From: Phycisphaerales bacterium
GTDB taxonomy: Bacteria; Planctomycetota; Phycisphaerae; Phycisphaerales; SM1A02
Reading direction: 5' to 3'
NCBI GenBank assembly: GCA_022446965.1
Contig: JAKVBV010000010.1
Location: 1-64,000 of the forward strand
Length of the DNA stretch: 64,000 bases
Below are positions 1 through 64,000 of this stretch, piece by piece; positions within the stretch are counted from its first letter, which is position 1, and each line of letters opens with the position of its first letter. The notes below the pieces were generated by a model. The model searched no databases, was not told where the DNA came from, and worked only from the letters and a program-made list of their open reading frames with translations. Position numbers and translations under genes: made by a program.

Positions 1-272
1 GCAACCAGTTCTTTGCTGTAGGCATCGACGCTGACCCCTGCCCCAAAGTGGAACGGGGTGCATGTTGCTTCGCCAATGGTGAGTGTTGGGAGAATGTTGG
101 ACCGGTGCATTGCGATTCCAATCGTGGCCTCTGGATCGGAGATGGCACCGTCTGTGACGATTGCAACCTCGGCGGACCTGATGATTGTCCGACGGACACC
201 AATGACGACGGCGTTGTCAATGTGGATGACCTGCTGCACGTGATCGCGACGTTCGGCAACGTGTGCCCGTGA
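1..272 (+). CDS. 3' end of a secreted Cys-rich protein with dockerin-like tail (partial)
   Basis: The reading frame is open from base 3 with no start in the window, so the 5' part of the gene lies outside. The visible tail of about 89 residues has a cysteine-rich segment beginning GACC, with further spaced Cys residues, followed by DTNDDGVVNVDDLLHVIATFG. The last is a dockerin-like calcium-loop half repeat of the kind that ends many exported Phycisphaerae proteins. This suggests an extracellular or cell-surface protein; its catalytic or binding domain cannot be judged. The next gene ends in the same kind of domain. A GTG at 48 could be an internal start, but the upstream residues fit the same protein. 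Confidence 0.7.
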   Translation, partial: NQFFAVGIDADPCPKVERGACCFANGECWENVGPVHCDSNRGLWIGDGTVCDDCNLGGPDDCPTDTNDDGVVNVDDLLHVIATFGNVCP

Positions 273-383
273 TCCGAATCACGTGACTGTTCGACCACGC
301 TGCTGCACTCGCGGATGCACTGTGCGCGGCCGTCAACGACCGTTTTCCGGACCTCAAATGGGCCGGGGATATACTGGAGTCCC

Positions 384-2405
384 ATGATTCGCACGCCCGC
401 CATGTTGCTGCTGAGCAGTGCCTCGCTGTGTCTTCCGTGGCCCGCATGCGCACACGGACAGTCCACCCATGAGGGCATGGGGGCCAATGTTTGGATTGAT
501 GACGGCGGCTGGGGCACCAGTTTCCGCACCTGGGCGCCCAATGCCGACGCCATGTATCTCTCCGGTTCGTTCAACAACTGGGCTACGAACACACATCCGA
601 TGGTGCACGAGGGCGACGGCATCTGGAGCATCGATGTGAACGGCGTGTGGGCGGGCACGCAGTACCGCTTCGTGATCCTCAATGATGGCGACACGCATTT
701 CCGCGCCGACCCACGAGCGCGAGCCCTCACGAACAGTGTGGGCAACAGCATCGTGGTGAATCCGAATCAGTACGACTGGCAACACGACTTCGAGATGCCT
801 GCGTGGAATGAGATGGTGATCTACGAACTGCATCCAGGCACGTTTGGCGTCATTGCCGATGGCCCCTTCCCGGGCAACTTCAACGGCGTGGAGGCACATC
901 TCGACCATCTTGAATCCCTAGGTATCAACGCGATCGAGTTCATGCCGCTGAATGAGTTTCCCGGCGAGCAATCATGGGGCTACAACCCCGGACACATCTT
1001 CGCGATCGAGTCGCATTACGGCGGTGTCGAAGGCTTCAAACGACTGGTGGATGCATGCCACGAGCGTGGTATCGCGGTGCTCGTGGATCTCGTCTACAAC
1101 CACCTGGGCCCGAACGACCTTGGTGCATGGCAGTTTGACGGTTGGTTCGAGAACGGCTTGGGCGGCATCTACTTCTACAACGACGACCGCGCCTTCACGC
1201 CATGGGGTGACACGCGACCTGACTTCGGGCGAGGTGAAGTGCGCATGTGGCTTCGCGATGCCGTGATGCAGTGGTTCGACGAGTATCGAGTGGACGGCCT
1301 GCGCATGGATGGTTGCCGATGGATCGAGTGGACCGACGCCGGCGTCAATCCCGATGGCTGGTCGTGGATGCAGTGGATCAATGACCAACTCGACGCGCAG
1401 TACCCCGGACGGTTCATCACCGCCGAGGACATGAGCGACAACCACTGGATCACCAAGTCCACCGGCGAAGGCGGCGCAGGATTCGACAGCCAGTGGGATC
1501 CGCACTTCGTCCATCCGGTGCGCGAAGTGGTGGAAAGCGGGGATGACGAGTGGCGTAGCATGTGGTCGATCCACGATGCGCTGACCTTCGCCTACAACGG
1601 CGACGCGATGCAGCGAATCATCTTCACCGAGTCACACGACGAAGTGGCTAACGGCCGTCAACGTGTGCCGGAGGCGATCTGGCCGGGCAATGCCGACTCC
1701 TACTACTCCAAGAAGCGATCCACACTCGCAGCGGCGGTGATCTTCACAAGCCCGGGCGTGCCGATGATGTTCCAAGGGCAGGAGTTTCTGGAGGATGGCT
1801 GGTTCAGGGACGATACGCCGCTGGATTGGGACCGTGCAGACACCTTTGCAGGCATCACCGACCTCTACCGCGATCTCATCACGCTTCGCCGTAATCTGAG
1901 CGGGAACACCCGCGGCCTCACGGGCGAACATGTCAACGTGTTCCATGTAAACGACTGGGACAAGGTCGTGGCATGGCATCGATGGTTGTACGGGGGGCTA
2001 GGTGACGATGTGATCGTGGCAGCGAACTTCCGCAATCAGAGTTGGGACAACTACCGCATCGGCCTGCCTGGTCCGGGTGTGTGGAACTGTCGATTCAACA
2101 GTGACTGGGTCGGCTACGACGACGACTTCACCGATGCCCCCTCGTGGGACGTGCACGCCGAAGCTTTGCCATGGGATGGCATGCCCTATAGCGGCGTGAT
2201 CGGCATGGGGCCATACACGGCTGTGATATTCAGCCAATCACCCGCGTGCACTGCCGATCTGACCGGTGACGGTGGGGTTACTGTGGATGATCTCCTGATC
2301 GTAATCGCCACATTCGGCACAACTGACGGTGACGCCAATGGCGACGGCACGACCGATGTGAATGACATCCTCGAAGTAGTCCAGAATTGGGGGCCGTGTC
2401 AATGA
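384..2405 (+). CDS. secreted GH13 glucan-active enzyme (branching-enzyme / trehalohydrolase-like) with C-terminal dockerin-like domain
   Basis: 673 residues from the ATG at 384, chosen because it begins a clean signal peptide (MIRTPAMLLLSSASLCLPWP, then ACAHG); in-frame upstream sequence looks untranslated. Residues about 33-125 resemble a CBM48/E-set domain (GSFNNW). The GH13 barrel follows with all four classical regions: VLVDLVYNH (232-240), DGLRMD with nucleophile D309, ITAED with acid/base E348, and ESHDE with H418/D419. Residues 621-673 are a two-loop dockerin-like domain (DLTGDGGVTVDDLL, DANGDGTTDVNDIL). Family knowledge points to alpha-1,4/1,6-glucan hydrolysis or transfer. Branching enzyme and malto-oligosyltrehalose trehalohydrolase are the nearest architectures; which reaction is catalysed is not decided. 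The stop overlaps the start of the next prepilin gene (ATGA), implying co-translation. Confidence 0.88.
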   Translation: MIRTPAMLLLSSASLCLPWPACAHGQSTHEGMGANVWIDDGGWGTSFRTWAPNADAMYLSGSFNNWATNTHPMVHEGDGIWSIDVNGVWAGTQYRFVILNDGDTHFRADPRARALTNSVGNSIVVNPNQYDWQHDFEMPAWNEMVIYELHPGTFGVIADGPFPGNFNGVEAHLDHLESLGINAIEFMPLNEFPGEQSWGYNPGHIFAIESHYGGVEGFKRLVDACHERGIAVLVDLVYNHLGPNDLGAWQFDGWFENGLGGIYFYNDDRAFTPWGDTRPDFGRGEVRMWLRDAVMQWFDEYRVDGLRMDGCRWIEWTDAGVNPDGWSWMQWINDQLDAQYPGRFITAEDMSDNHWITKSTGEGGAGFDSQWDPHFVHPVREVVESGDDEWRSMWSIHDALTFAYNGDAMQRIIFTESHDEVANGRQRVPEAIWPGNADSYYSKKRSTLAAAVIFTSPGVPMMFQGQEFLEDGWFRDDTPLDWDRADTFAGITDLYRDLITLRRNLSGNTRGLTGEHVNVFHVNDWDKVVAWHRWLYGGLGDDVIVAANFRNQSWDNYRIGLPGPGVWNCRFNSDWVGYDDDFTDAPSWDVHAEALPWDGMPYSGVIGMGPYTAVIFSQSPACTADLTGDGGVTVDDLLIVIATFGTTDGDANGDGTTDVNDILEVVQNWGPCQ

Positions 2406-3358
2406 TCCGCCGAGCATTCAGCCTGGTGGAATTGATGGTGGTCGTGGCCATCATCGGCATCCTCGTGTCATTGGTCATGGTGGGCCTGAGCCAGATGGAG
2501 GCCAGCGCCTATCTGGCGCAGGATCTCTCCAACCACCGCATGATCACCAAGGCCAGTGCACTGCACGCCACCGACAACGAGAGCCGTCTGCTGCACCCTC
2601 GCACCGAACTCACCGACGCCGGGCAGATCAGCGGCATGATCAACAATCCTCACGTGCGGGAGATCATCGACGCACAGATGATCGAAGAGGCGGTGGAGAA
2701 CTGCAACAAGCGGTTGTGGGTGCGTTCATATGACGAAGCGGGCATCACCCGACTAGCCGATCTTGACACCGGTCTTCCGGAAGTCAGTCGACAAGAACTG
2801 ATGCGTGCGCTTTCAGATGGTGCCGCCTGGGCGTACATGGATGGTGACGAGTCGCACTATCGATCACCATTGGATCCAACAAACCTGCGCCGGTCGTACT
2901 CGATCAACGCATTCACAGGCACTGAGCTGTGCCCAGACGAGTGGTTCGGCACCGGATGGTCTGATCCCTTCTACGGACAGTTCGCGATGTACGCGGTGGG
3001 CACGCCAACACTGTCGGCGATTCCCCAGCCATCGAACACGTTCTTCTCGATCACCGAGTTCGACCCCGGACACAACTCATCGATCCCCCCAGGACGGAAC
3101 TTCCTCGGTTTCATGCTGCACCCGAATCAGGCCACGGGGTACGCCAACTACCAGATATGGCATGACATTCCGGGCTTCTGGTACAACGGCAAATACACGA
3201 TCTCCATGGTCGATGGCTCCACGAAAGCAGTGCCAATCACGGACCAGGAGTTGCCCGAAGCACTTGATCAACACCGCGTGGTGTACGACGGACCGGACCT
3301 GCGTCAGATCCAGGGCTGGATGCTGCCGGGCGTTCTCGAGTATCGATTCGACAACTGA
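2402..3358 (+). CDS. large prepilin-like (pseudopilin) protein
   Basis: 318 residues. The start at 2402 overlaps the stop of the GH13 gene (ATGA). The N-terminus MIRRAFSLVELMVVVAIIG is a type IV prepilin leader: a short basic peptide, then cleavage before Phe, Glu at position +5 and a hydrophobic helix to about residue 30. Position -1 is Ala rather than the usual Gly. The remainder is a large soluble domain, much longer than a normal GspG/GspH pseudopilin and typical of the big prepilin-like proteins abundant in planctomycetes. A late segment (YTISMVDGSTKAVPI) resembles their C-terminal signature. Likely inner-membrane anchored after processing. Coupling to a secreted glucan enzyme suggests a shared surface role, but this is inference. 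Confidence 0.82.
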   Translation: MIRRAFSLVELMVVVAIIGILVSLVMVGLSQMEASAYLAQDLSNHRMITKASALHATDNESRLLHPRTELTDAGQISGMINNPHVREIIDAQMIEEAVENCNKRLWVRSYDEAGITRLADLDTGLPEVSRQELMRALSDGAAWAYMDGDESHYRSPLDPTNLRRSYSINAFTGTELCPDEWFGTGWSDPFYGQFAMYAVGTPTLSAIPQPSNTFFSITEFDPGHNSSIPPGRNFLGFMLHPNQATGYANYQIWHDIPGFWYNGKYTISMVDGSTKAVPITDQELPEALDQHRVVYDGPDLRQIQGWMLPGVLEYRFDN

Positions 3359-3359
3359 A

Positions 3360-4688
3360 TCAGACGGCGGCGGTGCCTACTGCTGCCTTGACCGACGCCT
3401 CGAAGCGGTTGAGCAGTTCATCCGCTTCATCGGTGGTCATGGTCAACGGCAGGCGGAAACGCACGGAGTCGTCGCCGCACGGCAACGCGATCACCTTGCG
3501 GTTGAAGAGCTCGCTGAGCACGGCACCACGTTGCTCGCCATCGGCGAACGAACACGCCAGCAATGAACCCATGCCACGCACGTTGGTGTAGCCATCTGTG
3601 TCGGCAGCGATGCGGCGCATGCCGGCCTTCACATGCTCGCCCAGTGCAGCGGTGGCCGCCATGAGGTTGTCTTCGATGATGATCTCGATGAAGCGACGAC
3701 TGCGGACCATGTCCACCAGGTTGCCGCCCCATGTGGAGTTGATGCGACTTGACGTGCGAAACACGTTTGCCTCGATCTCGTTGACTCGGCTGCCGGCATA
3801 CATGCCGCACACCTGCGACTTCTTTCCGAAGGCCACCACATCCGGGGCCACACCATGGTGCTGCCAGAGCCAGGGCTTGCCCGAGCCGAAGAAACCCGTC
3901 TGCACTTCGTCGAAGCACAGCAGGCATTCGTGGGTGTCGGCATAGTCACGCAGCTTCTGCATGAACTCAGGGCGGAAGTGGTTGTCGCCACCTTCGCCCT
4001 GCATGGGCTCGATCAGAATTGCGGCCACCTTGCTGTCACCGCTGGTCAATGCCTGCTCGATTTCAGCACAGGCCTTCGCCTCTTCGGCCTCGATGTCATT
4101 GCAGATGTTGCCCTCGTGATCGAACACGCAGTATGGGTTGTGCACGCGGGGCCAGGGGAACTTGGGGAACAGGCCCACTTTGTCTGGCAGCGTGTTGGTC
4201 ACACTCATCGTGTAGCCACTGCGACCATGGAAGGCCTGCTTGAAGTGCAGAATGCTCAGGTCGGTGCAGTCGGCGAGGTAGTCGGTGCGACCCAACTTGC
4301 GGGCCTTCCAGTCGAAGGCCGCCTTCATGACGTTCTCAACCGCCAACGCGCCACCGGCCACCCAGAAGTGGTGATCAAAGCCAGCGGGTGATGCATGGGT
4401 GGCGAACGCCTCCACGAACTGCGCCATCTCGGCGGTGTAGACATCCGCGTTGGAGAGGTTGTGCTTGGCTGCCCGAGCCAGTGCTGCTTCAAACCCAGGC
4501 TCTTTGAAGCCAAGGTGGTTGTAGCCAAGGGGCCATGAGGCGAAGCAGGTGAAGGCGTCGAGGTACTGCTCGTTGGTCACGCCATCGTGAATCCAGCATC
4601 CCTGAGACTTCTCAAGATCGACGACGAGTGGGTACCCATCGACCAGTTGGTGGCGGGCAAGATTGGCAAGAACCTCTGATGGCTGCAT
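3360..4688 (-). CDS. lat: L-lysine 6-aminotransferase (lysine-epsilon aminotransferase)
   Basis: 442 residues of a class III PLP-dependent aminotransferase. The start at 4688 (MQPSEVLANL) is favoured by GGAGAAG about 7 nt upstream. Family hallmarks are LCFDEVQTGFFGSG (D260 contacts the pyridine nitrogen) and AFGKKSQVCGMYAG, with the PLP lysine at K289 or K290. GWIHDG-type and ASWPLGYNHLGF segments match lysine-epsilon aminotransferases rather than ornithine or GABA enzymes. The reaction moves the epsilon-amino group of lysine to 2-oxoglutarate, giving aminoadipate semialdehyde / piperideine-6-carboxylate. No aminoadipate-semialdehyde dehydrogenase is adjacent. The gene converges on the prepilin gene with one base between stops and is divergent from the GspE gene. 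Confidence 0.88.
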   Translation of the reverse strand: MQPSEVLANLARHQLVDGYPLVVDLEKSQGCWIHDGVTNEQYLDAFTCFASWPLGYNHLGFKEPGFEAALARAAKHNLSNADVYTAEMAQFVEAFATHASPAGFDHHFWVAGGALAVENVMKAAFDWKARKLGRTDYLADCTDLSILHFKQAFHGRSGYTMSVTNTLPDKVGLFPKFPWPRVHNPYCVFDHEGNICNDIEAEEAKACAEIEQALTSGDSKVAAILIEPMQGEGGDNHFRPEFMQKLRDYADTHECLLCFDEVQTGFFGSGKPWLWQHHGVAPDVVAFGKKSQVCGMYAGSRVNEIEANVFRTSSRINSTWGGNLVDMVRSRRFIEIIIEDNLMAATAALGEHVKAGMRRIAADTDGYTNVRGMGSLLACSFADGEQRGAVLSELFNRKVIALPCGDDSVRFRLPLTMTTDEADELLNRFEASVKAAVGTAAV

Positions 4689-4795
4689 GAAACTTCTCCG
4701 ACCCCGAAAACGGGGTTCCTGACAGGCATTTGGAAGGCTGAATATCGTACCGCACAGGCTTCGGGGTTCGGGGATCACCCGGTAGGATTGATCCC

Positions 4796-6388
4796 ATGGG
4801 AATGGACGCATTGCTGCTGGATTCAGGTGCTGTCACGGCTGATCAGGTCGAGCAGGCCCGAATCGAGAGCGACCGCACCGGCGAACGGCTTGATCAGGCC
4901 CTGATCCGGATGGGGCTGGTGTCCGCCCGAACCGTGCTCGAGGCCCTTGCAAGCCAATTGGCGATGGACATCGTCGATCTGGCGGACTACGAGCCCCCGC
5001 CAGAGGTCACGGCCATGATCCCCTCACGGCAGGTGTTTCGGCTGCAGTGCGTGCCCATCGCTGACGACGGCGTTCGCCTCCGGCTGGCCACCAGCGACCC
5101 CCTGCAACTGGCCGAACTCGACGAACTCCGCGTGCTCACCGGTCGAGAGATTGATCTGGTGCTTGCCGACGACGAAGACCTCCGTGGGCTGATCCGCCGC
5201 CACTACGGCGTGGCCGGCGACACGCTCGAGGCGCTCGGCGGTGATGACGATGACGTCCAGACCACTGTCGATCCAGCCGAAGATCAGGCCCAAGAAGCCA
5301 GCGTCATCAAGCTGGTGCGCGATCTGCTCATCGAAGCCATCCGTGAGCGGGCCACCGATGTGCACATCGAGCCCTACGAGCACAGCCTGGCGATTCGCTA
5401 TCGCATCGACGGCGTGCTCTCCCCTGCTGGCGTACCGCCCACCGTGAATCGATTCCGCGACGCCATCGTGTCGCGACTCAAGATCATGGCTGGTCTCAAC
5501 GTGGCCGAACATCGGCGGTCACAAGATGGTCGCATCGCCATGCGACACGACGGACGCATGTTCGACCTGCGTGTGTCCGTGATTCCCATGGTGCATGGCG
5601 AAGGCATCGTGCTTCGTCTGCTCGATGCCAGCGCCCCGTTGATCGGCCTTGAACAACTGGGCATGGAAGTTGACACGCTGCTGCGCTGGGACGATCTCAT
5701 CACTCGTCCGCATGGCATCCTGCTCGTCACCGGCCCCACCGGCTCGGGTAAATCGACCACGCTGTATGCCTCACTGAACCGCATCGTCAGCGACTCGGTG
5801 AAGGCGATCACGATCGAGGACCCGGTGGAGTATCAGTTGCCGGGTGTGAACCAGATTCCTGTGGCGCACGGCACGCTCGATTTCGCCGACGGCCTGCGAG
5901 CCGTGCTCCGCCACGACCCCGACATCGTGATGGTGGGTGAAATCCGCGACCGCGAGACCGCCGAAGCAGCGGTGCAGGCCTCCCTCACGGGCCACCTGGT
6001 CTTCAGCACCCTGCACACCAACGACTCGGCCTCGGCCATGCCCCGTCTCATGGACATGGGCGTGGAACCCTTCCTTGTGGCTTCCAGTGTGGAGGGCATC
6101 CTGGCCCAGCGACTGGTTCGCCGCATCTGCACGTCGTGCCAGGCCCCAGGCACTGGCTGCCGGGAGTGCCGGCAGACCGGATTCCATGGACGTCTTGGCC
6201 TGTACGAGTTGCTGGGCATGAACGCCGACATCCGAGATCTGATCCTGGAACGGGCGGCGGCCCCGGTACTGGCCTCGGCCGCCTTGCAGGCTGGTCTGTT
6301 GAGCCCCCTGGAGACCTCTGGCAAGGCCAAAGTCGAGGCCGGGCTGACCACCGAGCAGGAAGTGGCCCGGGTCACCAAGTCGCATTGA
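4796..6388 (+). CDS. gspE: GspE/PilB-family secretion or pilus assembly ATPase
   Basis: 530 residues. The N-terminal 150 residues resemble the GspE/MshE N domain (LLLDSGAVTADQVEQA... with a second half ending near AGDTLEALGG). The ATPase core has Walker A GPTGSGKST at about 312-320, followed by the Asp box (ITIEDPVEYQ) and Walker B region IVMVGEIRDRETAEAAVQA with the STLHTND His box. A zinc-binding module C-T-S-C...C-R-E-C lies near 444-457, typical of PilB/GspE rather than PilT. The protein powers pseudopilus or type IV pilus assembly at the inner membrane. No other gsp/pil genes are adjacent, but two prepilin-like genes and a giant secretin gene lie elsewhere in the window. A second Met at codon 3 is an alternative start. 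Confidence 0.93.
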   Translation: MGMDALLLDSGAVTADQVEQARIESDRTGERLDQALIRMGLVSARTVLEALASQLAMDIVDLADYEPPPEVTAMIPSRQVFRLQCVPIADDGVRLRLATSDPLQLAELDELRVLTGREIDLVLADDEDLRGLIRRHYGVAGDTLEALGGDDDDVQTTVDPAEDQAQEASVIKLVRDLLIEAIRERATDVHIEPYEHSLAIRYRIDGVLSPAGVPPTVNRFRDAIVSRLKIMAGLNVAEHRRSQDGRIAMRHDGRMFDLRVSVIPMVHGEGIVLRLLDASAPLIGLEQLGMEVDTLLRWDDLITRPHGILLVTGPTGSGKSTTLYASLNRIVSDSVKAITIEDPVEYQLPGVNQIPVAHGTLDFADGLRAVLRHDPDIVMVGEIRDRETAEAAVQASLTGHLVFSTLHTNDSASAMPRLMDMGVEPFLVASSVEGILAQRLVRRICTSCQAPGTGCRECRQTGFHGRLGLYELLGMNADIRDLILERAAAPVLASAALQAGLLSPLETSGKAKVEAGLTTEQEVARVTKSH

Positions 6389-6508
6389 CCTGAAAGCGGC
6401 CATCGGCCCCCACGCCAACGCCCACCGGAAGGCCCAATGCCGGTATCTTGACGCAACCTGTACTGGTGGGGACACATGGATCACGTCGATCCGTCCCGGA
6501 GATTCTCA

Positions 6509-7882
6509 ATGGCCATTCGTACTTCGGCTGGAACTGGCGTCGTCATTTCGCTGGTTGTGTTCATTCTTCTGACCGTCGCCCTCGCGGTGGTCTCGATCCT
6601 CATCTGGGGACAGCTGCGTGAAGCGCGGCAGTCGGTCAACAACGCCGACCGCACGTTGTCGGAGTACGCCACGTCGTCCGAGCGCACCAGCCCGTGGATG
6701 GATCAGCTGCAAAGCACACGCGGCCGCTCGTCGGTCACCGGCCTGCTGCATGGCGAGAACGGTGATCTGAAGCGCCTCGTCGGTGGCAACCCGGGCGAAA
6801 CCATGGATTCACTCCAAGGCCGCCTCACCGAAGCAGGCCTGGCCGAAGACAACACGGCACTCGACCTGATCAACTCTCTCAACCGTGACCTTGATGAAGC
6901 ACGCAACAACAACGCCAGCTTGAACCAGCGCGTCACCGGCGCCGAAGCCTCGGTCGACGATCTGAAGGATCGCCTCGCTGCTGTCGAAGCGCAGCAGGTA
7001 GCCGTGTCGCAGGCCGCTGCCGCTGAAGTTGAACCCTTCAGAGACGCAGACTCCCGCCACGAAGCTCGCATCAGTGACGCCATCGATCAGTTCCAACAAG
7101 CTGAAGCACGCACCGCCGATCGCTATGCCGACCAGATCGACGACCTCGAGAGCGAGAACGACGACCTGCGTCGCCGTAACACGATTCTCAGCAGCCGCGT
7201 GGCCGACCTCGAAGCCCTCTACGCCAAGGATCGCATCGAGCCCACCAACCCGAGCATGCTGGCCGACGCCCGCGTGATCGAAGTCGTCGGTACCGATCGG
7301 GTCTATCTCGATCGCGGTCGTCAAGATCACATCGTGCTGGGCATGACGTTTGAAGTGTTCGACGACCCTGCGCAGATTCGCCCCTCCGACGACGGCATCA
7401 TGCCCCGTGGCAAGGCGAGCCTGCAGGTGCTCAAGGTCGGCGAGAACACCTCGACCGCCAAGATCACCCGATCCAATCTTCGTCGCCCCGTGCTGGTGGA
7501 TGACGTTGTGGCCAACGCCGTATACGACCCTGCCTACACCTTCCGATTCATGGTGCACGGCAAGTTCGACCTGAACAACGATGGTGCATCCACCGAAGAT
7601 GAAGCCCGGTACCTGCGTGAGCGCATCCGCCGTTGGGGTGGTGAAGTGCACGAAGGTGACACACTGCCCGGCGATCTAGACTTCCTCGTGCTCGGCGACC
7701 AGCCGATTCTCCCCGAGCGGCCACAAGGTGCCTCGCTGTCTCCGCAGGAGTGGCAGGACTACACCCGCAAGCGGCAGATCTTCGAGGACTATCAGACGCT
7801 CTTCGACGCCGCTCGTGAGGCTCGCATCCCGATCCTCAACCAGCGTCGTCTGGACATCCTGACGGGCCGAACCGACCACTGA
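6509..7882 (+). CDS. membrane-anchored coiled-coil protein with BRCT-like C-terminal domain, function unknown
   Basis: 457 residues from the ATG at 6509 (MAIRTSAGTG), preferred because GGAG lies 8 nt upstream and the transmembrane helix (about residues 10-35) follows directly; an in-frame ATG at 6476 adds 11 residues. After the helix comes a long heptad-rich, charged region (about 40-235) predicted to be coiled coil. Then a compact segment with EVVGTDRVYLDRGRQDHIVLGM follows (about 250-335). The last part (about 345-405), RFMVHGKFDLNNDG...IRRWGGEV...LDFLVLGDQP, has the pattern of a BRCT domain: beta strand with G, helix, GG turn, then a strand ending in LG. An acidic DLNNDGASTEDE insertion looks like a calcium loop. 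I do not recognise the family. An envelope structural role is inference. Confidence 0.75.
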   Translation: MAIRTSAGTGVVISLVVFILLTVALAVVSILIWGQLREARQSVNNADRTLSEYATSSERTSPWMDQLQSTRGRSSVTGLLHGENGDLKRLVGGNPGETMDSLQGRLTEAGLAEDNTALDLINSLNRDLDEARNNNASLNQRVTGAEASVDDLKDRLAAVEAQQVAVSQAAAAEVEPFRDADSRHEARISDAIDQFQQAEARTADRYADQIDDLESENDDLRRRNTILSSRVADLEALYAKDRIEPTNPSMLADARVIEVVGTDRVYLDRGRQDHIVLGMTFEVFDDPAQIRPSDDGIMPRGKASLQVLKVGENTSTAKITRSNLRRPVLVDDVVANAVYDPAYTFRFMVHGKFDLNNDGASTEDEARYLRERIRRWGGEVHEGDTLPGDLDFLVLGDQPILPERPQGASLSPQEWQDYTRKRQIFEDYQTLFDAAREARIPILNQRRLDILTGRTDH

Positions 7883-7911
7883 GGTCGGCCCGACTCGCCA
7901 CAGCCACGCAC

Positions 7912-8955
7912 ATGGGACGCTCCCGCACGCTCGCTCGGAATCTCGCCGAGTACGTGCCTGCACGCCTGATGGCCTCAGTCGCGAGGTGTTTTTCACCACA
8001 GCGCAATCAAGCCACTGCCGATGTCGCTGCCAAGGTGTACGCGGCGGCGTGTCCCACACGTACCGCCCGAGCAAAGCACAACATCATGCAGTCGTGGCCA
8101 GAGCTCACCGAGCAACAGGCCCATGCCAGAGCCGTGGCCTCCACGCAGTATCTTTTTCGCCTTGCACTCGTTGATGCGATCGCGATGGACAGGTTCATTC
8201 AACCCAACTGCTGGTGGAAGCACGTCGACATGTCCGATGTCGCGCCGGCGGTGGATGTACTGCACGGCGACAAGCCAACCATTCTGCTCACTGGCCACAT
8301 GGGCAACTGGGAGCTGCTGGGCTACACGCTGTCGATGCTGGGCCTCAAGCTCAACGCCCTGGCGCGGCCACTGAACAACGAACTGATGAACCGCTGGCTG
8401 CTGGGCATTCGCCAGTCGTGGGGCATGCGCATCATCACCAAGTTCGGGGCCGCTCCTGAGATGCAGGCCATCCTTGAACGCGGTGAACATCTGGCATTCA
8501 TCGCTGATCAGAATGCCGGCCCCCGCGGTGTCTTCGTGCCCTTCTTTGGCCGTCTCGCCTCCGCCTACAAGTCGATCGGGCTGCTGGCGATCACGCAGAA
8601 CATACCCATCGTTGTGGCCGGTGCCTTTCGCACCGGGCCTGGCGTGCAGTACCACGCCCATGTTCAGGAGGTGATCACTCCCGACATGTGGGCCGACAAG
8701 GACAACCCGCTCTACTGGGTGACCGCCCGGTACACCTGGGCGCTCGAACAGCTCGTCCGCCGATATCCCGAGCAGTACCTGTGGATTCACCGCCGCTGGA
8801 AGAGCCGCCCGCCTCACGAAGACAAGGGCAAGTCCATGCCCGCCGGGCTGGAACGGCGCATTCGGTCACTCGACTGGCTCAGTGATGCAGACCACGATGC
8901 CATCATCAATCGCTCCTTGAGCGCTGCAGGCGTGCTGCGGCATGAGGCCGCCTGA
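7912..8955 (+). CDS. LpxL/HtrB-family lysophospholipid (lipid A late) acyltransferase
   Basis: 347 residues. The family's catalytic H-x4-E motif is present as GHMGNWELLG near residue 129. Other conserved blocks follow: FIADQNAGPRGVFVPFFG, PIVVAGAFRTGP, and the C-terminal PEQYLWIHRRWKSRPP, the latter being nearly diagnostic for this family. Family members transfer acyl chains from acyl-ACP to lipid A precursors or related lipids at the inner membrane. Whether the substrate here is lipid A or another planctomycete lipid is not shown. The gene starts 29 bases after the coiled-coil gene and its stop is followed within one base by the receiver-domain gene, so co-transcription is likely. No obvious N-terminal transmembrane segment beyond a weakly hydrophobic start. 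Confidence 0.9.
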   Translation: MGRSRTLARNLAEYVPARLMASVARCFSPQRNQATADVAAKVYAAACPTRTARAKHNIMQSWPELTEQQAHARAVASTQYLFRLALVDAIAMDRFIQPNCWWKHVDMSDVAPAVDVLHGDKPTILLTGHMGNWELLGYTLSMLGLKLNALARPLNNELMNRWLLGIRQSWGMRIITKFGAAPEMQAILERGEHLAFIADQNAGPRGVFVPFFGRLASAYKSIGLLAITQNIPIVVAGAFRTGPGVQYHAHVQEVITPDMWADKDNPLYWVTARYTWALEQLVRRYPEQYLWIHRRWKSRPPHEDKGKSMPAGLERRIRSLDWLSDADHDAIINRSLSAAGVLRHEAA

Positions 8956-8956
8956 C

Positions 8957-9340
8957 ATGGAACAGCGACTCACAGACCGCCACGTGCTTGTCGTAGATGA
9001 TGACGACGACATTCGGGCGAGCATGGTGCTGGCACTGCAATCACAAGGGGCCCGTATCAGCGAAGCGGCTGACGGCAATGAAGCCGTGGCAGCGATGCAC
9101 GCTGAAGTGCCCGACGCCATGGTGCTGGATCTCATGCTCCCCGGTCGCAGCGGATTCCTTGTGCTGGACGAAGCCCGTGCGCTCGCGGCGACTCCCGTTG
9201 TCGTGATGGTCACCGCCAATGAAGGTCGACGCCATGAGGCCTATGCCCATGCACACGGTGTGGACGCCTACTTCACCAAGCCAACGCCATTGGGCGCCCT
9301 TGTCGATCGCATCGCCGATCTCCTCGAGGCACGTCCCTGA
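8957..9340 (+). CDS. stand-alone response-regulator receiver domain
   Basis: 127 residues made of one CheY-like receiver domain and nothing else. The acidic cluster VVDDDDD is at 13-18, the phospho-acceptor is D58 in VLDLMLPG, the signalling Thr is in VVMVTANEG and the conserved Lys in FTKPTPLG. The ATG at 8957 follows the acyltransferase stop by one base; an upstream in-frame ATG at 8942 would overlap that gene by 14 bases. Single-domain regulators act by protein-protein contact or in phosphorelays, not by binding DNA. No kinase is adjacent; the nearest is the sensor kinase at 43164. Tight coupling to the acyltransferase is unusual and its meaning is unknown. Confidence 0.9.
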   Translation: MEQRLTDRHVLVVDDDDDIRASMVLALQSQGARISEAADGNEAVAAMHAEVPDAMVLDLMLPGRSGFLVLDEARALAATPVVVMVTANEGRRHEAYAHAHGVDAYFTKPTPLGALVDRIADLLEARP

Positions 9341-9355
9341 TAGCATTCGACCCAC

Positions 9356-9652
9356 ATGCCACAGCAGTTCGTCATCCTGGCACGCGACAACGACGGCCCC
9401 GACCTAGGCAGCCGCGCCGATGTCCTCGCCACGCTCGCGGGCATGAACACTCGCCCTGAGCGTGAGGGCGAGGATGTGCTCTGGGGCCCAGGCATCCGCA
9501 TCGATCTCTCGCCAGGGCAAGACCCCGTCACGCAGATGCTGCTGTCATTGGTCGAAGAAGAGATCGCCTGGCTGGTGATCATGCGGCTCGCCCGCGAGTG
9601 CCAATGGAAACTGCTCGACATGGAAACCGGGCAAGAACTGCAACCGGGGTGA
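9356..9652 (+). CDS. small uncharacterised protein
   Basis: 98 residues (MPQQFVILARDND...), soluble, no signal peptide or transmembrane segment. Codon use is like that of its neighbours and the start lies 15 bases after the receiver gene on the same strand, so it is probably the last gene of that transcription unit. The C-terminal third (LVEEEIAWLVIMRLARECQWKLLD) looks like an amphipathic helix followed by a strand. I do not recognise the family. It converges with the next gene, with five bases between the stops. Confidence 0.65.
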   Translation: MPQQFVILARDNDGPDLGSRADVLATLAGMNTRPEREGEDVLWGPGIRIDLSPGQDPVTQMLLSLVEEEIAWLVIMRLARECQWKLLDMETGQELQPG

Positions 9653-9657
9653 CGAAC

Positions 9658-10362
9658 TCAGGCAGCGAGGCGATCTCGCAGCGCCGTATCGATGCCCACC
9701 CACTGGCTTCCACCAGGACCATCAAGCACTATCGACTCCACGCCTTGCGCACGCAAGCGGCGCAACATTACCGTAAGGTCGTCGCGCTCCACCGGCACCA
9801 CGGCACTAGCCGGTGACTCAATGAGCGCGCCCAGTGTCATCGCTCGAGCGACGGCACGGTCGTAGTCCATGAACAAACGCAAGCACGGCTGTTCATGCAC
9901 GATTTCAACGAATGGCGATGCCGGGGTGATCGGGTCGCGCAGAATGAACAGATGCTGCGCCGGGGCGAGCGGCTGTCCCTGACTGACCACACGCATGGCG
10001 CCGGCGACCGATTCCAATGGCAGGCGAATGGTGCTCGGTCCGTGATTGATGCGTGCCCAACTGATGCCGCGGTCCAACAACTTGTTCAACAGCGTCGCCA
10101 TCGCCGCGCGGTCGCACGTGGCCACACGGACATCGGTGTCGACCGCGGGTGCGATCCAACCGTCCACCACTTGTGACGCCTTGCGACGAGTGGTGAACAA
10201 CAGCAACGTGGGGCTGTCATCTTCAAGCGACAGATAGGGCATGCACTCCGAATCGCGACCAAGCACAGGGATGTGCCATCGCTCGTGCAATGCGGCAAAT
10301 GCCACCGCTTCGCGGGGGCCTCGGGCGTCTTCAATTCGGGGGATGCGCAGTGGTGCGGACAT
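9658..10362 (-). CDS. uncharacterised cytoplasmic protein, weakly SseB-like
   Basis: 234 residues, no signal peptide. The N-terminal half (ALHERWHIPVLGRD...PTLLLFTTRRKASQVVDGW) has the layout of SseB-type domains, in which a stored value is followed by a phrase resembling 'lpLFTs..kA...'. The C-terminal half repeats a similar pattern (LRLFMDYDRAVARAMTLG). The similarity is read by eye and weak. There is no enzymatic motif I can name. The gene lies alone between a converging small gene and the OppD gene on the same strand. Confidence 0.6.
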   Translation of the reverse strand: MSAPLRIPRIEDARGPREAVAFAALHERWHIPVLGRDSECMPYLSLEDDSPTLLLFTTRRKASQVVDGWIAPAVDTDVRVATCDRAAMATLLNKLLDRGISWARINHGPSTIRLPLESVAGAMRVVSQGQPLAPAQHLFILRDPITPASPFVEIVHEQPCLRLFMDYDRAVARAMTLGALIESPASAVVPVERDDLTVMLRRLRAQGVESIVLDGPGGSQWVGIDTALRDRLAA

Positions 10363-10431
10363 GTCGAGATCTCCAGTTGGGTCTCACACGCTCCGTCTCC
10401 TGTCTGACAATCACCAACGCACCGTGGCCAT

Positions 10432-11355
10432 TCACGGTTCGCGTGAAACACCCACTTGGCGGTCATTTCCCACCTCGATGAGCTCGTATCCCCCCTTGTC
10501 AGGCCACCAGGGACACCCATGGCCATCCACAGGTCGGGCCAATGCGTCTGCATCCACCGTGGTTCGTAGATCGACAAGCCCGGTGCCAGCCAAGGTGGGC
10601 GTACAGGCCAGCAACCCTGCGGTGTACGGGTGCAGCGGATCGTTGAGCACGGCCGCAGCAGGCCCGCACTCGCACACGTGCCCCGCCCGCATCACGATCA
10701 CCTGATCGGCCCAGGTCTCGATGGAGGCCAAGTCATGTGTGACCAGCAGCACCGACGCGCCACGCGAGGCCTCGGTAGTTAAGCGTTGCAACACCAGTGA
10801 TCGAGTCAGTGCGTCGAGCGCCGTCGTGGGCTCGTCGGCGAGGATAACATCAGGATTGGCCGCCAATGCCATGGCCACCAACACGCGCTGGCGCATGCCG
10901 CCGCTGAGCAGATGCGGCCAGGCCTGTTGCACACGTCTTGGATCGTCGAAGCCCATGGCCCCGAGCGCATCACTCACCCATGCTGAGTCGGCTGCCCCAC
11001 CGGTGAAACGGCGACGCGCTTCGAGCATCTGCGCTTCAATGGTCATCACAGGATTGAGTGCTGTCATGGGTTCTTGAAAGACCACGCCGATCGAGGTGCC
11101 GCACAGGCTGCGCCTGCGTGCGCTGCTCCATGACGCCAACGACGTCCCACGCAACCAGATGTCTCCGGACCGCTGTTCGATGGCCGAAGGGAGCAGGCCT
11201 GCAATCGACAGCACGGTGAGTGACTTTCCGCTGCCACTTTCGCCTACGAGCGCCGTGCGGGTTCCGCCGTGCAGTTCGAACGACACGTGCTGTACGAGTG
11301 TGTCGCCACCACGTACACCCAGCGCGAGATCGTCAACTCGTAGTTGCACGCTCAT
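10432..11355 (-). CDS. oppD: ABC transporter ATPase, OppD/DppD type
   Basis: 307 residues. Walker A GESGSGKS is at 38-45, the signature LSGGMRQR at 150-157 and Walker B ILADEPTTALD at 171-181, with the H-loop in LLVTHDLAS. The QEPMTALNPVMTI phrase and the C-terminal extension beginning PLHPYTAGLLACTP are specific for the oligopeptide/dipeptide/nickel (OppD/DppD) subfamily. The usual C-terminal Fe-S-type Cys cluster of many OppD proteins is not obvious. The start overlaps the stop of the permease gene by four bases (ATGA). The family energises uptake of peptides or similar solutes across the inner membrane. No OppF, OppB or substrate-binding protein is nearby. Confidence 0.88.
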   Translation of the reverse strand: MSVQLRVDDLALGVRGGDTLVQHVSFELHGGTRTALVGESGSGKSLTVLSIAGLLPSAIEQRSGDIWLRGTSLASWSSARRRSLCGTSIGVVFQEPMTALNPVMTIEAQMLEARRRFTGGAADSAWVSDALGAMGFDDPRRVQQAWPHLLSGGMRQRVLVAMALAANPDVILADEPTTALDALTRSLVLQRLTTEASRGASVLLVTHDLASIETWADQVIVMRAGHVCECGPAAAVLNDPLHPYTAGLLACTPTLAGTGLVDLRTTVDADALARPVDGHGCPWWPDKGGYELIEVGNDRQVGVSREP

Positions 11356-12260
11356 GCCGCGTCCGCCTGTCGTGGGTCGAGCCGTACCCGCAATGCCTCA
11401 CCGAGCACGGTGAGCGACACCAATGTGCAGGCGATCAACACGCACGGTGGCACGAGCAGCCACCAACGAAAGCGAACTGGATTGAGTTCCGACAACCCGC
11501 TGGCCGCCAGTGATCCCCAGCTGGGCAGCGGCTCACGGACGCCGATACCCAAGAAGGACAGGAAGGCCTCAGCCAACATCGCCGTGGGAACGATGAGCGC
11601 GGTGTAGGCGAGCACCGGTCCGGCCAGATGCGGCAGGTAGTAGCGACGAATCATGCGCCACCGTCCTACGCCGGCCACGCGGGCCGCATCGATGAACGGT
11701 CGCGTCTTCAAACTGAGCATCTGTCCCCGCACCACGCGAGCAAGGGTGAGCCACCCCACCGCACCGATGGCGACGAACAAGGCGCCCAGATCCAGCATCA
11801 TCCGGGCAGTGCCTGACTCAATGCTCAGTCGTTCACAAATGCCTTCCAACGCCACCGCCAACACGACCACCAGCAGCACGCTGGGCAGCCCGTAGAGCAC
11901 GTCCACGATACGCATCGCCAGCGCATCAACCCGGCCGCCGGCCATCGCGGCCAGCATGCCCCACATGGTGCCCAGCACCAGGGCGGTGCCAGCGGCGCAC
12001 ACCCCCACCACCAGTGAGATGCCGCCCCCCAGCAACATGCGCGCGGCGAGACTGCGGCCCAGTCGATCGGTCCCCAATGGATCCACCCAAGACGGTGACT
12101 GCAGCGCCATCACGGGATGCGTGGCTTCGAATGTGCGTGGACCAGTGCCGTTTTCGCCGGTACGGGACAGCGTCCAGGGCAACGTGACGATGGTGGCAAG
12201 CACGACCAACGCCAGAAAGGCGGTGGCCAACATGCGACCTGTGCGGTGTCCACTGGACAT
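11352..12260 (-). CDS. oppC: ABC transporter permease, OppC/DppC type
   Basis: 302 residues. An N-terminal transmembrane helix (TAFLALVVLATIVTLPW) is followed by a periplasmic segment with the OppC signature HPVMALQSPSWVDPLGTDRLGRS. A BPD_transp_1 domain of about five helices follows, including the EAA-type loop AARVAGVGRWRMIRRYYLPH and the EAFLSFLGIGVREPLPSWG motif conserved in this subfamily. It forms one half of the membrane channel. OppC normally pairs with OppB, which is not in this window. It lies 36 bases downstream of the ECF-linked genes on the same strand and overlaps OppD by four bases. Confidence 0.87.
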   Translation of the reverse strand: MSSGHRTGRMLATAFLALVVLATIVTLPWTLSRTGENGTGPRTFEATHPVMALQSPSWVDPLGTDRLGRSLAARMLLGGGISLVVGVCAAGTALVLGTMWGMLAAMAGGRVDALAMRIVDVLYGLPSVLLVVVLAVALEGICERLSIESGTARMMLDLGALFVAIGAVGWLTLARVVRGQMLSLKTRPFIDAARVAGVGRWRMIRRYYLPHLAGPVLAYTALIVPTAMLAEAFLSFLGIGVREPLPSWGSLAASGLSELNPVRFRWWLLVPPCVLIACTLVSLTVLGEALRVRLDPRQADAA

Positions 12261-12296
12261 GACTGCCAGAGGCTACCCACTGGCGAGCATGCCGTG

Positions 12297-12872
12297 TCAG
12301 GGGGCGAGAAGTTCGTCCACGCGACGGGTAACCGTGCCATCCACATTGGACGACTCTGCGGCGAGCCGGGCTTCCAGATCTGCCAGATGGTCGCGAAGTC
12401 GCTCGATGAACAGTGACTGGTTCTCAATGCTGGTGAGCACCTGCGCCCGCACCATGGCCGTGAGCTGCGCTCGCATGGCTTGTTGCTGGATCATGTCCCG
12501 CTCATCGCCGAACAACTCAGCTCGCCGTGCCTCGACGGCAAGTGCCGCCACGGTGGCTTCGAGATGCAGTTCCTCGATCTTGCGCTGGTACAGCACGGGA
12601 TGTTCCCGCTGCAGATCGGCCAAGCCCGACAACATGGGACCAAGTCGACGCAACACGACCTCGAAGCCAGCGGGATCGATCTGGCACATGGATCGCAGCC
12701 GATTGGCCAGATCCGGATCGATCTGATCGGCGACGTCCATGTAGCGATCGATGAAGGCGTCGTGGTCTTCGACGGCGGCGACATGCTGTGTGCTTCGCAC
12801 ACCCAGCGCCAATGACACGGCCACGATCACGATGCCCAGTCCGGCCAGTTTGGAACGAGTCGTCGCCTTCAT
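12297..12872 (-). CDS. small exported helical protein (Spy/CpxP-like by layout), co-transcribed with sigma-factor module
   Basis: 191 residues. An N-terminal hydrophobic segment (LAGLGIVIVAVSLALGV) could be a signal anchor or signal peptide. The rest is almost wholly alpha-helical and charged, with Leu/Glu/Arg-rich stretches such as VAALAVEARRAELF and LRDHLADLEARLAAE. This size and layout recall periplasmic sensor-partner proteins of the CpxP/CnrX/zinc-resistance group, but the LTxxQ motif is not seen. The start overlaps the stop of the preceding membrane protein gene (ATGA), tying it to the ECF sigma module. I do not recognise a specific family. Confidence 0.6.
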   Translation of the reverse strand: MKATTRSKLAGLGIVIVAVSLALGVRSTQHVAAVEDHDAFIDRYMDVADQIDPDLANRLRSMCQIDPAGFEVVLRRLGPMLSGLADLQREHPVLYQRKIEELHLEATVAALAVEARRAELFGDERDMIQQQAMRAQLTAMVRAQVLTSIENQSLFIERLRDHLADLEARLAAESSNVDGTVTRRVDELLAP

Positions 12873-13411
12873 GATGCGCCTCCTGCCACCGAGGTGACCG
12901 TGAGCAGTTCAGCTTCCACACGGTCATGTGGTCCTTCATCGTCAACCAAACCGAGCATGTTCATGCGTCCGGTGCCGACCGTATGCACGACCGTCTCCAG
13001 ATCACCCAGTGCTTGTTCGTAGCCCACATCCTTGACGGCCAAGAGCGTGAGCAGGGGGCCATCGCGCCACTCAAACGGGCCCGACGCGAGCATGGCCGTG
13101 GACGATTGGTCGCCAAGATCTGCAGTAAGTGGCAGTCCAAACGTGCCTGAAGTCGAGCCACTAGGCGTGGACCAGAAGCCGATGACCACGGCGACGCCGA
13201 GCATGGCCGCCACCGCGAGACGGCCCACGACCACCGGCCACCGCAGACGCGTGACGTCACGAGCACGACCGGCCATCAGTGCCGGCATGCTGGCCTGCAG
13301 GACGCGATCCACCAGGCCCGCCGGAATGGGACTAGGTGGCGTGGTGTCGAGCCGATCGATCAGCCGATGATCGGTGTCGTCCAATCGAGTGTCTTGGTAG
13401 TCCTGATCCAT
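12869..13411 (-). CDS. putative membrane-anchored anti-sigma factor
   Basis: 180 residues. An N-terminal cytoplasmic segment of about 60 residues (HRLIDRLDTTPPSPIPAGL, then DRVLQASMPAL) precedes one transmembrane helix (VVVGRLAVAAMLGVAVVIGF), and a periplasmic domain of about 95 residues follows. One helix with a short cytoplasmic N-terminus, located 30 bases after an ECF sigma gene on the same strand, is the usual arrangement for an anti-sigma factor. No zinc-binding HxxxCxxC motif is seen. The following gene overlaps it by four bases. The assignment is from context and topology, not from a recognised domain. Confidence 0.6.
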   Translation of the reverse strand: MDQDYQDTRLDDTDHRLIDRLDTTPPSPIPAGLVDRVLQASMPALMAGRARDVTRLRWPVVVGRLAVAAMLGVAVVIGFWSTPSGSTSGTFGLPLTADLGDQSSTAMLASGPFEWRDGPLLTLLAVKDVGYEQALGDLETVVHTVGTGRMNMLGLVDDEGPHDRVEAELLTVTSVAGGAS

Positions 13412-13441
13412 GTGCCTCTGTCCAACGCCCGTGGCACCGGG

Positions 13442-14020
13442 CTATTGCTGGTCCTCTTCAGAGAGTTCAAACTCGGGAAAAACAGGCCCCAACTGGGCCC
13501 GAAGCCGCTTGAGAGCCCGAAAATGGCGGGCCAGCAGGGTGCCCACCGGGGTGTCGAGCATCTCGGCGATCGTCTTGAAGCTGATGCCGGCCACATGCCG
13601 CAGATGCAAGATCTCCTGATCCTGCGGCGATAGATCTCGCACGGCATCCCACAGGGCCGAGGCGGTTTCGTCATCCGTCCGGACATAGGCAGGCCGATCC
13701 TCGCGGCCGGACTGCTGGGCCTCGGGGAAGCCCACATCACCCACCGGCTTGGCATGGCGGGTGCGGCGACGCATTTCGTCCCGCAGGCGGTTCATCGCGA
13801 TGCGGAAGACCCACGCCTCCAACCTGCCCTGCTCGACGTAATCGTGCACCCGCTCGGCGACGGTGCAGAATACCGACTGCGTGATTTCCTCCGCCAAATC
13901 GGGATCACGAGTGTTGGCCACGATCAACCCGTGCACTCGAGGGGCGAGGGCCTTGACCAGTTCGCTCCAGGCCTGGTCGTCGCCGTGGGCGGCGGCCTTG
14001 AGGAGTTGTGCGTAGTCCAT
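13442..14020 (-). CDS. ECF-type RNA polymerase sigma factor
   Basis: 192 residues. Region 2 spans about 10-90: RDPDLAEEITQSVFCTVAER is the helix contacting core polymerase, and RLEAWVFRIAMNRLRDEMRR contacts the -10 element. After a linker, region 4 (about 125-180) has DLSPQDQEILHLRHVAGISF and the helix-turn-helix KTIAEMLDTPVGTLLARHFR for the -35 element. There is no sigma 1.1 or region 3, as expected for ECF sigmas. It heads a minus-strand set: sigma, membrane anti-sigma candidate, exported helical protein, perhaps also OppC/OppD. The gene is divergent from the Ca/Na antiporter, 74 bases away. Confidence 0.92.
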   Translation of the reverse strand: MDYAQLLKAAAHGDDQAWSELVKALAPRVHGLIVANTRDPDLAEEITQSVFCTVAERVHDYVEQGRLEAWVFRIAMNRLRDEMRRRTRHAKPVGDVGFPEAQQSGREDRPAYVRTDDETASALWDAVRDLSPQDQEILHLRHVAGISFKTIAEMLDTPVGTLLARHFRALKRLRAQLGPVFPEFELSEEDQQ

Positions 14021-14094
14021 GCTCAGGGATCTGCCTCTGCCATTGGGGAAGACACGCGGTACGTCTATGTCGGCTTCTCTACACTGCCCACGCC

Positions 14095-15138
14095 ATGCTC
14101 AGCCTTGTGCAGGATACGTTCGCGACGGCGCAGCCGATCAGCACCCCCAGTGCAGCCATGCTGCTGATTCTAGGGGTCGCCGCATTGATCGCCGGCGGAC
14201 ACCTGCTGGTGACCGGGGCCTCGAATCTGGCGCATCGGGCCGGCGTGTCGCCTCTGATGATCGGCCTGACCATCGTGGCCTTCGGCACAAGCGCACCAGA
14301 ACTGGCCCTGAACGTGGTGGCCGTGTTGGAATCACCAGCGGGAGCGAAGTTGGCCTGGGGCAACATCGTCGGGTCGAACATGGCCAACATTGGCCTCGTG
14401 CTGGGGCTGGCCTGTCTGATCAGCCCGTTGACAATGTCCGGCACGGGGCTGCGTCGCAATCTGGGCATCTTGCTGGGTGTGACCGCAGGCTTCATCGCGT
14501 TGATGATGCTTCCACCGGGTCCGGACGCCGACGGCAGTGGACTGGCCTGTGCCGACGGCCTTCTGCTGCTTGGGGCCTTCATTCTGGTCTGCCTGTGGTG
14601 GTTTGCCGCGGCCTTGCGCGCCGACGACGCCCAACTCATGGAAGAAGCCAGTGCTGCGGTGGGCAAGATACCGATGCCGTGGTGGAGTGCGTTGGGCCTG
14701 GTCATTGCGGGCCTGGTGCTCCTGCTGGGCGGTGCTGGTGCAGCCGAAACCGGCGCCGTGGATCTGGCACGAAACTTCGGCGTCTCCGAAGCGGTGATTG
14801 GACTGACCATCGTGGCGGTGGCCACGAGCCTCCCGGAGGTGTCCACCGCTGTTGTTGCTTCGGTGCGTAATGAGAACGACATGGCCGTGGGCACGATCAT
14901 TGGATCCAACCTGTTCAACATCGTGCTGGTAATGGGCGTGTCGTCTCTGATCGAACCCATCGGCCTGCCCACCGGGGGCACCACGGCATTGGTGTTGATG
15001 GCCGCGTTCACAGTGATGTTGGCGATGATCTATCTGCCCGGCCGCACACTGGGCCGTGCATGGGGCGGCATCGCCCTGGCAGGTTGGATCGCTGTGATGG
15101 TGTGGAGCCTGGTCGCGATGGACGCGTCCCCCGCCTGA
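14095..15138 (+). CDS. yrbG: calcium/sodium antiporter of the CaCA family (YrbG-like)
   Basis: 347 residues from the ATG at 14095 (MLSLVQDTFAT), chosen because upstream in-frame residues are not hydrophobic and look non-coding; ATG 14158 is an alternative. The protein has about ten hydrophobic helices in two inverted halves. Each half carries the alpha-repeat: PLMIGLTIVAFGTSAPELAL with GNIVGSNMANIGLVLG in the first, and AVIGLTIVAVATSLPEVS with GTIIGSNLFNIVLVMG in the second. The acidic residues in these repeats (APE, LPE) bind the cation. Members exchange Ca2+ for Na+ or H+ across the inner membrane. It is convergent with dnaB. Confidence 0.92.
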   Translation: MLSLVQDTFATAQPISTPSAAMLLILGVAALIAGGHLLVTGASNLAHRAGVSPLMIGLTIVAFGTSAPELALNVVAVLESPAGAKLAWGNIVGSNMANIGLVLGLACLISPLTMSGTGLRRNLGILLGVTAGFIALMMLPPGPDADGSGLACADGLLLLGAFILVCLWWFAAALRADDAQLMEEASAAVGKIPMPWWSALGLVIAGLVLLLGGAGAAETGAVDLARNFGVSEAVIGLTIVAVATSLPEVSTAVVASVRNENDMAVGTIIGSNLFNIVLVMGVSSLIEPIGLPTGGTTALVLMAAFTVMLAMIYLPGRTLGRAWGGIALAGWIAVMVWSLVAMDASPA

Positions 15139-15146
15139 ATCGACAC

Positions 15147-16664
15147 TCAGGCAGGCAGATCGTCATCCCAGCCGTCGCCAGCCGGTGGCGGCGCCCCGGG
15201 ATCAACGGGTGCCGGTCCGGAATCACCCCACGGCGTGCCGCTGGATCCCGTCGACATGGGATCTGTGCGACCGGTGTAATCGTGGAAGCGTGTGGAACTG
15301 GATTCCCATGTGAGCTTCACACGTCCTGTCGGGCCATTGCGCTGTTTGGCAACGATCACTTCGGCGAGGTTCAACAGATCCGGATGTTCATCACGCCACT
15401 CATCGTCGGAGTGGTAGTACGCCTCGCGGTGCAACAGCAAGACGACGTCAGCATCTTGCTCGATCGCACCTGACTCACGCAGATCGCTCAAACGCGGCTC
15501 GTGGTTTTCACGTTGCGTCGCACCTCGGTTGAGCTGACTGAGGCAGACCACCGGCACGTGCAACTCGCGAGCGAGCGCCTTGATGCCGCGGCTGATCTCT
15601 GACACTTCCTGCTGACGCGATTCCACGCGGCCACCCATGGACATCAACTGCAGATAGTCGATCACGAGGGCCTTGATGCCGTGCTTCTGATGCATGCGTC
15701 GAGCCTTGGCTCGCAACTGCAGCAACGTGAGGCCGGGTGTGTCATCGATGTACAGCGGAGCGGCGTCGAGTTCGCCACAGGCGTTGAAGAGCGCGCGGTA
15801 CTCATCTTTGCGGAGACTGTTGCTTCGCATGCGTTCACCGCTGATGCCCGCCCTCGAACACAGCAGTCGCTGCACGAGCTGCTCGGCACCCATCTCCAAG
15901 GAGAACACCCCGACGCCGTCGCCATGGACGGCGAGGTTCTCGGCGATGTTGAGCGCCAGCGCCGTCTTCCCCATCGACGGCCGCGCCGCGAGGATCAGCA
16001 TTTCGCCCGGCTGCATGCCTTGCAGCATGCCGTCGAGATCGCCAAACCCACTGGACAGCCCCCGCATCCCCCCGTCGCCCTCTTCGAGACGTTCCACCGT
16101 CTGACGAATGAGCGTCTTGAGATCGGCCGTTCGCGATGTCTCGGCCTTCTGGGCAATCTCGAAGATCCGGCGTTCGGCTTCATCAAGCAGCGAACTGGCG
16201 TCTTCGGGTCGATCGTGAGCCTCTTGCAGAATGCCGCGGGTGGCATTGATGAGCTGCCGCAGCATCGACTTGTCACGCACGATCTTGGCGTAGTGCGAGG
16301 CGTGGGCCGCGGTGGGCACACCCTCGACAAGCTGGATCAGGTACTCCGAACCACCGACGGTCTCAAGCAGGCCCTTGTCCGCGAGTGCCTCCTGCAACTG
16401 CACGAGGTCCACACTCTGTCGCTGGTCGTACAGCGACACGATCGTCTCGTACAGATGACCGTGGCTGGGCCGCCAGAAGTCGTCCTTGCCTGCGAGCAAC
16501 TGCACGACATCACCGCAGGCGTGCGGCTCAATGAGCAGCGAACCCAACACGCTCATTTCGGCAGTGATGGATGCAGGCGGAAGTGCTTCAGCCAAATCGG
16601 CATCGGCTCGGGCCGCATCGTGCCGCACCGAGGAGGAGCTGTGTCCTTGCGTTGCGCCGGACAT
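15147..16664 (-). CDS. dnaB: replicative DNA helicase DnaB
   Basis: 505 residues. The N-terminal domain begins near residue 28 (PPASITAEMSVLGSLLIEP). The RecA-like C-terminal domain has the H1 motif AARPSMGKTALALNIAENL, H1a FSLEMGAEQLVQRLL, H2 region IKALVIDYLQLM, and H4 ending ...REDADV-type phrase IEQDADVVLLLHREAYY; the arginine-finger region VAKQRNGPTGRVKLTW is present. The C-terminus has an extra Pro/Gly/Asp-rich tail of about 40 residues. It unwinds DNA ahead of the replisome as a hexamer. No intein is visible. It lies downstream of the HU/IHF gene on the same strand, 44 bases apart. Confidence 0.96.
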   Translation of the reverse strand: MSGATQGHSSSSVRHDAARADADLAEALPPASITAEMSVLGSLLIEPHACGDVVQLLAGKDDFWRPSHGHLYETIVSLYDQRQSVDLVQLQEALADKGLLETVGGSEYLIQLVEGVPTAAHASHYAKIVRDKSMLRQLINATRGILQEAHDRPEDASSLLDEAERRIFEIAQKAETSRTADLKTLIRQTVERLEEGDGGMRGLSSGFGDLDGMLQGMQPGEMLILAARPSMGKTALALNIAENLAVHGDGVGVFSLEMGAEQLVQRLLCSRAGISGERMRSNSLRKDEYRALFNACGELDAAPLYIDDTPGLTLLQLRAKARRMHQKHGIKALVIDYLQLMSMGGRVESRQQEVSEISRGIKALARELHVPVVCLSQLNRGATQRENHEPRLSDLRESGAIEQDADVVLLLHREAYYHSDDEWRDEHPDLLNLAEVIVAKQRNGPTGRVKLTWESSSTRFHDYTGRTDPMSTGSSGTPWGDSGPAPVDPGAPPPAGDGWDDDLPA

Positions 16665-16708
16665 GTGTGGATCCCAGGCCGGACACGGTGCCGACCTTCA
16701 ATGGGCGA

Positions 16709-17047
16709 TCAGTGTGCTGATAACTCGCCCGTACCTTCCGACACGACGGCATCCGCCGCGACCTCTTCATCAACGGCCCGCTTCATCAAGCGGCCCACTT
16801 TGAACTTCACTGTCTTGCGGGCAGGTACCGGCACACGCTCGAGCGTGCGGGGATTCTGCGCCATGCGGGCGGCACGTTCACGAATCTCGAAGACGCCAAA
16901 GTCACGAAATTCGAGACGGTTGCCGTCGCCAAGTTCATCGATCACGTTGTCGAGGAACGCCTGGATGACTTCACGAACATCGGATCGCTTCAGATCCGTC
17001 TGGCTCGCGATTCTGTCAACCAAGTCCTTCTTTGTGATGGTCCCCAT
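16709..17047 (-). CDS. HU/IHF-family DNA-binding protein
   Basis: 112 residues. MGTITKKDLVDRIASQTDL and DVREVIQAFLDNVIDELGDG form the dimerising helices. The DNA-gripping arm is RMAQNPRTLERVPVPARKTV, containing the NPRT signature with the key proline, followed by VKFKVGRLMK. The usual family length is about 90-100; here an acidic tail of about 18 residues (DEEVAADAVVSEGTGEL) is added. The ATG at 17047 is preceded by GGAG at good spacing. It bends DNA and acts in nucleoid organisation. HU and IHF cannot be separated by eye. Confidence 0.93.
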   Translation of the reverse strand: MGTITKKDLVDRIASQTDLKRSDVREVIQAFLDNVIDELGDGNRLEFRDFGVFEIRERAARMAQNPRTLERVPVPARKTVKFKVGRLMKRAVDEEVAADAVVSEGTGELSAH

Positions 17048-17277
17048 CGCTACTCCAGATCTCGTATTGACTCACTGGAGCCCCTTGGATCGACACCGAT
17101 CGCCCGAGTCTCCTGTTCTCCCAAGCCCAGTATGCAGGGTCTGCCATCCCCCCGTCAAGGATCACAGCAGCATTCCGGAGGCGATTCAAGGCGGTGAGGG
17201 CGGATTCACCCAGTTGAGGACTGGTAGACTGCCGCCGAGCTTGTGGTCGTGCCCAAGCTATCCACGAAGGATCCCCC

Positions 17278-18621
17278 ATGGACGTCATCATCTGCGGCGG
17301 AGGTTCAATCGGCGGATCTGCAGCCCAAGTGCTTGCCAACGCCGGGGATGCGGTCACGGTCATCGAATCAGACGACCAGCAGGCCGATGATCTCGCCGAG
17401 CATCTCGATGTGGCCATCGTGCATGGCGTGGCCAGCGCCAGCCATGTGTTGCGGCAAGCGGGCGTCGCCACCGCCGATGCCGTGATTGCCACGACCGCCA
17501 GCGATGAAGTCAATCTGGTGTGTTGTGCACTCGCTCGCGCGTTGGGCGCCAGCCGCACCATGGCCCGCGTCGATCACAGCGGGCTGCTGCGTGATTCTGA
17601 TCTCGACTACGCATCGCTCTTTGGTGTAAGTCGATTGTTTTCGCCCGATCGCGCCCTTGCCCGCACCATGGCGGCTCGATTGCGCAATCCCGAAGCCAGC
17701 GCCATCGAGCAATTCGGCGGCGGCATCGAGATGCAACAGTTCGCCGTTGACCCCGCATCCGATGCATGCGGCGAGCGCTTACGCGATGTGCAGATGCCTG
17801 CCGGCACCCGGCTCGCCGCGGTGTGCCGCGACGGCCACACGCAGCTGCCCACCGCCCAAACACGGCTGTGCGCCGGTGATGAGGTGCTGCTTGTCGCACA
17901 GCAAGATGCCATGGACGCCGCCCACGCACTGCTCGGCAGCCCATCACTGGGCCGCCGTCAGATCGCCATCTACGGCAGTGCACCATCGGCCATGTGGTTG
18001 TGCCGAGCGCTGGGGCCTGCCGCATTCGACATTCGTGTCTTTGAACCGGATCACGACCGAGCCACCTGGGTAAGTGAACAGCTGGACTTTGTCACCGTGC
18101 TCTGCGCCGACCCGGCGAAGCCTGAAGTCTTCGACGACGAGCACCTTGAACAGGTCGACGCATTCATCTCCACTTGTTCGGATGAACAGAATCTGCTGGC
18201 GTGCGGGCATGCAGCTCGCATGGGTGTGCATCACGTGCTGCCGGTGCTTCACCGCAACGAGTTCGCCCCGCTGCTTGAGAAGCTCGGCATCACCGAAACC
18301 TTCAATCCGCAAACAGCCGCCGTGCGTGAGATTCGCCGCTTCCTCCATGCCACCACGTTCGAGCCGTTGCAGTTCGGCGGCGACGGCCTCTTGTTGATGC
18401 GGGCGCCTCTGGGCGACAACGCAACCATGTGCGGCGTGCCGTTGCGTGATGTCCACATGCATCCGCCAGTGGTGATCGTTGCAGCTGAACGATCAGACGG
18501 CACCGCGTTCGTGCCCGGTCCGGACAGCGTGCTTGTCCCGGGCCGCCGTGTGCTGGCAATCTCGACGACCGACACGGAAGATCACCTGCGCCAGCTCTTC
18601 GACATTCGAGCGACGTCGTGA
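17278..18621 (+). CDS. trkA: Trk potassium uptake system NAD-binding protein TrkA
   Basis: 447 residues with two tandem RCK halves. The first begins MDVIICGGGSIGGSAAQVLA, a Rossmann GxGxxG; the conserved phrase ADAVIATTASDEVNLVCCAL follows, then a TrkA_C domain. The second half starts near residue 222 (IAIYGSAPSAMWLCRALG) with a degenerate nucleotide motif, and ends in a second TrkA_C domain. TrkA is the cytoplasmic regulatory ring of the TrkAH channel. The stop overlaps the GTG start of trkH (GTGA), so the two subunits are translationally coupled. The first ATG has GAAGG upstream. Confidence 0.94.
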   Translation: MDVIICGGGSIGGSAAQVLANAGDAVTVIESDDQQADDLAEHLDVAIVHGVASASHVLRQAGVATADAVIATTASDEVNLVCCALARALGASRTMARVDHSGLLRDSDLDYASLFGVSRLFSPDRALARTMAARLRNPEASAIEQFGGGIEMQQFAVDPASDACGERLRDVQMPAGTRLAAVCRDGHTQLPTAQTRLCAGDEVLLVAQQDAMDAAHALLGSPSLGRRQIAIYGSAPSAMWLCRALGPAAFDIRVFEPDHDRATWVSEQLDFVTVLCADPAKPEVFDDEHLEQVDAFISTCSDEQNLLACGHAARMGVHHVLPVLHRNEFAPLLEKLGITETFNPQTAAVREIRRFLHATTFEPLQFGGDGLLLMRAPLGDNATMCGVPLRDVHMHPPVVIVAAERSDGTAFVPGPDSVLVPGRRVLAISTTDTEDHLRQLFDIRATS

Positions 18622-20207
18622 ACACCACCTTCCTCGCTGCCCAGCTCGGTCGCGTGGTGCAGTTGCTCGGCTGTGTGCTGACCGCCGTGGCCGTGTTGTT
18701 CTTTGTACTGCCCGGTGGATCGAGCGGCAGCGCATTGGCCGCCGAGTTGAGCCTGCTGTACACCGGGCTGGCGGCTGTGGGGGTGGGCTCTGCCGCGTGG
18801 TTCCTGGGCCGCGGGGCATGCACCTTGCACACCACGGGCATTGATGGTGAGTCGATCACGCGTCCGTATCGCATGACCCGTCGCGAAGCGGCCCTGCTGA
18901 CGACGCTGTCCTGGGCCATCGGTGGGTGCGTGGCGGCAACCCCATTCCTGGTGTGGGCACACACGGCGAGCGGCGTGGAGGCCGCCAATCCGTTCAGCAA
19001 CGCGATCAACTGTCTGTTTGAAGCCACCAGCGGGCTCACCACAACTGGCGCGACGATTCTGCAGGACATCGAAGCGGTCCCCGACGCGCTGTTGTTCTGG
19101 CGCTCAATTCTGCAGTGGCTTGGCGGCCTGGGCATTCTGGTGCTGTTCGTGGCCGTATTGCCGGGGCTGGGCATTGGCGCCAAGCGGCTGTTTCAATTTG
19201 AAGCCCCAGGCCCTGACCCCGCCGGGCCACGTCCGAGCGTGCGAGATGCTGCCCGACGGTTGTGGCAGATCTATCTCGGCCTCACCGTGACGCTGTTCAT
19301 GCTGCTGCTTGCTGGCGGCATGGGCTGGTTCGATGCCGCCAACCACACGTTCACCACCATGGCGACCGGGGGATTCAGCACGAAGAACGCGAGCATTGGC
19401 CGTCCCGACAGCCTGTACATCGACATCGTGTTGATCGTGTTCATGATCGTGGCTGCGTCGAACTTCGGGGTGCTGCATGCCCTGCTCAAAGGACGATGGC
19501 GTGCCGCACTGGCCGACACCGAATTCAAGGTGTTTCTGTCCCTGCTGGCAATTGGCAGCACCGTTGTGGCGATCGCCGTGGTCATGGGTGGCTCGATCGA
19601 GCTGACCGACGGCCAACACCTTGCTGCCACGCCAGGCGAAGCAATCCGGCAGGCCACGTTCACCGTGACGTCACAACAAACCAGCACTGGCTACGCGACA
19701 TCAGATTGGGATCTCTGGCCCGTCGCCGCCAAGACGATGGTCCTGCTGCTGATGTTCGTGGGTGGCTCTGCAGGGTCCACGGCCGGCGGCGTGAAGGTCA
19801 TCCGCATCTGGATCGCGGCGCGTGTGTTGCTGCGTGAACTGGAACGGTTCTTCCGGCCCGATGTTGTTCGGCCGTTGCGGGTTGGCTCACGAACCATCGA
19901 TACGCAGCAACAAACCATGACACTCGTCTTTCTGCTGGGCATGATCACGATGATCGCCATCGGCACGATCGCCCTGCTAGCCATCGAGTCGAGCGCCAAT
20001 GACATTTCGTTTGCGACTGCAGCGTCGGCGAGCCTGGCCACGACGTGCACGATCGGTCCGGGCATCGATGCCGTGGGTGCCACGTGTAACTACGGATGGC
20101 TCACCGATCCATCGAAGCTGCTGCTGTGCTTCTTGATGCTGGTGGGCCGGCTGGAATTCTTCGTCGTGCTGGTGCTGCTGCAACCGCGATTCTGGCGAAG
20201 CTCGTGA
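18618..20207 (+). CDS. trkH: Trk potassium transporter membrane subunit TrkH
   Basis: 529 residues, starting at GTG 18618 inside the trkA stop (GTGA). There are about ten to twelve hydrophobic helices in four M1-P-M2 repeats. Selectivity-filter-like loops are readable: EATSGLTTTGATILQ, TMATGGFSTKNASIG, TSQQTSTGYATSDW, and SASLATTCTIGPG. SILQWLGGLGILVLFVAVLP is the classic TrkH block, and GGSAGSTAGGVKVIRIWI is another family signature. With TrkA it forms the K+ uptake channel in the inner membrane. It converges on nuoI with four bases between stops. Confidence 0.95.
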   Translation: MNTTFLAAQLGRVVQLLGCVLTAVAVLFFVLPGGSSGSALAAELSLLYTGLAAVGVGSAAWFLGRGACTLHTTGIDGESITRPYRMTRREAALLTTLSWAIGGCVAATPFLVWAHTASGVEAANPFSNAINCLFEATSGLTTTGATILQDIEAVPDALLFWRSILQWLGGLGILVLFVAVLPGLGIGAKRLFQFEAPGPDPAGPRPSVRDAARRLWQIYLGLTVTLFMLLLAGGMGWFDAANHTFTTMATGGFSTKNASIGRPDSLYIDIVLIVFMIVAASNFGVLHALLKGRWRAALADTEFKVFLSLLAIGSTVVAIAVVMGGSIELTDGQHLAATPGEAIRQATFTVTSQQTSTGYATSDWDLWPVAAKTMVLLLMFVGGSAGSTAGGVKVIRIWIAARVLLRELERFFRPDVVRPLRVGSRTIDTQQQTMTLVFLLGMITMIAIGTIALLAIESSANDISFATAASASLATTCTIGPGIDAVGATCNYGWLTDPSKLLLCFLMLVGRLEFFVVLVLLQPRFWRSS

Positions 20208-20211
20208 GCGA

Positions 20212-20769
20212 TCACATGGGCTTGTCGTCGCAGGTCTGATCGTAGACCTCGAGCAACTTCGCCTTGTCGAACACCATCTCATTGCGCGTAAGACCGACAA
20301 CTTCGTATCGGGGCGTCAGCTCGATGGCGTCCACAGGGCAGGCTTCTTCACACATGCCGCAGAAGATGCATCGCAGTTCATCAATGTCGAACTGCTTGGG
20401 GTACTTCTCGCGGTCTTCCCACGGCGACGCTTCCCCGACAATGTGAATGCAGTTGGCCGGGCAGGCCGTGGCACACATGAAACAGGCCACGCATCGCACA
20501 CGGCCGTCTTCATCTCGGTTGAGACGATGCACGCCGCGGAAGGTTTGTCGGTATTGGCCGCCGTCGAGCACATCGCGATGGTCACGCTTCTGCTCGGGGT
20601 ACTGCACCACATGGATGTTCTTGGTGTTGGAGCCATCACGGCCCACGTTGCCCAGCATGTGGCGGAACGTGGTGCCCAGCCCTTTGACAATGGCGGGGAT
20701 GAACAGACGCTCAGCCGTGCCCAGTTCGGTGGGTGAGACGTCGATGATGTCCTTGGGATCGATGGCCAT
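20212..20769 (-). CDS. nuoI: NADH-quinone oxidoreductase subunit I (two 4Fe-4S ferredoxin-type)
   Basis: 185 residues from the ATG at 20769 (MAIDPKDIID); longer in-frame upstream sequence would run into the ATP synthase leader and lacks family similarity. Two complete 4Fe-4S motifs are present: C93, C96, C99, C103 and C134, C137, C140, C144, each ending in CP. The VRCVACFMCATACPANCIHI phrase and the IDELRCIFCGMCEEACPVDA phrase are typical of NuoI. It carries electrons to quinone within the peripheral arm of complex I. No other nuo genes are in the window, so the subunit is encoded apart or at the edge of a split locus. It is divergent from atpZ, 65 bases away. Confidence 0.93.
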   Translation of the reverse strand: MAIDPKDIIDVSPTELGTAERLFIPAIVKGLGTTFRHMLGNVGRDGSNTKNIHVVQYPEQKRDHRDVLDGGQYRQTFRGVHRLNRDEDGRVRCVACFMCATACPANCIHIVGEASPWEDREKYPKQFDIDELRCIFCGMCEEACPVDAIELTPRYEVVGLTRNEMVFDKAKLLEVYDQTCDDKPM

Positions 20770-20834
20770 GGGGTATGGATGGTATCTCGCCGCAGATTGC
20801 GGGAAAAGGCCCCCCGCCCAAGTACCATCCCGCG

Positions 20835-21101
20835 ATGCCATTGCCCACCGGCCAACCCAACAGTGATACCGCCGGGATTTGGCGGATGTTCGGCGTGGGC
20901 TGGACACTCGTGTGCGAGCTGATCGCAGGCCTGCTAATCGGCTGGGGCATCGACTGGCTGGCGGGGACGGAGAAAGTGTTCACCATCGTGGGGGCCGTCG
21001 CCGGACTCGTGGTGGGGATGACCGGGTTCATCCGATCGGCCTTGGCCGAGAACCGGCGGATGGAGCGTGGCCGCAAGAAGGAGCGTGCCGACGATGCCTG
21101 A
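20835..21101 (+). CDS. atpZ: ATP synthase accessory protein AtpZ/AtpI-like (first gene of atp cluster)
   Basis: 88 residues from the ATG at 20835. Two transmembrane helices separated by a short loop with GIDWLAGTEKVFTIVGAVAG match the AtpZ/AtpI (F0F1-ATPase subunit, putative Ca2+/Mg2+ transporter) pattern. A very basic C-terminus (RRMERGRKKERADD) follows. In many bacteria this small gene precedes atpI/atpB and helps c-ring assembly or Mg2+ supply. The stop overlaps the next gene's start by eight bases. Confidence 0.8.
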   Translation: MPLPTGQPNSDTAGIWRMFGVGWTLVCELIAGLLIGWGIDWLAGTEKVFTIVGAVAGLVVGMTGFIRSALAENRRMERGRKKERADDA

Positions 21102-21561
21102 ATCGCCGATCCAGACCACCCTGCCCACGGGGCGCCTGATCGCGGCCAATGTAATCGCCGCACTGCTGGGTGCCGGGCTCGGCTGGGGTGGCGCGATGGC
21201 CCTAGCCGAGGCCCCGTCAGCAGGGCCGCAGACGGCCCTGGGCGCGGGCATTGCCGGGGTGATTTCAGTGGTTCTGACGGTGGTTATTCGACCTGGTCAG
21301 GAGCGGCCCATTTTCGCCGCCGCCATGACCCTGCTCGCTGCCGGAATGAGTCGACTTGTGGCTGCCATCGGGGGCTGCGTGTTGCTATACTTCGCGGCTC
21401 AAATTCCCGCGGCGCCGTTGCTTTCGGGAACACTGCTCACCCTGCTCTTCGTGCTGTTTTTTGAGGCCCGAATCGCAACGAGCATCTTCAGACGACTGAC
21501 GCCGCCCGCCGGTGATTCACCCACTCCTTCCGACACCAATACCGATGAGCCTGATTGCTAA
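21094..21561 (+). CDS. AtpI/AtpR-like membrane protein of the atp cluster
   Basis: 155 residues from the ATG at 21094, overlapping atpZ by eight bases. Four hydrophobic helices are readable: LIAANVIAALLGAGLGWGGAM, LGAGIAGVISVVLTVVI, MTLLAAGMSRLVAAIGGCVL, and a last one with TLLTLLFVLFFEARIATSIF. Position between atpZ and atpB is that of AtpI or AtpR in other operons. I infer a role in c-ring assembly, but sequence conservation of this class is poor. The 3' end overlaps the start of atpB by 17 bases. Confidence 0.68.
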   Translation: MPESPIQTTLPTGRLIAANVIAALLGAGLGWGGAMALAEAPSAGPQTALGAGIAGVISVVLTVVIRPGQERPIFAAAMTLLAAGMSRLVAAIGGCVLLYFAAQIPAAPLLSGTLLTLLFVLFFEARIATSIFRRLTPPAGDSPTPSDTNTDEPDC

Positions 21562-22462
21562 CTTTCTCGCTGCTGGCAGCCCCATCGACCACGTGACGGA
21601 CAAGACCGTCGCGAGCGAACTGCCGTTCATTGGTGAACTCTCCATGCACATGACGGGCCTTGGTCTGGCCTTCATCGTGGGCATGACCGTGCTGCTGATG
21701 TCGGCCAAGGCCATCAGCACTGGCAATGAGACGCTGGGCGCCCCCCGATACCTCACCAAGGGCCGTCTGGCGCAGTTGGTCGAGGTCATCACCCTCTATC
21801 TGCTGAACAACGTGATCCGGCCCGTGCTCAAAGAGTACGCCCCCGCCTTCACGCCCTTCCTGCTGTCGCTGTTCTTCTTCGTGCTCACCTGCAACCTGCT
21901 GGGCCTGATTCCGATCATGGACATGCAGCACCTCGGCGGACACTTCATCGAAGGCATGCCCGACCATTGGGCCGCTGTCGGTGGCACGGCAACCAGCAAT
22001 CTCAGCGTGACGCTGGCCCTGGCGATGTTCGCCTTCGTGGCCATTCAGTTCCAAGGCTTCCGCTCCTTGGGCGTCAAGGGCTGGTGCGAGCACCTCACTG
22101 GTGGTGCCCCCCTCTACCTGCTGCCGATCATGCTGCCGGTGGAACTGCTGGGCATGATCATCAAGCCAGCCGCATTGGCCATTCGTTTGTTCGCCAACAT
22201 GCTGGCCGGCCACACGCTGCTCGCGGTGGTCACCGGCTTTGGTCTGACCGCGTGGAACATGTCCACCGGTGACTGGTTCGTCACCGGCAGCATCGAGCTG
22301 GTGGCCGTGATCGCGGCCATCTTGATCTCGTTCCTCGAGCTCTTCGTCGCCTTCCTGCAATCGTTCATCTTCATGTTCCTCACCACGATCTTCATCGGGC
22401 AGATGACCCACTTCCACGATGACCATCACCACGAGGACCATGCGGAGCCTGCAGCGGCCTGA
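21545..22462 (+). CDS. atpB: ATP synthase Fo subunit a
   Basis: 305 residues from the ATG at 21545 (MSLIANFLAAG), inside the end of the previous gene. The family signature is IKPAALAIRLFANMLAGHTL, with the essential arginine at R214 that faces the c ring. LVAVIAAILISFLELFVAFLQSFIFMFLT is the conserved last helix pair. A histidine/aspartate-rich C-terminus (THFHDDHHHEDHAEP) is additional and could bind metal. It forms the stator half-channels for protons. The gene precedes atpE by 123 bases. Confidence 0.94.
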   Translation: MSLIANFLAAGSPIDHVTDKTVASELPFIGELSMHMTGLGLAFIVGMTVLLMSAKAISTGNETLGAPRYLTKGRLAQLVEVITLYLLNNVIRPVLKEYAPAFTPFLLSLFFFVLTCNLLGLIPIMDMQHLGGHFIEGMPDHWAAVGGTATSNLSVTLALAMFAFVAIQFQGFRSLGVKGWCEHLTGGAPLYLLPIMLPVELLGMIIKPAALAIRLFANMLAGHTLLAVVTGFGLTAWNMSTGDWFVTGSIELVAVIAAILISFLELFVAFLQSFIFMFLTTIFIGQMTHFHDDHHHEDHAEPAAA

Positions 22463-22585
22463 CCGTATCGATCTACCTCGGCGTGCAACACGTGGGCTGC
22501 ACGTCGCTTTCCCTCACTACAGGGGCATCCCCACAGTGCCCATCAGGCCCATCAGGGCCGACAGAGAATCGCGAAACACACAGCC

Positions 22586-22912
22586 ATGAAGAACATCCTC
22601 ACGACTGCTCTGGCACTTCTCGGTCTCGCGCTCGTCGCTGATGCAGCGATGGCACAAGAGACCGCGGACGCTGCTGCTGCCGCAACCGGCACTGGTACCG
22701 GCCTCAAGGCCATTGGTGGCGGCATCGCCGCTGCATTCGGCGCCGTTGGCGCCGGCATTGGTATCGGCCAGATTGGTGGCGGTGCCGTGCAGGCCATCGC
22801 CCGCCAGCCCGAAATGGCCGGCACGATCGGCACCAACATGATCATTACCGCGGCCCTGGTGGAAGGCGTTGCCCTCTTCGCCGTGGTCGTCGGTCTGTTG
22901 GCCATCCTCTGA
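22586..22912 (+). CDS. atpE: ATP synthase Fo subunit c
   Basis: 108 residues. An N-terminal stretch (MKNILTTALALLGLALVADA, then AMAQ) looks like a cleavable signal peptide, as found in some other c subunits. Helix 1 carries the small-residue motif GAVGAGIGIGQIGGGAV, the loop is AIARQPE, and helix 2 contains the ion-binding carboxylate E93 in ITAALVEGVALFAVVVG. The sodium-binding partners (Gln in helix 1, Ser/Thr after the Glu) are replaced by Ile and Gly, so proton coupling is inferred. A pair of competing hairpins lies between this gene and atpF. Confidence 0.95.
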   Translation: MKNILTTALALLGLALVADAAMAQETADAAAAATGTGTGLKAIGGGIAAAFGAVGAGIGIGQIGGGAVQAIARQPEMAGTIGTNMIITAALVEGVALFAVVVGLLAIL

Positions 22913-22930
22913 GTTTGGATCACGCTCAAT

Positions 22931-22982
22931 CTTCCCGGAGCCTCGCACGGCGGGGCTCCGGGGAGTGAGCCCCTCCCCGGAG
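22931..22982 (+). promoter_or_regulatory. mutually exclusive hairpins covering the atpF ribosome-binding site
   Basis: Arm A (22931-22942) can pair with arm B (22954-22965) in a 12-bp stem with one wobble. The same arm B, at 22956-22964, can instead pair perfectly over nine bases with arm C (22974-22982), which contains the GGAG presumed to be the atpF ribosome-binding site. The two structures cannot form together. Direct reading of complementarity only; an effect on translation of subunit b relative to c is inference. Confidence 0.45.
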
Positions 22983-22989
22983 TATTCCG

Positions 22990-23556
22990 ATGCTGCATGA
23001 AGCATTGCAGATGATGCTGGCCGCCGAAGGTGGCTCATCCGGCCCCATGGACGTCAAGCTGATCCCCATGGTCACGACCATCGTCGTGTTCATGACGTTC
23101 TTCGGCATTGCCGCCAAGCTCGTCTGGCCCAAGATCCTCGCGGGTCTTGATGAACGAGAGAAGAAGATCCTGCAGGAGATCGAATCGGCTGAGGCTGCCC
23201 GTCGGGACGCCGCTGACTCGCTCGCCCGTCAGGAAACCGAATTGGCCGCGGCCCGCAAGGAAGCCAAAGCCACCCGTGACCGTGCTCGCGTCGACGCCGA
23301 AGCCCACGCCGCAGAACTGCGTGCCAAGGCTGAAGCTGAACTTGAGTCCATGCGATCGCAGGCGACCGCCGAAATCGAATCAGCCCGTCAGGCTGCGATC
23401 AAGGATCTGTCCGGACACGCAGCTGAACTGGCCACTGCGGTCGCCAGCAAGATCATCGAGCGTGAACTCAAGCCGGCTGATCAGCAGGACCTCGTCGAGG
23501 ACGCCCTCAAGGAAATGCACTCGCTCAAGGAGACGGCCACAGCCCAGGCGGGCTGA
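22990..23556 (+). CDS. atpF: ATP synthase Fo subunit b
   Basis: 188 residues. A single transmembrane helix (VTTIVVFMTFFGIAAKLVWP) is preceded by about 25 residues. It is followed by a long, charged, alanine-rich coiled coil (ILAGLDEREKKILQEIESAE onward), the usual subunit-b architecture. A typical length is 155-170, so this is slightly long at the N-terminus. The protein is the peripheral stalk joining Fo to F1 via the delta subunit encoded next, five bases downstream. GGAG sits 7 nt before the ATG, within a possible hairpin. Confidence 0.93.
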   Translation: MLHEALQMMLAAEGGSSGPMDVKLIPMVTTIVVFMTFFGIAAKLVWPKILAGLDEREKKILQEIESAEAARRDAADSLARQETELAAARKEAKATRDRARVDAEAHAAELRAKAEAELESMRSQATAEIESARQAAIKDLSGHAAELATAVASKIIERELKPADQQDLVEDALKEMHSLKETATAQAG

Positions 23557-23561
23557 GCCGC

Positions 23562-24173
23562 ATGTCGATGGCAACTGCCGACACACTTGCACGGGTCTAT
23601 GCCCAGAGCCTGTTCGAACTGGCCAAGGACGCCGGCGGCGACGAGACCATTCTCGAAGTCGCAGACGAACTTGAGCAGGTCGTCGAGTTGGCCCGCAGCA
23701 ATGCCTCGTTCGCGAGCTTCCTCGACTCCCCTGTCGTGGATGCTCAGCGTCGAGCTGCTTCGCTGCGAGGCATCTTTGATGGTCGCATCACCGATCTGAC
23801 GATGCGGTTCCTCCTGGTCCTCAACACCAACCAGCGCCTGGGCCATCTCGAATCGGTGCACGCCGCGTTGAGTGATCTGGTGCACGAGGCCATGGGCAAG
23901 GTTGAGGTCGATGTCTGGACGGCATCGCCCATGGACGACGCCATGAACGCCGCTGTCACCAAAGGCCTCGAAGAGGCACTGGGCAAGACGCCCGTGGTGC
24001 ACGCCTGGGTAGACGCATCGATGCTCGGCGGCCTGAAGATCCGCGTTGGCGACAAACTCGTCGATGGATCGATCGCCGCCAAGCTGCAGCAGTTGGAACA
24101 GACCATTCGCAGCGGCGCTGCAGCACGCATCGCCGCCAATGTTGATTCATTCTCTGAGGGTTCAGGCAACTGA
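23562..24173 (+). CDS. atpH: ATP synthase F1 subunit delta
   Basis: 203 residues. The N-terminal domain begins [20 protein letters not shown], the family's opening phrase. [20 protein letters not shown] and [20 protein letters not shown] are next, and the C-terminal domain ends with [20 protein letters not shown], which matches the conserved delta/OSCP motif. It caps F1 and binds subunit b. The usual length is about 175-185. The start is taken at 23562; an ATG two codons later is possible. Located between atpF and atpA as in standard operons. Confidence 0.93.
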
Positions 24174-24225
24174 GCCCCATTCGCTCGTGCATGTCGCACG
24201 GGCCTTCTTGCACAGGACAAGAGTC

Positions 24226-25773
24226 GTGAAGATCAAGACCGACGAGATCACCGCCGTCATCAAGCAGGAGATCGAACAGTTCTCCAGCGAACTCGAAGTG
24301 GCCGAAGTTGGCCGCGTCGTCGAGGTAGGTGACGGTATTGCCCGTATCTATGGACTGGCCAACTGCATGGCCAGTGAATTGCTCGAGTTCGACACCGAAC
24401 ACGGCAAGATCATGGGCCAGGCGATGAACCTTGAAGCAGACACCGTCGGTGCCGTGATCTACGGCAACGCACTGGCCGTGTGCGAAGGCGACACCGTTCG
24501 CACGACCGGCAACCTGCTGGAAGTGCCTGTGGGTTCCGCACTGCTGGGCCGCGTGGTCGACCCGCTGGGCAACCCGATCGACGGTAAGGGCGCCATCGAC
24601 GCCGAGGGCACTCGCAAGCTGGACATCGTCGCACCGGGCATCGCCGCTCGTCAACCCGTGACCGAGCCGCTGCAAACCGGCATCAAGGCCATCGACTCGA
24701 TGATTCCCATCGGCCGTGGCCAGCGTGAACTGATCATCGGCGACCGCAAGACCGGCAAGACCGCCGTGGGCCTGGACACCATCATCAACCAGAAGCAGTT
24801 CTGGGGAACCGACGACGCCGTGGTATGCATCTACGTCGCCGTGGGTCAGAAGGACTCCACCGTGGCCGGCGTGGTCGACACGCTCACCCGCAACGGTGCC
24901 ATGGACTACACCATCGTGGTGTCGGCCGGTGCATCCACCTCCGCCCCGCTGCAGTACATCGCCCCCTACGCCGGATGTGCGATGGGCGAGCACTTCATGT
25001 GGCAGGGCAAGGAAGGCAAGTGTCCCAAGCACGTGCTGGTGGTTTACGACGATCTGTCCAAGCAGGCCGTGGCCTACCGCCAGCTGTCGCTGCTGCTGCG
25101 TCGTCCTCCAGGTCGTGAGGCCTACCCCGGCGACGTGTTCTACCTCCACAGCCGCCTGCTCGAGCGTGCCACCAAGCTCTCGGATGAGAACGGTGGCGGC
25201 TCGCTGACCGCCCTGCCCATCATTGAGACGCAGGAAGGCGACGTGTCTGCCTACATCCCCACCAACGTGATTTCGATCACCGACGGTCAGATCTACCTGC
25301 AGCCGGAACTGTTCGCCTCGGGCGTGCGTCCCGCCGTGAACGTGGGTATCTCCGTGAGCCGCGTGGGTGGTAACGCCCAGATCAAGGCGATGAAGGAAGT
25401 TGCCGGTTCACTGCGACTCGACCTCGCCGCCTACCGCGAACTGGAAGCCTTCGCCCAACTCGGTACCGAGCTCGACAAGGCCTCCCAGCAGCAGCTTGAT
25501 CGCGGCGGCCGCATGGTGGAACTGCTCAAGCAGGGCCAGTACGTGCCGTACGACGTGATCGACCAGTGCATCTCGATCTTCTGTGCATCCAAGGGCTTCC
25601 TTGACAAGATGCCGCTGAACGACGTGCATGCCTTTGAAGCCGCCCTGCTCGACCACTTCCGTGGCTCGGCCAAGGCACTGCGTGACCAGCTGGTCGAGCA
25701 GAAGTCCTTCAAGCAGCTCGGTGAGGCCTTCGAGGCCGAGATGAAGACCTTTGCTGAGGGCTTCGTCGCCTGA
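24226..25773 (+). CDS. atpA: ATP synthase F1 subunit alpha
   Basis: 515 residues from GTG 24226 ([18 protein letters not shown] after the initiator). This start fits the family N-terminus and has AGGACAAGAG just upstream; a longer frame overlapping atpH lacks similarity. The beta-barrel segment [16 protein letters not shown] leads in. The nucleotide-binding core has Walker [12 protein letters not shown] (about 172) and [18 protein letters not shown]. The alpha signature [14 protein letters not shown] contains the catalytic arginine finger. It forms the alpha3beta3 ring with beta. A strong terminator follows the stop; the gamma, beta and epsilon genes are absent here. Confidence 0.97.
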
Positions 25774-25797
25774 GCGACGGTCAATTGAGACCCCTTC

Positions 25798-25836
25798 CAG
25801 CCGGCGGCAGTTCTCTGCCGCCGGCTGTCGTTTTTC
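25798..25836 (+). terminator. rho-independent terminator after atpA
   Basis: A perfect 13-bp GC-rich stem (25798-25810 with 25815-25827), four-base loop TTCT, and a downstream T-rich run (TCGTTTTT). It ends the atp transcript 24 bases after the atpA stop. Confidence 0.9.
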
Positions 25837-25868
25837 CACCCCGATCGAGCCGATAGACAGAGCACACC

Positions 25869-26894
25869 ATGCAGCACCCTGCCATTCCAATCGCCCTTGA
25901 GGCCGTCGCCAGCGCGATGGCGATCACCCGTCAGGTTCAGCAGCATGTCGAGGAAGTTGCGGGGCATTTGAAAGACGACCGCAGCCCCGTCACCGTGGCC
26001 GATTACGCCGCCCAGGCCATCGTGAGCATGGTGCTTCGTGAACGGCTCGACGACCCGGCCCTGCAGCGCATCGTGGGCGAGGAAGACACCGGTGATCTCC
26101 AGCATGCCGACCACACGCCGGTTCGAGCAGCAGTCACCCAGGCTGTGCAGGCATGGCGGCCGCAGGCCAGTGAATCGCAGGTGATGGCGGCCATCGATGC
26201 ATGCAACCACGACGCAAGCGGCGATCTCTGGTGGACGCTCGATCCCGTTGACGGCACCAAGGGCTTCTTGCGTGGCGGCCAGTACGCCATCGCACTGGGC
26301 TTGCTGCACAACGGCCACGTCGAAGCTGGTGTGCTGGGCTGCCCCAACTTGTCGATTGACCCCGGCCAAGACCCTGCCTCTGCGGACACCAACGGCACCG
26401 GGATGCTCTACGCCGCGCAACGCGGCTTGGGCGCATGGGAGTTCAAGGACGGCGATCTCTCGGCCTCGCCGCTGCGCATCACCTGTCCGGCATGGTCGGA
26501 AAACAAGGCCATTCGATGTTGCGCCTCGGTGGAATCTCACCACACCAACAAGGGGCAGACCAGCGAACTGCTTAGCCGCTTTGAGCAGAACAAGGTGATG
26601 GTGCGTCTGGACAGCCAAACGAAGTACGCGGTGCTGGCGCGCGGCCAGGCCGACGCGTATCTTCGTCTGCCCACTCGAAACGACTACCGCGAACGCATCT
26701 GGGACCATGCCGGCGGCATGCTGGTGGCCACCGAAGCAGGCGCCGTGGTGACTGATGTGCGTGGTCTTCCATTGGACTTCTCACACGGGGCGCGACTGGA
26801 GCACAACCGCGGCGTGATCGCCGCCGCCGATGGATTGCAACAGCGTCTTGTGGAAGGCGCCGTGGCCATGGGCATCGGAGCCGATGACACATGA
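25869..26894 (+). CDS. cysQ: 3'(2'),5'-bisphosphate nucleotidase, HAL2/SAL1/CysQ type
   Basis: 341 residues of the lithium-sensitive inositol-monophosphatase superfamily. Metal-binding motifs are SPVTVADYAAQA, VGEED, and WTLDPVDGTKGFLRGGQYA; the last phrase (DGTKGFLRGGQY) is characteristic of the eukaryotic-type HAL2/SAL1 enzymes rather than IMPases. The C-terminal WDHAGGMLVATEAGAVVTD closes the site. The reaction removes the 3'-phosphate from PAP or PAPS, by-products of sulfate assimilation. It overlaps by four bases (ATGA) with the SLC13 permease, and together they suggest a sulfur-uptake or sulfate-assimilation unit. Symbol by function. Confidence 0.87.
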   Translation: MQHPAIPIALEAVASAMAITRQVQQHVEEVAGHLKDDRSPVTVADYAAQAIVSMVLRERLDDPALQRIVGEEDTGDLQHADHTPVRAAVTQAVQAWRPQASESQVMAAIDACNHDASGDLWWTLDPVDGTKGFLRGGQYAIALGLLHNGHVEAGVLGCPNLSIDPGQDPASADTNGTGMLYAAQRGLGAWEFKDGDLSASPLRITCPAWSENKAIRCCASVESHHTNKGQTSELLSRFEQNKVMVRLDSQTKYAVLARGQADAYLRLPTRNDYRERIWDHAGGMLVATEAGAVVTDVRGLPLDFSHGARLEHNRGVIAAADGLQQRLVEGAVAMGIGADDT

Positions 26895-28678
26895 CACCGG
26901 ATGCCTGGATCACCGTCGGAGTACTTGTGTTGGTCGTCGGGGGCTTGGCGACGAACCGAATCAGCATCGACGTGGTGATGGCCGGTGGACTCACGTTGCT
27001 GATGCTGTGTGGCGTGATCGACATCACCACCGCCGCGGCCGGCTTTGCATCACCGGCTGTCCTTATGCTTGGTGGCCTGTTTGTGATCGCCGCCGGGCTG
27101 GAACACACCGGGGCCATTCGCATGGGCGCTGCAAAACTGCTTGGAACACCCGGGTCGACACGGGCGGCGCAGTTCCGATTGATGGCGCCAGTCGCGGTGT
27201 TCAGTGGCGTCATGAACAACACGCCCATCGTGGCGATCGGCATTCCCATCGTTCGCGATTGGGCTCGCAAACTGCAGATCAGCCCATCGGCGCTCTTCAT
27301 GCCCTTGAGCTTTGCTGCGATCCTCGGTGCCAAACTCACCGTGATCGGATCGGCATCGAATCTCATCGTGATGGAGGAATACGTCACCTGGAGTACCGCG
27401 AACGACATGTCGATGCCCGACGCACTCTGGCGGTTCTTCGGGGTCGCCGCCATCGGCCTGCCCATCGTTGTCATCGGCATTCTGTTCATCAGTTGCACGT
27501 CCAAGTGGCTCATTCCGGTGCGCAAACCTGTCGAAGATCGTGACGGCGACGGACGCCAGTACCGCACCCAACTCGTGATTGCGGCGGATTCTCCGATCAT
27601 CGGCAAGACCATCGAAGAGGCGGAACTGCGCAGCCTCCCCGGTCTGTACCTCAGTGACATCGAACGCGACGGGAATGTCTGGACCGCCGTGTCCCCTGAC
27701 GAAGTGCTCAAGGGTGGAGACGTGTTGTCCTTTGTCGGCGCACTCGATTCGGTGATGGACGTTCGCAGTCTGCGCGGGCTCGACGTGCTGGATGAACAGA
27801 CCGACAAACTCGACCTCACGACCACACAGCGGCGGATGGTTGAAGCGGTCGTGTCAGCCAACTCACCATTGATCGGCCGCACCATTCGAGACGCCCGCTT
27901 CCGTACCCGGTATCAAGCGGTGGTCATTGCGGTACATCGCCAAGGGCATCAGATGGCCGGCAAGATCGGCAATATCGTGATGCGCGAAGGCGACACGCTG
28001 CTGCTCGAAACACATCAGAACTTCACGCATGCCTGGCGAAGCAGCGATGAGTTCCTGCTCGTCTCCGAACTCGACGGGCAACGCCCCATTCGCCACAACC
28101 GAGCCAAGGCTGCGCTGGCCTTGCTCTGTGTCATGGTCGTGCTGCTGGCCACTGGATGGGTTGATCGCGTCGCTGCCGTCTGGGCGTGCGCCATTGCCAT
28201 GGTCGCCATGCGGTGTGTGTCGGGCACTGAAGCTCGCCGTGCAATCAACTGGCAGGTGCTCGTGGTCATCGCCGCCTCGCTTGGCATCGCAGGTGCCGTG
28301 CAATCCACAGGGCTGGCAGAGATGGTGGTGTCTTACATCGCCCCGGCTTCCACGACACCGGTGCCGCTCATGCTGTTCGTACTGTTCCTGCTGTGCGCAT
28401 GCATCGGTCAAATAGTGACCCCGTACGCGGCAGCAGTGTTGATGTTCCCCTTCACCATGCATCTGGCCGACACCCTCGGTGGTGATCCGCTGGCCTTCAT
28501 GTTCACCATGATGATCGCGGTGGGTTGCCCCTTCATGAATCCAGTGGGCTATCAAACCAACCTGATGGTGTTCGGCCCCGGTGGCTATCGCTTCTGTGAC
28601 TACGCTCGCCTCGGCCTCCCGTTGACGCTGCTGCTCGGGGCAACGGCGGCCCTGCTGGCGCCTGTGGTGTACAGCTGA
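26891..28678 (+). CDS. SLC13-family anion permease with two RCK_C (TrkA_C) domains
   Basis: 595 residues. The N-terminal half (about 1-205) has hydrophobic helices with SNLIVMEEYV-type loop GSASNLIVME, a signature of the DASS/SLC13 ion-transporter superfamily. Two RCK_C regulatory domains follow at about 217-376 (ADSPIIGKTIEEAELRSLPG and ANSPLIGRTIRDARFRTRY), then the second helix bundle ending with MNPVGYQTNLMVFGPGGYRF, the other re-entrant loop. This is the architecture of SAC1/SLT-like sulfate permeases and bacterial YfbS-type proteins. Substrate is inferred to be sulfate because of the overlapping PAP(S) nucleotidase gene; dicarboxylate or other anions remain possible. Confidence 0.86.
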   Translation: MTPDAWITVGVLVLVVGGLATNRISIDVVMAGGLTLLMLCGVIDITTAAAGFASPAVLMLGGLFVIAAGLEHTGAIRMGAAKLLGTPGSTRAAQFRLMAPVAVFSGVMNNTPIVAIGIPIVRDWARKLQISPSALFMPLSFAAILGAKLTVIGSASNLIVMEEYVTWSTANDMSMPDALWRFFGVAAIGLPIVVIGILFISCTSKWLIPVRKPVEDRDGDGRQYRTQLVIAADSPIIGKTIEEAELRSLPGLYLSDIERDGNVWTAVSPDEVLKGGDVLSFVGALDSVMDVRSLRGLDVLDEQTDKLDLTTTQRRMVEAVVSANSPLIGRTIRDARFRTRYQAVVIAVHRQGHQMAGKIGNIVMREGDTLLLETHQNFTHAWRSSDEFLLVSELDGQRPIRHNRAKAALALLCVMVVLLATGWVDRVAAVWACAIAMVAMRCVSGTEARRAINWQVLVVIAASLGIAGAVQSTGLAEMVVSYIAPASTTPVPLMLFVLFLLCACIGQIVTPYAAAVLMFPFTMHLADTLGGDPLAFMFTMMIAVGCPFMNPVGYQTNLMVFGPGGYRFCDYARLGLPLTLLLGATAALLAPVVYS

Positions 28679-28681
28679 CCC

Positions 28682-29587
28682 ATGGTCAAACGCATCGGCA
28701 CGCTGTGTCTGGTGATTGGTGGCCTAATCTGCGCCGCATGGCTCGTCGGCGTGGTGTGTAGCGACCGATGGGTGTGGTCGCAATGGCTGTCATGGCTGCC
28801 CGTCATCACACTGCTTCCGGGCATCGCCCTGTTGACCGCGGGCCGTGTGTTGCGTGGCACCACACTGAATCCGGCCCTCGGCGGGTTGTGCTTCGTGGCG
28901 GTCGTGGGCCTGCAGGTGCTCACACTCTGGCGACCCGCATCGACCATCGAGGCCGACACGCTTCGCATCGTGCACTGGACAGCTGGGCCAGGTGTCAGTG
29001 ACGCCCACGCCGTGCAGCAGGTGATCGAAGATGGAAATGCTGATGTCTTCATCGCGCTGGGGACAACCGTACGCGACTGGGGTGACCTGCTCGAATGGGG
29101 TGCCATCCCCGGACCGATTCGGCGGGCAGAATTCACGATCCTGAGCAGGTATCCGGTGCTGACATGTCGCAGCCTCGCCCGCGTGGAGAACATCCAACTG
29201 GTCCTGCTGGAACTTGATGTCAATCGCGAGCCGATGACGATTCTGCTGCTCGACCTCCCCAGTGAACTCACATGCAGCCGCATGGCCATCGCGCACAAGG
29301 CTCGATCACTGATCGAAACCCGTCTCGACACAGCTCCCGATCTGGTGATTGGTGACTTCAACATGACGCAGCACAGCGCCGCGTTGAAGAAGATCATGCC
29401 CGGCTGGCAGGCGGCTTGGAATGAAGGCGGCCGTGGCTGGGGCGGCACATGGCCACCCCAACTCCCACTGTGGCGCATCGACCATGTGCTCGTGCCCAAC
29501 GATGCCACACCACCAGCGATCACGACCGTCTGGGCTGGCCAAGGCCGCCATAGGACACAGTTGATTGATGTGGTGATCGACGAGTGA
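28682..29587 (+). CDS. membrane-anchored endonuclease/exonuclease/phosphatase-fold protein, degenerate active site
   Basis: 301 residues. The first about 100 residues contain two or three hydrophobic helices (LCLVIGGLICAAWLVGVV, WLPVITLLPGIALLTAG, LGGLCFVAVVGLQVLTL). The rest matches the EEP fold: LRIVHWTAG, a central FTILSRYPV, PDLVIGDFNMT (the conserved GDFN), and LWRIDHVLV. However the usual catalytic Glu in the first motif is missing (ADVFIALGTT in place of DVIALQE), and the final S-D-H motif reads GRHRTQL. It may thus be inactive or altered. It starts three bases after the permease gene. Function unknown; family assignment is fairly sure. Confidence 0.75.
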   Translation: MVKRIGTLCLVIGGLICAAWLVGVVCSDRWVWSQWLSWLPVITLLPGIALLTAGRVLRGTTLNPALGGLCFVAVVGLQVLTLWRPASTIEADTLRIVHWTAGPGVSDAHAVQQVIEDGNADVFIALGTTVRDWGDLLEWGAIPGPIRRAEFTILSRYPVLTCRSLARVENIQLVLLELDVNREPMTILLLDLPSELTCSRMAIAHKARSLIETRLDTAPDLVIGDFNMTQHSAALKKIMPGWQAAWNEGGRGWGGTWPPQLPLWRIDHVLVPNDATPPAITTVWAGQGRHRTQLIDVVIDE

Positions 29588-30445
29588 TCAGCCGTCGGGG
29601 TTCAACCGACGCTGCTTGCCCAGTTCTTCTTCGAAGTTGCCGTCGAAGATGCTGCGGATCAACTCGTTGTGGCGGCCCTTGGGGGGATCATCCATGCCTC
29701 GAGGTTGCGCGGGCAACACTGAAGCCAGCGGCGAGCAGAACAGCCAGTGCACCGACCCATCCGCGTAGAGCAGATTCAAGCCTTCGCGATGGTTGAGATC
29801 GGAGCGCGTGCGCAGGCCGTCGCACACGAGCACTCGAGATGAATCCTGCTCGATGCGGATCTCGCTGCCATCTTCATTGAGGTGGCCGATGAAGTGGTAG
29901 TTGCTGTAGATCGTGTGATCCGCAGGCAACAAGCCGGAGTCACGATGGATGAACGAGTCCGCATAGAGTTCATACGGATGATCGCCAGAGTGGCTCGGGC
30001 TGTAGAACACCGCCGGGTCTGGCACAAATGATCCGAAGTACAGATGCCCCAGCCCATCCCAGCCCCATTGGGCAGAGTCGATGGCATGCGCATGGCGATA
30101 CCAATCACCAGGCGTCAACTGCGCTGTCTTCACATAGCCGCCTTCGCCATCGAAGGAGAATGTTGGCTTGTATACGCGCTGCAGCTCGGCAAGATCGAGG
30201 GGATCTTCAAGCAACACTCGGCTCGGGGGAAGACGACCATTCGAGCCGCCGGTGAACATCACCAAGCCTTGACCAATGGTACGTTGGTGTCCGGCGCTGA
30301 CCACGCGATACACCGCCGAGCGCGCTGCGGACAGCGACGGCACAAGCAGTGTCAACATGATCGACACGCACGCAACGACCACCATCAACTCCACCATGGT
30401 GAAGCCGGTGTGTCGCTCGGGCATGCCATGGCCACGGAACTTCAC
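29588..30445 (-). CDS. large prepilin-like (pseudopilin) protein
   Basis: 285 residues from GTG 30445, chosen because a GGAGG lies 8 nt upstream (30454-30458 on the plus strand as CCTCC); ATG 30424 is an alternative. The leader peptide ends at HTG and the mature part begins FTMVELMVVVACVSIMLTLL: cleavage after Gly, Glu at +5, and a hydrophobic helix. Late motifs include LLYADGSVHWLF, recalling the H-x-G/D-G-S-V signature of planctomycete large prepilins (DUF1559-type). It is likely processed by prepilin peptidase and inserted in the inner membrane or a filament. It converges with the EEP gene, the two stops abutting, and is divergent from the second ECF sigma gene. Confidence 0.85.
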   Translation of the reverse strand: MKFRGHGMPERHTGFTMVELMVVVACVSIMLTLLVPSLSAARSAVYRVVSAGHQRTIGQGLVMFTGGSNGRLPPSRVLLEDPLDLAELQRVYKPTFSFDGEGGYVKTAQLTPGDWYRHAHAIDSAQWGWDGLGHLYFGSFVPDPAVFYSPSHSGDHPYELYADSFIHRDSGLLPADHTIYSNYHFIGHLNEDGSEIRIEQDSSRVLVCDGLRTRSDLNHREGLNLLYADGSVHWLFCSPLASVLPAQPRGMDDPPKGRHNELIRSIFDGNFEEELGKQRRLNPDG

Positions 30446-30453
30446 GCAGTATT

Positions 30454-30458
30454 CCTCC
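30454..30458 (-). promoter_or_regulatory. ribosome-binding site deciding the GTG start of the prepilin gene
   Basis: GGAGG on the minus strand, 8 nt before GTG 30445. No comparable site precedes the internal ATG at 30424. Confidence 0.6.
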
Positions 30459-30664
30459 GAAAACACCTTACCCAACAGGGCCAACGGCCGAAAGTGCGGG
30501 ACTGAAACTCTTGGCCATCTGGCCGGGAATGTGGGGAAACCAGCACCTCAGCGGCGATCTGGAGCGAATAGTGCCCCAAAGAGGCCACATGGAGACAAAA
30601 ATGGGCCTCCTGGGCGGATACGCTCAGATTGCCCAGTGTGGTGCGACCACATGCACCACACCAC

Positions 30665-30673
30665 GGGAGGAGG
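30665..30673 (+). promoter_or_regulatory. ribosome-binding site for the second ECF sigma gene
   Basis: GGGAGGAGG, 10 nt before GTG 30684. It favours this GTG over the in-frame ATG at 30651, which would lie upstream of it. Confidence 0.55.
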
Positions 30674-30683
30674 ACAGGCCGCT

Positions 30684-31265
30684 GTGCCGAAGTTGGACGA
30701 TGCCAGACTCGAGGACGCCAGGCTCATGGCCCGCATCGCTGCGGGAGAGCAACAGGCCGTAGAGGAGCTCTACGACCGATTTGGCGGCTTGGTATTCAAG
30801 ATCGCCCGGCAACTCCTGCCCACCACCGCCGAGGCTGAAGACGCGATGCAGGAGGTCTTTTTGCGGCTGTGGCGAACGGCCGAACGCTTCGACCCCGAGC
30901 GGGCCAAGCTTGTGACCTGGGTCATTTTGCTGTCACGACGGCATGTGATCGACCGCCTCAGACGCAAGAACAGCCGCCCCAAGACCGTGGCAGCCCCCAC
31001 CGAACTCCTCGGCGAGGCCCCATCAGAACCACCCAAGGTGGAGCAGCAGGAGCTCGGCAGTGCCCTCAGACAGGCCATCGCCACGTTGCCTCAGATGCAG
31101 CGTGTGGTGATCGAGAAGGCCTATTTCCAAGGCTTCACCCTGCGAGAAGTCAGCGTGCAGCTGAACTTGCCCCTAGGAACCGTAAAGTCGGCTCTCAGCA
31201 GAGGTTTAGCCAGATTGAGAGACCGGGTTGATCCTGAAGATATTGCCGAATCAGTCGCATCCTGA
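30684..31265 (+). CDS. ECF-type RNA polymerase sigma factor (second)
   Basis: 193 residues from GTG 30684, supported by GGAGGAGG 10 nt upstream; ATG 30651 or ATG 30726 are alternatives. Region 2 has RIAAGEQQAVEELYDRFGGL, EDAMQEVFLRLWRTAERFDP and LVTWVILLSRRHVIDRLRR. Region 4 has TLPQMQRVVIEKAYFQGFTL, then REVSVQLNLPLGTVKSALSR as the helix-turn-helix. The overall pattern is of SigK-like ECF sigmas, which are commonly paired with RskA-type anti-sigma factors, and such a gene follows nine bases downstream. It is divergent from a prepilin gene; the 238-base gap must hold both promoters, but I could not identify them. Confidence 0.93.
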   Translation: MPKLDDARLEDARLMARIAAGEQQAVEELYDRFGGLVFKIARQLLPTTAEAEDAMQEVFLRLWRTAERFDPERAKLVTWVILLSRRHVIDRLRRKNSRPKTVAAPTELLGEAPSEPPKVEQQELGSALRQAIATLPQMQRVVIEKAYFQGFTLREVSVQLNLPLGTVKSALSRGLARLRDRVDPEDIAESVAS

Positions 31266-31273
31266 CCGACACC

Positions 31274-32110
31274 ATGAACGAATCTCTGATGTACAGGGAA
31301 GACTCGAGACCGATGACAGAGCACATGCTGACACCCACTGAACTTGAGGAATTGGCCGTCTTGGACGCCTGGGGACTGCTCACGGGCGATGAACTGGCCG
31401 AGTTTGAGGCCGTGTTCGCGATCTGTGATGCCGCTCAGCGTGCCCATCTCCGGTCGATTCAAGAGGCCTCCACTGCAGATTTGGCCGCTGGCTGGGCAGA
31501 TGCCCCGGGCCACCTACGCGACCGCGTCCTCCAGCGGGTGCAGGCCACGATGGATCTGAACATGTTGCGATTGGCAGCCGTGGGCCAACAGCCTGCCGCC
31601 GCCCCACGAGCCTCGTTCCTCGGTTCGGCATGGACGTGGCGTATGGCGGCCATGGTGCTGCTGGCGGTGTCTGTCACGCTCGTCGTGATGCATCAAGCCA
31701 CTCGCGCCCAGTACGACACCCTGCTGAGTGAGCACACCGTGCTGCAGGCACTGCGAACGATGCAGGCAGACATATCACCTGGCGAGCAGTCGCAGTTCAT
31801 CGCCATGATGCGCCGACCCGACGTGCGACACATGTACGTGACCTGCACCGACGGCCCTGGCATGGTGCGGGTTGCCGTGGATGAACGAACCGGGGATGCG
31901 TTCGTGCTGTCCATGGATCTCAGCGGACGAACTTCACCCTGCGATCTGGAACTGGTCGCGGCCTCGGGCGAAGTCGTGTCGCTCGCCACGCTCCGCACCG
32001 ATCGACACTTCGATGCTGCTCGTTTGAAGTTCGATGTCGCGGTGCTCGATGGCGCCACATTGCAACTGCGTTCAGGTGACGGTGACGTCATCGGTACGAC
32101 GCTGGTCTGA
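31274..32110 (+). CDS. RskA-like anti-sigma factor
   Basis: 278 residues. A cytoplasmic N-terminal domain rich in acidic residues (LTPTELEELAVLDAWGLLTG, then DELAEFEAVF) resembles the sigma-binding domain of RskA proteins. A single transmembrane helix (RMAAMVLLAVSVTLVVM, about 122-139) is followed by a periplasmic domain with CTDGPGMVRVAVDERTG and DLELVAASGEV, like the RskA C-terminal domain. It probably sequesters the preceding sigma factor and releases it on envelope signals after proteolysis. No zinc motif is seen. A second Met at 31313 (MTEHMLTP) is a possible start. It converges on the ABC-F gene. Confidence 0.8.
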   Translation: MNESLMYREDSRPMTEHMLTPTELEELAVLDAWGLLTGDELAEFEAVFAICDAAQRAHLRSIQEASTADLAAGWADAPGHLRDRVLQRVQATMDLNMLRLAAVGQQPAAAPRASFLGSAWTWRMAAMVLLAVSVTLVVMHQATRAQYDTLLSEHTVLQALRTMQADISPGEQSQFIAMMRRPDVRHMYVTCTDGPGMVRVAVDERTGDAFVLSMDLSGRTSPCDLELVAASGEVVSLATLRTDRHFDAARLKFDVAVLDGATLQLRSGDGDVIGTTLV

Positions 32111-32119
32111 ACAGATCAC

Positions 32120-34018
32120 TCAGGTTGCTCGCGAGGCCCACTCCTCCTCCAGAGGCGTGAGTTCTTGTTCCACCGCTTCAATGTCCGCCGCCACCTCACG
32201 CATGCGATCGTGGTCGGACCACACCGATTCATCGTTCATTGACGCTTGCAGTTCACCAAGCCGAAGTTCGAGTGCCTCGATGCGCTGCTCGAGCACGTCT
32301 TGACTCAACCGCTGCAGTGGTGACACCTTTGCCTTGACGGGCGCGTGCTTTCGTGGGGCCTGTTCCGTCTTCTGCGGTGCATCCATCGACCCAGTCCGCA
32401 GCCATTCTTCGACATCGTCCACCAGCCGCATTTCGCCGGCACTGTTGAACACCAACAGTTGCGTGCAGGCCGCCTGCAGCAAGGCTCGGTCATGGCTGAC
32501 CATCAACAGCGTGCCTGGCCAGTCACCATCCACAGCGAGCACCGATTCGATGCGCTCGGCCGATGGAATGTCGAGATGATTGGTCGGTTCGTCGAGCACC
32601 AGCGTGTTGCACGCTCGACCGAGCAACCCAGCCAACACCGCTCGAGCCCGCTCGCCGCCGGACAGCGTGCCCATCTCCCTGTCCTGCATCGCGCCGGAGA
32701 ACAGGAACGCACCGGCCAGATCACGAGCGGCCTGTTCAGTCACCGGGCCGTCGGTGCCGTCTTCCAAGGCCCGACGAATGTGCAACCAGATCGCCGCACC
32801 AGGATCAACATCAACGCGTTGCTGACGAAACCAGCCCACCTTGAGCCCCGTGCCCAACCTCGCTGCACCCGACAACGGCTCAAGTTCACCCAGCAACGTG
32901 CGGAGCAATGTGGTCTTGCCCAGACCATTGGGGCCGACGATGCCGATGTGGCTGCCCCGGCGGATGTCCAGATCAATGGGGCCAAGCAGCGGTGTGCCGT
33001 TGATGCCGATCACCAGATCCTTGGCCTCAACGATCAGGTCACCGCTGCGTGGTGGCGTGGGCAGGTCGAAGGCGGCCACTGACGAATCGGTGGGCACGTC
33101 AATGTCGTTTGACGCTACGAATCGCTCGAGCCGGGCGGCGCGACCTCTGGCTTGCTTGGCACGCTGCCCGGCCTTGTATCGACGGATGAACGCCTCTTCC
33201 CGGCGAACGTGTGCCGCGAGTTTGTCCGCTGCACGAGCTGCCGACACGGCGCGTGCGGCACGCTGCGCTCGCCATTCGTCCCAACCGCCTTCCACGATGA
33301 ATACGCTAGCATCGTGCACCTCGATGATGCGATGGCACACCGCCTGCAGCAGCCAACGATCGTGCGTCACCAACAACACGGCTCCAGCGAACTTCTCGGC
33401 CAGGAATGTCTCCAGCCAGCGACGGGCGTCGATGTCCAGGTGATTGGTGGGTTCATCAAGCAGCAACAAATCGGGCGACGTGAGCAGCACGCGGGCGAGT
33501 TCGAGCCGAGCACGCTCGCCGCCAGACAGCGTTCGCACTTCCCGTGTGCGATCCAAGGTCGGCAAACCGACGCCGTCGAGCACTGCATCTACTCGATGGG
33601 CCTGCGCCCAGCCACCCATCGCCTCGAGCGTGGCTTCCAACCGGGTCTGCTCTGCCATCAGGCGATGGAGATCGCCTTCGTGCTTTGGATCGGCCATCTG
33701 CGCAAAGAGCGCCTCGAGCTGGGCCTGGACAGCCTTGGACTCCTGTTGGGCAGACTCGAGAATGTCCTCCACCAACAGCCCAGACGTCATGTCGGGCTCT
33801 TGTGAGAGCGTGCCGACCCGGAGGCCTTTGCGGCGTTCAAGCGTGCCGGAATCCGCCCCGAGCGTGCCGTTGATGAGGTGCAGCAGTGTGGACTTGCCCG
33901 CCCCGTTGCGACCCACGATGGCGATGCGGTCAGAAGGGCCAATGTTCAAGGCGACGTCATCGAGCACGGCGGTGGCGCCGCGTTTGAACCCCATGGCTGT
34001 GCAGGTGACCAACGACAT
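32120..34018 (-). CDS. ABC-F family ATPase (translation factor type)
   Basis: 632 residues from the ATG at 34018 (MSLVTCTAMGFKRGATAVLD); a GTG eight codons upstream is possible. Two ABC domains lie in one chain without membrane helices. The first has GRNGAGKSTLL and LSGGERARLELARVLL plus LLLDEPTNHLD. The second has GPNGLGKTTLL, LSGGERARAVLAGLL and LVLDEPTNHLD. The interdomain linker is strongly basic (RRYKAGQRAKQARGRAARLE), as needed to reach the ribosomal P site. The C-terminal 90 residues form a charged coiled coil, as in Uup/YheS-type members. Such proteins act on ribosomes or give resistance to ribosome-targeting antibiotics; the exact subfamily is not decided. Confidence 0.92.
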   Translation of the reverse strand: MSLVTCTAMGFKRGATAVLDDVALNIGPSDRIAIVGRNGAGKSTLLHLINGTLGADSGTLERRKGLRVGTLSQEPDMTSGLLVEDILESAQQESKAVQAQLEALFAQMADPKHEGDLHRLMAEQTRLEATLEAMGGWAQAHRVDAVLDGVGLPTLDRTREVRTLSGGERARLELARVLLTSPDLLLLDEPTNHLDIDARRWLETFLAEKFAGAVLLVTHDRWLLQAVCHRIIEVHDASVFIVEGGWDEWRAQRAARAVSAARAADKLAAHVRREEAFIRRYKAGQRAKQARGRAARLERFVASNDIDVPTDSSVAAFDLPTPPRSGDLIVEAKDLVIGINGTPLLGPIDLDIRRGSHIGIVGPNGLGKTTLLRTLLGELEPLSGAARLGTGLKVGWFRQQRVDVDPGAAIWLHIRRALEDGTDGPVTEQAARDLAGAFLFSGAMQDREMGTLSGGERARAVLAGLLGRACNTLVLDEPTNHLDIPSAERIESVLAVDGDWPGTLLMVSHDRALLQAACTQLLVFNSAGEMRLVDDVEEWLRTGSMDAPQKTEQAPRKHAPVKAKVSPLQRLSQDVLEQRIEALELRLGELQASMNDESVWSDHDRMREVAADIEAVEQELTPLEEEWASRAT

Positions 34019-34081
34019 CGCAGGAGCATAGATGCCCGACACCCCCTGCCGCAGCCTTGATCATGCACGTATGCTCTGCCC

Positions 34082-34582
34082 ATGCACGATCCCCTCTGGG
34101 CGCCGTGGCGCATGCAGTATCTCGAACGACTCGATGCCGACCAACGCGCTGGCCGTGGCGGCCTGGACGACTTCATCGCCACCGCATTCGCCACACCCGA
34201 CGCGGACGACACCAATCTTGTGATTCACCGCGATGATCATGGACTGGTCATGCTCAATCGGTACCCCTACGCCAACGGCCACCTGCTCGTGGCGCTGGGC
34301 GAGGCCAAACCCACCCTGCTGGCCTATACCCCCCAGCAGCGAGCGGCCTTCTGGTCCCTGGTGGAGCTTGGCATGGCCCGACTCCGAGCGGTGCTCAATC
34401 CGCAAGGGATCAATGTGGGCATCAACGAGGGCGAGGCGGCCGGCGCCGGCCTGCCCGGACATCTCCATGCCCACCTGGTGCCCCGATGGCACGGCGACGT
34501 GAACTTCATGACCACCACGGCCGGGGCACGGGTGATTCCCTCCACACTGGAGGCCATGGCCGCCCGGCTGCGGGCGGACTGA
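34082..34582 (+). CDS. HIT-family nucleotide hydrolase/phosphorylase
   Basis: 166 residues. The histidine triad is readable as GHLHAHLVPRW with H-x-H-x-H spacing. The N-terminal DPLWAPWRMQYLE and the PYANGHLLVAL phrase match the Fhit/Ap4A-phosphorylase-like branch found in many bacteria. Members cleave dinucleoside polyphosphates or nucleotide phosphoramidates in the cytoplasm. It is divergent from the ABC-F gene, with 63 bases between starts. A large hairpin begins eight bases after the stop. Confidence 0.9.
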   Translation: MHDPLWAPWRMQYLERLDADQRAGRGGLDDFIATAFATPDADDTNLVIHRDDHGLVMLNRYPYANGHLLVALGEAKPTLLAYTPQQRAAFWSLVELGMARLRAVLNPQGINVGINEGEAAGAGLPGHLHAHLVPRWHGDVNFMTTTAGARVIPSTLEAMAARLRAD

Positions 34583-34590
34583 GGCTGGAG

Positions 34591-34644
34591 CGATCGAAAA
34601 ACAGCAATCGGGAGGCCATCACGGCCGCCCGATTGCGTCGATCG
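34591..34644 (-). terminator. long hairpin with T-tract on the minus strand
   Basis: Stem 34604-34612 with 34628-34636 (nine perfect pairs), extended inward by GGCC/GGCC (34614-34617 with 34623-34626) around a five-base loop. Read on the minus strand it is followed by TGTTTTT, the form of a rho-independent terminator. On the plus strand no T run follows, so it would be a weak terminator for the HIT gene. An outer CGATCG repeat at 34591 and 34639 can also pair. Confidence 0.6.
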
Positions 34645-34954
34645 TGTCGGGACTTGCTCGAACCCCGTTTCAAGGTGGGCTCGCCGGTCATCGCACCCGA
34701 CCGTCCACTCTGCGGAGGCATGGCCATCGGCGTGTCGATCGATCCCTGGGGATTCAATAGGAACGAGCAAGTGTGCCCGACTCAGGGCCACCGTACCCCG
34801 ATCTGTGCCGGCACGCAAAGCGCAATTCCGGATCCACCGGCGACCCGTGACGAACCGGCAAATGGCTGTACTGGCCCCCGTTGACAGGGCTGTGCCCAGT
34901 CGCGACACTGGGTGCCTCATGGGGCTTTCCCCGCATGATCTTTTGGAGTTCCCA
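34645..34954. other. non-coding gap, possible minus-strand structured RNA
   Basis: Together with the hairpin, 372 bases separate the HIT gene from the lipoprotein gene. No frame here has convincing coding character. It holds several short inverted repeats (34914 region GGGG-CTTT-CCCC type; CCCAGT...ACTGGG near 34896-34911) and a TTGACA at 34881. Because the hairpin at 34591-34644 is oriented as a terminator for minus-strand transcription, a short RNA read from this gap is possible. It does not show conserved elements of tmRNA, RNase P or SRP RNA that I can recognise. Confidence 0.3.
34881..34909 (+). promoter_or_regulatory. possible sigma70-type promoter of the lipoprotein gene
   Basis: A consensus -35 TTGACA (34881-34886), a 17-base spacer, and GACACT (34904-34909) in the -10 position. 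The -10 matches only three of six bases. The distance to the start codon is about 45 bases. Confidence 0.35.
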
Positions 34955-35242
34955 ATGTCCACCTTGCGTTCAATCATCGTGCTCGGCGCCGGCATTGCCC
35001 TGCTGAGCGGTTGTGGAAAGTCCACGTCCATTGGTGACGTGTCCTATGGCGCTGTCAGCCGCAACCTCTCCCCCGAGGTGAACGGCCTCGTCATTTCCAA
35101 CTACGACAACCGCAGCAACAACGCGGTGATCGACGATCTGAATGAGCGCATGCTGCACGACGACTGGAACCGTATCTGGCTCCGCGACAAGCCCTCGATG
35201 CTCACGCCCTATCCGGTCGTGTCCACGAGCCGCGATCCCTGA
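34955..35242 (+). CDS. small lipoprotein of unknown function
   Basis: 95 residues from the ATG at 34955, preceded by TTGGAG six bases upstream. The signal peptide is MSTLRSIIVLGAGIALLSG followed by Cys, an ideal lipobox (LLSGC), so the mature protein starts at C20 and has about 76 residues. The mature part has ISNYDNRSNNAVIDDLNERM and two Trp residues near the end; no family is recognised. The gene stands alone with its own -35-like element, clear ribosome-binding site and a near-perfect terminator, suggesting strong independent expression. Confidence 0.85.
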   Translation: MSTLRSIIVLGAGIALLSGCGKSTSIGDVSYGAVSRNLSPEVNGLVISNYDNRSNNAVIDDLNERMLHDDWNRIWLRDKPSMLTPYPVVSTSRDP

Positions 35243-35281
35243 GCCGGCCGGTGCCATTGGGCACCGCACTTTCGTGACTTC

Positions 35282-35320
35282 ACACGCGACCCGGCCCTTA
35301 GCCGGGTCGCGTGTTCTTTT
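35282..35320 (+). terminator. rho-independent terminator after the lipoprotein gene
   Basis: A perfect 14-bp GC-rich stem (35282-35295 with 35301-35314), a five-base loop and TCTTTT downstream. It also argues against starting the next gene before 35321. Confidence 0.92.
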
Positions 35321-35346
35321 GCACGCTGCCTTCACCCACCACCGTC

Positions 35347-36726
35347 ATGCGCCGCACACCACTGACACAAATCGTGCACACGATCGGTCTTTTGCGGCCC
35401 TCACAGGTGCCGCTGATGGCCAGACCGTCCTACCGATTGGAACTGGCAATCTGGACGGTGCTCCCTGTGATGATGGGCGCCGTGGAGGGTGGCGTGATCG
35501 GCACGATCGCCACTCGCGCGTTCGTGGATGTCGCCTCTTCTGCAGCAATCGAGCTGTCGGTGGGTATCATCATGGGCGCCGGGGCGTCGACCAATCTCTC
35601 CAGCGCCATCTGGGCTGCACTCGCCCGAGGCCGCAACAAGACTCGGCTGCTGGCCGGCCTCATCGTGGCCATGGTGGTGTGCGCTGCGGCGGTTGCTGCC
35701 ACACCGATCAGCAGTGGCGGACTGGTCTTTCTCACCACGATGGTGGTGCTGGCCAGAGTGTTCTGGTGCGGCGTAGTGACCATTCGCACATCTGTCTGGG
35801 GGGCGAACTGGTCGCGTGAGACACGAGCCCGCATCACCGGCCGCATCATGATCGTGTCGGCACTGGTCGCCGCGAGTGTGGGACTGGCATTCGGTGCCCT
35901 GCTCGACCATGACCCGAGTGCCTTTCGCTGGCTGTGCCCGACCGCAGCGGTCACCGGGCTGATTGCCGCAGCGCTGTACGGCCGTATTCGTGTTCGCCGC
36001 GACAGGCACCTCCGCACTGCCGAACGAGAAAGTGGCACCGGCTCGGTGCGTGTGCTTGGGTCACTCCGACCGCTGGTCGCCAACAGGGCGTTCAGACGGT
36101 TCATGGCCTGCCTGTTCGTGCTGGGCAGCGGCAACATGATGGTCGACGCCCCGCTGGTGCTCGCCATGAAGGACGCATTCCATGCCGACTACCTCGTGAG
36201 CATCGCCGTGGTGTCTTCCATCCCGGTGTTCACCATGCCGTTCGCCGTGGGCCTGTGGTCCAGGCTCCTTGATCGGGTGCATGTGGTGCAGTTTCGTGCC
36301 GTCCACAGCTGGGCCTTCGTGCTGAGCAATGTTCTGCTGCTGACAGGCATGGCGATGGGCAGCCTCTGGATCGTGGTGATCGCTGCAATCGGCCGCGGCG
36401 TGGGATTTGCCGGGGGTGTGCTGGCGTGGAATCTTGGACATCACGATTACGCCCCGCCGGGTGAAGCAGGTACGTACATGGCGACGCATGTCACGCTGAC
36501 GGGCATTCGAGGACTCATCGCTCCACTGGCGGGCGTGGCGTTGTGGTCGTGGGTGGGCTGGTGGGCCTTCACTGTCCCGCTGGCCCTCTCTCTGGCGGGC
36601 GCCATCGGCTTTGGCACCATTGCCAAGGCTGCCAAAACCGACGCAAAACCTGCCTCAGGGCCTGGTTGCCGCTATACTCCTCGATCCACAATCCAGCGGC
36701 GAGACTCCTCAGGATCCGCGACATGA
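35347..36726 (+). CDS. major facilitator superfamily-type transporter
   Basis: 459 residues from the ATG at 35347; an earlier frame start at 35311 lies inside the terminator and is discarded. About twelve hydrophobic segments are spread across the chain, with a basic cytoplasmic loop in the middle (GRIRVRRDRHLRTAERESGT), the usual 6+6 MFS layout. Early loop residues (RGRNKTRLLAG) fit the MFS loop 2-3 motif only loosely. No substrate can be inferred, and the neighbours give no clue. The C-terminal 30 residues are polar and Pro/Ser-rich. Family assignment is by topology more than motif. Confidence 0.75.
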   Translation: MRRTPLTQIVHTIGLLRPSQVPLMARPSYRLELAIWTVLPVMMGAVEGGVIGTIATRAFVDVASSAAIELSVGIIMGAGASTNLSSAIWAALARGRNKTRLLAGLIVAMVVCAAAVAATPISSGGLVFLTTMVVLARVFWCGVVTIRTSVWGANWSRETRARITGRIMIVSALVAASVGLAFGALLDHDPSAFRWLCPTAAVTGLIAAALYGRIRVRRDRHLRTAERESGTGSVRVLGSLRPLVANRAFRRFMACLFVLGSGNMMVDAPLVLAMKDAFHADYLVSIAVVSSIPVFTMPFAVGLWSRLLDRVHVVQFRAVHSWAFVLSNVLLLTGMAMGSLWIVVIAAIGRGVGFAGGVLAWNLGHHDYAPPGEAGTYMATHVTLTGIRGLIAPLAGVALWSWVGWWAFTVPLALSLAGAIGFGTIAKAAKTDAKPASGPGCRYTPRSTIQRRDSSGSAT

Positions 36727-36820
36727 GGCCGAATGCTCGGCCATCGACGGTCCCTGAAGCATACCCAAGCCTGCGAAGCGATCCGCAGTACCCCGTCCCG
36801 CCCGGTCGCACCAAAGACTC

Positions 36821-38587
<1,767 letters not shown>

Positions 38588-38611
38588 TCTGTCGTTCCAT
38601 CGAACCTGATG

Positions 38612-38650
38612 CAGCCGCCGGTCAACCTTCGGGTCGCCCGGCGGCTGTCG
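38612..38650 (+). terminator. hairpin after rpsA, probable terminator
   Basis: Ten perfect GC-rich pairs (38612-38621 with 38638-38647), a 16-base loop, and only TCGTTC downstream. The weak T-run lowers confidence. Confidence 0.5.
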
Positions 38651-38655
38651 TTCGA

Positions 38656-38745
38656 TCAGCACATGGCCACGAACGTCAGCAGGGTGAGGACGACGATCCG
38701 ACGGCGATACGCGGTCATCGTCAACATGTCACGGCACTGTGCCAT
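38656..38745 (-). CDS. possible 29-residue membrane peptide
   Basis: Reading MAQCRDMLTMTAYRRRIVVL then TLLTFVAMC, with AAGGA six bases before the ATG. The C-terminal half is one hydrophobic helix after a basic cluster, the form of many bacterial small membrane proteins. It lies antisense between rpsA and the next plus-strand gene. The rest of the 313-base gap (38588-38900) holds the hairpin and nothing else I can support. No homologue is known to me, so it may be chance. Confidence 0.28.
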   Translation of the reverse strand: MAQCRDMLTMTAYRRRIVVLTLLTFVAMC

Positions 38746-38900
38746 CGGGGTCCTTCTCTTCTCTTCCTGATGATCCCGAAGACCGGGGTCTGCCTTACCA
38801 TGCCTTGGTTCCGGCCTCCGGCCAGTCGTTTGTCGCCGGTTCAAGGTTGGCCTATACGGCCTCTGACGCCTGCACGGGTGCACAGTGCCCGCTTTCGCCC

Positions 38901-40550
38901 ATGACCCACACGCTGTCCATCATTGCCCTGCTGTGTTCTGCCCTCGCGGCCGACACCACGCCCTCACCGGACACGGCCGCCGAGGCCTGGTCACTGGCCC
39001 GTCAATGGGTGAATGCCGGTGTCGTGCCATCTCCTGAAACCACGCCGGGACCCGCAATCGATGGTGCTTCGGTGATCCTTCGCTTTGACGGCAAGCTGAT
39101 CGGCGCCGATGCCGCACACCGTGCACAAGGTGACGAAACGCCACTACACGCTGCCGTGCGCGGCGCGATCATCAAGGCACTGTCTGACCATCGACTCAGT
39201 TCGTTGGCCTCGCATGACGAGGGCATGCTCGACTTGCGACGCACGGCGCTGGCCAACCTCGCTGTGGAGGTGGAGATTGCCGGGCCACTGCAGCCGCTGA
39301 ACGGCCCCACCGAACTGCTGCATCAGGACATCCACCCTGCCCACGACGGCGTGGTGATTCGTCACGAAGACCAGTGGACACTGCACTTTCCCTCTCGGCT
39401 GTACGCCACCGGACGAGCCGCGACGTCAAAGCTGCTGTTCGACACGCTGCTCGTGTACGGCGTCGCTGATGTGCGGGCCGATGGCAGCCGACGCGATGGT
39501 GAAACCACCGTGTATCGCATGCCAGCAATCGCACTCACGCAGCATGCAGCTGGCACGGTGCCTTCCGTTCGCCAACGTGGTCGCGAAGAAGTCGGACTAC
39601 CGCTCACCAACCAAGCAGAGGTCGCAGCGTTGGCGCATCGTCTCGCCGGGTCATTGGCGCAGTTCGGACGGCTGCCGGACGACGCCATGCAATGGTGGTT
39701 CATCGATGGGTGGAGCCCGTCTCGTGACACATGGACCGAGATCGAAGCCTCGACACAAGATCTGGCCCTGACCGCATGGGCGTTGGCAGCGCATGCACGT
39801 GCCTTCCCGAACGACGTGCAGGCGACGGTCTCTCGAACGCACGCCAAAGCTGCGATCGATGCGGTATCTGTCCGAACTGATCGTGATGCCGCTGCCGACG
39901 CATCCCTCATGCTCGCGATGCTCGCATCGAACATGACACTACCACCGGATCTTGTCGCGCAGGTGCAGGCCGCCATCGACGGCGCGGAGCCAGCCCGATC
40001 AATGGCCGCGTTGGCCTTACGCCGTCATGGCGATGTCGATGCGCCGGCACATGCGACCGACCGTTGGCTCGAACTGAATGCCGTGCAGTTGCTGGAGACC
40101 TTGCCGTGGTCGAGCCTGGCACTGAAAGAGAAGACATCCGATTCGATGCAGGCACGCTTGAGCCAATCGCGCGAATTGCTCCTCGCCGCCCAAGCATCCG
40201 ACGCACATCGATGGGGTCCGGAGGCCTCCGGGGCGGTGCTGCTGAAGGACGACCCCTCGGCGATCGGGCTCACCGCACTGCGGGCAGGCTGGGCCTTGGC
40301 CGCACTGATCGCCGCTGAAGACCCACAGGAGCGGGTCTGGCTGCGGGATCGTGCCCTGAGACTTGCGACGCACCTCAAACGCCGTACCATCAGTGATGCG
40401 ACAGCCGAGCACTGGGCGTCGCCCGATCGCATACGGGGGTGCATTCGCCGGGCACCGTGGGATGAACGCTCGACCATCGCAGGGCAGGCCATGGCCGTGT
40501 TGACGGCTCTGGAACTGCACGACGCACTGCAGGAGTCTTCACAGCAATGA
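38901..40550 (+). CDS. secreted protein with AMMECR1-like N-terminal domain and helical C-terminal domain
   Basis: 549 residues from the ATG at 38901, which begins a signal peptide (MTHTLSIIALLCSALAADT). Residues about 45-180 resemble the AMMECR1 fold: ASVILRFDGKLIGADAAHR, then PLHAAVRGAIIKALSDHRL, LAVEVEIAGPLQPLNG, and DGVVIRHEDQWTLHFPSRL. The family's conserved R-G-C-I-G is not present at that place, so the match is partial. The C-terminal 300 residues are Ala-rich helices with paired repeats, perhaps an alpha/alpha toroid. The stop overlaps the next gene's start by four bases. Function unknown; an exported AMMECR1-like protein would be unusual. Confidence 0.68.
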   Translation: MTHTLSIIALLCSALAADTTPSPDTAAEAWSLARQWVNAGVVPSPETTPGPAIDGASVILRFDGKLIGADAAHRAQGDETPLHAAVRGAIIKALSDHRLSSLASHDEGMLDLRRTALANLAVEVEIAGPLQPLNGPTELLHQDIHPAHDGVVIRHEDQWTLHFPSRLYATGRAATSKLLFDTLLVYGVADVRADGSRRDGETTVYRMPAIALTQHAAGTVPSVRQRGREEVGLPLTNQAEVAALAHRLAGSLAQFGRLPDDAMQWWFIDGWSPSRDTWTEIEASTQDLALTAWALAAHARAFPNDVQATVSRTHAKAAIDAVSVRTDRDAAADASLMLAMLASNMTLPPDLVAQVQAAIDGAEPARSMAALALRRHGDVDAPAHATDRWLELNAVQLLETLPWSSLALKEKTSDSMQARLSQSRELLLAAQASDAHRWGPEASGAVLLKDDPSAIGLTALRAGWALAALIAAEDPQERVWLRDRALRLATHLKRRTISDATAEHWASPDRIRGCIRRAPWDERSTIAGQAMAVLTALELHDALQESSQQ

Positions 40551-41470
40551 AGTACGCCCCCATCTTGCTCTCAATAGCACTGACCACTCCGATGGCGTTC
40601 GCCGGGCCGACCATCCTCGACACGTGGCACGAGATCCAATCGCGACAAGATCGCAATCGTCCGCTGAACACAGCTGACAAGATCTTGCAGCGACTGATGT
40701 ACACCGACATCGAAACAGGATTCACGGATGTCACCGTACGTGAAGCCTTCGAGCGCATCGAACAGCTCACGCGCTGCCGACTCCGCCCGCTGTACATCAG
40801 CCCCACTGAACCGGAAGGGCTCGACCCGGACTTTCGAATCACCATGGCCACGAGCAAGCGGCCCGCACTGGACATGATCGAGGCGGTGATCGAAGTGATC
40901 GAAGCTGGTGGTATCCCTGCGACATGGCAACTGCGACATTCCGCCTTTGAGATCTCCACCAAGGCCCGTCTGGGTGCCCGCAACATGCAGGTGCTCGTGA
41001 CGTATCCCGTTCTGGACATTGTCGAAGAGGTTCCCGACTACAACGATCCCCCCAACCTCAACCTCGGCGGCGGCGGTGCCGGCGGCGGCGGTGCTGGAGG
41101 CGGCGGATTCGGTGGTGGCGGCGGCGTCGGGGGCGGCGCTGGGGGTGGCGGCTTCGGCGGTGGTGGTGGCGGTGCTGGCGGTGCCGGAGGCGGCGGCGTG
41201 CCTGATGACCTTGGCGGTCGCCCACTGGACGAACGCATGCAGGAACTGATGGATCTCATCACCACGATGGTCGAGCCAGAAGCATGGGAAGCCAACGGCG
41301 GTTCGTATGCCACGATGCGGCCCTGGAAGGGCACGCTCATTATTCGTGCCCCGCACTGGATTCAACGGCAACTTGGCGACATGCGCATTCCACCCCCACC
41401 AGCGGGCAAGTCGCCACGCGGCCTTCAATACGAAGGCTCATCAGTGCAGGTCATCGTTCCGGTGCGATGA
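40547..41470 (+). CDS. secreted glycine-rich protein with STN-like domain
   Basis: 307 residues with a signal peptide (MKYAPILLSIALTTPMAFAG). Residues about 45-150 contain DVTVREAFERIEQLTRCRL and FRITMATSKRPALDMIEAV, the helix-strand pattern of secretin/TonB short N-terminal (STN) or similar domains found in planctomycete exported proteins. A tract of about 45 mostly Gly residues follows (about 174-219). The C-terminal domain (GSYATMRPWKGTLIIRAPHW) looks like the end of a secretin N-domain repeat. It overlaps the previous gene (ATGA). I infer an envelope protein working with it; no known family is matched. Confidence 0.68.
   Translation: MKYAPILLSIALTTPMAFAGPTILDTWHEIQSRQDRNRPLNTADKILQRLMYTDIETGFTDVTVREAFERIEQLTRCRLRPLYISPTEPEGLDPDFRITMATSKRPALDMIEAVIEVIEAGGIPATWQLRHSAFEISTKARLGARNMQVLVTYPVLDIVEEVPDYNDPPNLNLGGGGAGGGGAGGGGFGGGGGVGGGAGGGGFGGGGGGAGGAGGGGVPDDLGGRPLDERMQELMDLITTMVEPEAWEANGGSYATMRPWKGTLIIRAPHWIQRQLGDMRIPPPPAGKSPRGLQYEGSSVQVIVPVR
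41066..41202 (+). repeat. GGN-rich low-complexity tract encoding poly-glycine
   Basis: About 135 bases of imperfect GGC/GGT/GGN repeats inside the STN-like gene, in frame throughout. Confidence 0.9.
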
Positions 41471-41471
41471 A

Positions 41472-42809
41472 TCAGTCGCGGCGGAGCGCCGCGATGGGAT
41501 CCTGTCGGCTCGCCATCACGGCGGGATAGATGCCGAAGATCACGCCGGTCAGCGATGCCACGGCGAATGACAGAATGATCGACCACGCGGTGATCGACGC
41601 CTCGAAGCGGATGTCCGTTTCGACAAGGCGTTGCACCACTGGTTGAGCGAAGACCCAAGGCAGGACCCGGTCCACCATCAGCGACAGTCCCACGCCCAGC
41701 AGAATGCCCAACACACCGCCCACTGCGGAGAGCGTGCCGGTCTCCACGAGGAACTGCGACACGATGTGCTTGCGTGTGGCGCCCAATGCTCGACGAATGC
41801 CGATCTCACGCGTGCGCTCGATCACGCTGGCCAGCATGATGTTCATGATGCCGATGCCGCCCACCAGCAGGCTGATCGCGGCGATGGAAATCAGCAGCAC
41901 GTTCATGGCAAACGTGGTGCGTTCCACATTGGCGAGCAGTTCCCAGGGCACGATGATGCCCACGTCGCCGTCACCGGCATGGGCTGCATCAATGAGACGT
42001 CGCACCCGCTCGGCCATGGGCAACACGTCGGCCGCATCCGGCGCTTCGATGTAGATCTCGGAGAAGCGCGTTTCCTCGCCGGTGAATGCACCACTCACCC
42101 GACGGTATACCGCATCGGAAAATTCCAGTCGCCCCGTCGAAATCGGAATGTGTACATCGAGGTTGAGATCACGACCCACCAGCGCCCCGCCGGCGCCACC
42201 ACTGAGGCCCACTGGATCGAGCACGCCGATCACGGTGAACACACTGTTGTCGATGCGGATGGTCTCGCCCAACGGCGACTTCAGTGGGAAGAACTGGTCC
42301 GCCACCGCACTGCCCAGCACGGCGACACGATTGCGCTGTTCCAGATCGTTGTCGCTGAGGTATCGCCCGCCGGGCTGCACCTCGATCTTGAGCAGGTCCT
42401 GCAAGGCCGGCTCGGTGCCGAACACTTGACTCATCGTCCGCTGCGCTCCGGATGCGATCTCGGAGCCCACCGCCTTGAGCGGCACGATCTGCCGCGCCTC
42501 GGGCAGAAACTCGTTGAGCCGCTCCCAGTCGCCGTCGGTCAAACCAAATCGGGCCACGAAGGCACGTCGTTGGGTGCCCACGGCGGCCGACTCGGGCGGG
42601 CGTTGTGAGCGAAGAATGATGTTGCGAGCGCCTAGTGACTGGATGTCGCGGATCGCGGCCTGCTTGTTGCCTTCGCCAATGGAAACCATCAGGATCACCG
42701 CCGCGACACCAAGAATGATGCCCAGGCTGGTGAGAATCGACCGCAGCATGTGCAGCCGGAGGTTGGTCATGCCCAACCGAAGTGTCTCGAGAAGAAAGCC
42801 CATCGCCAT
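41472..42809 (-). CDS. MacB/FtsX-type ABC transporter permease
   Basis: 445 residues from the ATG at 42809; other starts at 42827 (GTG) or 42803 are possible. The first helix segment HMLRSILTSLGIILGVAAVI is the standard MacB permease opening, followed by the periplasmic MacB_PCD domain (about 50-280) and three C-terminal helices with FtsX pattern IAAISLLVGGIGIMNIMLAS then VIERTREIGIRRALGATRKH. The MacB/LolCDE group extrudes or moves lipoproteins, peptides or antibiotics by mechanotransmission. The ATPase partner is not adjacent and the chain lacks an ABC domain. It is convergent with the STN-like gene, the stops one base apart. Confidence 0.88.
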   Translation of the reverse strand: MAMGFLLETLRLGMTNLRLHMLRSILTSLGIILGVAAVILMVSIGEGNKQAAIRDIQSLGARNIILRSQRPPESAAVGTQRRAFVARFGLTDGDWERLNEFLPEARQIVPLKAVGSEIASGAQRTMSQVFGTEPALQDLLKIEVQPGGRYLSDNDLEQRNRVAVLGSAVADQFFPLKSPLGETIRIDNSVFTVIGVLDPVGLSGGAGGALVGRDLNLDVHIPISTGRLEFSDAVYRRVSGAFTGEETRFSEIYIEAPDAADVLPMAERVRRLIDAAHAGDGDVGIIVPWELLANVERTTFAMNVLLISIAAISLLVGGIGIMNIMLASVIERTREIGIRRALGATRKHIVSQFLVETGTLSAVGGVLGILLGVGLSLMVDRVLPWVFAQPVVQRLVETDIRFEASITAWSIILSFAVASLTGVIFGIYPAVMASRQDPIAALRRD

Positions 42810-42848
42810 TTCGCTAGCCTGCCCCACAGGAGGCTACAGCCTACCGTC

Positions 42849-43133
42849 ATGAGCAGCATCAATGTCATCACGGAATCGGAAGTCGATCGCGGTTGGCGAT
42901 TCGAATGCACTGCCAGCGGCGACCGCAAGGTCACGCTCACGCTGCAGTGGGTGGAGTACAACCACTGGTGCCCGGTGGGCAATCAGCCGCCCTCGGAAGT
43001 GGCCTGCGCCGTGCTGACCTTCCTCGAACAGGCCGGGGCCGACATTCCAGATGCCTTCGACGCGGGGCGCGTTCGCCGCCTGCATGCCGATGCCGACTCG
43101 GCCATTCGCGAGGCCCTGGACACCACAGGCTGA
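42849..43133 (+). CDS. small uncharacterised protein
   Basis: 94 residues from the ATG at 42849 (MSSINVITESEVDRGWRFEC). It is soluble, with a conserved-looking beta-rich start (KVTLTLQWVEYNHW) followed by a helical end (VACAVLTFLEQAGADIPDAF). No catalytic motif or signal peptide is seen. It is divergent from the FtsX-type permease with 39 bases between starts, and 30 bases ahead of the sensor kinase gene on the same strand. Codon usage matches neighbours. Family not recognised. Confidence 0.65.
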   Translation: MSSINVITESEVDRGWRFECTASGDRKVTLTLQWVEYNHWCPVGNQPPSEVACAVLTFLEQAGADIPDAFDAGRVRRLHADADSAIREALDTTG

Positions 43134-43163
43134 CCCCCCGCCCCATCAACTACACTCGCCCTC

Positions 43164-44759
43164 ATGCAGCGCGGTATCAGTCTTGCGCACAAGTGCCTGA
43201 TTCTCTTCGGCTGTGCGGCCGTGGCGATTCTTGTTGGTGCCCTGATCGTGCCGTGGGTTGGCTCAGTAAGGCTGGTCCATGAGTTTCAAACCGAAGTGGC
43301 CAGCCAATTGGCCGATGCCTGGCTGCAGGACCGTATCTCACTGGGCACCCTCAGTGGCGGCGGCACCGACACCGTGCACGACGACACCACCGTGCCCAAT
43401 GGCGTGCAGCTCACGTGGATCCCGGCGGGCTCCATTGACGCTCAGGCCGAACCTGACAGCTTCGTGTCTCGCGCCTGGCTGCAATTCAATGGGCCCGATC
43501 CACCGGCATATCTGTCGGAAACGCACGACGTGAATGGCGATCAGTTCGTGCAGTTCGCCAAGCCGATTACGGCCTCGCGGCTGCGATCGCTGGGCGATCC
43601 GGGTGTGGGCGACTTCAGCGCCGGTGTGACGTCGGCGCAGGCAGATCCCATTCGCGGCGTGCTGCTGGTAGCCCGAGACACCCAGTTCGGCGCCGCCCTG
43701 CTGGAGCGCATCCGCACCACCCTCATCATCACCGGACTCGTGGCGGCCGCGCTGGCGGTGTTCGTGTTCTGGGTGATCCTTGTGCGGCTGATCTTCTCGC
43801 CCGTGCGACGACTCCGCCGCGTGGTGGACCGCATCGGCGATGGTGACATGGCCGCGCGAGCCGACATTCAAACACGTGACGAATTCGAGACGCTCGCCAC
43901 GGGCTTCAACTCGATGCTCGATCAGATCGACAAATCACAGAGCCACTTGCGCCGCATGAATGAGTCACTCGACCTCAAAGTGACAGAGCTGGCCGAGGCC
44001 AACATCGGCCTGTGGGAATCATCACGCTTCAAGAGCGAGTTCCTCGCCAACGTCAGTCACGAGCTACGTACACCGTTGAATTCGATCATCGGATTCACTG
44101 AACTCCTGCACGATGACGCCAAGGAGAATGCGGACGAGAGACGACTGCGGTACCTCGACAACATTCTCACCAGTGGTCGTGGGCTGCTCGAAATGATCAA
44201 CGAACTACTCGACATGGCCAAGATCGAAGCCGGCCGACTTGAACTGCACGTGGAGCCCACCAGCGTGGGCGACATCGTCGAAGGCATCGCGGCCATCATG
44301 GAACCGCAGGCACGCAAGAAGTCGATCTCGCTCGAGATTCAGGTGGATACGCAACTGCAGACCATCCAATCTGATCCGGGCAAGGTGCAGCAGATTCTGT
44401 ACAACCTCGTAAGTAACGCGATCAAGTTCACGCCAGAGCACGGCACCGTGACGGTGCGATGCGACAGCGACGACATGCACGTACACCTGCTGGTGATCGA
44501 CACCGGCCCCGGCATTCCTGACGACCTCAAGGATGTCATCTTTGAAAAGTTCCGCCAGATCGAATCCGGGCACACGCGCGCTCACGCCGGCACGGGATTG
44601 GGCCTGGCCATCTGCCGTGAACTCGCGCAGATGCTGCAAGCAGAGCTCACAGTTGATTCAACGCACGGGCAGGGCGCCACGTTCACATTGCGCATTCCAC
44701 ACGCCCCGGAACAACCGTCCCGCCGTGGCCTGATGGACAGCGTCAACCCCGACTCATGA
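43164..44759 (+). CDS. sensor histidine kinase with periplasmic domain and HAMP
   Basis: 531 residues. TM1 (CLILFGCAAVAILVGALIVP) and TM2 (LIITGLVAAALAVFVFWVIL) flank a periplasmic domain of about 150 residues. A HAMP domain follows (RLRRVVDRIGDGDMAARADI). The kinase core has the H-box FLANVSHELRTPLNSIIGF with H299, N-box QQILYNLVSNAIKFTP, G1 DTGPGIP and G2 GTGLGLAICREL. No receiver is fused and no response regulator is next to it. The 3' end overlaps the oppositely oriented zinc-ribbon gene by six bases. The signal sensed is unknown; a possible partner is the lone receiver at 8957, but nothing shows it. Confidence 0.94.
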   Translation: MQRGISLAHKCLILFGCAAVAILVGALIVPWVGSVRLVHEFQTEVASQLADAWLQDRISLGTLSGGGTDTVHDDTTVPNGVQLTWIPAGSIDAQAEPDSFVSRAWLQFNGPDPPAYLSETHDVNGDQFVQFAKPITASRLRSLGDPGVGDFSAGVTSAQADPIRGVLLVARDTQFGAALLERIRTTLIITGLVAAALAVFVFWVILVRLIFSPVRRLRRVVDRIGDGDMAARADIQTRDEFETLATGFNSMLDQIDKSQSHLRRMNESLDLKVTELAEANIGLWESSRFKSEFLANVSHELRTPLNSIIGFTELLHDDAKENADERRLRYLDNILTSGRGLLEMINELLDMAKIEAGRLELHVEPTSVGDIVEGIAAIMEPQARKKSISLEIQVDTQLQTIQSDPGKVQQILYNLVSNAIKFTPEHGTVTVRCDSDDMHVHLLVIDTGPGIPDDLKDVIFEKFRQIESGHTRAHAGTGLGLAICRELAQMLQAELTVDSTHGQGATFTLRIPHAPEQPSRRGLMDSVNPDS

Positions 44760-45089
44760 GCAGTCGGGCTTGGTCCAGTCCCAGTCCTTGGACTTGTGCA
44801 TGGCGCCGGCCGCCTGCTTGATGCACCGCTTGCAGATGTGCGCCGACGTGTCGCCCCGCCACCCGGGCTCATCTCGGTCTTCAAGGCACATCGTGCACGT
44901 CGCAGGTGCTTCGCCGTCACGCTCGCACTGCACCACGACCCACGCCTTGGACAGACACACACCGCAAATGATGCTGCCGTGGTGGCCTTCCACGCACGGA
45001 CGATTCAGGGCCCACGCTGGCTCAAGACAGAAGTCGCACAGCACATCTTCGGGCTGCACGTCGTCGGGATTCGTTCCGTCCCGCCTCAT
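44754..45089 (-). CDS. small multi-CxxC zinc-ribbon-like protein
   Basis: 111 residues with four CxxC pairs (C18/C21, C42/C45, C65/C68, C86/C89) plus single cysteines C32 and C55. This suggests two zinc-ribbon or treble-clef modules. No DNA-binding domain or enzyme core is visible. It starts in the stop of trmB (ATGA), as last gene of the hppA-rsfS-trmB string. Function unknown; a nucleic-acid or protein-binding role is inference. Confidence 0.7.
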   Translation of the reverse strand: MRRDGTNPDDVQPEDVLCDFCLEPAWALNRPCVEGHHGSIICGVCLSKAWVVVQCERDGEAPATCTMCLEDRDEPGWRGDTSAHICKRCIKQAAGAMHKSKDWDWTKPDCS

Positions 45090-45742
45090 GGCAGTCGGCG
45101 CAGTGTCATGGCGTTGAACGGACGGCCTTCGCGGCGGTACTTGCGCTCGAAGTTGGTGCCGACCACTTCGCCTTCCGCTGCACTGGACGGCGGTGTGAAG
45201 GGCAGTCGTTCAAACAAATGTGCCGATCGTTCCACGTGCGATTCGTACCAGGCCCACAGATCCATGTGATCCGTCACCAGATGGAGAAGACCCTCGGTCG
45301 CGAGGATGCGGTGCAACTGCTCCAGGGAGGCATCCTGCACAACACGGCGCTTGTGATGCCGGGCCTTGGGCCAGGGATCGCTGAAGTACAGATGCACGAT
45401 TCGGCAGCAGGCATCGGGCATGCGATGCGTGACGAACTGCACGGCGTCGTCATGCAACATGCGAACATTGTTGCACTGGTTGCGACGCAATCGATCGGCG
45501 GCGTAGCGATAGAACTCCGCGGCCCATTCGATGCCCAGGAAATTCGTGTCGGGCTGCAGGCTCGCCTGCTGCACGAGAAACGTGCCCTTGCCCGAACCGA
45601 TCTCCAACTCAAATGGCCGGGACGAGTCAGCGAACCAGCTGCGTGGATCGAAGGGGCCGTCCTCGTAGTCGGGCAGATCCGACCGATCGAAGCCGTAGCC
45701 TTCAGTGTCGAGCGTCTTGCCGCGAGAAAGACCGAAACTCAT
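45086..45742 (-). CDS. trmB: tRNA (guanine-N7-)-methyltransferase
   Basis: 218 residues from the ATG at 45742, whose A is also the last base of the previous stop (TGATG); the GTG one codon earlier is an alternative. The SAM-binding motif is LEIGSGKGTFLVQQA, with FLGIEWAAEFYRYAADRL after it. The family signature VHLYFSDPWPKARHHKRR (catalytic and tRNA-binding residues) is intact. It methylates G46 in the variable loop of many tRNAs in the cytoplasm. It is part of a tightly overlapped minus-strand string. Confidence 0.95.
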   Translation of the reverse strand: MSFGLSRGKTLDTEGYGFDRSDLPDYEDGPFDPRSWFADSSRPFELEIGSGKGTFLVQQASLQPDTNFLGIEWAAEFYRYAADRLRRNQCNNVRMLHDDAVQFVTHRMPDACCRIVHLYFSDPWPKARHHKRRVVQDASLEQLHRILATEGLLHLVTDHMDLWAWYESHVERSAHLFERLPFTPPSSAAEGEVVGTNFERKYRREGRPFNAMTLRRLP

Positions 45743-46068
45743 CACGCCGCCTGTTGCGCATCGGCGGCGGCCACGGCCATGGTTGCCGACCGCTCGCCTG
45801 GATTGGTCGCCGACACCATGGTCAACACGCCAACGCCCATGCCTTTGAGCGGGTTGTGCCAGAGCTCTTCACCAGTCAGCGGATTGAGCGCCCATATGTA
45901 GCCACTGAGACTCACGACGAGTGTGTCCTTCTCCAGCAAGAGCGCTGGATACGTGCCCGGCCACTTCTTGGGCTTCCATGACCAGTACACATCGCCGGTG
46001 CGGCGATCCAATCCGACCACCCGCTTGGCGAAGGCCACGTAGATCACGTCCGTGTGCTGCACGCTCAC
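45742..46068 (-). CDS. short PQQ-like beta-propeller repeat protein
   Basis: 108 residues from GTG 46068, chosen because its GTGA overlaps the stop of the preceding gene; a longer frame from 46098 would overlap more. Two PQQ/WD-type blades are readable: DVIYVAFAKRVVGLDRRTGD with YWSW, and DTLVVSLSGYIWALNPLTGE with LWHN. A complete propeller needs seven or eight blades, so this is a fragment or a protein that must assemble with others. No signal peptide is seen. The C-terminus is Ala-rich. It could be a decayed BamB-like gene; the maintained overlaps argue it is translated. Confidence 0.65.
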   Translation of the reverse strand: MSVQHTDVIYVAFAKRVVGLDRRTGDVYWSWKPKKWPGTYPALLLEKDTLVVSLSGYIWALNPLTGEELWHNPLKGMGVGVLTMVSATNPGERSATMAVAAADAQQAA

Positions 46069-47717
46069 GGCTGCGTTCCTTGCGCAGGTGTGACCCATCG
46101 TGTGATGTGCTCCAGGACCTCGGGCATCACCGTACGGCGAACGCCACGACGGCCGCTGTTGTCCTGCGGCACGGGACCGAGCAGATGTGTGCCCTTGTCG
46201 ATCATCACGGCCTCGATGCTACCGCCCAGCGACTCCACTGCGGCGATCGTGGCTTGCCGATGCAGATCGCCGTCGAGCACGGTGTCATTGCTCCCCCACA
46301 TTGCCAACACGGGAGCCGTAATCCGAGGAAGGAAGCGACGTGGCTCCTCGACCAGTTCACGCACGGCGCCCGGTTGCCGCAGTGGGGCCAGGGTGATGTC
46401 GACCGTCGCATCGTTTGGTGGCTGTGCCCCGGCGTGCTCGGCCATCAGTGTCCGCAGGTGCCGCGCCGCTTGTCGCAAGGCTTCCTCATTCACACGTTCA
46501 GCCGCTGCACGGACCATGGCGAGTTGGGCATCGATGATCGCTGCTGCACCAGTGGCGTCCACGCCATGTCGTAGCAACACGCCCCGCAGTTGCTCGGCCT
46601 CCACCACAGCCTTGGGGAAGGCCGGAGGCGACAGCAGGATGACGCCGTCGACCTGATCCCGCAGCCGTGCCGCTGCCATGAGTGCTGTCATGGCACCACC
46701 ATCAAGCCCGCATAGAAGAATGTCGCTCCAGCGGCCGCTTTCGCGAAGGCGCTCAACTAGGCCCGACACCTGCAATGACCACACCGACCAGGTCAGCGGA
46801 CCTTGATCCGCTGGCCACGGATCACTGCTACCTTGTGATGGTGGATCCAATCGGATGCTCTCCACATCAGCGTGGGCCAACGCATCAGCGAGCACCAACA
46901 AAGGCTTGTGCCCATCCGCAGAGCCATCCCGGTCTTGTCCGCGATCGCCCAGCAACAGCACGAGCGTTCGGGACGCGCCCGAGCCGGGCGTCACATGTGT
47001 CCCTCTCACGAGCGTTTCGATGCGCAACGGCAGCTCGACATCGGCAGCCGTCCACGGGACAGCGCCGGTTGGATGTTGTGGTCGATCGGGCAGTGTGACG
47101 AGATCGCGGGTCAGGGTCAGCGGAAGCATCACGTCTCCGCGAGCCACCATGCCAGCAGCGGTATCGCCAACAGGCGTGAGCAGAAACGCACCGCCGCCAG
47201 GACCGCCACAGGTGAACTGCGTCGTGCCATCGTCGTCACGTGTCACATCAACCGGGTGATCCCAGATCTTGCGCATGGGCAGATCAAGGCGAGCGCTGTC
47301 GCCGCCGTCTTCGATGCGGATGATCAACGGCTCGAGATCGCCCGAGGCCATGGGCAACTCACCACCCCACTGCGTGTGCGACCCGAGCTCGAGCACAGGC
47401 TCCATCACGGTCTGCACGCCACCATCGAGCATGTCCATGGACAGACCCGCGCCCTGTCGACGAAGGGTGACATCCAGTGGCTTGCCTGGAAGCAGAAGGC
47501 TCAACTCGATGGCGTCATCGGTTTCCGTGGTCTGCACCACCGGCAGATTGACGAGATCGAACGCGAGCGAGGACACCTTAGCCAGCGTGCGGCCCTGCAC
47601 CTGCTCGAAGGACAGCACCACGTCCTCACCCCTGAACGCGGGCGGTGGCAATGTGCCGTGAAATCGCCCCTGCAGATCCACGGCGCAGACCGTGGACATC
47701 ACCAGGGTGGTGATCAC
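46065..47717 (-). CDS. secreted or membrane-associated alpha/beta-hydrolase-like protein
   Basis: 550 residues, starting with GTG 47717 inside the rsfS stop (GTGA). The N-terminal 220 residues form an uncharacterised beta-rich region (LSLLLPGKPLDVTLRRQG), as in two-domain esterases. The C-terminal half looks like an alpha/beta hydrolase: TLVLLLGDRGQDRDGSADGH, the elbow LLCGLDGGAMTALMAAARL, ITAPVLAMWGSNDTVL, and IDKGTHLLGP with the presumed catalytic His. The elbow reads G-x-D-x-G, with Asp (about 337) where Ser is usual. A short hydrophobic N-terminus may be a weak signal peptide. Substrate unknown. Confidence 0.72.
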   Translation of the reverse strand: MITTLVMSTVCAVDLQGRFHGTLPPPAFRGEDVVLSFEQVQGRTLAKVSSLAFDLVNLPVVQTTETDDAIELSLLLPGKPLDVTLRRQGAGLSMDMLDGGVQTVMEPVLELGSHTQWGGELPMASGDLEPLIIRIEDGGDSARLDLPMRKIWDHPVDVTRDDDGTTQFTCGGPGGGAFLLTPVGDTAAGMVARGDVMLPLTLTRDLVTLPDRPQHPTGAVPWTAADVELPLRIETLVRGTHVTPGSGASRTLVLLLGDRGQDRDGSADGHKPLLVLADALAHADVESIRLDPPSQGSSDPWPADQGPLTWSVWSLQVSGLVERLRESGRWSDILLCGLDGGAMTALMAAARLRDQVDGVILLSPPAFPKAVVEAEQLRGVLLRHGVDATGAAAIIDAQLAMVRAAAERVNEEALRQAARHLRTLMAEHAGAQPPNDATVDITLAPLRQPGAVRELVEEPRRFLPRITAPVLAMWGSNDTVLDGDLHRQATIAAVESLGGSIEAVMIDKGTHLLGPVPQDNSGRRGVRRTVMPEVLEHITRWVTPAQGTQP

Positions 47718-48106
47718 GAAGTAGTCTCCGCATCACGTGCGAAGGGCACAACTGGCGCGTCGTGCCAGAGGCTCTCCAGGTCGTAGTACGCACGACGTGA
47801 AGGCTCGAAGAGATGGGCCACAACAGTGACGAAATCCACCACGGTCCACGTGGACGCCTCGTCGCAGCTGCTCCGGAACCGCTCCATGCCGTGACCCTTG
47901 CCCAGATCTTCCAGTTCGGAGGCCACGGAACGGGCCTGACGATCACTGGTGCCCGATGCCACGATCACGTAGTCGCACACCTGGCTGAGCCCACGCACAT
48001 CCAGCACGCGGACATCGGTGCAGTGGCGGTCTTCCGCCAGACGCGCAGCGTCGACGGCGAAGCCAATGGCTCCGCCGTCGAGGTGTTCTGTACGCGTTGT
48101 ATTCAC
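47714..48106 (-). CDS. rsfS: ribosome silencing factor RsfS (Iojap family)
   Basis: 130 residues. The family phrases AVDAARLAEDRHCTDVRVLD, VCDYVIVASGTSDRQARSVA and the closing WTVVDFVTVVAHLFEPSRRA with YYDLESLW are all present, matching RsfS/YbeB. It binds ribosomal protein L14 and prevents subunit joining during starvation. The GTG start lies 15 bases after the pyrophosphatase stop and its stop overlaps the hydrolase gene. Confidence 0.95.
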   Translation of the reverse strand: MNTTRTEHLDGGAIGFAVDAARLAEDRHCTDVRVLDVRGLSQVCDYVIVASGTSDRQARSVASELEDLGKGHGMERFRSSCDEASTWTVVDFVTVVAHLFEPSRRAYYDLESLWHDAPVVPFARDAETTS

Positions 48107-48121
48107 CGTTGGAACGGTGCC

Positions 48122-50758
48122 TCAGCCCAGGCCGATGGCAGCCTGCACGGCGGGTCCGAAGTGGACCACGAGTCCGGCAAACACCACCGACACCACTGCA
48201 ATGAGCTTGATGAGGATGTTGAGGGACGGGCCGGAGGTGTCCTTGAAGGGATCACCCACGGTGTCGCCTGTGACCGAAGCCTTGTGGGCATCGGAGCCCT
48301 TGCCACCATGGTGGTCGGCTTCGATGTACTTCTTGGCGTTGTCCCAGGCACCACCGGCGTTGGCCATGTAAATGGCCACGGCGAAGCCACTGGTGAGGCC
48401 GCCCACGAGCAGACCCATCACACCACCAACGCCGAGCATCAGGCCCACGAGGATGGGCGTGATGATGGCCAGCAACGAGGGCACGACCATTTCACGCTGG
48501 GCACCAGCGGTCGAAATAGCCACGCACTCCTGATAGTCGGGGTACTCGACACCGTCGACGGTGACGCGAGTGGGCCACTTCATCGGATCCTTGACGTCGT
48601 CCTCCGACATGCCGTCGGCCTTGAACTTGTCACGCATCACGGCGAACTGACGACGGCACTCGTTCATCATGCGGTAGGCAGCACGGCCCACGGCGTTCAT
48701 CGTCATCGCGCAGAACACGAAGGCGAGCATCACGCCAAGGAACAGGCCACCGAGCACGCGGGGGTTCATGATCGAGATGTCGTAGAACGCAGCCATGTGC
48801 TTGAGCGTGGCGCGGCCAGCGGGGACGAGGTCAAAGTGCTCGCCACCAGCATGCACGTCGTACATGCGGGCCTTGGCATCCCAATGGCCGTGTCCCGTGA
48901 CAGTTTCGCCGACGGTGAAGTTCTTGACATCACGCGCAACGTCGCCCGAAGCCAACAGCAGGCCACCTCCAGCGAAGGTGTGGTCTCCAGCTTCGGCAAC
49001 AAGCTTGAACTCACCATGCCCCTGGTAGGACAGATGCAGTGTGTGGTCACCGTTGCTCTCAAGTGCCTCATCGGCAGGTGCCGAGCGGAATGACGTGACC
49101 TGATCGGCATCGATCGTGGTCACGATGGCGGTGGCTTCGGAACCGTCAACGGTGAGCTTCTCGACGAGAGAACCCTTGACGACGATCGCGTACGCGGCAA
49201 GCAGAGCCATGGCGGTCAGCGCGGCTGAACCAATTGCAAAGCCCTTGCCTGTAGCGGCCGTGGTGTTGCCCAGCGAATCGAGCATGTCGGTGCGTTCACG
49301 CACGAACGAGGGCTGACCCGTCATTTCGGCGTTACCACCGGCGTTGTCCGCGATGGGGCCGTAGGCGTCGGTCGCCAGCGTGATGCCCAGCGTGGACAGC
49401 ATGCCCACGGCAGCGATACCCACGCCGTACAGACCAAGCAGGAAGTTGTCGTTGCCGCCACTGACGCCGAAGGCTGTCAGGATGGCGATGACGATCACGA
49501 TGAGCGGCGCCCATGTGGACTTCATGCCTTCAGCGATACCAGCGATGATCACGGTGGCGTGGCCGGTTTGCGTCTGCTCAGCGATGCGCTGCGTGGGGGC
49601 GTGCTCGTAGGAGGTGTAGTACTCCGTGGCAAACGCGATGATCAGGCCAGCGGCCAGACCAGTGATGATGGCGGCCCAGGGCTGCCACCAGGCGAAGTCC
49701 GTCACCGCACCGTCACCGAGCAGCTGATGGAACAGCACGCCGGCGCCGATGGTCACCAGCAGCGAGGCGAACCACACACCCATGTGGAGGCCCTTGAGCA
49801 GCTGGCTGAAGGACGCACCTTCCTTGGCCTTCACGACGAACACGCCGATGAGCGAGCAGATGATGCCGATACCCGCGAGGGCCATCGGGGCGGCGGCCAG
49901 CACGAAGGCGGCCTTCACACCCATGCCGCCGGCGTATGCGGCGGTGGCACCGAGTGCCATCGAAGCGAGGATTGAACCGTAGTACGACTCGTAAAGGTCC
50001 GCACCCATGCCGGCCACGTCGCCCACGTTGTCGCCCACGTTGTCGGCGATGGCAGCGGGGTTGCGTGGATCATCTTCGGGAATACCCGCTTCAACCTTGC
50101 CCACGAGGTCGGCGCCCACATCGGCGGCCTTGGTGTAGATACCACCACCAACGCGAGCGAACAGTGCCTGCGTGGAGGCACCCATGCCGTAGGTCAGCAT
50201 GACCGCGGTTGTAAGTTCGAGCGTCTGCTCAGGGGCGATGATGTTCCAGATCACGAACCAGGCGCTCACGTCGAGCAGGGCGAAGCCCACCACGACGAGT
50301 CCCATGACCGCACCGGAGCGGAAGGCCACGGTGAGTCCGTCATTGAGCGACTGCTTGGCGGCGAAGGTGGTCCGCGCCGAAGCGTTCGTAGCCATCTTCA
50401 TGCCAAACCAACCGCACAGGCCGGAGAACAGACCCGCGATCGGCACGCCTACGGCCGACCAGATCGGCTGGATGTCCATCATGCCCAGCACCACGAGGAT
50501 GCCGACCAAGGCGACGAACACCATGGCCACCACCCTGTACTGCCGCACGAGGTACGCCATGGCACCTTCACGCACGGCTTCGGCGATGCGAATCATTTCG
50601 GGCTCGCCTTCACTCTTGCTCATGACTGAGCGGCTGAAGACGAAGGCCATGACCAACGCAAGGATGGCGCCGATCGGGGCGATGAACCAAGGCGATGCGA
50701 ACTCGATGATGTTGTCGAGGCCTTGGGGTGTTGTTGCTGCAATCATCTCAGTGATCAC
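48122..50758 (-). CDS. hppA: membrane-bound ion-translocating pyrophosphatase with a large extra domain
   Basis: 878 residues from GTG 50758, supported by AGGAGA (50766-50771) seven bases upstream; ATG 50746 has no such site. About sixteen hydrophobic helices are present. Active-site phrases include GGGIYTKAADVGADLVGKVE, DPRNPAAIADNVGDNVGDVA and GNTTAATGKGFAIGS. In that last motif Ala rather than Lys follows the TT, which in this family goes with K+ dependence. It couples PPi hydrolysis to H+ or Na+ pumping; which ion is not settled. Canonical members are about 670-780 residues. Here about 125 extra residues, hydrophilic and His/Asp/Gly-rich, lie between the helix ending AAYAIVVKG and the FYDISIMN helix. 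Confidence 0.95.
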   Translation of the reverse strand: MITEMIAATTPQGLDNIIEFASPWFIAPIGAILALVMAFVFSRSVMSKSEGEPEMIRIAEAVREGAMAYLVRQYRVVAMVFVALVGILVVLGMMDIQPIWSAVGVPIAGLFSGLCGWFGMKMATNASARTTFAAKQSLNDGLTVAFRSGAVMGLVVVGFALLDVSAWFVIWNIIAPEQTLELTTAVMLTYGMGASTQALFARVGGGIYTKAADVGADLVGKVEAGIPEDDPRNPAAIADNVGDNVGDVAGMGADLYESYYGSILASMALGATAAYAGGMGVKAAFVLAAAPMALAGIGIICSLIGVFVVKAKEGASFSQLLKGLHMGVWFASLLVTIGAGVLFHQLLGDGAVTDFAWWQPWAAIITGLAAGLIIAFATEYYTSYEHAPTQRIAEQTQTGHATVIIAGIAEGMKSTWAPLIVIVIAILTAFGVSGGNDNFLLGLYGVGIAAVGMLSTLGITLATDAYGPIADNAGGNAEMTGQPSFVRERTDMLDSLGNTTAATGKGFAIGSAALTAMALLAAYAIVVKGSLVEKLTVDGSEATAIVTTIDADQVTSFRSAPADEALESNGDHTLHLSYQGHGEFKLVAEAGDHTFAGGGLLLASGDVARDVKNFTVGETVTGHGHWDAKARMYDVHAGGEHFDLVPAGRATLKHMAAFYDISIMNPRVLGGLFLGVMLAFVFCAMTMNAVGRAAYRMMNECRRQFAVMRDKFKADGMSEDDVKDPMKWPTRVTVDGVEYPDYQECVAISTAGAQREMVVPSLLAIITPILVGLMLGVGGVMGLLVGGLTSGFAVAIYMANAGGAWDNAKKYIEADHHGGKGSDAHKASVTGDTVGDPFKDTSGPSLNILIKLIAVVSVVFAGLVVHFGPAVQAAIGLG
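48793..49165 (-). other. insertion inside the membrane pyrophosphatase
   Basis: Roughly 124 codons of beta-rich, hydrophilic sequence (for example GDHTLHLSYQGHGEFKLVAE and ARMYDVHAGGEHFDLVPAG) placed in what is normally a short loop. Same reading frame and similar base composition to its flanks. Confidence 0.75.
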
Positions 50759-50883
50759 GATCCAGTCTCCTGAAAGTAAAGAACCGGGACGACAAACGAA
50801 GCCGCCCCGTTCTGATCAAAGGGGTGTCTGTGTTGTGTCGCAGCAGGCCGCGACGAATGCTGTCGCTCCCTGCCGCGAAGCGC

Positions 50884-51129
50884 TCACCGGCGCTTGCCTC
50901 CGCCGCCGCGGCTGCTGCTGGGACGACCAGGCGTGGCTTGCGGGTTGTTGAGGCGTGCGACGCGGGCGGCCGACTTGCGTGCAGCGCGGCGACGACGCTC
51001 CGAGGGCTTCTCGAAGTACTGCTTACGCTTGACGTCTTTGGTGAGGCCTTCCTTCTCGCAGAGCTTCTTGAAACGCCGAAGCATCTGGTTGACGGACTCG
51101 CCTTGACGGGATTTGATGCGGATAGCCAT
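50884..51129 (-). CDS. rpsU: 30S ribosomal protein S21
   Basis: 81 residues. The family core is ESVNQMLRRFKKLCEKEGL followed by KRKQYFEKPSERRRRAARK, basic and helical, as in S21. A Gly/Ser/Arg-rich tail (RPSSSRGGGGKRR) is added. It lies upstream of the pyrophosphatase gene on the same strand, 125 bases apart. It stabilises mRNA binding on the small subunit. Confidence 0.93.
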   Translation of the reverse strand: MAIRIKSRQGESVNQMLRRFKKLCEKEGLTKDVKRKQYFEKPSERRRRAARKSAARVARLNNPQATPGRPSSSRGGGGKRR

Positions 51130-51237
51130 TGAAAGGGTGTTCTCCGGTGGGCCGAGCCGGGTATTAGAGCCGATCAGAATGTTTGACGCAAGGTTTGCCA
51201 GCGGGTTTCACCGCCCCCGGAAAGGTCGTTTTTCACC

Positions 51238-51864
51238 ATGCCATTGCTGATTGATGCCTGGAATGTGCTGCACACCACCGGGGTGCTTCCCCCGGAGATG
51301 GCCGGTGTGGGCCTCAGGGGCCTCGGACAGCTCATTCAGAGCTCCAGATGGGGGTCGCAGCGGGTGCAATTGATCTGCGACGGACGCCCGCCAGGGCCCC
51401 ACAGCGGCCTTCCAGACGGGATGACGGCCGTCTTTTCCGGCCCGGATCGTGAGGCCGACGACCTCATCGAGGCCCGAATCGCAACGACCTCAGCGCCGGG
51501 CAGTCTCACGGTGGTCTCCTCTGATCGCCGCATCCGCACGGCCGCACGCAAACGAGGGTGCAAAGTGCTCACCTCAGCTGCCTTCTTGGAGGCCTTGGTC
51601 CGCGATGCCCAGCAGCCGCGTCGCACCGGACCCACCCGACCAACGCAGGTAGACCTGCCCGATGACCTCATCGCTGAGGCGCAGTCGCTCGCTGGGAGTG
51701 CCCCCCCCCCACTCCCGCCGTCCGTGCCGTCGCCAGCGCCGCCGGAGCCCCCGCCCAAGAACGACGCATCACCGCCAGCACGGCCCCCGACATCGGGCGA
51801 CCTGCCAGCGGACATCATCGAAGAAGCGCGTCGGTTGTTGCGCGGCGATCAGGATCAGGGCTGA
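51238..51864 (+). CDS. YacP-like NYN-domain (PIN-fold) nuclease
   Basis: 208 residues. The N-terminal 125 residues match the NYN/YacP domain: LLIDAWNVLH with the first acidic residue, ICDGRPP, FSGPDREADDLIEARI with the central acidic cluster, and SLTVVSSDRRIRTAARKRGC. Such proteins cleave RNA in a metal-dependent way. The C-terminal 80 residues are Pro-rich with two copies of LPDDLIAEAQSL / LPADIIEEARRL, likely a binding motif repeat. A run of ten C bases (51701-51710) occurs between them. It converges with pdxH, overlapping by ten bases. Confidence 0.82.
   Translation: MPLLIDAWNVLHTTGVLPPEMAGVGLRGLGQLIQSSRWGSQRVQLICDGRPPGPHSGLPDGMTAVFSGPDREADDLIEARIATTSAPGSLTVVSSDRRIRTAARKRGCKVLTSAAFLEALVRDAQQPRRTGPTRPTQVDLPDDLIAEAQSLAGSAPPPLPPSVPSPAPPEPPPKNDASPPARPPTSGDLPADIIEEARRLLRGDQDQG
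51701..51710 (+). repeat. poly-C tract, ten bases
   Basis: Uninterrupted C10 inside the proline-rich part of the NYN gene. Slippage here would change the frame of the last 51 codons. Confidence 0.95.
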
Positions 51865-52460
51865 AGCCGGGTGGACTGCCACGTGTCGCCATCGCGAACG
51901 TATCGCATTCGATCGTGCAGCCGATGTTCGCCGTCCTGCCAGAACTCGATCACATCAAGCGACACGCGATAGCCACCCCAGTGCGGCGGCCGGGCGGGAT
52001 TGTCCGGCGTGTCGCACGCGGCACGTGCGGCCTCGAGTTGCTGCAGCAACACATCGCGTGATGCGCATGGCTGCGACTGCTGCGAGGCCCAGGCGCCAAG
52101 CCGGCTCTCCGGATGCCGCGAGGCGAAGTACGCATCGGATTGCTCGTCCGACACCGCACTCGCCGTGCCTTCGATACGCACCTGTCGCCCCATGTGGTCC
52201 CAGTGCAGCACCAAGGCCACACGAGCGTCGGCGGAAAGCTGTTCACCTTTGGCCGATTGACGATTGGTGAAGAACACCGCGCCCTCGTCATCGAAATGTT
52301 TGAGCAGCACGATGCGCGCATGCGGTGCACCGTGGGCGTCCACGGTGCACAGCGTCATCGCATTGGGATTGGGCACGTTCGACTCAGTCCACGCCGCTTG
52401 CACCCATGCCTCAAGGGCCGGCACGGGATCCGCGGGCGGGTTGTCGAACTGCAATGTCAT
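51855..52460 (-). CDS. pdxH: pyridoxamine/pyridoxine 5'-phosphate oxidase
   Basis: 201 residues. Family motifs: PNAMTLCTVDAHGAPHARIV, LLKHFDDEGAVFFTN, ARVALVLHWDHMGRQVRIEG for FMN binding, GAWASQQSQP, and PPHWGGYRVSLDVIEFWQ; the C-terminal RLHDRMRYVR matches the substrate-binding end. It oxidises pyridoxamine or pyridoxine phosphate to PLP with FMN. Its ATG shares a base with the purE stop (TGATG), so purE and pdxH are coupled. PLP is the cofactor of the lysine aminotransferase at 3360, though not linked in the genome. Confidence 0.94.
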   Translation of the reverse strand: MTLQFDNPPADPVPALEAWVQAAWTESNVPNPNAMTLCTVDAHGAPHARIVLLKHFDDEGAVFFTNRQSAKGEQLSADARVALVLHWDHMGRQVRIEGTASAVSDEQSDAYFASRHPESRLGAWASQQSQPCASRDVLLQQLEAARAACDTPDNPARPPHWGGYRVSLDVIEFWQDGEHRLHDRMRYVRDGDTWQSTRLQP

Positions 52461-52972
52461 CAGTGACCAGGTGCACCTTCGAGCGCGAAGGTCGCAGCGG
52501 ACTGATCAGCACGGAACGCCAGATAGCGATCGTTCAATTCGCTGTCGTTGAGCGACAGAATCGACACGGCAAGCAATGCGGCATTGATCGCACCAGCGCT
52601 TCCGACAGCCAACGTGCCCACCGGAATGCCCTTGGGCATCTGCGCCATCGACAGGAGTGAATCCAGACCGTCGGTGGACCAGGCGTTCATGGGGCAGCCC
52701 AGCACGGGAATGTGGGTCATGGCAGCGGCCACACCCGCGAGGTGTGCAGCACCACCGGCGGCGCAGATGAGCACCTGCACGCCGCGTTCGGGCGCCGTGG
52801 CACAGTAGGCCTCGAGGCGCTTGGCAGCACGATGGGCCGAGATCACGTTGCACTCGTGCGTCACACCCAACTTGGCGAGAGTCTGGGAGCACTTCTCCAT
52901 GGTGGGCCAATCCGAGGCACTTCCCATGAGGACACCGACGCGAGCACCATCAACTTTTACGACTTCTGACAT
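52460..52972 (-). CDS. purE: N5-carboxyaminoimidazole ribonucleotide mutase PurE
   Basis: 170 residues from the ATG at 52972, with GGAGG ten bases upstream; a longer frame to 53047 is not supported. The signature VGVLMGSASDWPTMEKCSQT is at the N-terminus, with VISAHRAAKRLEAYCA (catalytic His) and the phosphate-binding ICAAGGAAHLAGVAAAMT, then PVLGCPMNAWSTDGLDSLLS. This is class I PurE, acting in de novo purine synthesis with PurK, which is not adjacent. Confidence 0.95.
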   Translation of the reverse strand: MSEVVKVDGARVGVLMGSASDWPTMEKCSQTLAKLGVTHECNVISAHRAAKRLEAYCATAPERGVQVLICAAGGAAHLAGVAAAMTHIPVLGCPMNAWSTDGLDSLLSMAQMPKGIPVGTLAVGSAGAINAALLAVSILSLNDSELNDRYLAFRADQSAATFALEGAPGH

Positions 52973-53083
52973 GGCCTGAGGGCCTCCCTGTGCAGTGGTT
53001 CGAGCAGCACAGGATACAAACCCGCGGCCGTCGCAGGTCGTCTTCACGAGCTATGATGTCCGCCCTCACACGGAACCACCTCT

Positions 53084-53154
53084 TGGGGATTGGTGTAACG
53101 GTAGCACGGCTGACTCTGAATCAGTTAGTCAAGGTTCGAATCCTTGATCCCCAG
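53084..53154 (+). tRNA. tRNA-Gln (anticodon CUG)
   Basis: 71 bases folding as a complete cloverleaf: acceptor TGGGGAT with ATCCCCA and discriminator G, D-stem GTGT/GCAC, anticodon stem GCTGA/TCAGT with loop CTCTGAA (anticodon CTG), variable loop TAGT, and T-arm CAAGG-TTCGAAT-CCTTG. CCA is not encoded. A TATGAT at 53052-53057 is suitably placed for a -10 element, but no matching -35 was found. Confidence 0.95.
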
Positions 53155-53161
53155 TTGAACA

Positions 53162-53196
53162 CGACCCCCGGCCAAGGCCGGGGGTCGCTGTTGTTC
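53162..53196 (+). terminator. hairpin terminator after tRNA-Gln
   Basis: Perfect inverted repeat 53162-53173 with 53176-53187 (12 bases, functionally about ten pairs), followed by CTGTTGTTC. It starts eight bases after the tRNA. Confidence 0.7.
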
Positions 53197-53214
53197 AGGT
53201 CAGAATGAGGTGTT

Positions 53215-54960
53215 TCAGACACCGCCGTAAGGCGTGGCCGCCATCTGCTCCATCGCCTTGACCCACGTGATCCAGTCGGCCAGATCCGTCTGAAGGCGGA
53301 ACTGCTCGGCGTGGTCGTCAGCCGAGCCCACCATGTCGATCACCACCTCGCCCGTGTTGGGCATCTTGGGTGGCATCATCACACGTGCAGGACCAGCCGA
53401 GGCCAGGATGCCGGGGTACACCTGCTGCACCACCGCGGACATGTCCATGGACACCGCCCATGTGGGGCCTGCGTACGCCTCAGCCAACGCACCCTCGAGG
53501 GCAGGGTTGGCGTGGCCATGTCCGGCGAGATGGCTCGCCGTGGACAGCACCGAAGGATCATTGCCGACTGCTGACGTGATCAGGTTGCCGCTGACCATGT
53601 AGTGCGCGTCGATCGAATCGCCGCCGAAGAGCACCTTCATGAACTGATCCATCTGGGCCATGGGATCTTCACCCTGAGCCTTGGCCATGTCCATGAGTGA
53701 AGCCACACCGAAAGCATCCATCAGCTTTGCCATCTGCAGCGTGATCTTCACACCGAAGCCGCCGCCACGAGCTGGCAGCGGTGCCGTATCGATGCCCCAA
53801 TCGGCATCACCGATCGCATTGATCGCAGCCTTGGCATTGGCGATCGCGGCACGGCCATTGCGCACGTCTGCAGCCTGCACACACTTGAAGCCGGTCTTGT
53901 CGTCGAAGGCGACCGCCCCTGCAATACCGTTGTCAATGTCATCGATGCACTTCTCCCACAACGGCATCATGGCCGCCATGGCCTGTGCCACCTGCGGGGG
54001 ATACGCCTCGGCGTTCGACTCCAAGGACATCTGCATGGTGGACTCGATCGTGCTCTTGCCCATCACGAACTGCACCGGGTAATCGCCGGGCACCCGCTGG
54101 GCGAGGGCCCGCATGGCCTCCGCATCGCCAGGCGTGGACCGCTGGAAGGGTGCCTGTTCACCGAGCTCGTACTGCGCCAGTAGATCAAGATCGGTGCCGT
54201 CGAAATCGATACCGATGCTCCAGTCGGAGAAGCTGTGCAGCAGCATCTCAACCTGTTCCATCTGCATGGCCTGGACACGCGCCATGGCTTCGGCCACATC
54301 CTTCGACATGTTGCCCTGCTGCGCCGCCATCTTGGACATGTCGTCCATCATCTGCAGCATCTGATGGATCTCGGTCTCGTAGGCAGCCACGACCGCTTCC
54401 TGATCGATCGCGATTGAGATGTCGGCACCAAAGAGATGGTCCATCAGATCATGTGAATCAGCGCCGGCGGCATGGCCTGCATTGCTGAAACACACGTAGT
54501 TGCTGCCGGGCAGATGCGTCACATCCATGCCACCGAGCATGCCGTAGGGCGCCGGAATCACCTTGGCGGCGTTGTCAGCCGACATGATGATGGACATGGC
54601 GGGCATGCCAACTTCGTGGTTCGTCGGACCAAAGGCCACCGCCATGGGCTTGTCCATGTGGAAGGATGCCGGTGGTGCCGGACGACCATCCTGAGCTTCA
54701 CCGATGGTGGCCAACTGTTGGAAGAGGAACGGGGCCATCATGAGGCCCTGTGAGGCTGCAGGATCAACCTTGCTCGAGATCGTCATGATCTCCTGCAGCA
54801 TGTGGTTGAATGAGGGGATGTAGACGACACCCCAAGCGCCCTCTGGCACCAGGCGGCCCATGGCCTCGGGGGCGTTGGCTGGAGCAAAATCGCCAGCGAA
54901 ACAGGTGGCGGTCAGCGTGGTGGCTGCCACGGTGGACAGCATGGTGGTTTTGAACGGCAT
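53215..54960 (-). CDS. large secreted protein of unknown function
   Basis: 581 residues from the ATG at 54960, preceded by AAGGGAG at good spacing; a longer frame is not needed. The signal peptide is MLSTVAATTLTATCFAGD-like, beginning MPFKTT. The mature chain opens with RLVPEGAWGVVYIPSFNHML, resembling DUF3352-type or planctomycete secreted proteins whose start reads 'lP.da..vv.v.s...l'. It is rich in Met/Gln helices (MQMEQVEMLLHSFSDW), with no catalytic motif or anchor. It faces tRNA-Gln, which lies on the opposite strand. The role is unknown. Confidence 0.7.
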   Translation of the reverse strand: MPFKTTMLSTVAATTLTATCFAGDFAPANAPEAMGRLVPEGAWGVVYIPSFNHMLQEIMTISSKVDPAASQGLMMAPFLFQQLATIGEAQDGRPAPPASFHMDKPMAVAFGPTNHEVGMPAMSIIMSADNAAKVIPAPYGMLGGMDVTHLPGSNYVCFSNAGHAAGADSHDLMDHLFGADISIAIDQEAVVAAYETEIHQMLQMMDDMSKMAAQQGNMSKDVAEAMARVQAMQMEQVEMLLHSFSDWSIGIDFDGTDLDLLAQYELGEQAPFQRSTPGDAEAMRALAQRVPGDYPVQFVMGKSTIESTMQMSLESNAEAYPPQVAQAMAAMMPLWEKCIDDIDNGIAGAVAFDDKTGFKCVQAADVRNGRAAIANAKAAINAIGDADWGIDTAPLPARGGGFGVKITLQMAKLMDAFGVASLMDMAKAQGEDPMAQMDQFMKVLFGGDSIDAHYMVSGNLITSAVGNDPSVLSTASHLAGHGHANPALEGALAEAYAGPTWAVSMDMSAVVQQVYPGILASAGPARVMMPPKMPNTGEVVIDMVGSADDHAEQFRLQTDLADWITWVKAMEQMAATPYGGV

Positions 54961-55050
54961 GAGACTCCCTTTCCGTAAACGCCTGAACACCGACCGCCCA
55001 TCGGGCGAAGCCGGTTCCCACAGTCTATTGGGATCTCGCTCGAGCGTGTT

Positions 55051-55608
55051 TCAGCCCACCGGCCCCACCCGCACAAGGCGTTGGTCCTGCGTGGGCATGA
55101 TCGCCGGAGCCCCATTGGCAGGCTGAAAGCCCGTAAGCAGGTTGGCCGAAGCAGGTTGCATCCCCTTGGCAGCCTCTCCTAGATCCAGCTCGAAGCGGTA
55201 GCCAGGCAGGCCGAACATGGTTGGACCTTCTGCCTTGCGGCCCGCGTCGGGGCCGAACACCCAGGCCCCGAGGGGCGAACCATCGCCGCCGTCAGCTTCG
55301 ACCTCGACCAGCTCGAAAGCGAAGGTGCCATCGGCGAACACGGGATCGGGGCTGTTGTCATCAAACAACAGGGCCGACACCTCCACCCGATCGCCAAAGC
55401 CATCGGCATTCGTGTCCCGCGTGACGGACGACACGATCACGGCCACCCGAGTGGGTGCGTCTACCCGCTTGAGGCTTGTGGTCACAGGTTCCGGCCGAGG
55501 GATTGGTCGTCGATCTGCTGCGTACCCGTCAGGACGCCGCGTGCCGGAATCCATCTGACACGACACAATCGCCGGCACAAGGGCCAGAACCAGAACGCGG
55601 GTGATCAC
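55051..55608 (-). CDS. putative lipoprotein coupled to the giant secretin
   Basis: 185 residues. The signal peptide MITRVLVLALVPAIVSC ends in a lipobox-like AIVSC, so the mature N-terminus is C17 and it would be lipidated. The central part (TRVAVIVSSVTRDTNADGFG, DRVEVSALLFDD) has a beta-sandwich-like pattern with an embedded DTNADGFGD calcium-loop-like segment. Its start overlaps the secretin stop by four bases, implying coordinated synthesis. A pilotin or accessory role for the secretin is plausible by location; no pilotin family is recognised. Confidence 0.7.
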   Translation of the reverse strand: MITRVLVLALVPAIVSCQMDSGTRRPDGYAADRRPIPRPEPVTTSLKRVDAPTRVAVIVSSVTRDTNADGFGDRVEVSALLFDDNSPDPVFADGTFAFELVEVEADGGDGSPLGAWVFGPDAGRKAEGPTMFGLPGYRFELDLGEAAKGMQPASANLLTGFQPANGAPAIMPTQDQRLVRVGPVG

Positions 55609-58600
55609 TCGTCAGCCTCGTCGAAGGACCGAAGTTCAAGACGGCCATTCTCTCGTGTGAACAAACTCTGTCGCTTGATCTCACCACTGCGAACCTGATC
55701 CGCGATGTCTTCGGGCAGGTTGAGTCGCCCCACTTCGCCGTTGGTCATCGACCGGACGCGATCGAGATCAGCCGGGCTGCGCACCACATGCGGTGTGATG
55801 ACGATCACCAGTTCGTTGCGAACAAAGTCGAGGTTCTCACTGCGGAAGAGCGGGCCGAACAAGGGCAGATCGCCCAGCACCGGCACCTTCTCTTCGAAGT
55901 GCTCGTAGTTCTCGTTGATAAGCCCGCCGATGACCACGGTCTGGCCGTCATGCACGGTGATCGTGGTGTCGGCGGTGCGCTGCAGAATGCGTGGTGAGGT
56001 TACACCAACCGCCGGCTCGTCACGCTCGGACAGCAGCTTGGACAGCGTCGGCTGCACATCAAGACGCACGTAGCCATCGGGGTTGATGGACGGCGTGACC
56101 ACAAGGCTCACACCGACATCCTTCTCTTCCAACGGCACGCTCACCACACCGGTGTCGTAGGTCTGCGCCCCTTGCGCGACGTAGATCAGTTCACCCACAT
56201 TGATCGTGGCCTGCTCATTGTTCGCCGCCATCACCGATGGATTGCTCAGGATGTGCAGACGCCCCTGTGATTCCAGCGCCCGCAGCACGAGCGAGAAGTC
56301 GGCCGAACCCAGTGCCAGTGTGGGCACACCCAATGCGCCGAGAATCGGCGACGTGTTCCCCGCCGGCAGCGAGAAGCCCGATGATGCCGTCGCACCACCG
56401 ATGGGACCACCGGAGAATTCAACGCCCCAGTTCACGCCGCCATCGAGTGAGACTTCAGCCAGCAGCACCTGGATCAGTACCTGCGGCGGATCCACGTCGA
56501 GCGCGTCGATCATGTCGCGAACGCGTTCCATGTACCTCGGGCTGGCCGACACCAACACGGAGTTCGACTTGGAATCACCGCGAATGGTGACTTCGCGTTC
56601 GAGCATTCGGGCTGCGGAGCCAAGTTGCTCCACACCGAGTGTCTCAATCAGTGTGCGCTGTTCCTGCTCGACAAAATCGCCGAGCACCTGCGCCACTTCT
56701 TCGGCCGTGGCATTGCGCAATTGGTAGACGAGCGTCTCTCGCTCGTTGGCCTCTTGTGAATCGAGCGAATCAACCACCTGTTCGACAAGGTCGAGATAGG
56801 CGGGCGAGCCAGACACCAACAGGCTGTTCGTGCGTGTGTCCACGGTGATCGCAAGCTGCTGCCGCGGATCGGGCACTGCCGTGAGCTCCGTGCCACCGAT
56901 ACCACCATCGCCCATGTCCGGTGCGGGGGCACCTTCGAGGGCTGGGCCGGCGGATGGCACCTGCGTGTCACGCGGCTTGAGCACGAGAAGATCCTGGCCT
57001 TCGTCGAGACGGAAGAGGTCACGCAGAATGGCCCGTGTGGCCGTGGCGTCAGCGTTCTTCAGCGTGAACACCCGCATGCTCTTGGAGCCTGTCGATGTTT
57101 CATCGAGATCGCGAATCATGTCCACCAGCATCTGCATGGAGTCGCCCGGGGCACGAATGATCACGGTGTTCGTACGAATGTCCGGCGTGAGATTGATCGT
57201 CTCTCGCAAGGCCGTGGTGATGGCCATCTCGGCACTCTCGTCACCTTGCGCCGCTTCACGCACGTATCGCAGCACAGTGGACCGAGCCTGACGCGACCGC
57301 GACCGTGCCATGCTGCGACCAGCGAGCACGTCTTCAATCAGACTGACCGTCTCGATCGCATTGGCGCTGCTCAGGGGCACGTGGCGGATCTCGAGGATGT
57401 CGGCAGGCGACGTGCCTTCGAGACGCTCGACAAGATCACGAATCTCCTCGACATCACGCGGCGGCGCGTTGACGAGAATCGAATTCAGATTGCGGTCGGC
57501 CGACACCATCACGGTGCCCTGCCCACGGCTGCGGTTCGCCTCGCGAACGTACAGATCCTGCAGCAGGCGTTCGACTTCGTCAGCCTGCCCCAGACTCAGG
57601 GGGATCACCGCCACTTCGCGGCCGTCACCCACGTCATCGCCGGCGGCGATGAGCATGTCGAGCAGGTCTTCGATGACCACGAGATTCTCGTCGCTCGCCG
57701 ACACGATCAACGCATTGATCGATGCCTCGTACTGCACCGTCACGCGATCGGAAGGCATGGACGAATCGCCTAAGCTGCGGCTGCGCTCCTGCATCAACTG
57801 CTGGATACGCGGAGCCAGCTGCTCCGCATTGGCCCCGCTCGCCACCGGCAGCACGTGCAGGCCCACCGCTGGGTCGATGTCAACGGTGTCCAATCGGGCA
57901 ACCAGGTCACGGATGGCTTCCAAATCCTCGGGGGCTGCGGTCACCAACAGGCTGTCGCTCCGGGTATCCACTTGAATCAGCGGCATCATGCGACGTCGCT
58001 CGGACCCGGGAAGGTCGGCATAGCGGCGTTCCATCACCCGGCGGATGGTCTCAGCCAGTCGTGGCGCACTGCTTGAGCCGGTGTCGATCACTTCGACGAG
58101 CGCGCTGTTGAGATAGCTGGCGCGATCGAGATCATCCAGCATGCTCTCGATGACTTCAAAACCACCGGCACCAGCCGCCACCATCAACGTGTTGGACACG
58201 TCGTCCGGGATCACCACCACACGCTCGAGTGCCCACGTCTGCGGTTCGAGTACACGGAGACGCTCGGCGCGGGCGTCCATCATGCGCTGCACGATTGAGG
58301 CCACACGGGATGCCGATGCGTTCTGCAACTGGATCGACCGGATCTCCTGGAAGGCGATCGCTTCGTCGGAATCAAGTTGCTCCAGCAGACCCTCGACAAT
58401 GTCGAACACCTTGGCGCTGCCCGACACGACCATCGCGTTGGTCCGAGCATCTGACTGTATCACCGCTGCATCCTGCGGATCGAGTGAGCCGCTGCGCAGT
58501 TGCGCCTGCAGCAGACCATTGACCATGTTCGCCAACTGCCCCGCCGTGGCATGCTCGACCGGATACACCCGCACGGCGGCCGATGGAGACGCGGCTTCGA

Positions 58601-61600
58601 CATCGAGCATCTCGATCAGATCATGCGCCACCTGAATGTTCACGGTCGAGCCCACGATCACCAGCGACTCGATCGCCGGCTGGGGTACGAACGTCAACCC
58701 ATGCATGGGCTGGAAGAGCTGCGAATCGCCGCCGTTGAACTGCAGGCGGCCCACTTGTGTCTGTAGGTGCGATGCATTGGGAAGATCCGTGGCGCCTTCC
58801 ACGAGCACACGGTGCAGCGTGGCGGCCAGATCACCCGGATCGGCCCACTTGAGAGGGATCACCTTCACCTCAACCGTGCCTGTAGCGACATCGCTGTCGA
58901 GTCGTTCGACGAGCACTTCCACGGCCGCGACGGCGTCTTCGCGACCAGCCACAACCACCGTGTTGGTGCGTTCGTCAATGGACAGGGCAACCTCGTCCAG
59001 CAGCGCCGGACCGATCACGCCGGTGGGCATGCCGAAGATGTTGGTGCCCGGCAACTGAGCCAGGTCCTTGCTCTGATCGAACACTTCACGAGCGATCCGC
59101 TGGAAGTCGGCGGCGGGCATGTTCTTCAAGGGCAGCATGCGAATCACAGCTGCACCAGCCACGGGCATCGAATCAAGCAGGCCAACCAGCGCCTCGATGG
59201 CGAGGACATTGGCAGTGGTCGATGTCACCACGAGGGCATTCTGTGTGTCATGCGGCACGATGCGAATGGGCTGCGTGAGATCCACTCCCACGTTGCCCAA
59301 TCCAATGCCTTCGTGACGCAGATCCAGCGTACGCACCTGATGTTCAAGCGCTCGCGCCAGTTCGGTGCTGGACTGCTGGTCGGAGGGATCAAGCATCTCT
59401 CCAAGCACATCTGCCATGTCTTGGGCCGAGGTGAACTCCAGCTGGATGATCTGCATCGTGCCGACGGCCCCCTGCGGTGCCACGTCCATGGCCTTGAGGA
59501 TGTCGACCACCGTGCTGGTGTCGGCAGGGTTGCTCATCAACATCACGGCATTTCGACCAGTGACGTGCGTCAACTGCACGGGCTCGTTCACGAGTCGCGC
59601 CATCGAATTGGCACGAGGCGGGTCGTCCAGCCCAAGTGCTTCGATCACGCGAATCGCCTCGGTTGGGGCGATGTGCTGCAGATCAATGATGGTGACGCCA
59701 TGACCACTGGGCGGTGCCATGGTGTCCAACTCGGCTGCCGTGGCACGAATCTCGTCAATCAGCGATGCGCTGGTGGCCACGATCAAGCTGTTGGTCATTG
59801 CATCGTGCTCGATGGACAGCGGTACACGCAGTTGTTCAGCTCGCGGCTTGAACGTGCGCGACAGGGTCTGCGCGACGCGGGTCACGGGCGAATCTTCGAG
59901 CGTCACCACATGCACCTGCACGTCGACACTGGTGTTGGGCTGATCAAGCGATTCCACGATCGCTTCAATCCGCGACAGCATGGTGCCGGTGGCGGCCACG
60001 ATCACCGAGTTGGTGACGGGTTCAGCCGAGGCACTCACCCACTCTTCACTCTGCACGAGCATCGTGGGTGCATCCGCTTCACGATCGTCGCCCGACGGCT
60101 TGCGATTGGGCTTGCCACCACCACGAGCGACTTCGCGACTGAACGCTTCGTTGATCGCACGGGCGACCGACTGTGCTTCGGCGTGAGACAACGGCAGCAC
60201 ACGCACCTGCAGCGACGCGTCGTAGGCTTCGTTGTCCAGTTCCTGCACCAGTGCTTCGATTCCTTCCCACTCGCTTTCTTCCGCACTCACCACCAGTGAG
60301 TTGGTCGAGGGGTCAGCCACGATGCTCACGCTCACCTTGGACGGCGTGTCGGCCTCGAGTGCAAACGGGCCGTAGAACACTGTCAGTGCTTGACGCACCT
60401 TGTCGGCTTCGGCGTGCTCGAGCTTCAGGAATCGTGTTTCTCGGGTGCGGGTTCGCGGCCTATCGAGCTCTTGAATGAGCGACAACATCTGCTCGTACTG
60501 GGGTACCGTCGCGGCGATGATGAGCTGGTTTTCGGCACGATTCACATCCACCTGAGGACGTGGGTAGTCAAACGCCATGGTCATCTGCTGCAGATTCCAG
60601 CGGAGGTCCTCAGCGATCGCATGCTCCAGCGACACGATGTGGTACTCGACCTCGGCCACGGTCGGCACACTGTCGAGCCCGTTGATGATGCCCTGGAGCA
60701 CCGGCATCGACTCAGGGCTGCCTGTCACGATGAGGCTGTTAGAACGGTTGTCGGCCACAATGCGGGCGCGAACTTCCACGGGATCGCCGCCATCCTCGGG
60801 CGTGATGACCGTCCCTGATGTCTCACCGTTCTGGTCGAGGCCCAGGGCGCCGGCGAGGACGTTGACCACGTTGTCGGCCCGGGCGTCGGTCAAGGCAAAC
60901 GTACGTATCACGTTGCGGTCACCAACCGCATAGGTGTCGAGCACCTCCAGCAGCGCGGTGATTTCCGCGTGCTGCTGGGCATTGCCCGCCACGATGAGCA
61001 CGCGATGGGCCTCGTCCAATCGGACGACAGGTGCTGTTTCATCCTGATTGTCCCACCACCGGCGGCGACTGGTGCCGTACAACTCGGACACCATCTCCTC
61101 GACGTTCTGCATTGACGTTCCCGCCACGTGATACGTCTTCACCGTGCGAAGCGAACCAGCCGGTGTATCTGAGTCGATGACCGCGACAACTTCTTCGACC
61201 ACATCGAATGTCTCGCCATGGCCGGTGACGACCAGCGCGTTCAATCGCGTGTCAGGGAACACCGCCACGCGACCGGGCAATTGTCCGCCACCTCGCCCAC
61301 GACCCATCCAATTGCCGAAGACCTGCGTGCCGTAGGCCAGCTGCATCACCATGTTCTGCACGGTGTTTGATACGTCTTCAGCCTTGGCATGCTGCAACGG
61401 GAAGGCGCGAATCTGCAGTTGCTCGTGATCCTTGGGGCTGTCCAATCGAGTAGCCAACTCCTGCACGGCCTGGAAGTCTTCATCGGACGCAGCCACCATG
61501 ATGGTGCTGTCGCCCCACTCGCCGATCACTGTCACGGCGCGGCGAGTGCGATCAAGACGGGCGCGGTCGTCGTACAGGCGCTGAATCGCACTGGCCACCT

Positions 61601-64000
61601 GACCGGCGTCGGCGCGTTCCAGCACGATCGTGCGGACCGACTTGTTGGTGCTCGAGCCTGCCGGCGCGATAGCACGGATGACATCGGCCACCGCAGCAAA
61701 GTCGTGATCGGTACAGGTGACAAACAGCGCCTTACCGGCCGGATCAGGGACCACGACAACGCGTTTGGACAGGTCGCCACGCGCACCGCCGGCCGGTGTC
61801 ATGCTGCCGAGGGCCTGCGTGAGCAATGTAGCCAGGCGTGCCGGATCGTGATTCTCGCCCAAGTCGATGCGGCGCAGGCGGCCTGCGGGCGAGGGCGATT
61901 GCTGCACAAGTTGATCGAGCAGGGCACGGGCGCGACGCACGGCACGATCACCACCCAACAACACCAACGAATTGGTATCCGGATCGACGGCGATGGACAC
62001 ACTGGGCACGCTCGCATCAGCGCCAATGGCCGAGGCCGACAACACCCACAGGACACCATGCATCGGCGTTGCGTGCGATGTCTTTTCCGGCCCGTCCTGA
62101 TCGAGCAGGTCTTCGAGTTCGATGATCTCCACGCTGGAGCTGTCGTTCTGCAACAGCAGCCGTTGCAGTGCTGCGGCCAGTTCATCGGCCTGTACGCGGG
62201 ATGGATCAACCGGCACCACTTCGAGTCGGCGTCCTGATGTCAGGGCAGCGGCATCGATCTCGGAGACCACGGCACGCAGACGATCGAGCTGATCCGCGTC
62301 ACCACGCACAAGCAGCGAATTGCTTGCCCGGTCGACCTGAATCACTGGCGCAGTCGTGCTGCCAGACTCGGCAAGCAATGGCTGCAGCGTTTGCGCCAAG
62401 GCCGTGGCGTCGGCGTGACGCACGGGAACAACCTGCAATGCACTGGCCTGCTGGGCCGATGCATCGGCAACGTCGAGTTGCTTCACGAGCGCCTCGGCCA
62501 CCGGCAACACGCCAGGACGAGCCACGATCACCACGGCGTTGAGCCGGGTATCGGCAGCCACCTTCACGGCCTGCCGCGCCTCGGGCAATGCCACGCGGCG
62601 CCGGGCCGCTTCGATGCGCTGTTGCAGCGTGTAGTGCTCGCCGCCCATCAGAGTTTCAACCACTGGTGCGATGCGCTCTGCACTGGCATGCTCGAGAACC
62701 ACGGTGCGCACCTGATTCGTTTCGGCCGACACACCTTCGTCAAGCGACGAAATCACGGTCATGATGTCGTCGAGTTCACGCACGGGACCGGTAAGCACCA
62801 CGGTATTGCTGGCCGGTTCGGCAGACACCGTCACACGGCGTGCCGCCGGTGCGAAGCGTGATTTGGCAGTGAGCGCCGTTTGCGCCGCGGCGACCACGTT
62901 GGTGGCGTCGGCCCGCGACAGCTGCACCACTCGTGTTTCGATGGCGCCGGTGTCCGATGCGGGGCGGTCCAGCTCGGTGACTAGTGTGCGGGCCAGCGGC
63001 ATGAGTTCGGTAGGCCCATTGACTATCAGGCGCCCGGATTGCTGGTCCGCCACGACGGTTGGGTTGGGCACGGCCATGCCTGCGGCGGAGGCTTGACGCA
63101 ATGACTGCGGCCAACGCGCACGGTCACGCAACATGCCGGACACGGCCGTGGCCAGCACAGCAGGGTCGCCATTGGTGACGTCGAGAATCTCGAGCGTTGT
63201 CGTGGGCGGCAACGGTGTCTGTTCATCGCGATCGCGGAGCAACGCGATCACCTGCGCCACCTCGTCTTCGGGGCCCGACACAAGCACGGCGTGCATCGAT
63301 GCATCGGGCAACACTTCGATCTGGTCTCCACCAGACTCGATCGCGCCGGCTCGGATCAACGATCGGATGTTGGCGGCCAAGGTGTTGGGATGAGACCGGA
63401 GCGGTTCGAAGACATCGACAATGGTCTCCACCTGCGTGGCGGCGTCGAGCTGTCCCAGCAATTGCGCCATGCGGGCCACACCACTCTGGGGTCCGGTCAG
63501 CAAGGTGGTGCCGTCAGCGGCCGGATCCACATCGACCTCGGCCACGAGCTCGCCACCGAGCACGCGAGCACGCTCGATGACGGTCTCCAGGCCCTCTGAA
63601 TGCAGTTCGACGACCTTGACGTCCGCCATCTCGCGGGCGTTGGCGTCGAGCGTGGGCACCATGGCTCGCACGCTCTGCACCTCTGAAGCGGGCCCGGACA
63701 GCAGGATGCTGCGGCCATCGGGGCCTGCGGCCATCCGCACCAGCGTGCGGCTGCTTTGGGGCAGCACCTCATTGAGCGCTGCCAGAACGGCCCCGGCGGA
63801 GGCCTTGTCCAGCATGACCGACTCGATGACTCGCTCGCCAGAGGCCACCGCACCGCCTTCGAGGGCGGAAATGATGGAGGCCATCTGTTCCACTCGGCGC
63901 GGACTGCCGGTCACACCCACGGCCGACTGCTCGGGCATGGGCACGAGTACGGGCCGCTCGCCTTCTGGCATCGTCGCGATCACACCATTGAGCCGCTGCA
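55605..64000 (-). CDS. giant secretin (GspD/PilQ-like) with about 30 Secretin_N-type repeats, 5' end beyond window
   Basis: At least 2,797 residues; the frame is open to the window edge, so the N-terminus and any signal peptide are outside. The C-terminal about 260 residues form a normal secretin pore domain: PPQVLIQVLLAEVSLDGGVNW-type start, NPSVMAANNEQATINVGE, the phrase DVGVSLVVTPSINPDGYVRL, VVIGGLINENYEHFEEKVP, then VLGDLPLFGPLFR and ELVIVITPHVV. Before it come about 30 tandem N domains of about 80 residues, each with a first half like V..L.HA.A..V...I and a second half like TNSLVVSG....L..I..LV..LD. GspD normally has N0 plus three such domains in about 650-700 residues. It should form an outer-membrane export channel. 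Confidence 0.92.
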   Translation of the reverse strand, partial: QRLNGVIATMPEGERPVLVPMPEQSAVGVTGSPRRVEQMASIISALEGGAVASGERVIESVMLDKASAGAVLAALNEVLPQSSRTLVRMAAGPDGRSILLSGPASEVQSVRAMVPTLDANAREMADVKVVELHSEGLETVIERARVLGGELVAEVDVDPAADGTTLLTGPQSGVARMAQLLGQLDAATQVETIVDVFEPLRSHPNTLAANIRSLIRAGAIESGGDQIEVLPDASMHAVLVSGPEDEVAQVIALLRDRDEQTPLPPTTTLEILDVTNGDPAVLATAVSGMLRDRARWPQSLRQASAAGMAVPNPTVVADQQSGRLIVNGPTELMPLARTLVTELDRPASDTGAIETRVVQLSRADATNVVAAAQTALTAKSRFAPAARRVTVSAEPASNTVVLTGPVRELDDIMTVISSLDEGVSAETNQVRTVVLEHASAERIAPVVETLMGGEHYTLQQRIEAARRRVALPEARQAVKVAADTRLNAVVIVARPGVLPVAEALVKQLDVADASAQQASALQVVPVRHADATALAQTLQPLLAESGSTTAPVIQVDRASNSLLVRGDADQLDRLRAVVSEIDAAALTSGRRLEVVPVDPSRVQADELAAALQRLLLQNDSSSVEIIELEDLLDQDGPEKTSHATPMHGVLWVLSASAIGADASVPSVSIAVDPDTNSLVLLGGDRAVRRARALLDQLVQQSPSPAGRLRRIDLGENHDPARLATLLTQALGSMTPAGGARGDLSKRVVVVPDPAGKALFVTCTDHDFAAVADVIRAIAPAGSSTNKSVRTIVLERADAGQVASAIQRLYDDRARLDRTRRAVTVIGEWGDSTIMVAASDEDFQAVQELATRLDSPKDHEQLQIRAFPLQHAKAEDVSNTVQNMVMQLAYGTQVFGNWMGRGRGGGQLPGRVAVFPDTRLNALVVTGHGETFDVVEEVVAVIDSDTPAGSLRTVKTYHVAGTSMQNVEEMVSELYGTSRRRWWDNQDETAPVVRLDEAHRVLIVAGNAQQHAEITALLEVLDTYAVGDRNVIRTFALTDARADNVVNVLAGALGLDQNGETSGTVITPEDGGDPVEVRARIVADNRSNSLIVTGSPESMPVLQGIINGLDSVPTVAEVEYHIVSLEHAIAEDLRWNLQQMTMAFDYPRPQVDVNRAENQLIIAATVPQYEQMLSLIQELDRPRTRTRETRFLKLEHAEADKVRQALTVFYGPFALEADTPSKVSVSIVADPSTNSLVVSAEESEWEGIEALVQELDNEAYDASLQVRVLPLSHAEAQSVARAINEAFSREVARGGGKPNRKPSGDDREADAPTMLVQSEEWVSASAEPVTNSVIVAATGTMLSRIEAIVESLDQPNTSVDVQVHVVTLEDSPVTRVAQTLSRTFKPRAEQLRVPLSIEHDAMTNSLIVATSASLIDEIRATAAELDTMAPPSGHGVTIIDLQHIAPTEAIRVIEALGLDDPPRANSMARLVNEPVQLTHVTGRNAVMLMSNPADTSTVVDILKAMDVAPQGAVGTMQIIQLEFTSAQDMADVLGEMLDPSDQQSSTELARALEHQVRTLDLRHEGIGLGNVGVDLTQPIRIVPHDTQNALVVTSTTANVLAIEALVGLLDSMPVAGAAVIRMLPLKNMPAADFQRIAREVFDQSKDLAQLPGTNIFGMPTGVIGPALLDEVALSIDERTNTVVVAGREDAVAAVEVLVERLDSDVATGTVEVKVIPLKWADPGDLAATLHRVLVEGATDLPNASHLQTQVGRLQFNGGDSQLFQPMHGLTFVPQPAIESLVIVGSTVNIQVAHDLIEMLDVEAASPSAAVRVYPVEHATAGQLANMVNGLLQAQLRSGSLDPQDAAVIQSDARTNAMVVSGSAKVFDIVEGLLEQLDSDEAIAFQEIRSIQLQNASASRVASIVQRMMDARAERLRVLEPQTWALERVVVIPDDVSNTLMVAAGAGGFEVIESMLDDLDRASYLNSALVEVIDTGSSSAPRLAETIRRVMERRYADLPGSERRRMMPLIQVDTRSDSLLVTAAPEDLEAIRDLVARLDTVDIDPAVGLHVLPVASGANAEQLAPRIQQLMQERSRSLGDSSMPSDRVTVQYEASINALIVSASDENLVVIEDLLDMLIAAGDDVGDGREVAVIPLSLGQADEVERLLQDLYVREANRSRGQGTVMVSADRNLNSILVNAPPRDVEEIRDLVERLEGTSPADILEIRHVPLSSANAIETVSLIEDVLAGRSMARSRSRQARSTVLRYVREAAQGDESAEMAITTALRETINLTPDIRTNTVIIRAPGDSMQMLVDMIRDLDETSTGSKSMRVFTLKNADATATRAILRDLFRLDEGQDLLVLKPRDTQVPSAGPALEGAPAPDMGDGGIGGTELTAVPDPRQQLAITVDTRTNSLLVSGSPAYLDLVEQVVDSLDSQEANERETLVYQLRNATAEEVAQVLGDFVEQEQRTLIETLGVEQLGSAARMLEREVTIRGDSKSNSVLVSASPRYMERVRDMIDALDVDPPQVLIQVLLAEVSLDGGVNWGVEFSGGPIGGATASSGFSLPAGNTSPILGALGVPTLALGSADFSLVLRALESQGRLHILSNPSVMAANNEQATINVGELIYVAQGAQTYDTGVVSVPLEEKDVGVSLVVTPSINPDGYVRLDVQPTLSKLLSERDEPAVGVTSPRILQRTADTTITVHDGQTVVIGGLINENYEHFEEKVPVLGDLPLFGPLFRSENLDFVRNELVIVITPHVVRSPADLDRVRSMTNGEVGRLNLPEDIADQVRSGEIKRQSLFTRENGRLELRSFDEADE
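56500..64000 (-). repeat. tandem array of Secretin_N-like domain repeats
   Basis: Repeats are recognised by the phrase T/S-N-S/T-hydrophobic3-x-G/A followed about 15 residues later by L-D. Examples: SNSVLVSASPRYMERV (about 56,521-56,570), TNSLLVSGSPAYLD (about 56,790-56,832), INALIVSASDENL, TNAMVVSGSAKVF, SNSLIVTGSPESM, and SNTVVLTGPVREL. Counting by eye gives about 30 up to the edge. The copies are diverged in protein and DNA, so this is an old expansion rather than recent slippage. Confidence 0.88.

Follow-up and report, generated by a model that had tools for sequence, protein, structure and literature searches.

The question raised by this locus is whether a reading frame that joins a secretin pore to some thirty N-type domains encodes a true secretin and, if so, to which machine it belongs and what the repeated domains build. 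The secretins of well-studied bacteria carry three to five stacked-ring modules. In the window, that is, the whole stretch of 64,000 nucleotides that was analysed (contig positions 1-64000, on a contig that reaches 74,250), the frame runs for 2,797 codons from 55605 and is still open at the window end. Extension of the contig upstream, a check proposed with the original prediction, brings the frame to its end: the whole gene lies at contig 55605-64916 on the minus strand, with an ATG at contig 64916 that is preceded by AAGGAG, and it encodes a product of 3,103 aa (333 kDa, pI 4.6). The gene and its parts are the following:

55605 to 64000, minus strand: in-window part of the giant secretin gene (gspD-like), the C-terminal 2,797 of 3,103 codons
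55779 to 56279, minus strand: secretin pore domain PF00263 (E 3.8e-49 in the genome search; E 3.6e-47 in Pfam, over the cut-off)
56481 to 63818, minus strand: in-window part of the array of N1-type domains (Secretin_N, PF03958), from PF03958, a repeat HMM and the fold prediction of residues 2185-2730
contig 64062 to 64800, minus strand: N0 and the first N1 domains of the giant secretin, beyond the window

From the N- to the C-terminus the protein consists of a signal peptide (MAGRLRAVLCVAGVIFGMQAVALA, read by eye), N0, about 32 N1-type (Secretin_N) domains and the secretin pore. The Secretin_N profile, the application of which to the repeats had also been proposed, matches with an E-value of 4e-250 in 27 separate stretches in the Pfam search and gives 28 matches within the frame in the genome search, while an HMM built from the giant's own repeats finds 30 domains. 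Two extra N1-type units lie beyond those of this HMM, at residues ~141-199 (a PF03958 match) and 430-490 (by eye), which brings the total to about 32, and the predicted secretin with about 30 N-type domains and a C-terminal pore is thereby confirmed. N0 is matched by the GspD N0 model PF21305 at E 7.7e-5, slightly under the curated cut-off, and residues 43-222 match N0-N1 of the solved XcpQ/GspD structures (phmmer, E 2.5e-6). The GspD model TIGR02517 gives 893.9 bits against a cut-off of 351.35, a sum that is swollen by the repeats and whose best stretch covers model positions 128-599. Membership of the type III secretion system (T3SS) and PilQ secretins was rejected, given that both models score below that of GspD. 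With its parts in the order of GspD, the giant is a true secretin and not a new kind; given that it has about 32 N1-type domains and not the usual three of GspD (N1-N3), it is filed as a GspD variant. The same genome holds two other secretins of ordinary size, with frames of 950 and 675 aa.

The reading that we prefer, with a probability of roughly 60%, is that the giant is the GspD of a type II secretion system (T2SS) with a greatly lengthened periplasmic channel. The periplasmic part of GspD would have been lengthened about tenfold through duplication of its N1 ring-building domains. The N0 ring would dock at the inner membrane on the PilP/GspC-like domain of the GspM/PilO-like protein encoded upstream, the ~32 N1-type domains of 12-15 protomers would form stacked rings that make up a long tube, and the C-terminal secretin domain would be the gated outer-membrane pore. 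With the GspD of T2SS (TIGR02517; PDB 5wln, 6hcg, 5wq7) the giant shares the signal peptide, N0, N1-type domains and pore, an operon with GspF, GspK and GspL- and GspM-like genes, and the linker length of ordinary secretins. It differs in the ~32 N1-type domains instead of three, in an internal signal-like segment, in the split-domain two-gene forms found among its relatives, and in an operon that lacks GspE and where GspM seems to be fused to a PilP/GspC-like domain.

Whether the repeats stack was approached from their fold, spacing and conservation. An AlphaFold2 monomer model of residues 2185-2730, made with an alignment of 48 sequences, predicts six consecutive beta-alpha-beta-beta-alpha units with cores of pLDDT above 90, and all 30 of its PDB matches at E <= 0.001 are secretin structures; the six repeats modelled are predicted to have the N1 (ring-building) fold, with an uncertain orientation between units (pTM 0.37). 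The linkers between the N domains of 51 giants have a median of 8 residues over 1,936 junctions, 92% of them within 2 of 8, and those of 16 ordinary secretins have a median of 7, all within 2 of 8, whereas the loops inside the N domains of the giants are very variable in length. Linkers of constant and ordinary length together with variable intradomain loops favour a regular stack over a flexible string.

The original prediction had also held that the repeats are conserved and under selection, which the comparison with relatives substantiates. Most repeats of the window giant map in order onto those of family relatives, as collinear orthologues, and a block of ~15 repeats and some smaller blocks that are present in relatives are missing from this genome's giant. 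A comparison of two genomes from the same genus gives a dN of 0.096 and a dS of 0.71 for the repeats, against 0.090 and 0.73 for the pore (dN/dS of ~0.135 and ~0.12, respectively), and dN is lower than dS in 45 of the 45 repeats tested. Judged by these ratios, purifying selection on the repeats is as strong as that on the pore. Within the window giant, the mean identity between repeats is ~26% and neighbouring repeats are no more alike than distant ones, indicating that the array is old. In the relative L036, repeats 25, 30 and 37 have a mutual identity of at least 80% and are recent block copies, which points to growth by in-frame block duplication. L036 (genome G044), with 6,169 aa and 63 N1-type domains, is the largest secretin found here; since some of its repeats are nearly identical, it may contain an assembly error.

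The main rival to a tube is a tether, where the last few N domains alone would form rings and the rest would be a flexible string of beads, or a brush that spans the peptidoglycan, between the pore and the inner membrane. The low pTM of the six-repeat model, the widely varying length of the intradomain loops and the difficulty of fitting a rigid tube of 100 nm into a normal periplasm speak for it, but the linkers match those of ring-stacked secretins in shortness and constancy, most repeats are kept in their own position under pore-like purifying selection, and the breaks inside a domain that are seen in two-gene forms (see below) require both chains to meet exactly. A tether is for these reasons doubtful, and the stacked-ring tube is favoured given the position-wise orthology, the selection, the predicted N1 fold and the near-constant linkers. 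The stacked-ring conduit that had been proposed from the sequence is thus strengthened as regards the fold of the repeats tested and their short, constant linkers, and the stacking itself keeps its conditional form.

The layers of GspD, of ~2.5 nm, represent the lower end of layer thickness. At ~2.5-4 nm per layer, as taken from Thermus PilQ and GspD, the tube of the giant would be roughly 80-130 nm long if each domain forms a layer, and that of the 63-domain giant would be 160-250 nm if every domain does so. To our knowledge, no known secretin comes near a tube length of 80-130 nm. The closest comparison is the PilQ of Thermus thermophilus, where six N rings and the pore measure 350 Å in all and which is described as one of the largest secretin systems characterised (PMC5745081). 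Like the giant it has extra N domains, which in PilQ form stacked rings and are said to span a wide periplasm; the giant has about five times as many domains and a T2SS-like operon.

Against a tube of this length, no envelope width is documented for Phycisphaerae that would match 80-130 nm. The suggested link with a deeply invaginated planctomycete periplasm is weak in this respect, that the best-documented invaginations are those of Planctomycetia, the secretins of which have mostly ~5-10 N-type domains, while giants are a feature typical of Phycisphaerae. The class Planctomycetia is where deep invaginations and crateriform complexes resembling press studs are documented (PMC5394234), and described isolates of Phycisphaerae are without crateriform envelope structures (PMC7783415, PMC8882080). 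The Planctomycetia secretins (Pirellula, Gemmataceae and others; L083-L120) share with the giant the phylum, a related pore and a raised number of N domains, and differ from it in their smaller domain number, their size of 1,000-2,300 aa and their separate clade in the pore tree.

The assignment to T2SS draws on the neighbouring genes. Upstream of the giant, on the same strand, lie genes for GspF (PF00482, E 4.9e-51), GspH-like and GspJ-like pseudopilins, GspK (PF03934, E 1.4e-6), and GspL-like and GspM-like proteins, the GspL/M and GspH/I/J matches being weak; a GspI-like start, MSRRGALLLETLVALAIVVGVGAF, was read by eye among them. The GspM/PilO-like gene adjoins the giant immediately upstream and encodes a protein with a single membrane helix, a part akin to PilO/GspM, a linker rich in proline and, at the C-terminus, a small beta domain resembling PilP/GspC, an arrangement that is the same in 13 loci. 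Its predicted structure (pLDDT 79.9) matches PilO (3jc8_O, E 7e-4; 2rjz, rmsd 1.9), and the C-terminal beta domain of the model matches PilP (3jc8_P, probability 0.97, E 0.075). By sequence the matches of this domain are weak, with GspC at E 0.21 and with T2SSB (E 2.6e-4) and T2SSC (E 0.018) each in one of 13 members. A PDB search with the HR-like alignment returned mainly designed propeller proteins through a short spurious match, and the structural comparison was preferred. Given that the N0 end of secretins is bound by the HR domain of GspC in T2SS and by PilP, the protein encoded by this gene is likely the inner-membrane dock of the giant.

These same genes bear on the possibility that the giant is a secretin of a type IV pilus or of DNA uptake and not of T2SS. 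The upstream gene is PilO-like, PilM-like matches occur, and GspE is absent from the giant's operon, the genome profile search having found 10 PF00437 matches elsewhere in the genome. Nonetheless, the 893.9 bits for GspD stand against 334.5 for the PilQ model, the N0 domain is of the GspD kind, and GspF, GspK and pseudopilin-like genes lie nearby, and we consider this assignment unlikely. The presence of GspE in the T2SS operon is usual, not universal. A PilB/GspE-like ATPase with an MshEN domain is encoded on the same contig at window 4796-6388 (plus strand), far from the operon of the giant, and is a possible motor.

Behind the giant, the T2SS reading of which is retained, two further genes lie on the same strand:

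55051 to 55608, minus strand: 185-aa protein with a lipobox (IVSC), a candidate lipoprotein, overlapping the 3' end of the giant gene
53215 to 54990, minus strand: 591-aa protein with no family match, behind the giant and the candidate lipoprotein, a putative operon member only

The 185-aa protein is possibly a pilotin; it has no family match in Pfam and other profile models, and homologues beside a giant were found only in L024 and L029. Elsewhere in the window, at 7912-8955 (plus strand), lies a gene of the lipid A acyltransferase family (PF03279), consistent with an outer membrane with lipopolysaccharide.

In some relatives the channel is encoded by two neighbouring genes, namely in L038/L070, L102, L077 and L064, which belong to a group of 16 rows in the pore tree, and in L045/L047 of the Phycisphaerales. 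The first gene, read whole in L038, encodes a signal peptide and N0 and no pore; the second encodes its own signal peptide, N1 domains and the pore, and no N0. Wherever both sides could be read by eye (L038, L070, L064, L102, L045 and L047), the break falls inside an N1 domain, with beta-alpha ending the first chain and beta-beta-alpha opening the second after the signal peptide. The broken domain differs between the two groups of giants. The corresponding features of the window giant are these:

61908 to 62195, minus strand: N1 domain 'repeat 9' (residues 908-1003), which in L045/L047 is divided over two genes and which here has a long loop
62013 to 62063, minus strand: signal-peptide-like hydrophobic segment MHGVLWVLSASAIGADA, in the loop of the 'repeat 9' domain

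This segment is the most hydrophobic loop of the window giant, with a value of 1.93 on an 11-residue scale, the 99th percentile over all loops scanned being 1.78. The unsplit giants of the Phycisphaerales have, in this same domain, a long loop with a hydrophobic and often alanine-rich stretch of ~10-14 residues that ends in one or more small residues, with polar or acidic residues after them, in the manner of a signal peptide. In most of them it is the most hydrophobic loop of the protein, and in L023, L024, L043, L048, L054 and L116 it was found by eye or as a lower-ranked loop. The unsplit proteins of the 16-row group have similar segments at their own group's break site, which are clear in L031, L039 and L074 and weaker in others. 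Given that L045/L047 nest within the unsplit Phycisphaerales in the pore tree, their break probably came about where a signal-like segment was already present.

The simplest reading that this suggests is a tube of two segments that share one domain; in Phycisphaerales the segments would probably meet inside one N1 domain, and the signal-like loop would be either cleaved or a relic of a two-gene state. An internal translation start for the C-terminal half is not favoured, since no consistent start codon or Shine-Dalgarno sequence was seen by eye near the segment. In its fullest form, which we put forward as tentative, the proposal is of a trans-envelope tube of ~100-200 nm, the longest secretin known, where two segments complete one N1 domain in trans, made in Phycisphaerales from one precursor cut at the internal site and from two genes in other lineages. 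A natural test of domain stacking is offered by the breaks inside one domain, and the segment may represent, in a bacterium, the processing of a precursor at an internal site.

The segment could also be a hydrophobic gate or a membrane-touching loop in the tube and neither a signal sequence nor its relic, which would be compatible with the main explanation. Its hydrophobicity is kept across the unsplit Phycisphaerales giants while its sequence varies, and in Thermus PilQ a second gate is formed by long loops (PMC5745081). This function is nonetheless improbable, because in L045/L047 two genes meet at this site and an N-terminal signal peptide follows, as is seen at another domain in the second group of giants, and because the segment is short, with its small residue followed by polar or acidic ones as in signal peptides.

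An artefact of assembly or annotation was rejected as extremely improbable, given that, although the source genome is a draft of 112 contigs, the frames are closed at both ends in 20 relatives, single-contig genomes among them, the repeats are collinear with and orthologous to those of relatives, and copies that are diverged to ~26% mutual identity and have no long DNA repeats in common make repeat collapse or expansion in the assembly unlikely.

The lengthened GspD is not confined to this genome, and a search of Phycisphaerae genomes, as had been proposed, found further giants. Among 198 sampled genomes of the class, a pore frame of at least 2,300 aa occurs in at least 47 and one of 1,556-1,843 aa in at least 14, lower bounds given that the counts were made by hand among ~150 matches listed; the latter size is typical of the two-gene form, and some may be cuts at contig ends. 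Twenty giants were fetched whole with complete frames, 19 of them unsplit (3,294-6,169 aa, 31-63 N1-type domains) and one, L038, of two genes. Named contigs with giants come from throughout Phycisphaerae and from several Verrucomicrobiota MAGs (frames of 3,025-4,311 aa). In Verrucomicrobiota the giants are patchy, given that among the matches listed from a sample of 145 genomes none was found outside the centre genome. In the pore tree, one group of giants has 49 rows, with Phycisphaerales, other Phycisphaerae and Verrucomicrobiota (support 80/87), and the second has the 16 rows mentioned above (support 100/99), with the Planctomycetia falling apart from the giants. One or two origins of the giants are both compatible with this tree, given that its root is not fixed.

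No earlier description of giant secretins in planctomycetes was found in the open-licence literature, where an earlier mention is possible, and the same holds for the number of N domains, for the two-gene forms with a split domain and for the signal-like segment inside the protein. A survey of huge proteins notes planctomycetes and makes no mention of secretins (PMC11573180). Chains with 30-63 ring-building domains break the assumed size limit of secretins, and they raise the questions of how wide the envelope of these bacteria is and how a substrate or pseudopilus travels ~100 nm. The natural series of lengths, with ~5-10, 21-51 and 63 domains, lends itself to probing a role as ruler or conduit.

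Several minor observations concern individual relatives. The genomes G470-G474, G476 and G477, with a giant on Verrucomicrobiota-like contigs, also have a secretin frame of ~410-470 aa with a pore score close to that of the giants. The contig of L056, labelled Leptolyngbya sp. PLA1 (a cyanobacterium), has a giant of the Phycisphaerales type and is probably a mislabelled or mis-binned MAG; the labels of lake MAG contigs assigned to Akkermansia muciniphila are also doubtful. In the Verrucomicrobiota giant L069 a single in-frame TAG interrupts the frame at 4350-4530, with no new signal peptide, and this was taken for a probable sequencing error or a broken gene and not for a true split. In a Planctomycetaceae contig (L088, 9029-15749), a frame of 2,240 aa near a secretin of 1,315 aa has 13-19 N-type domains and no pore match, and represents a pore-less array of N domains.
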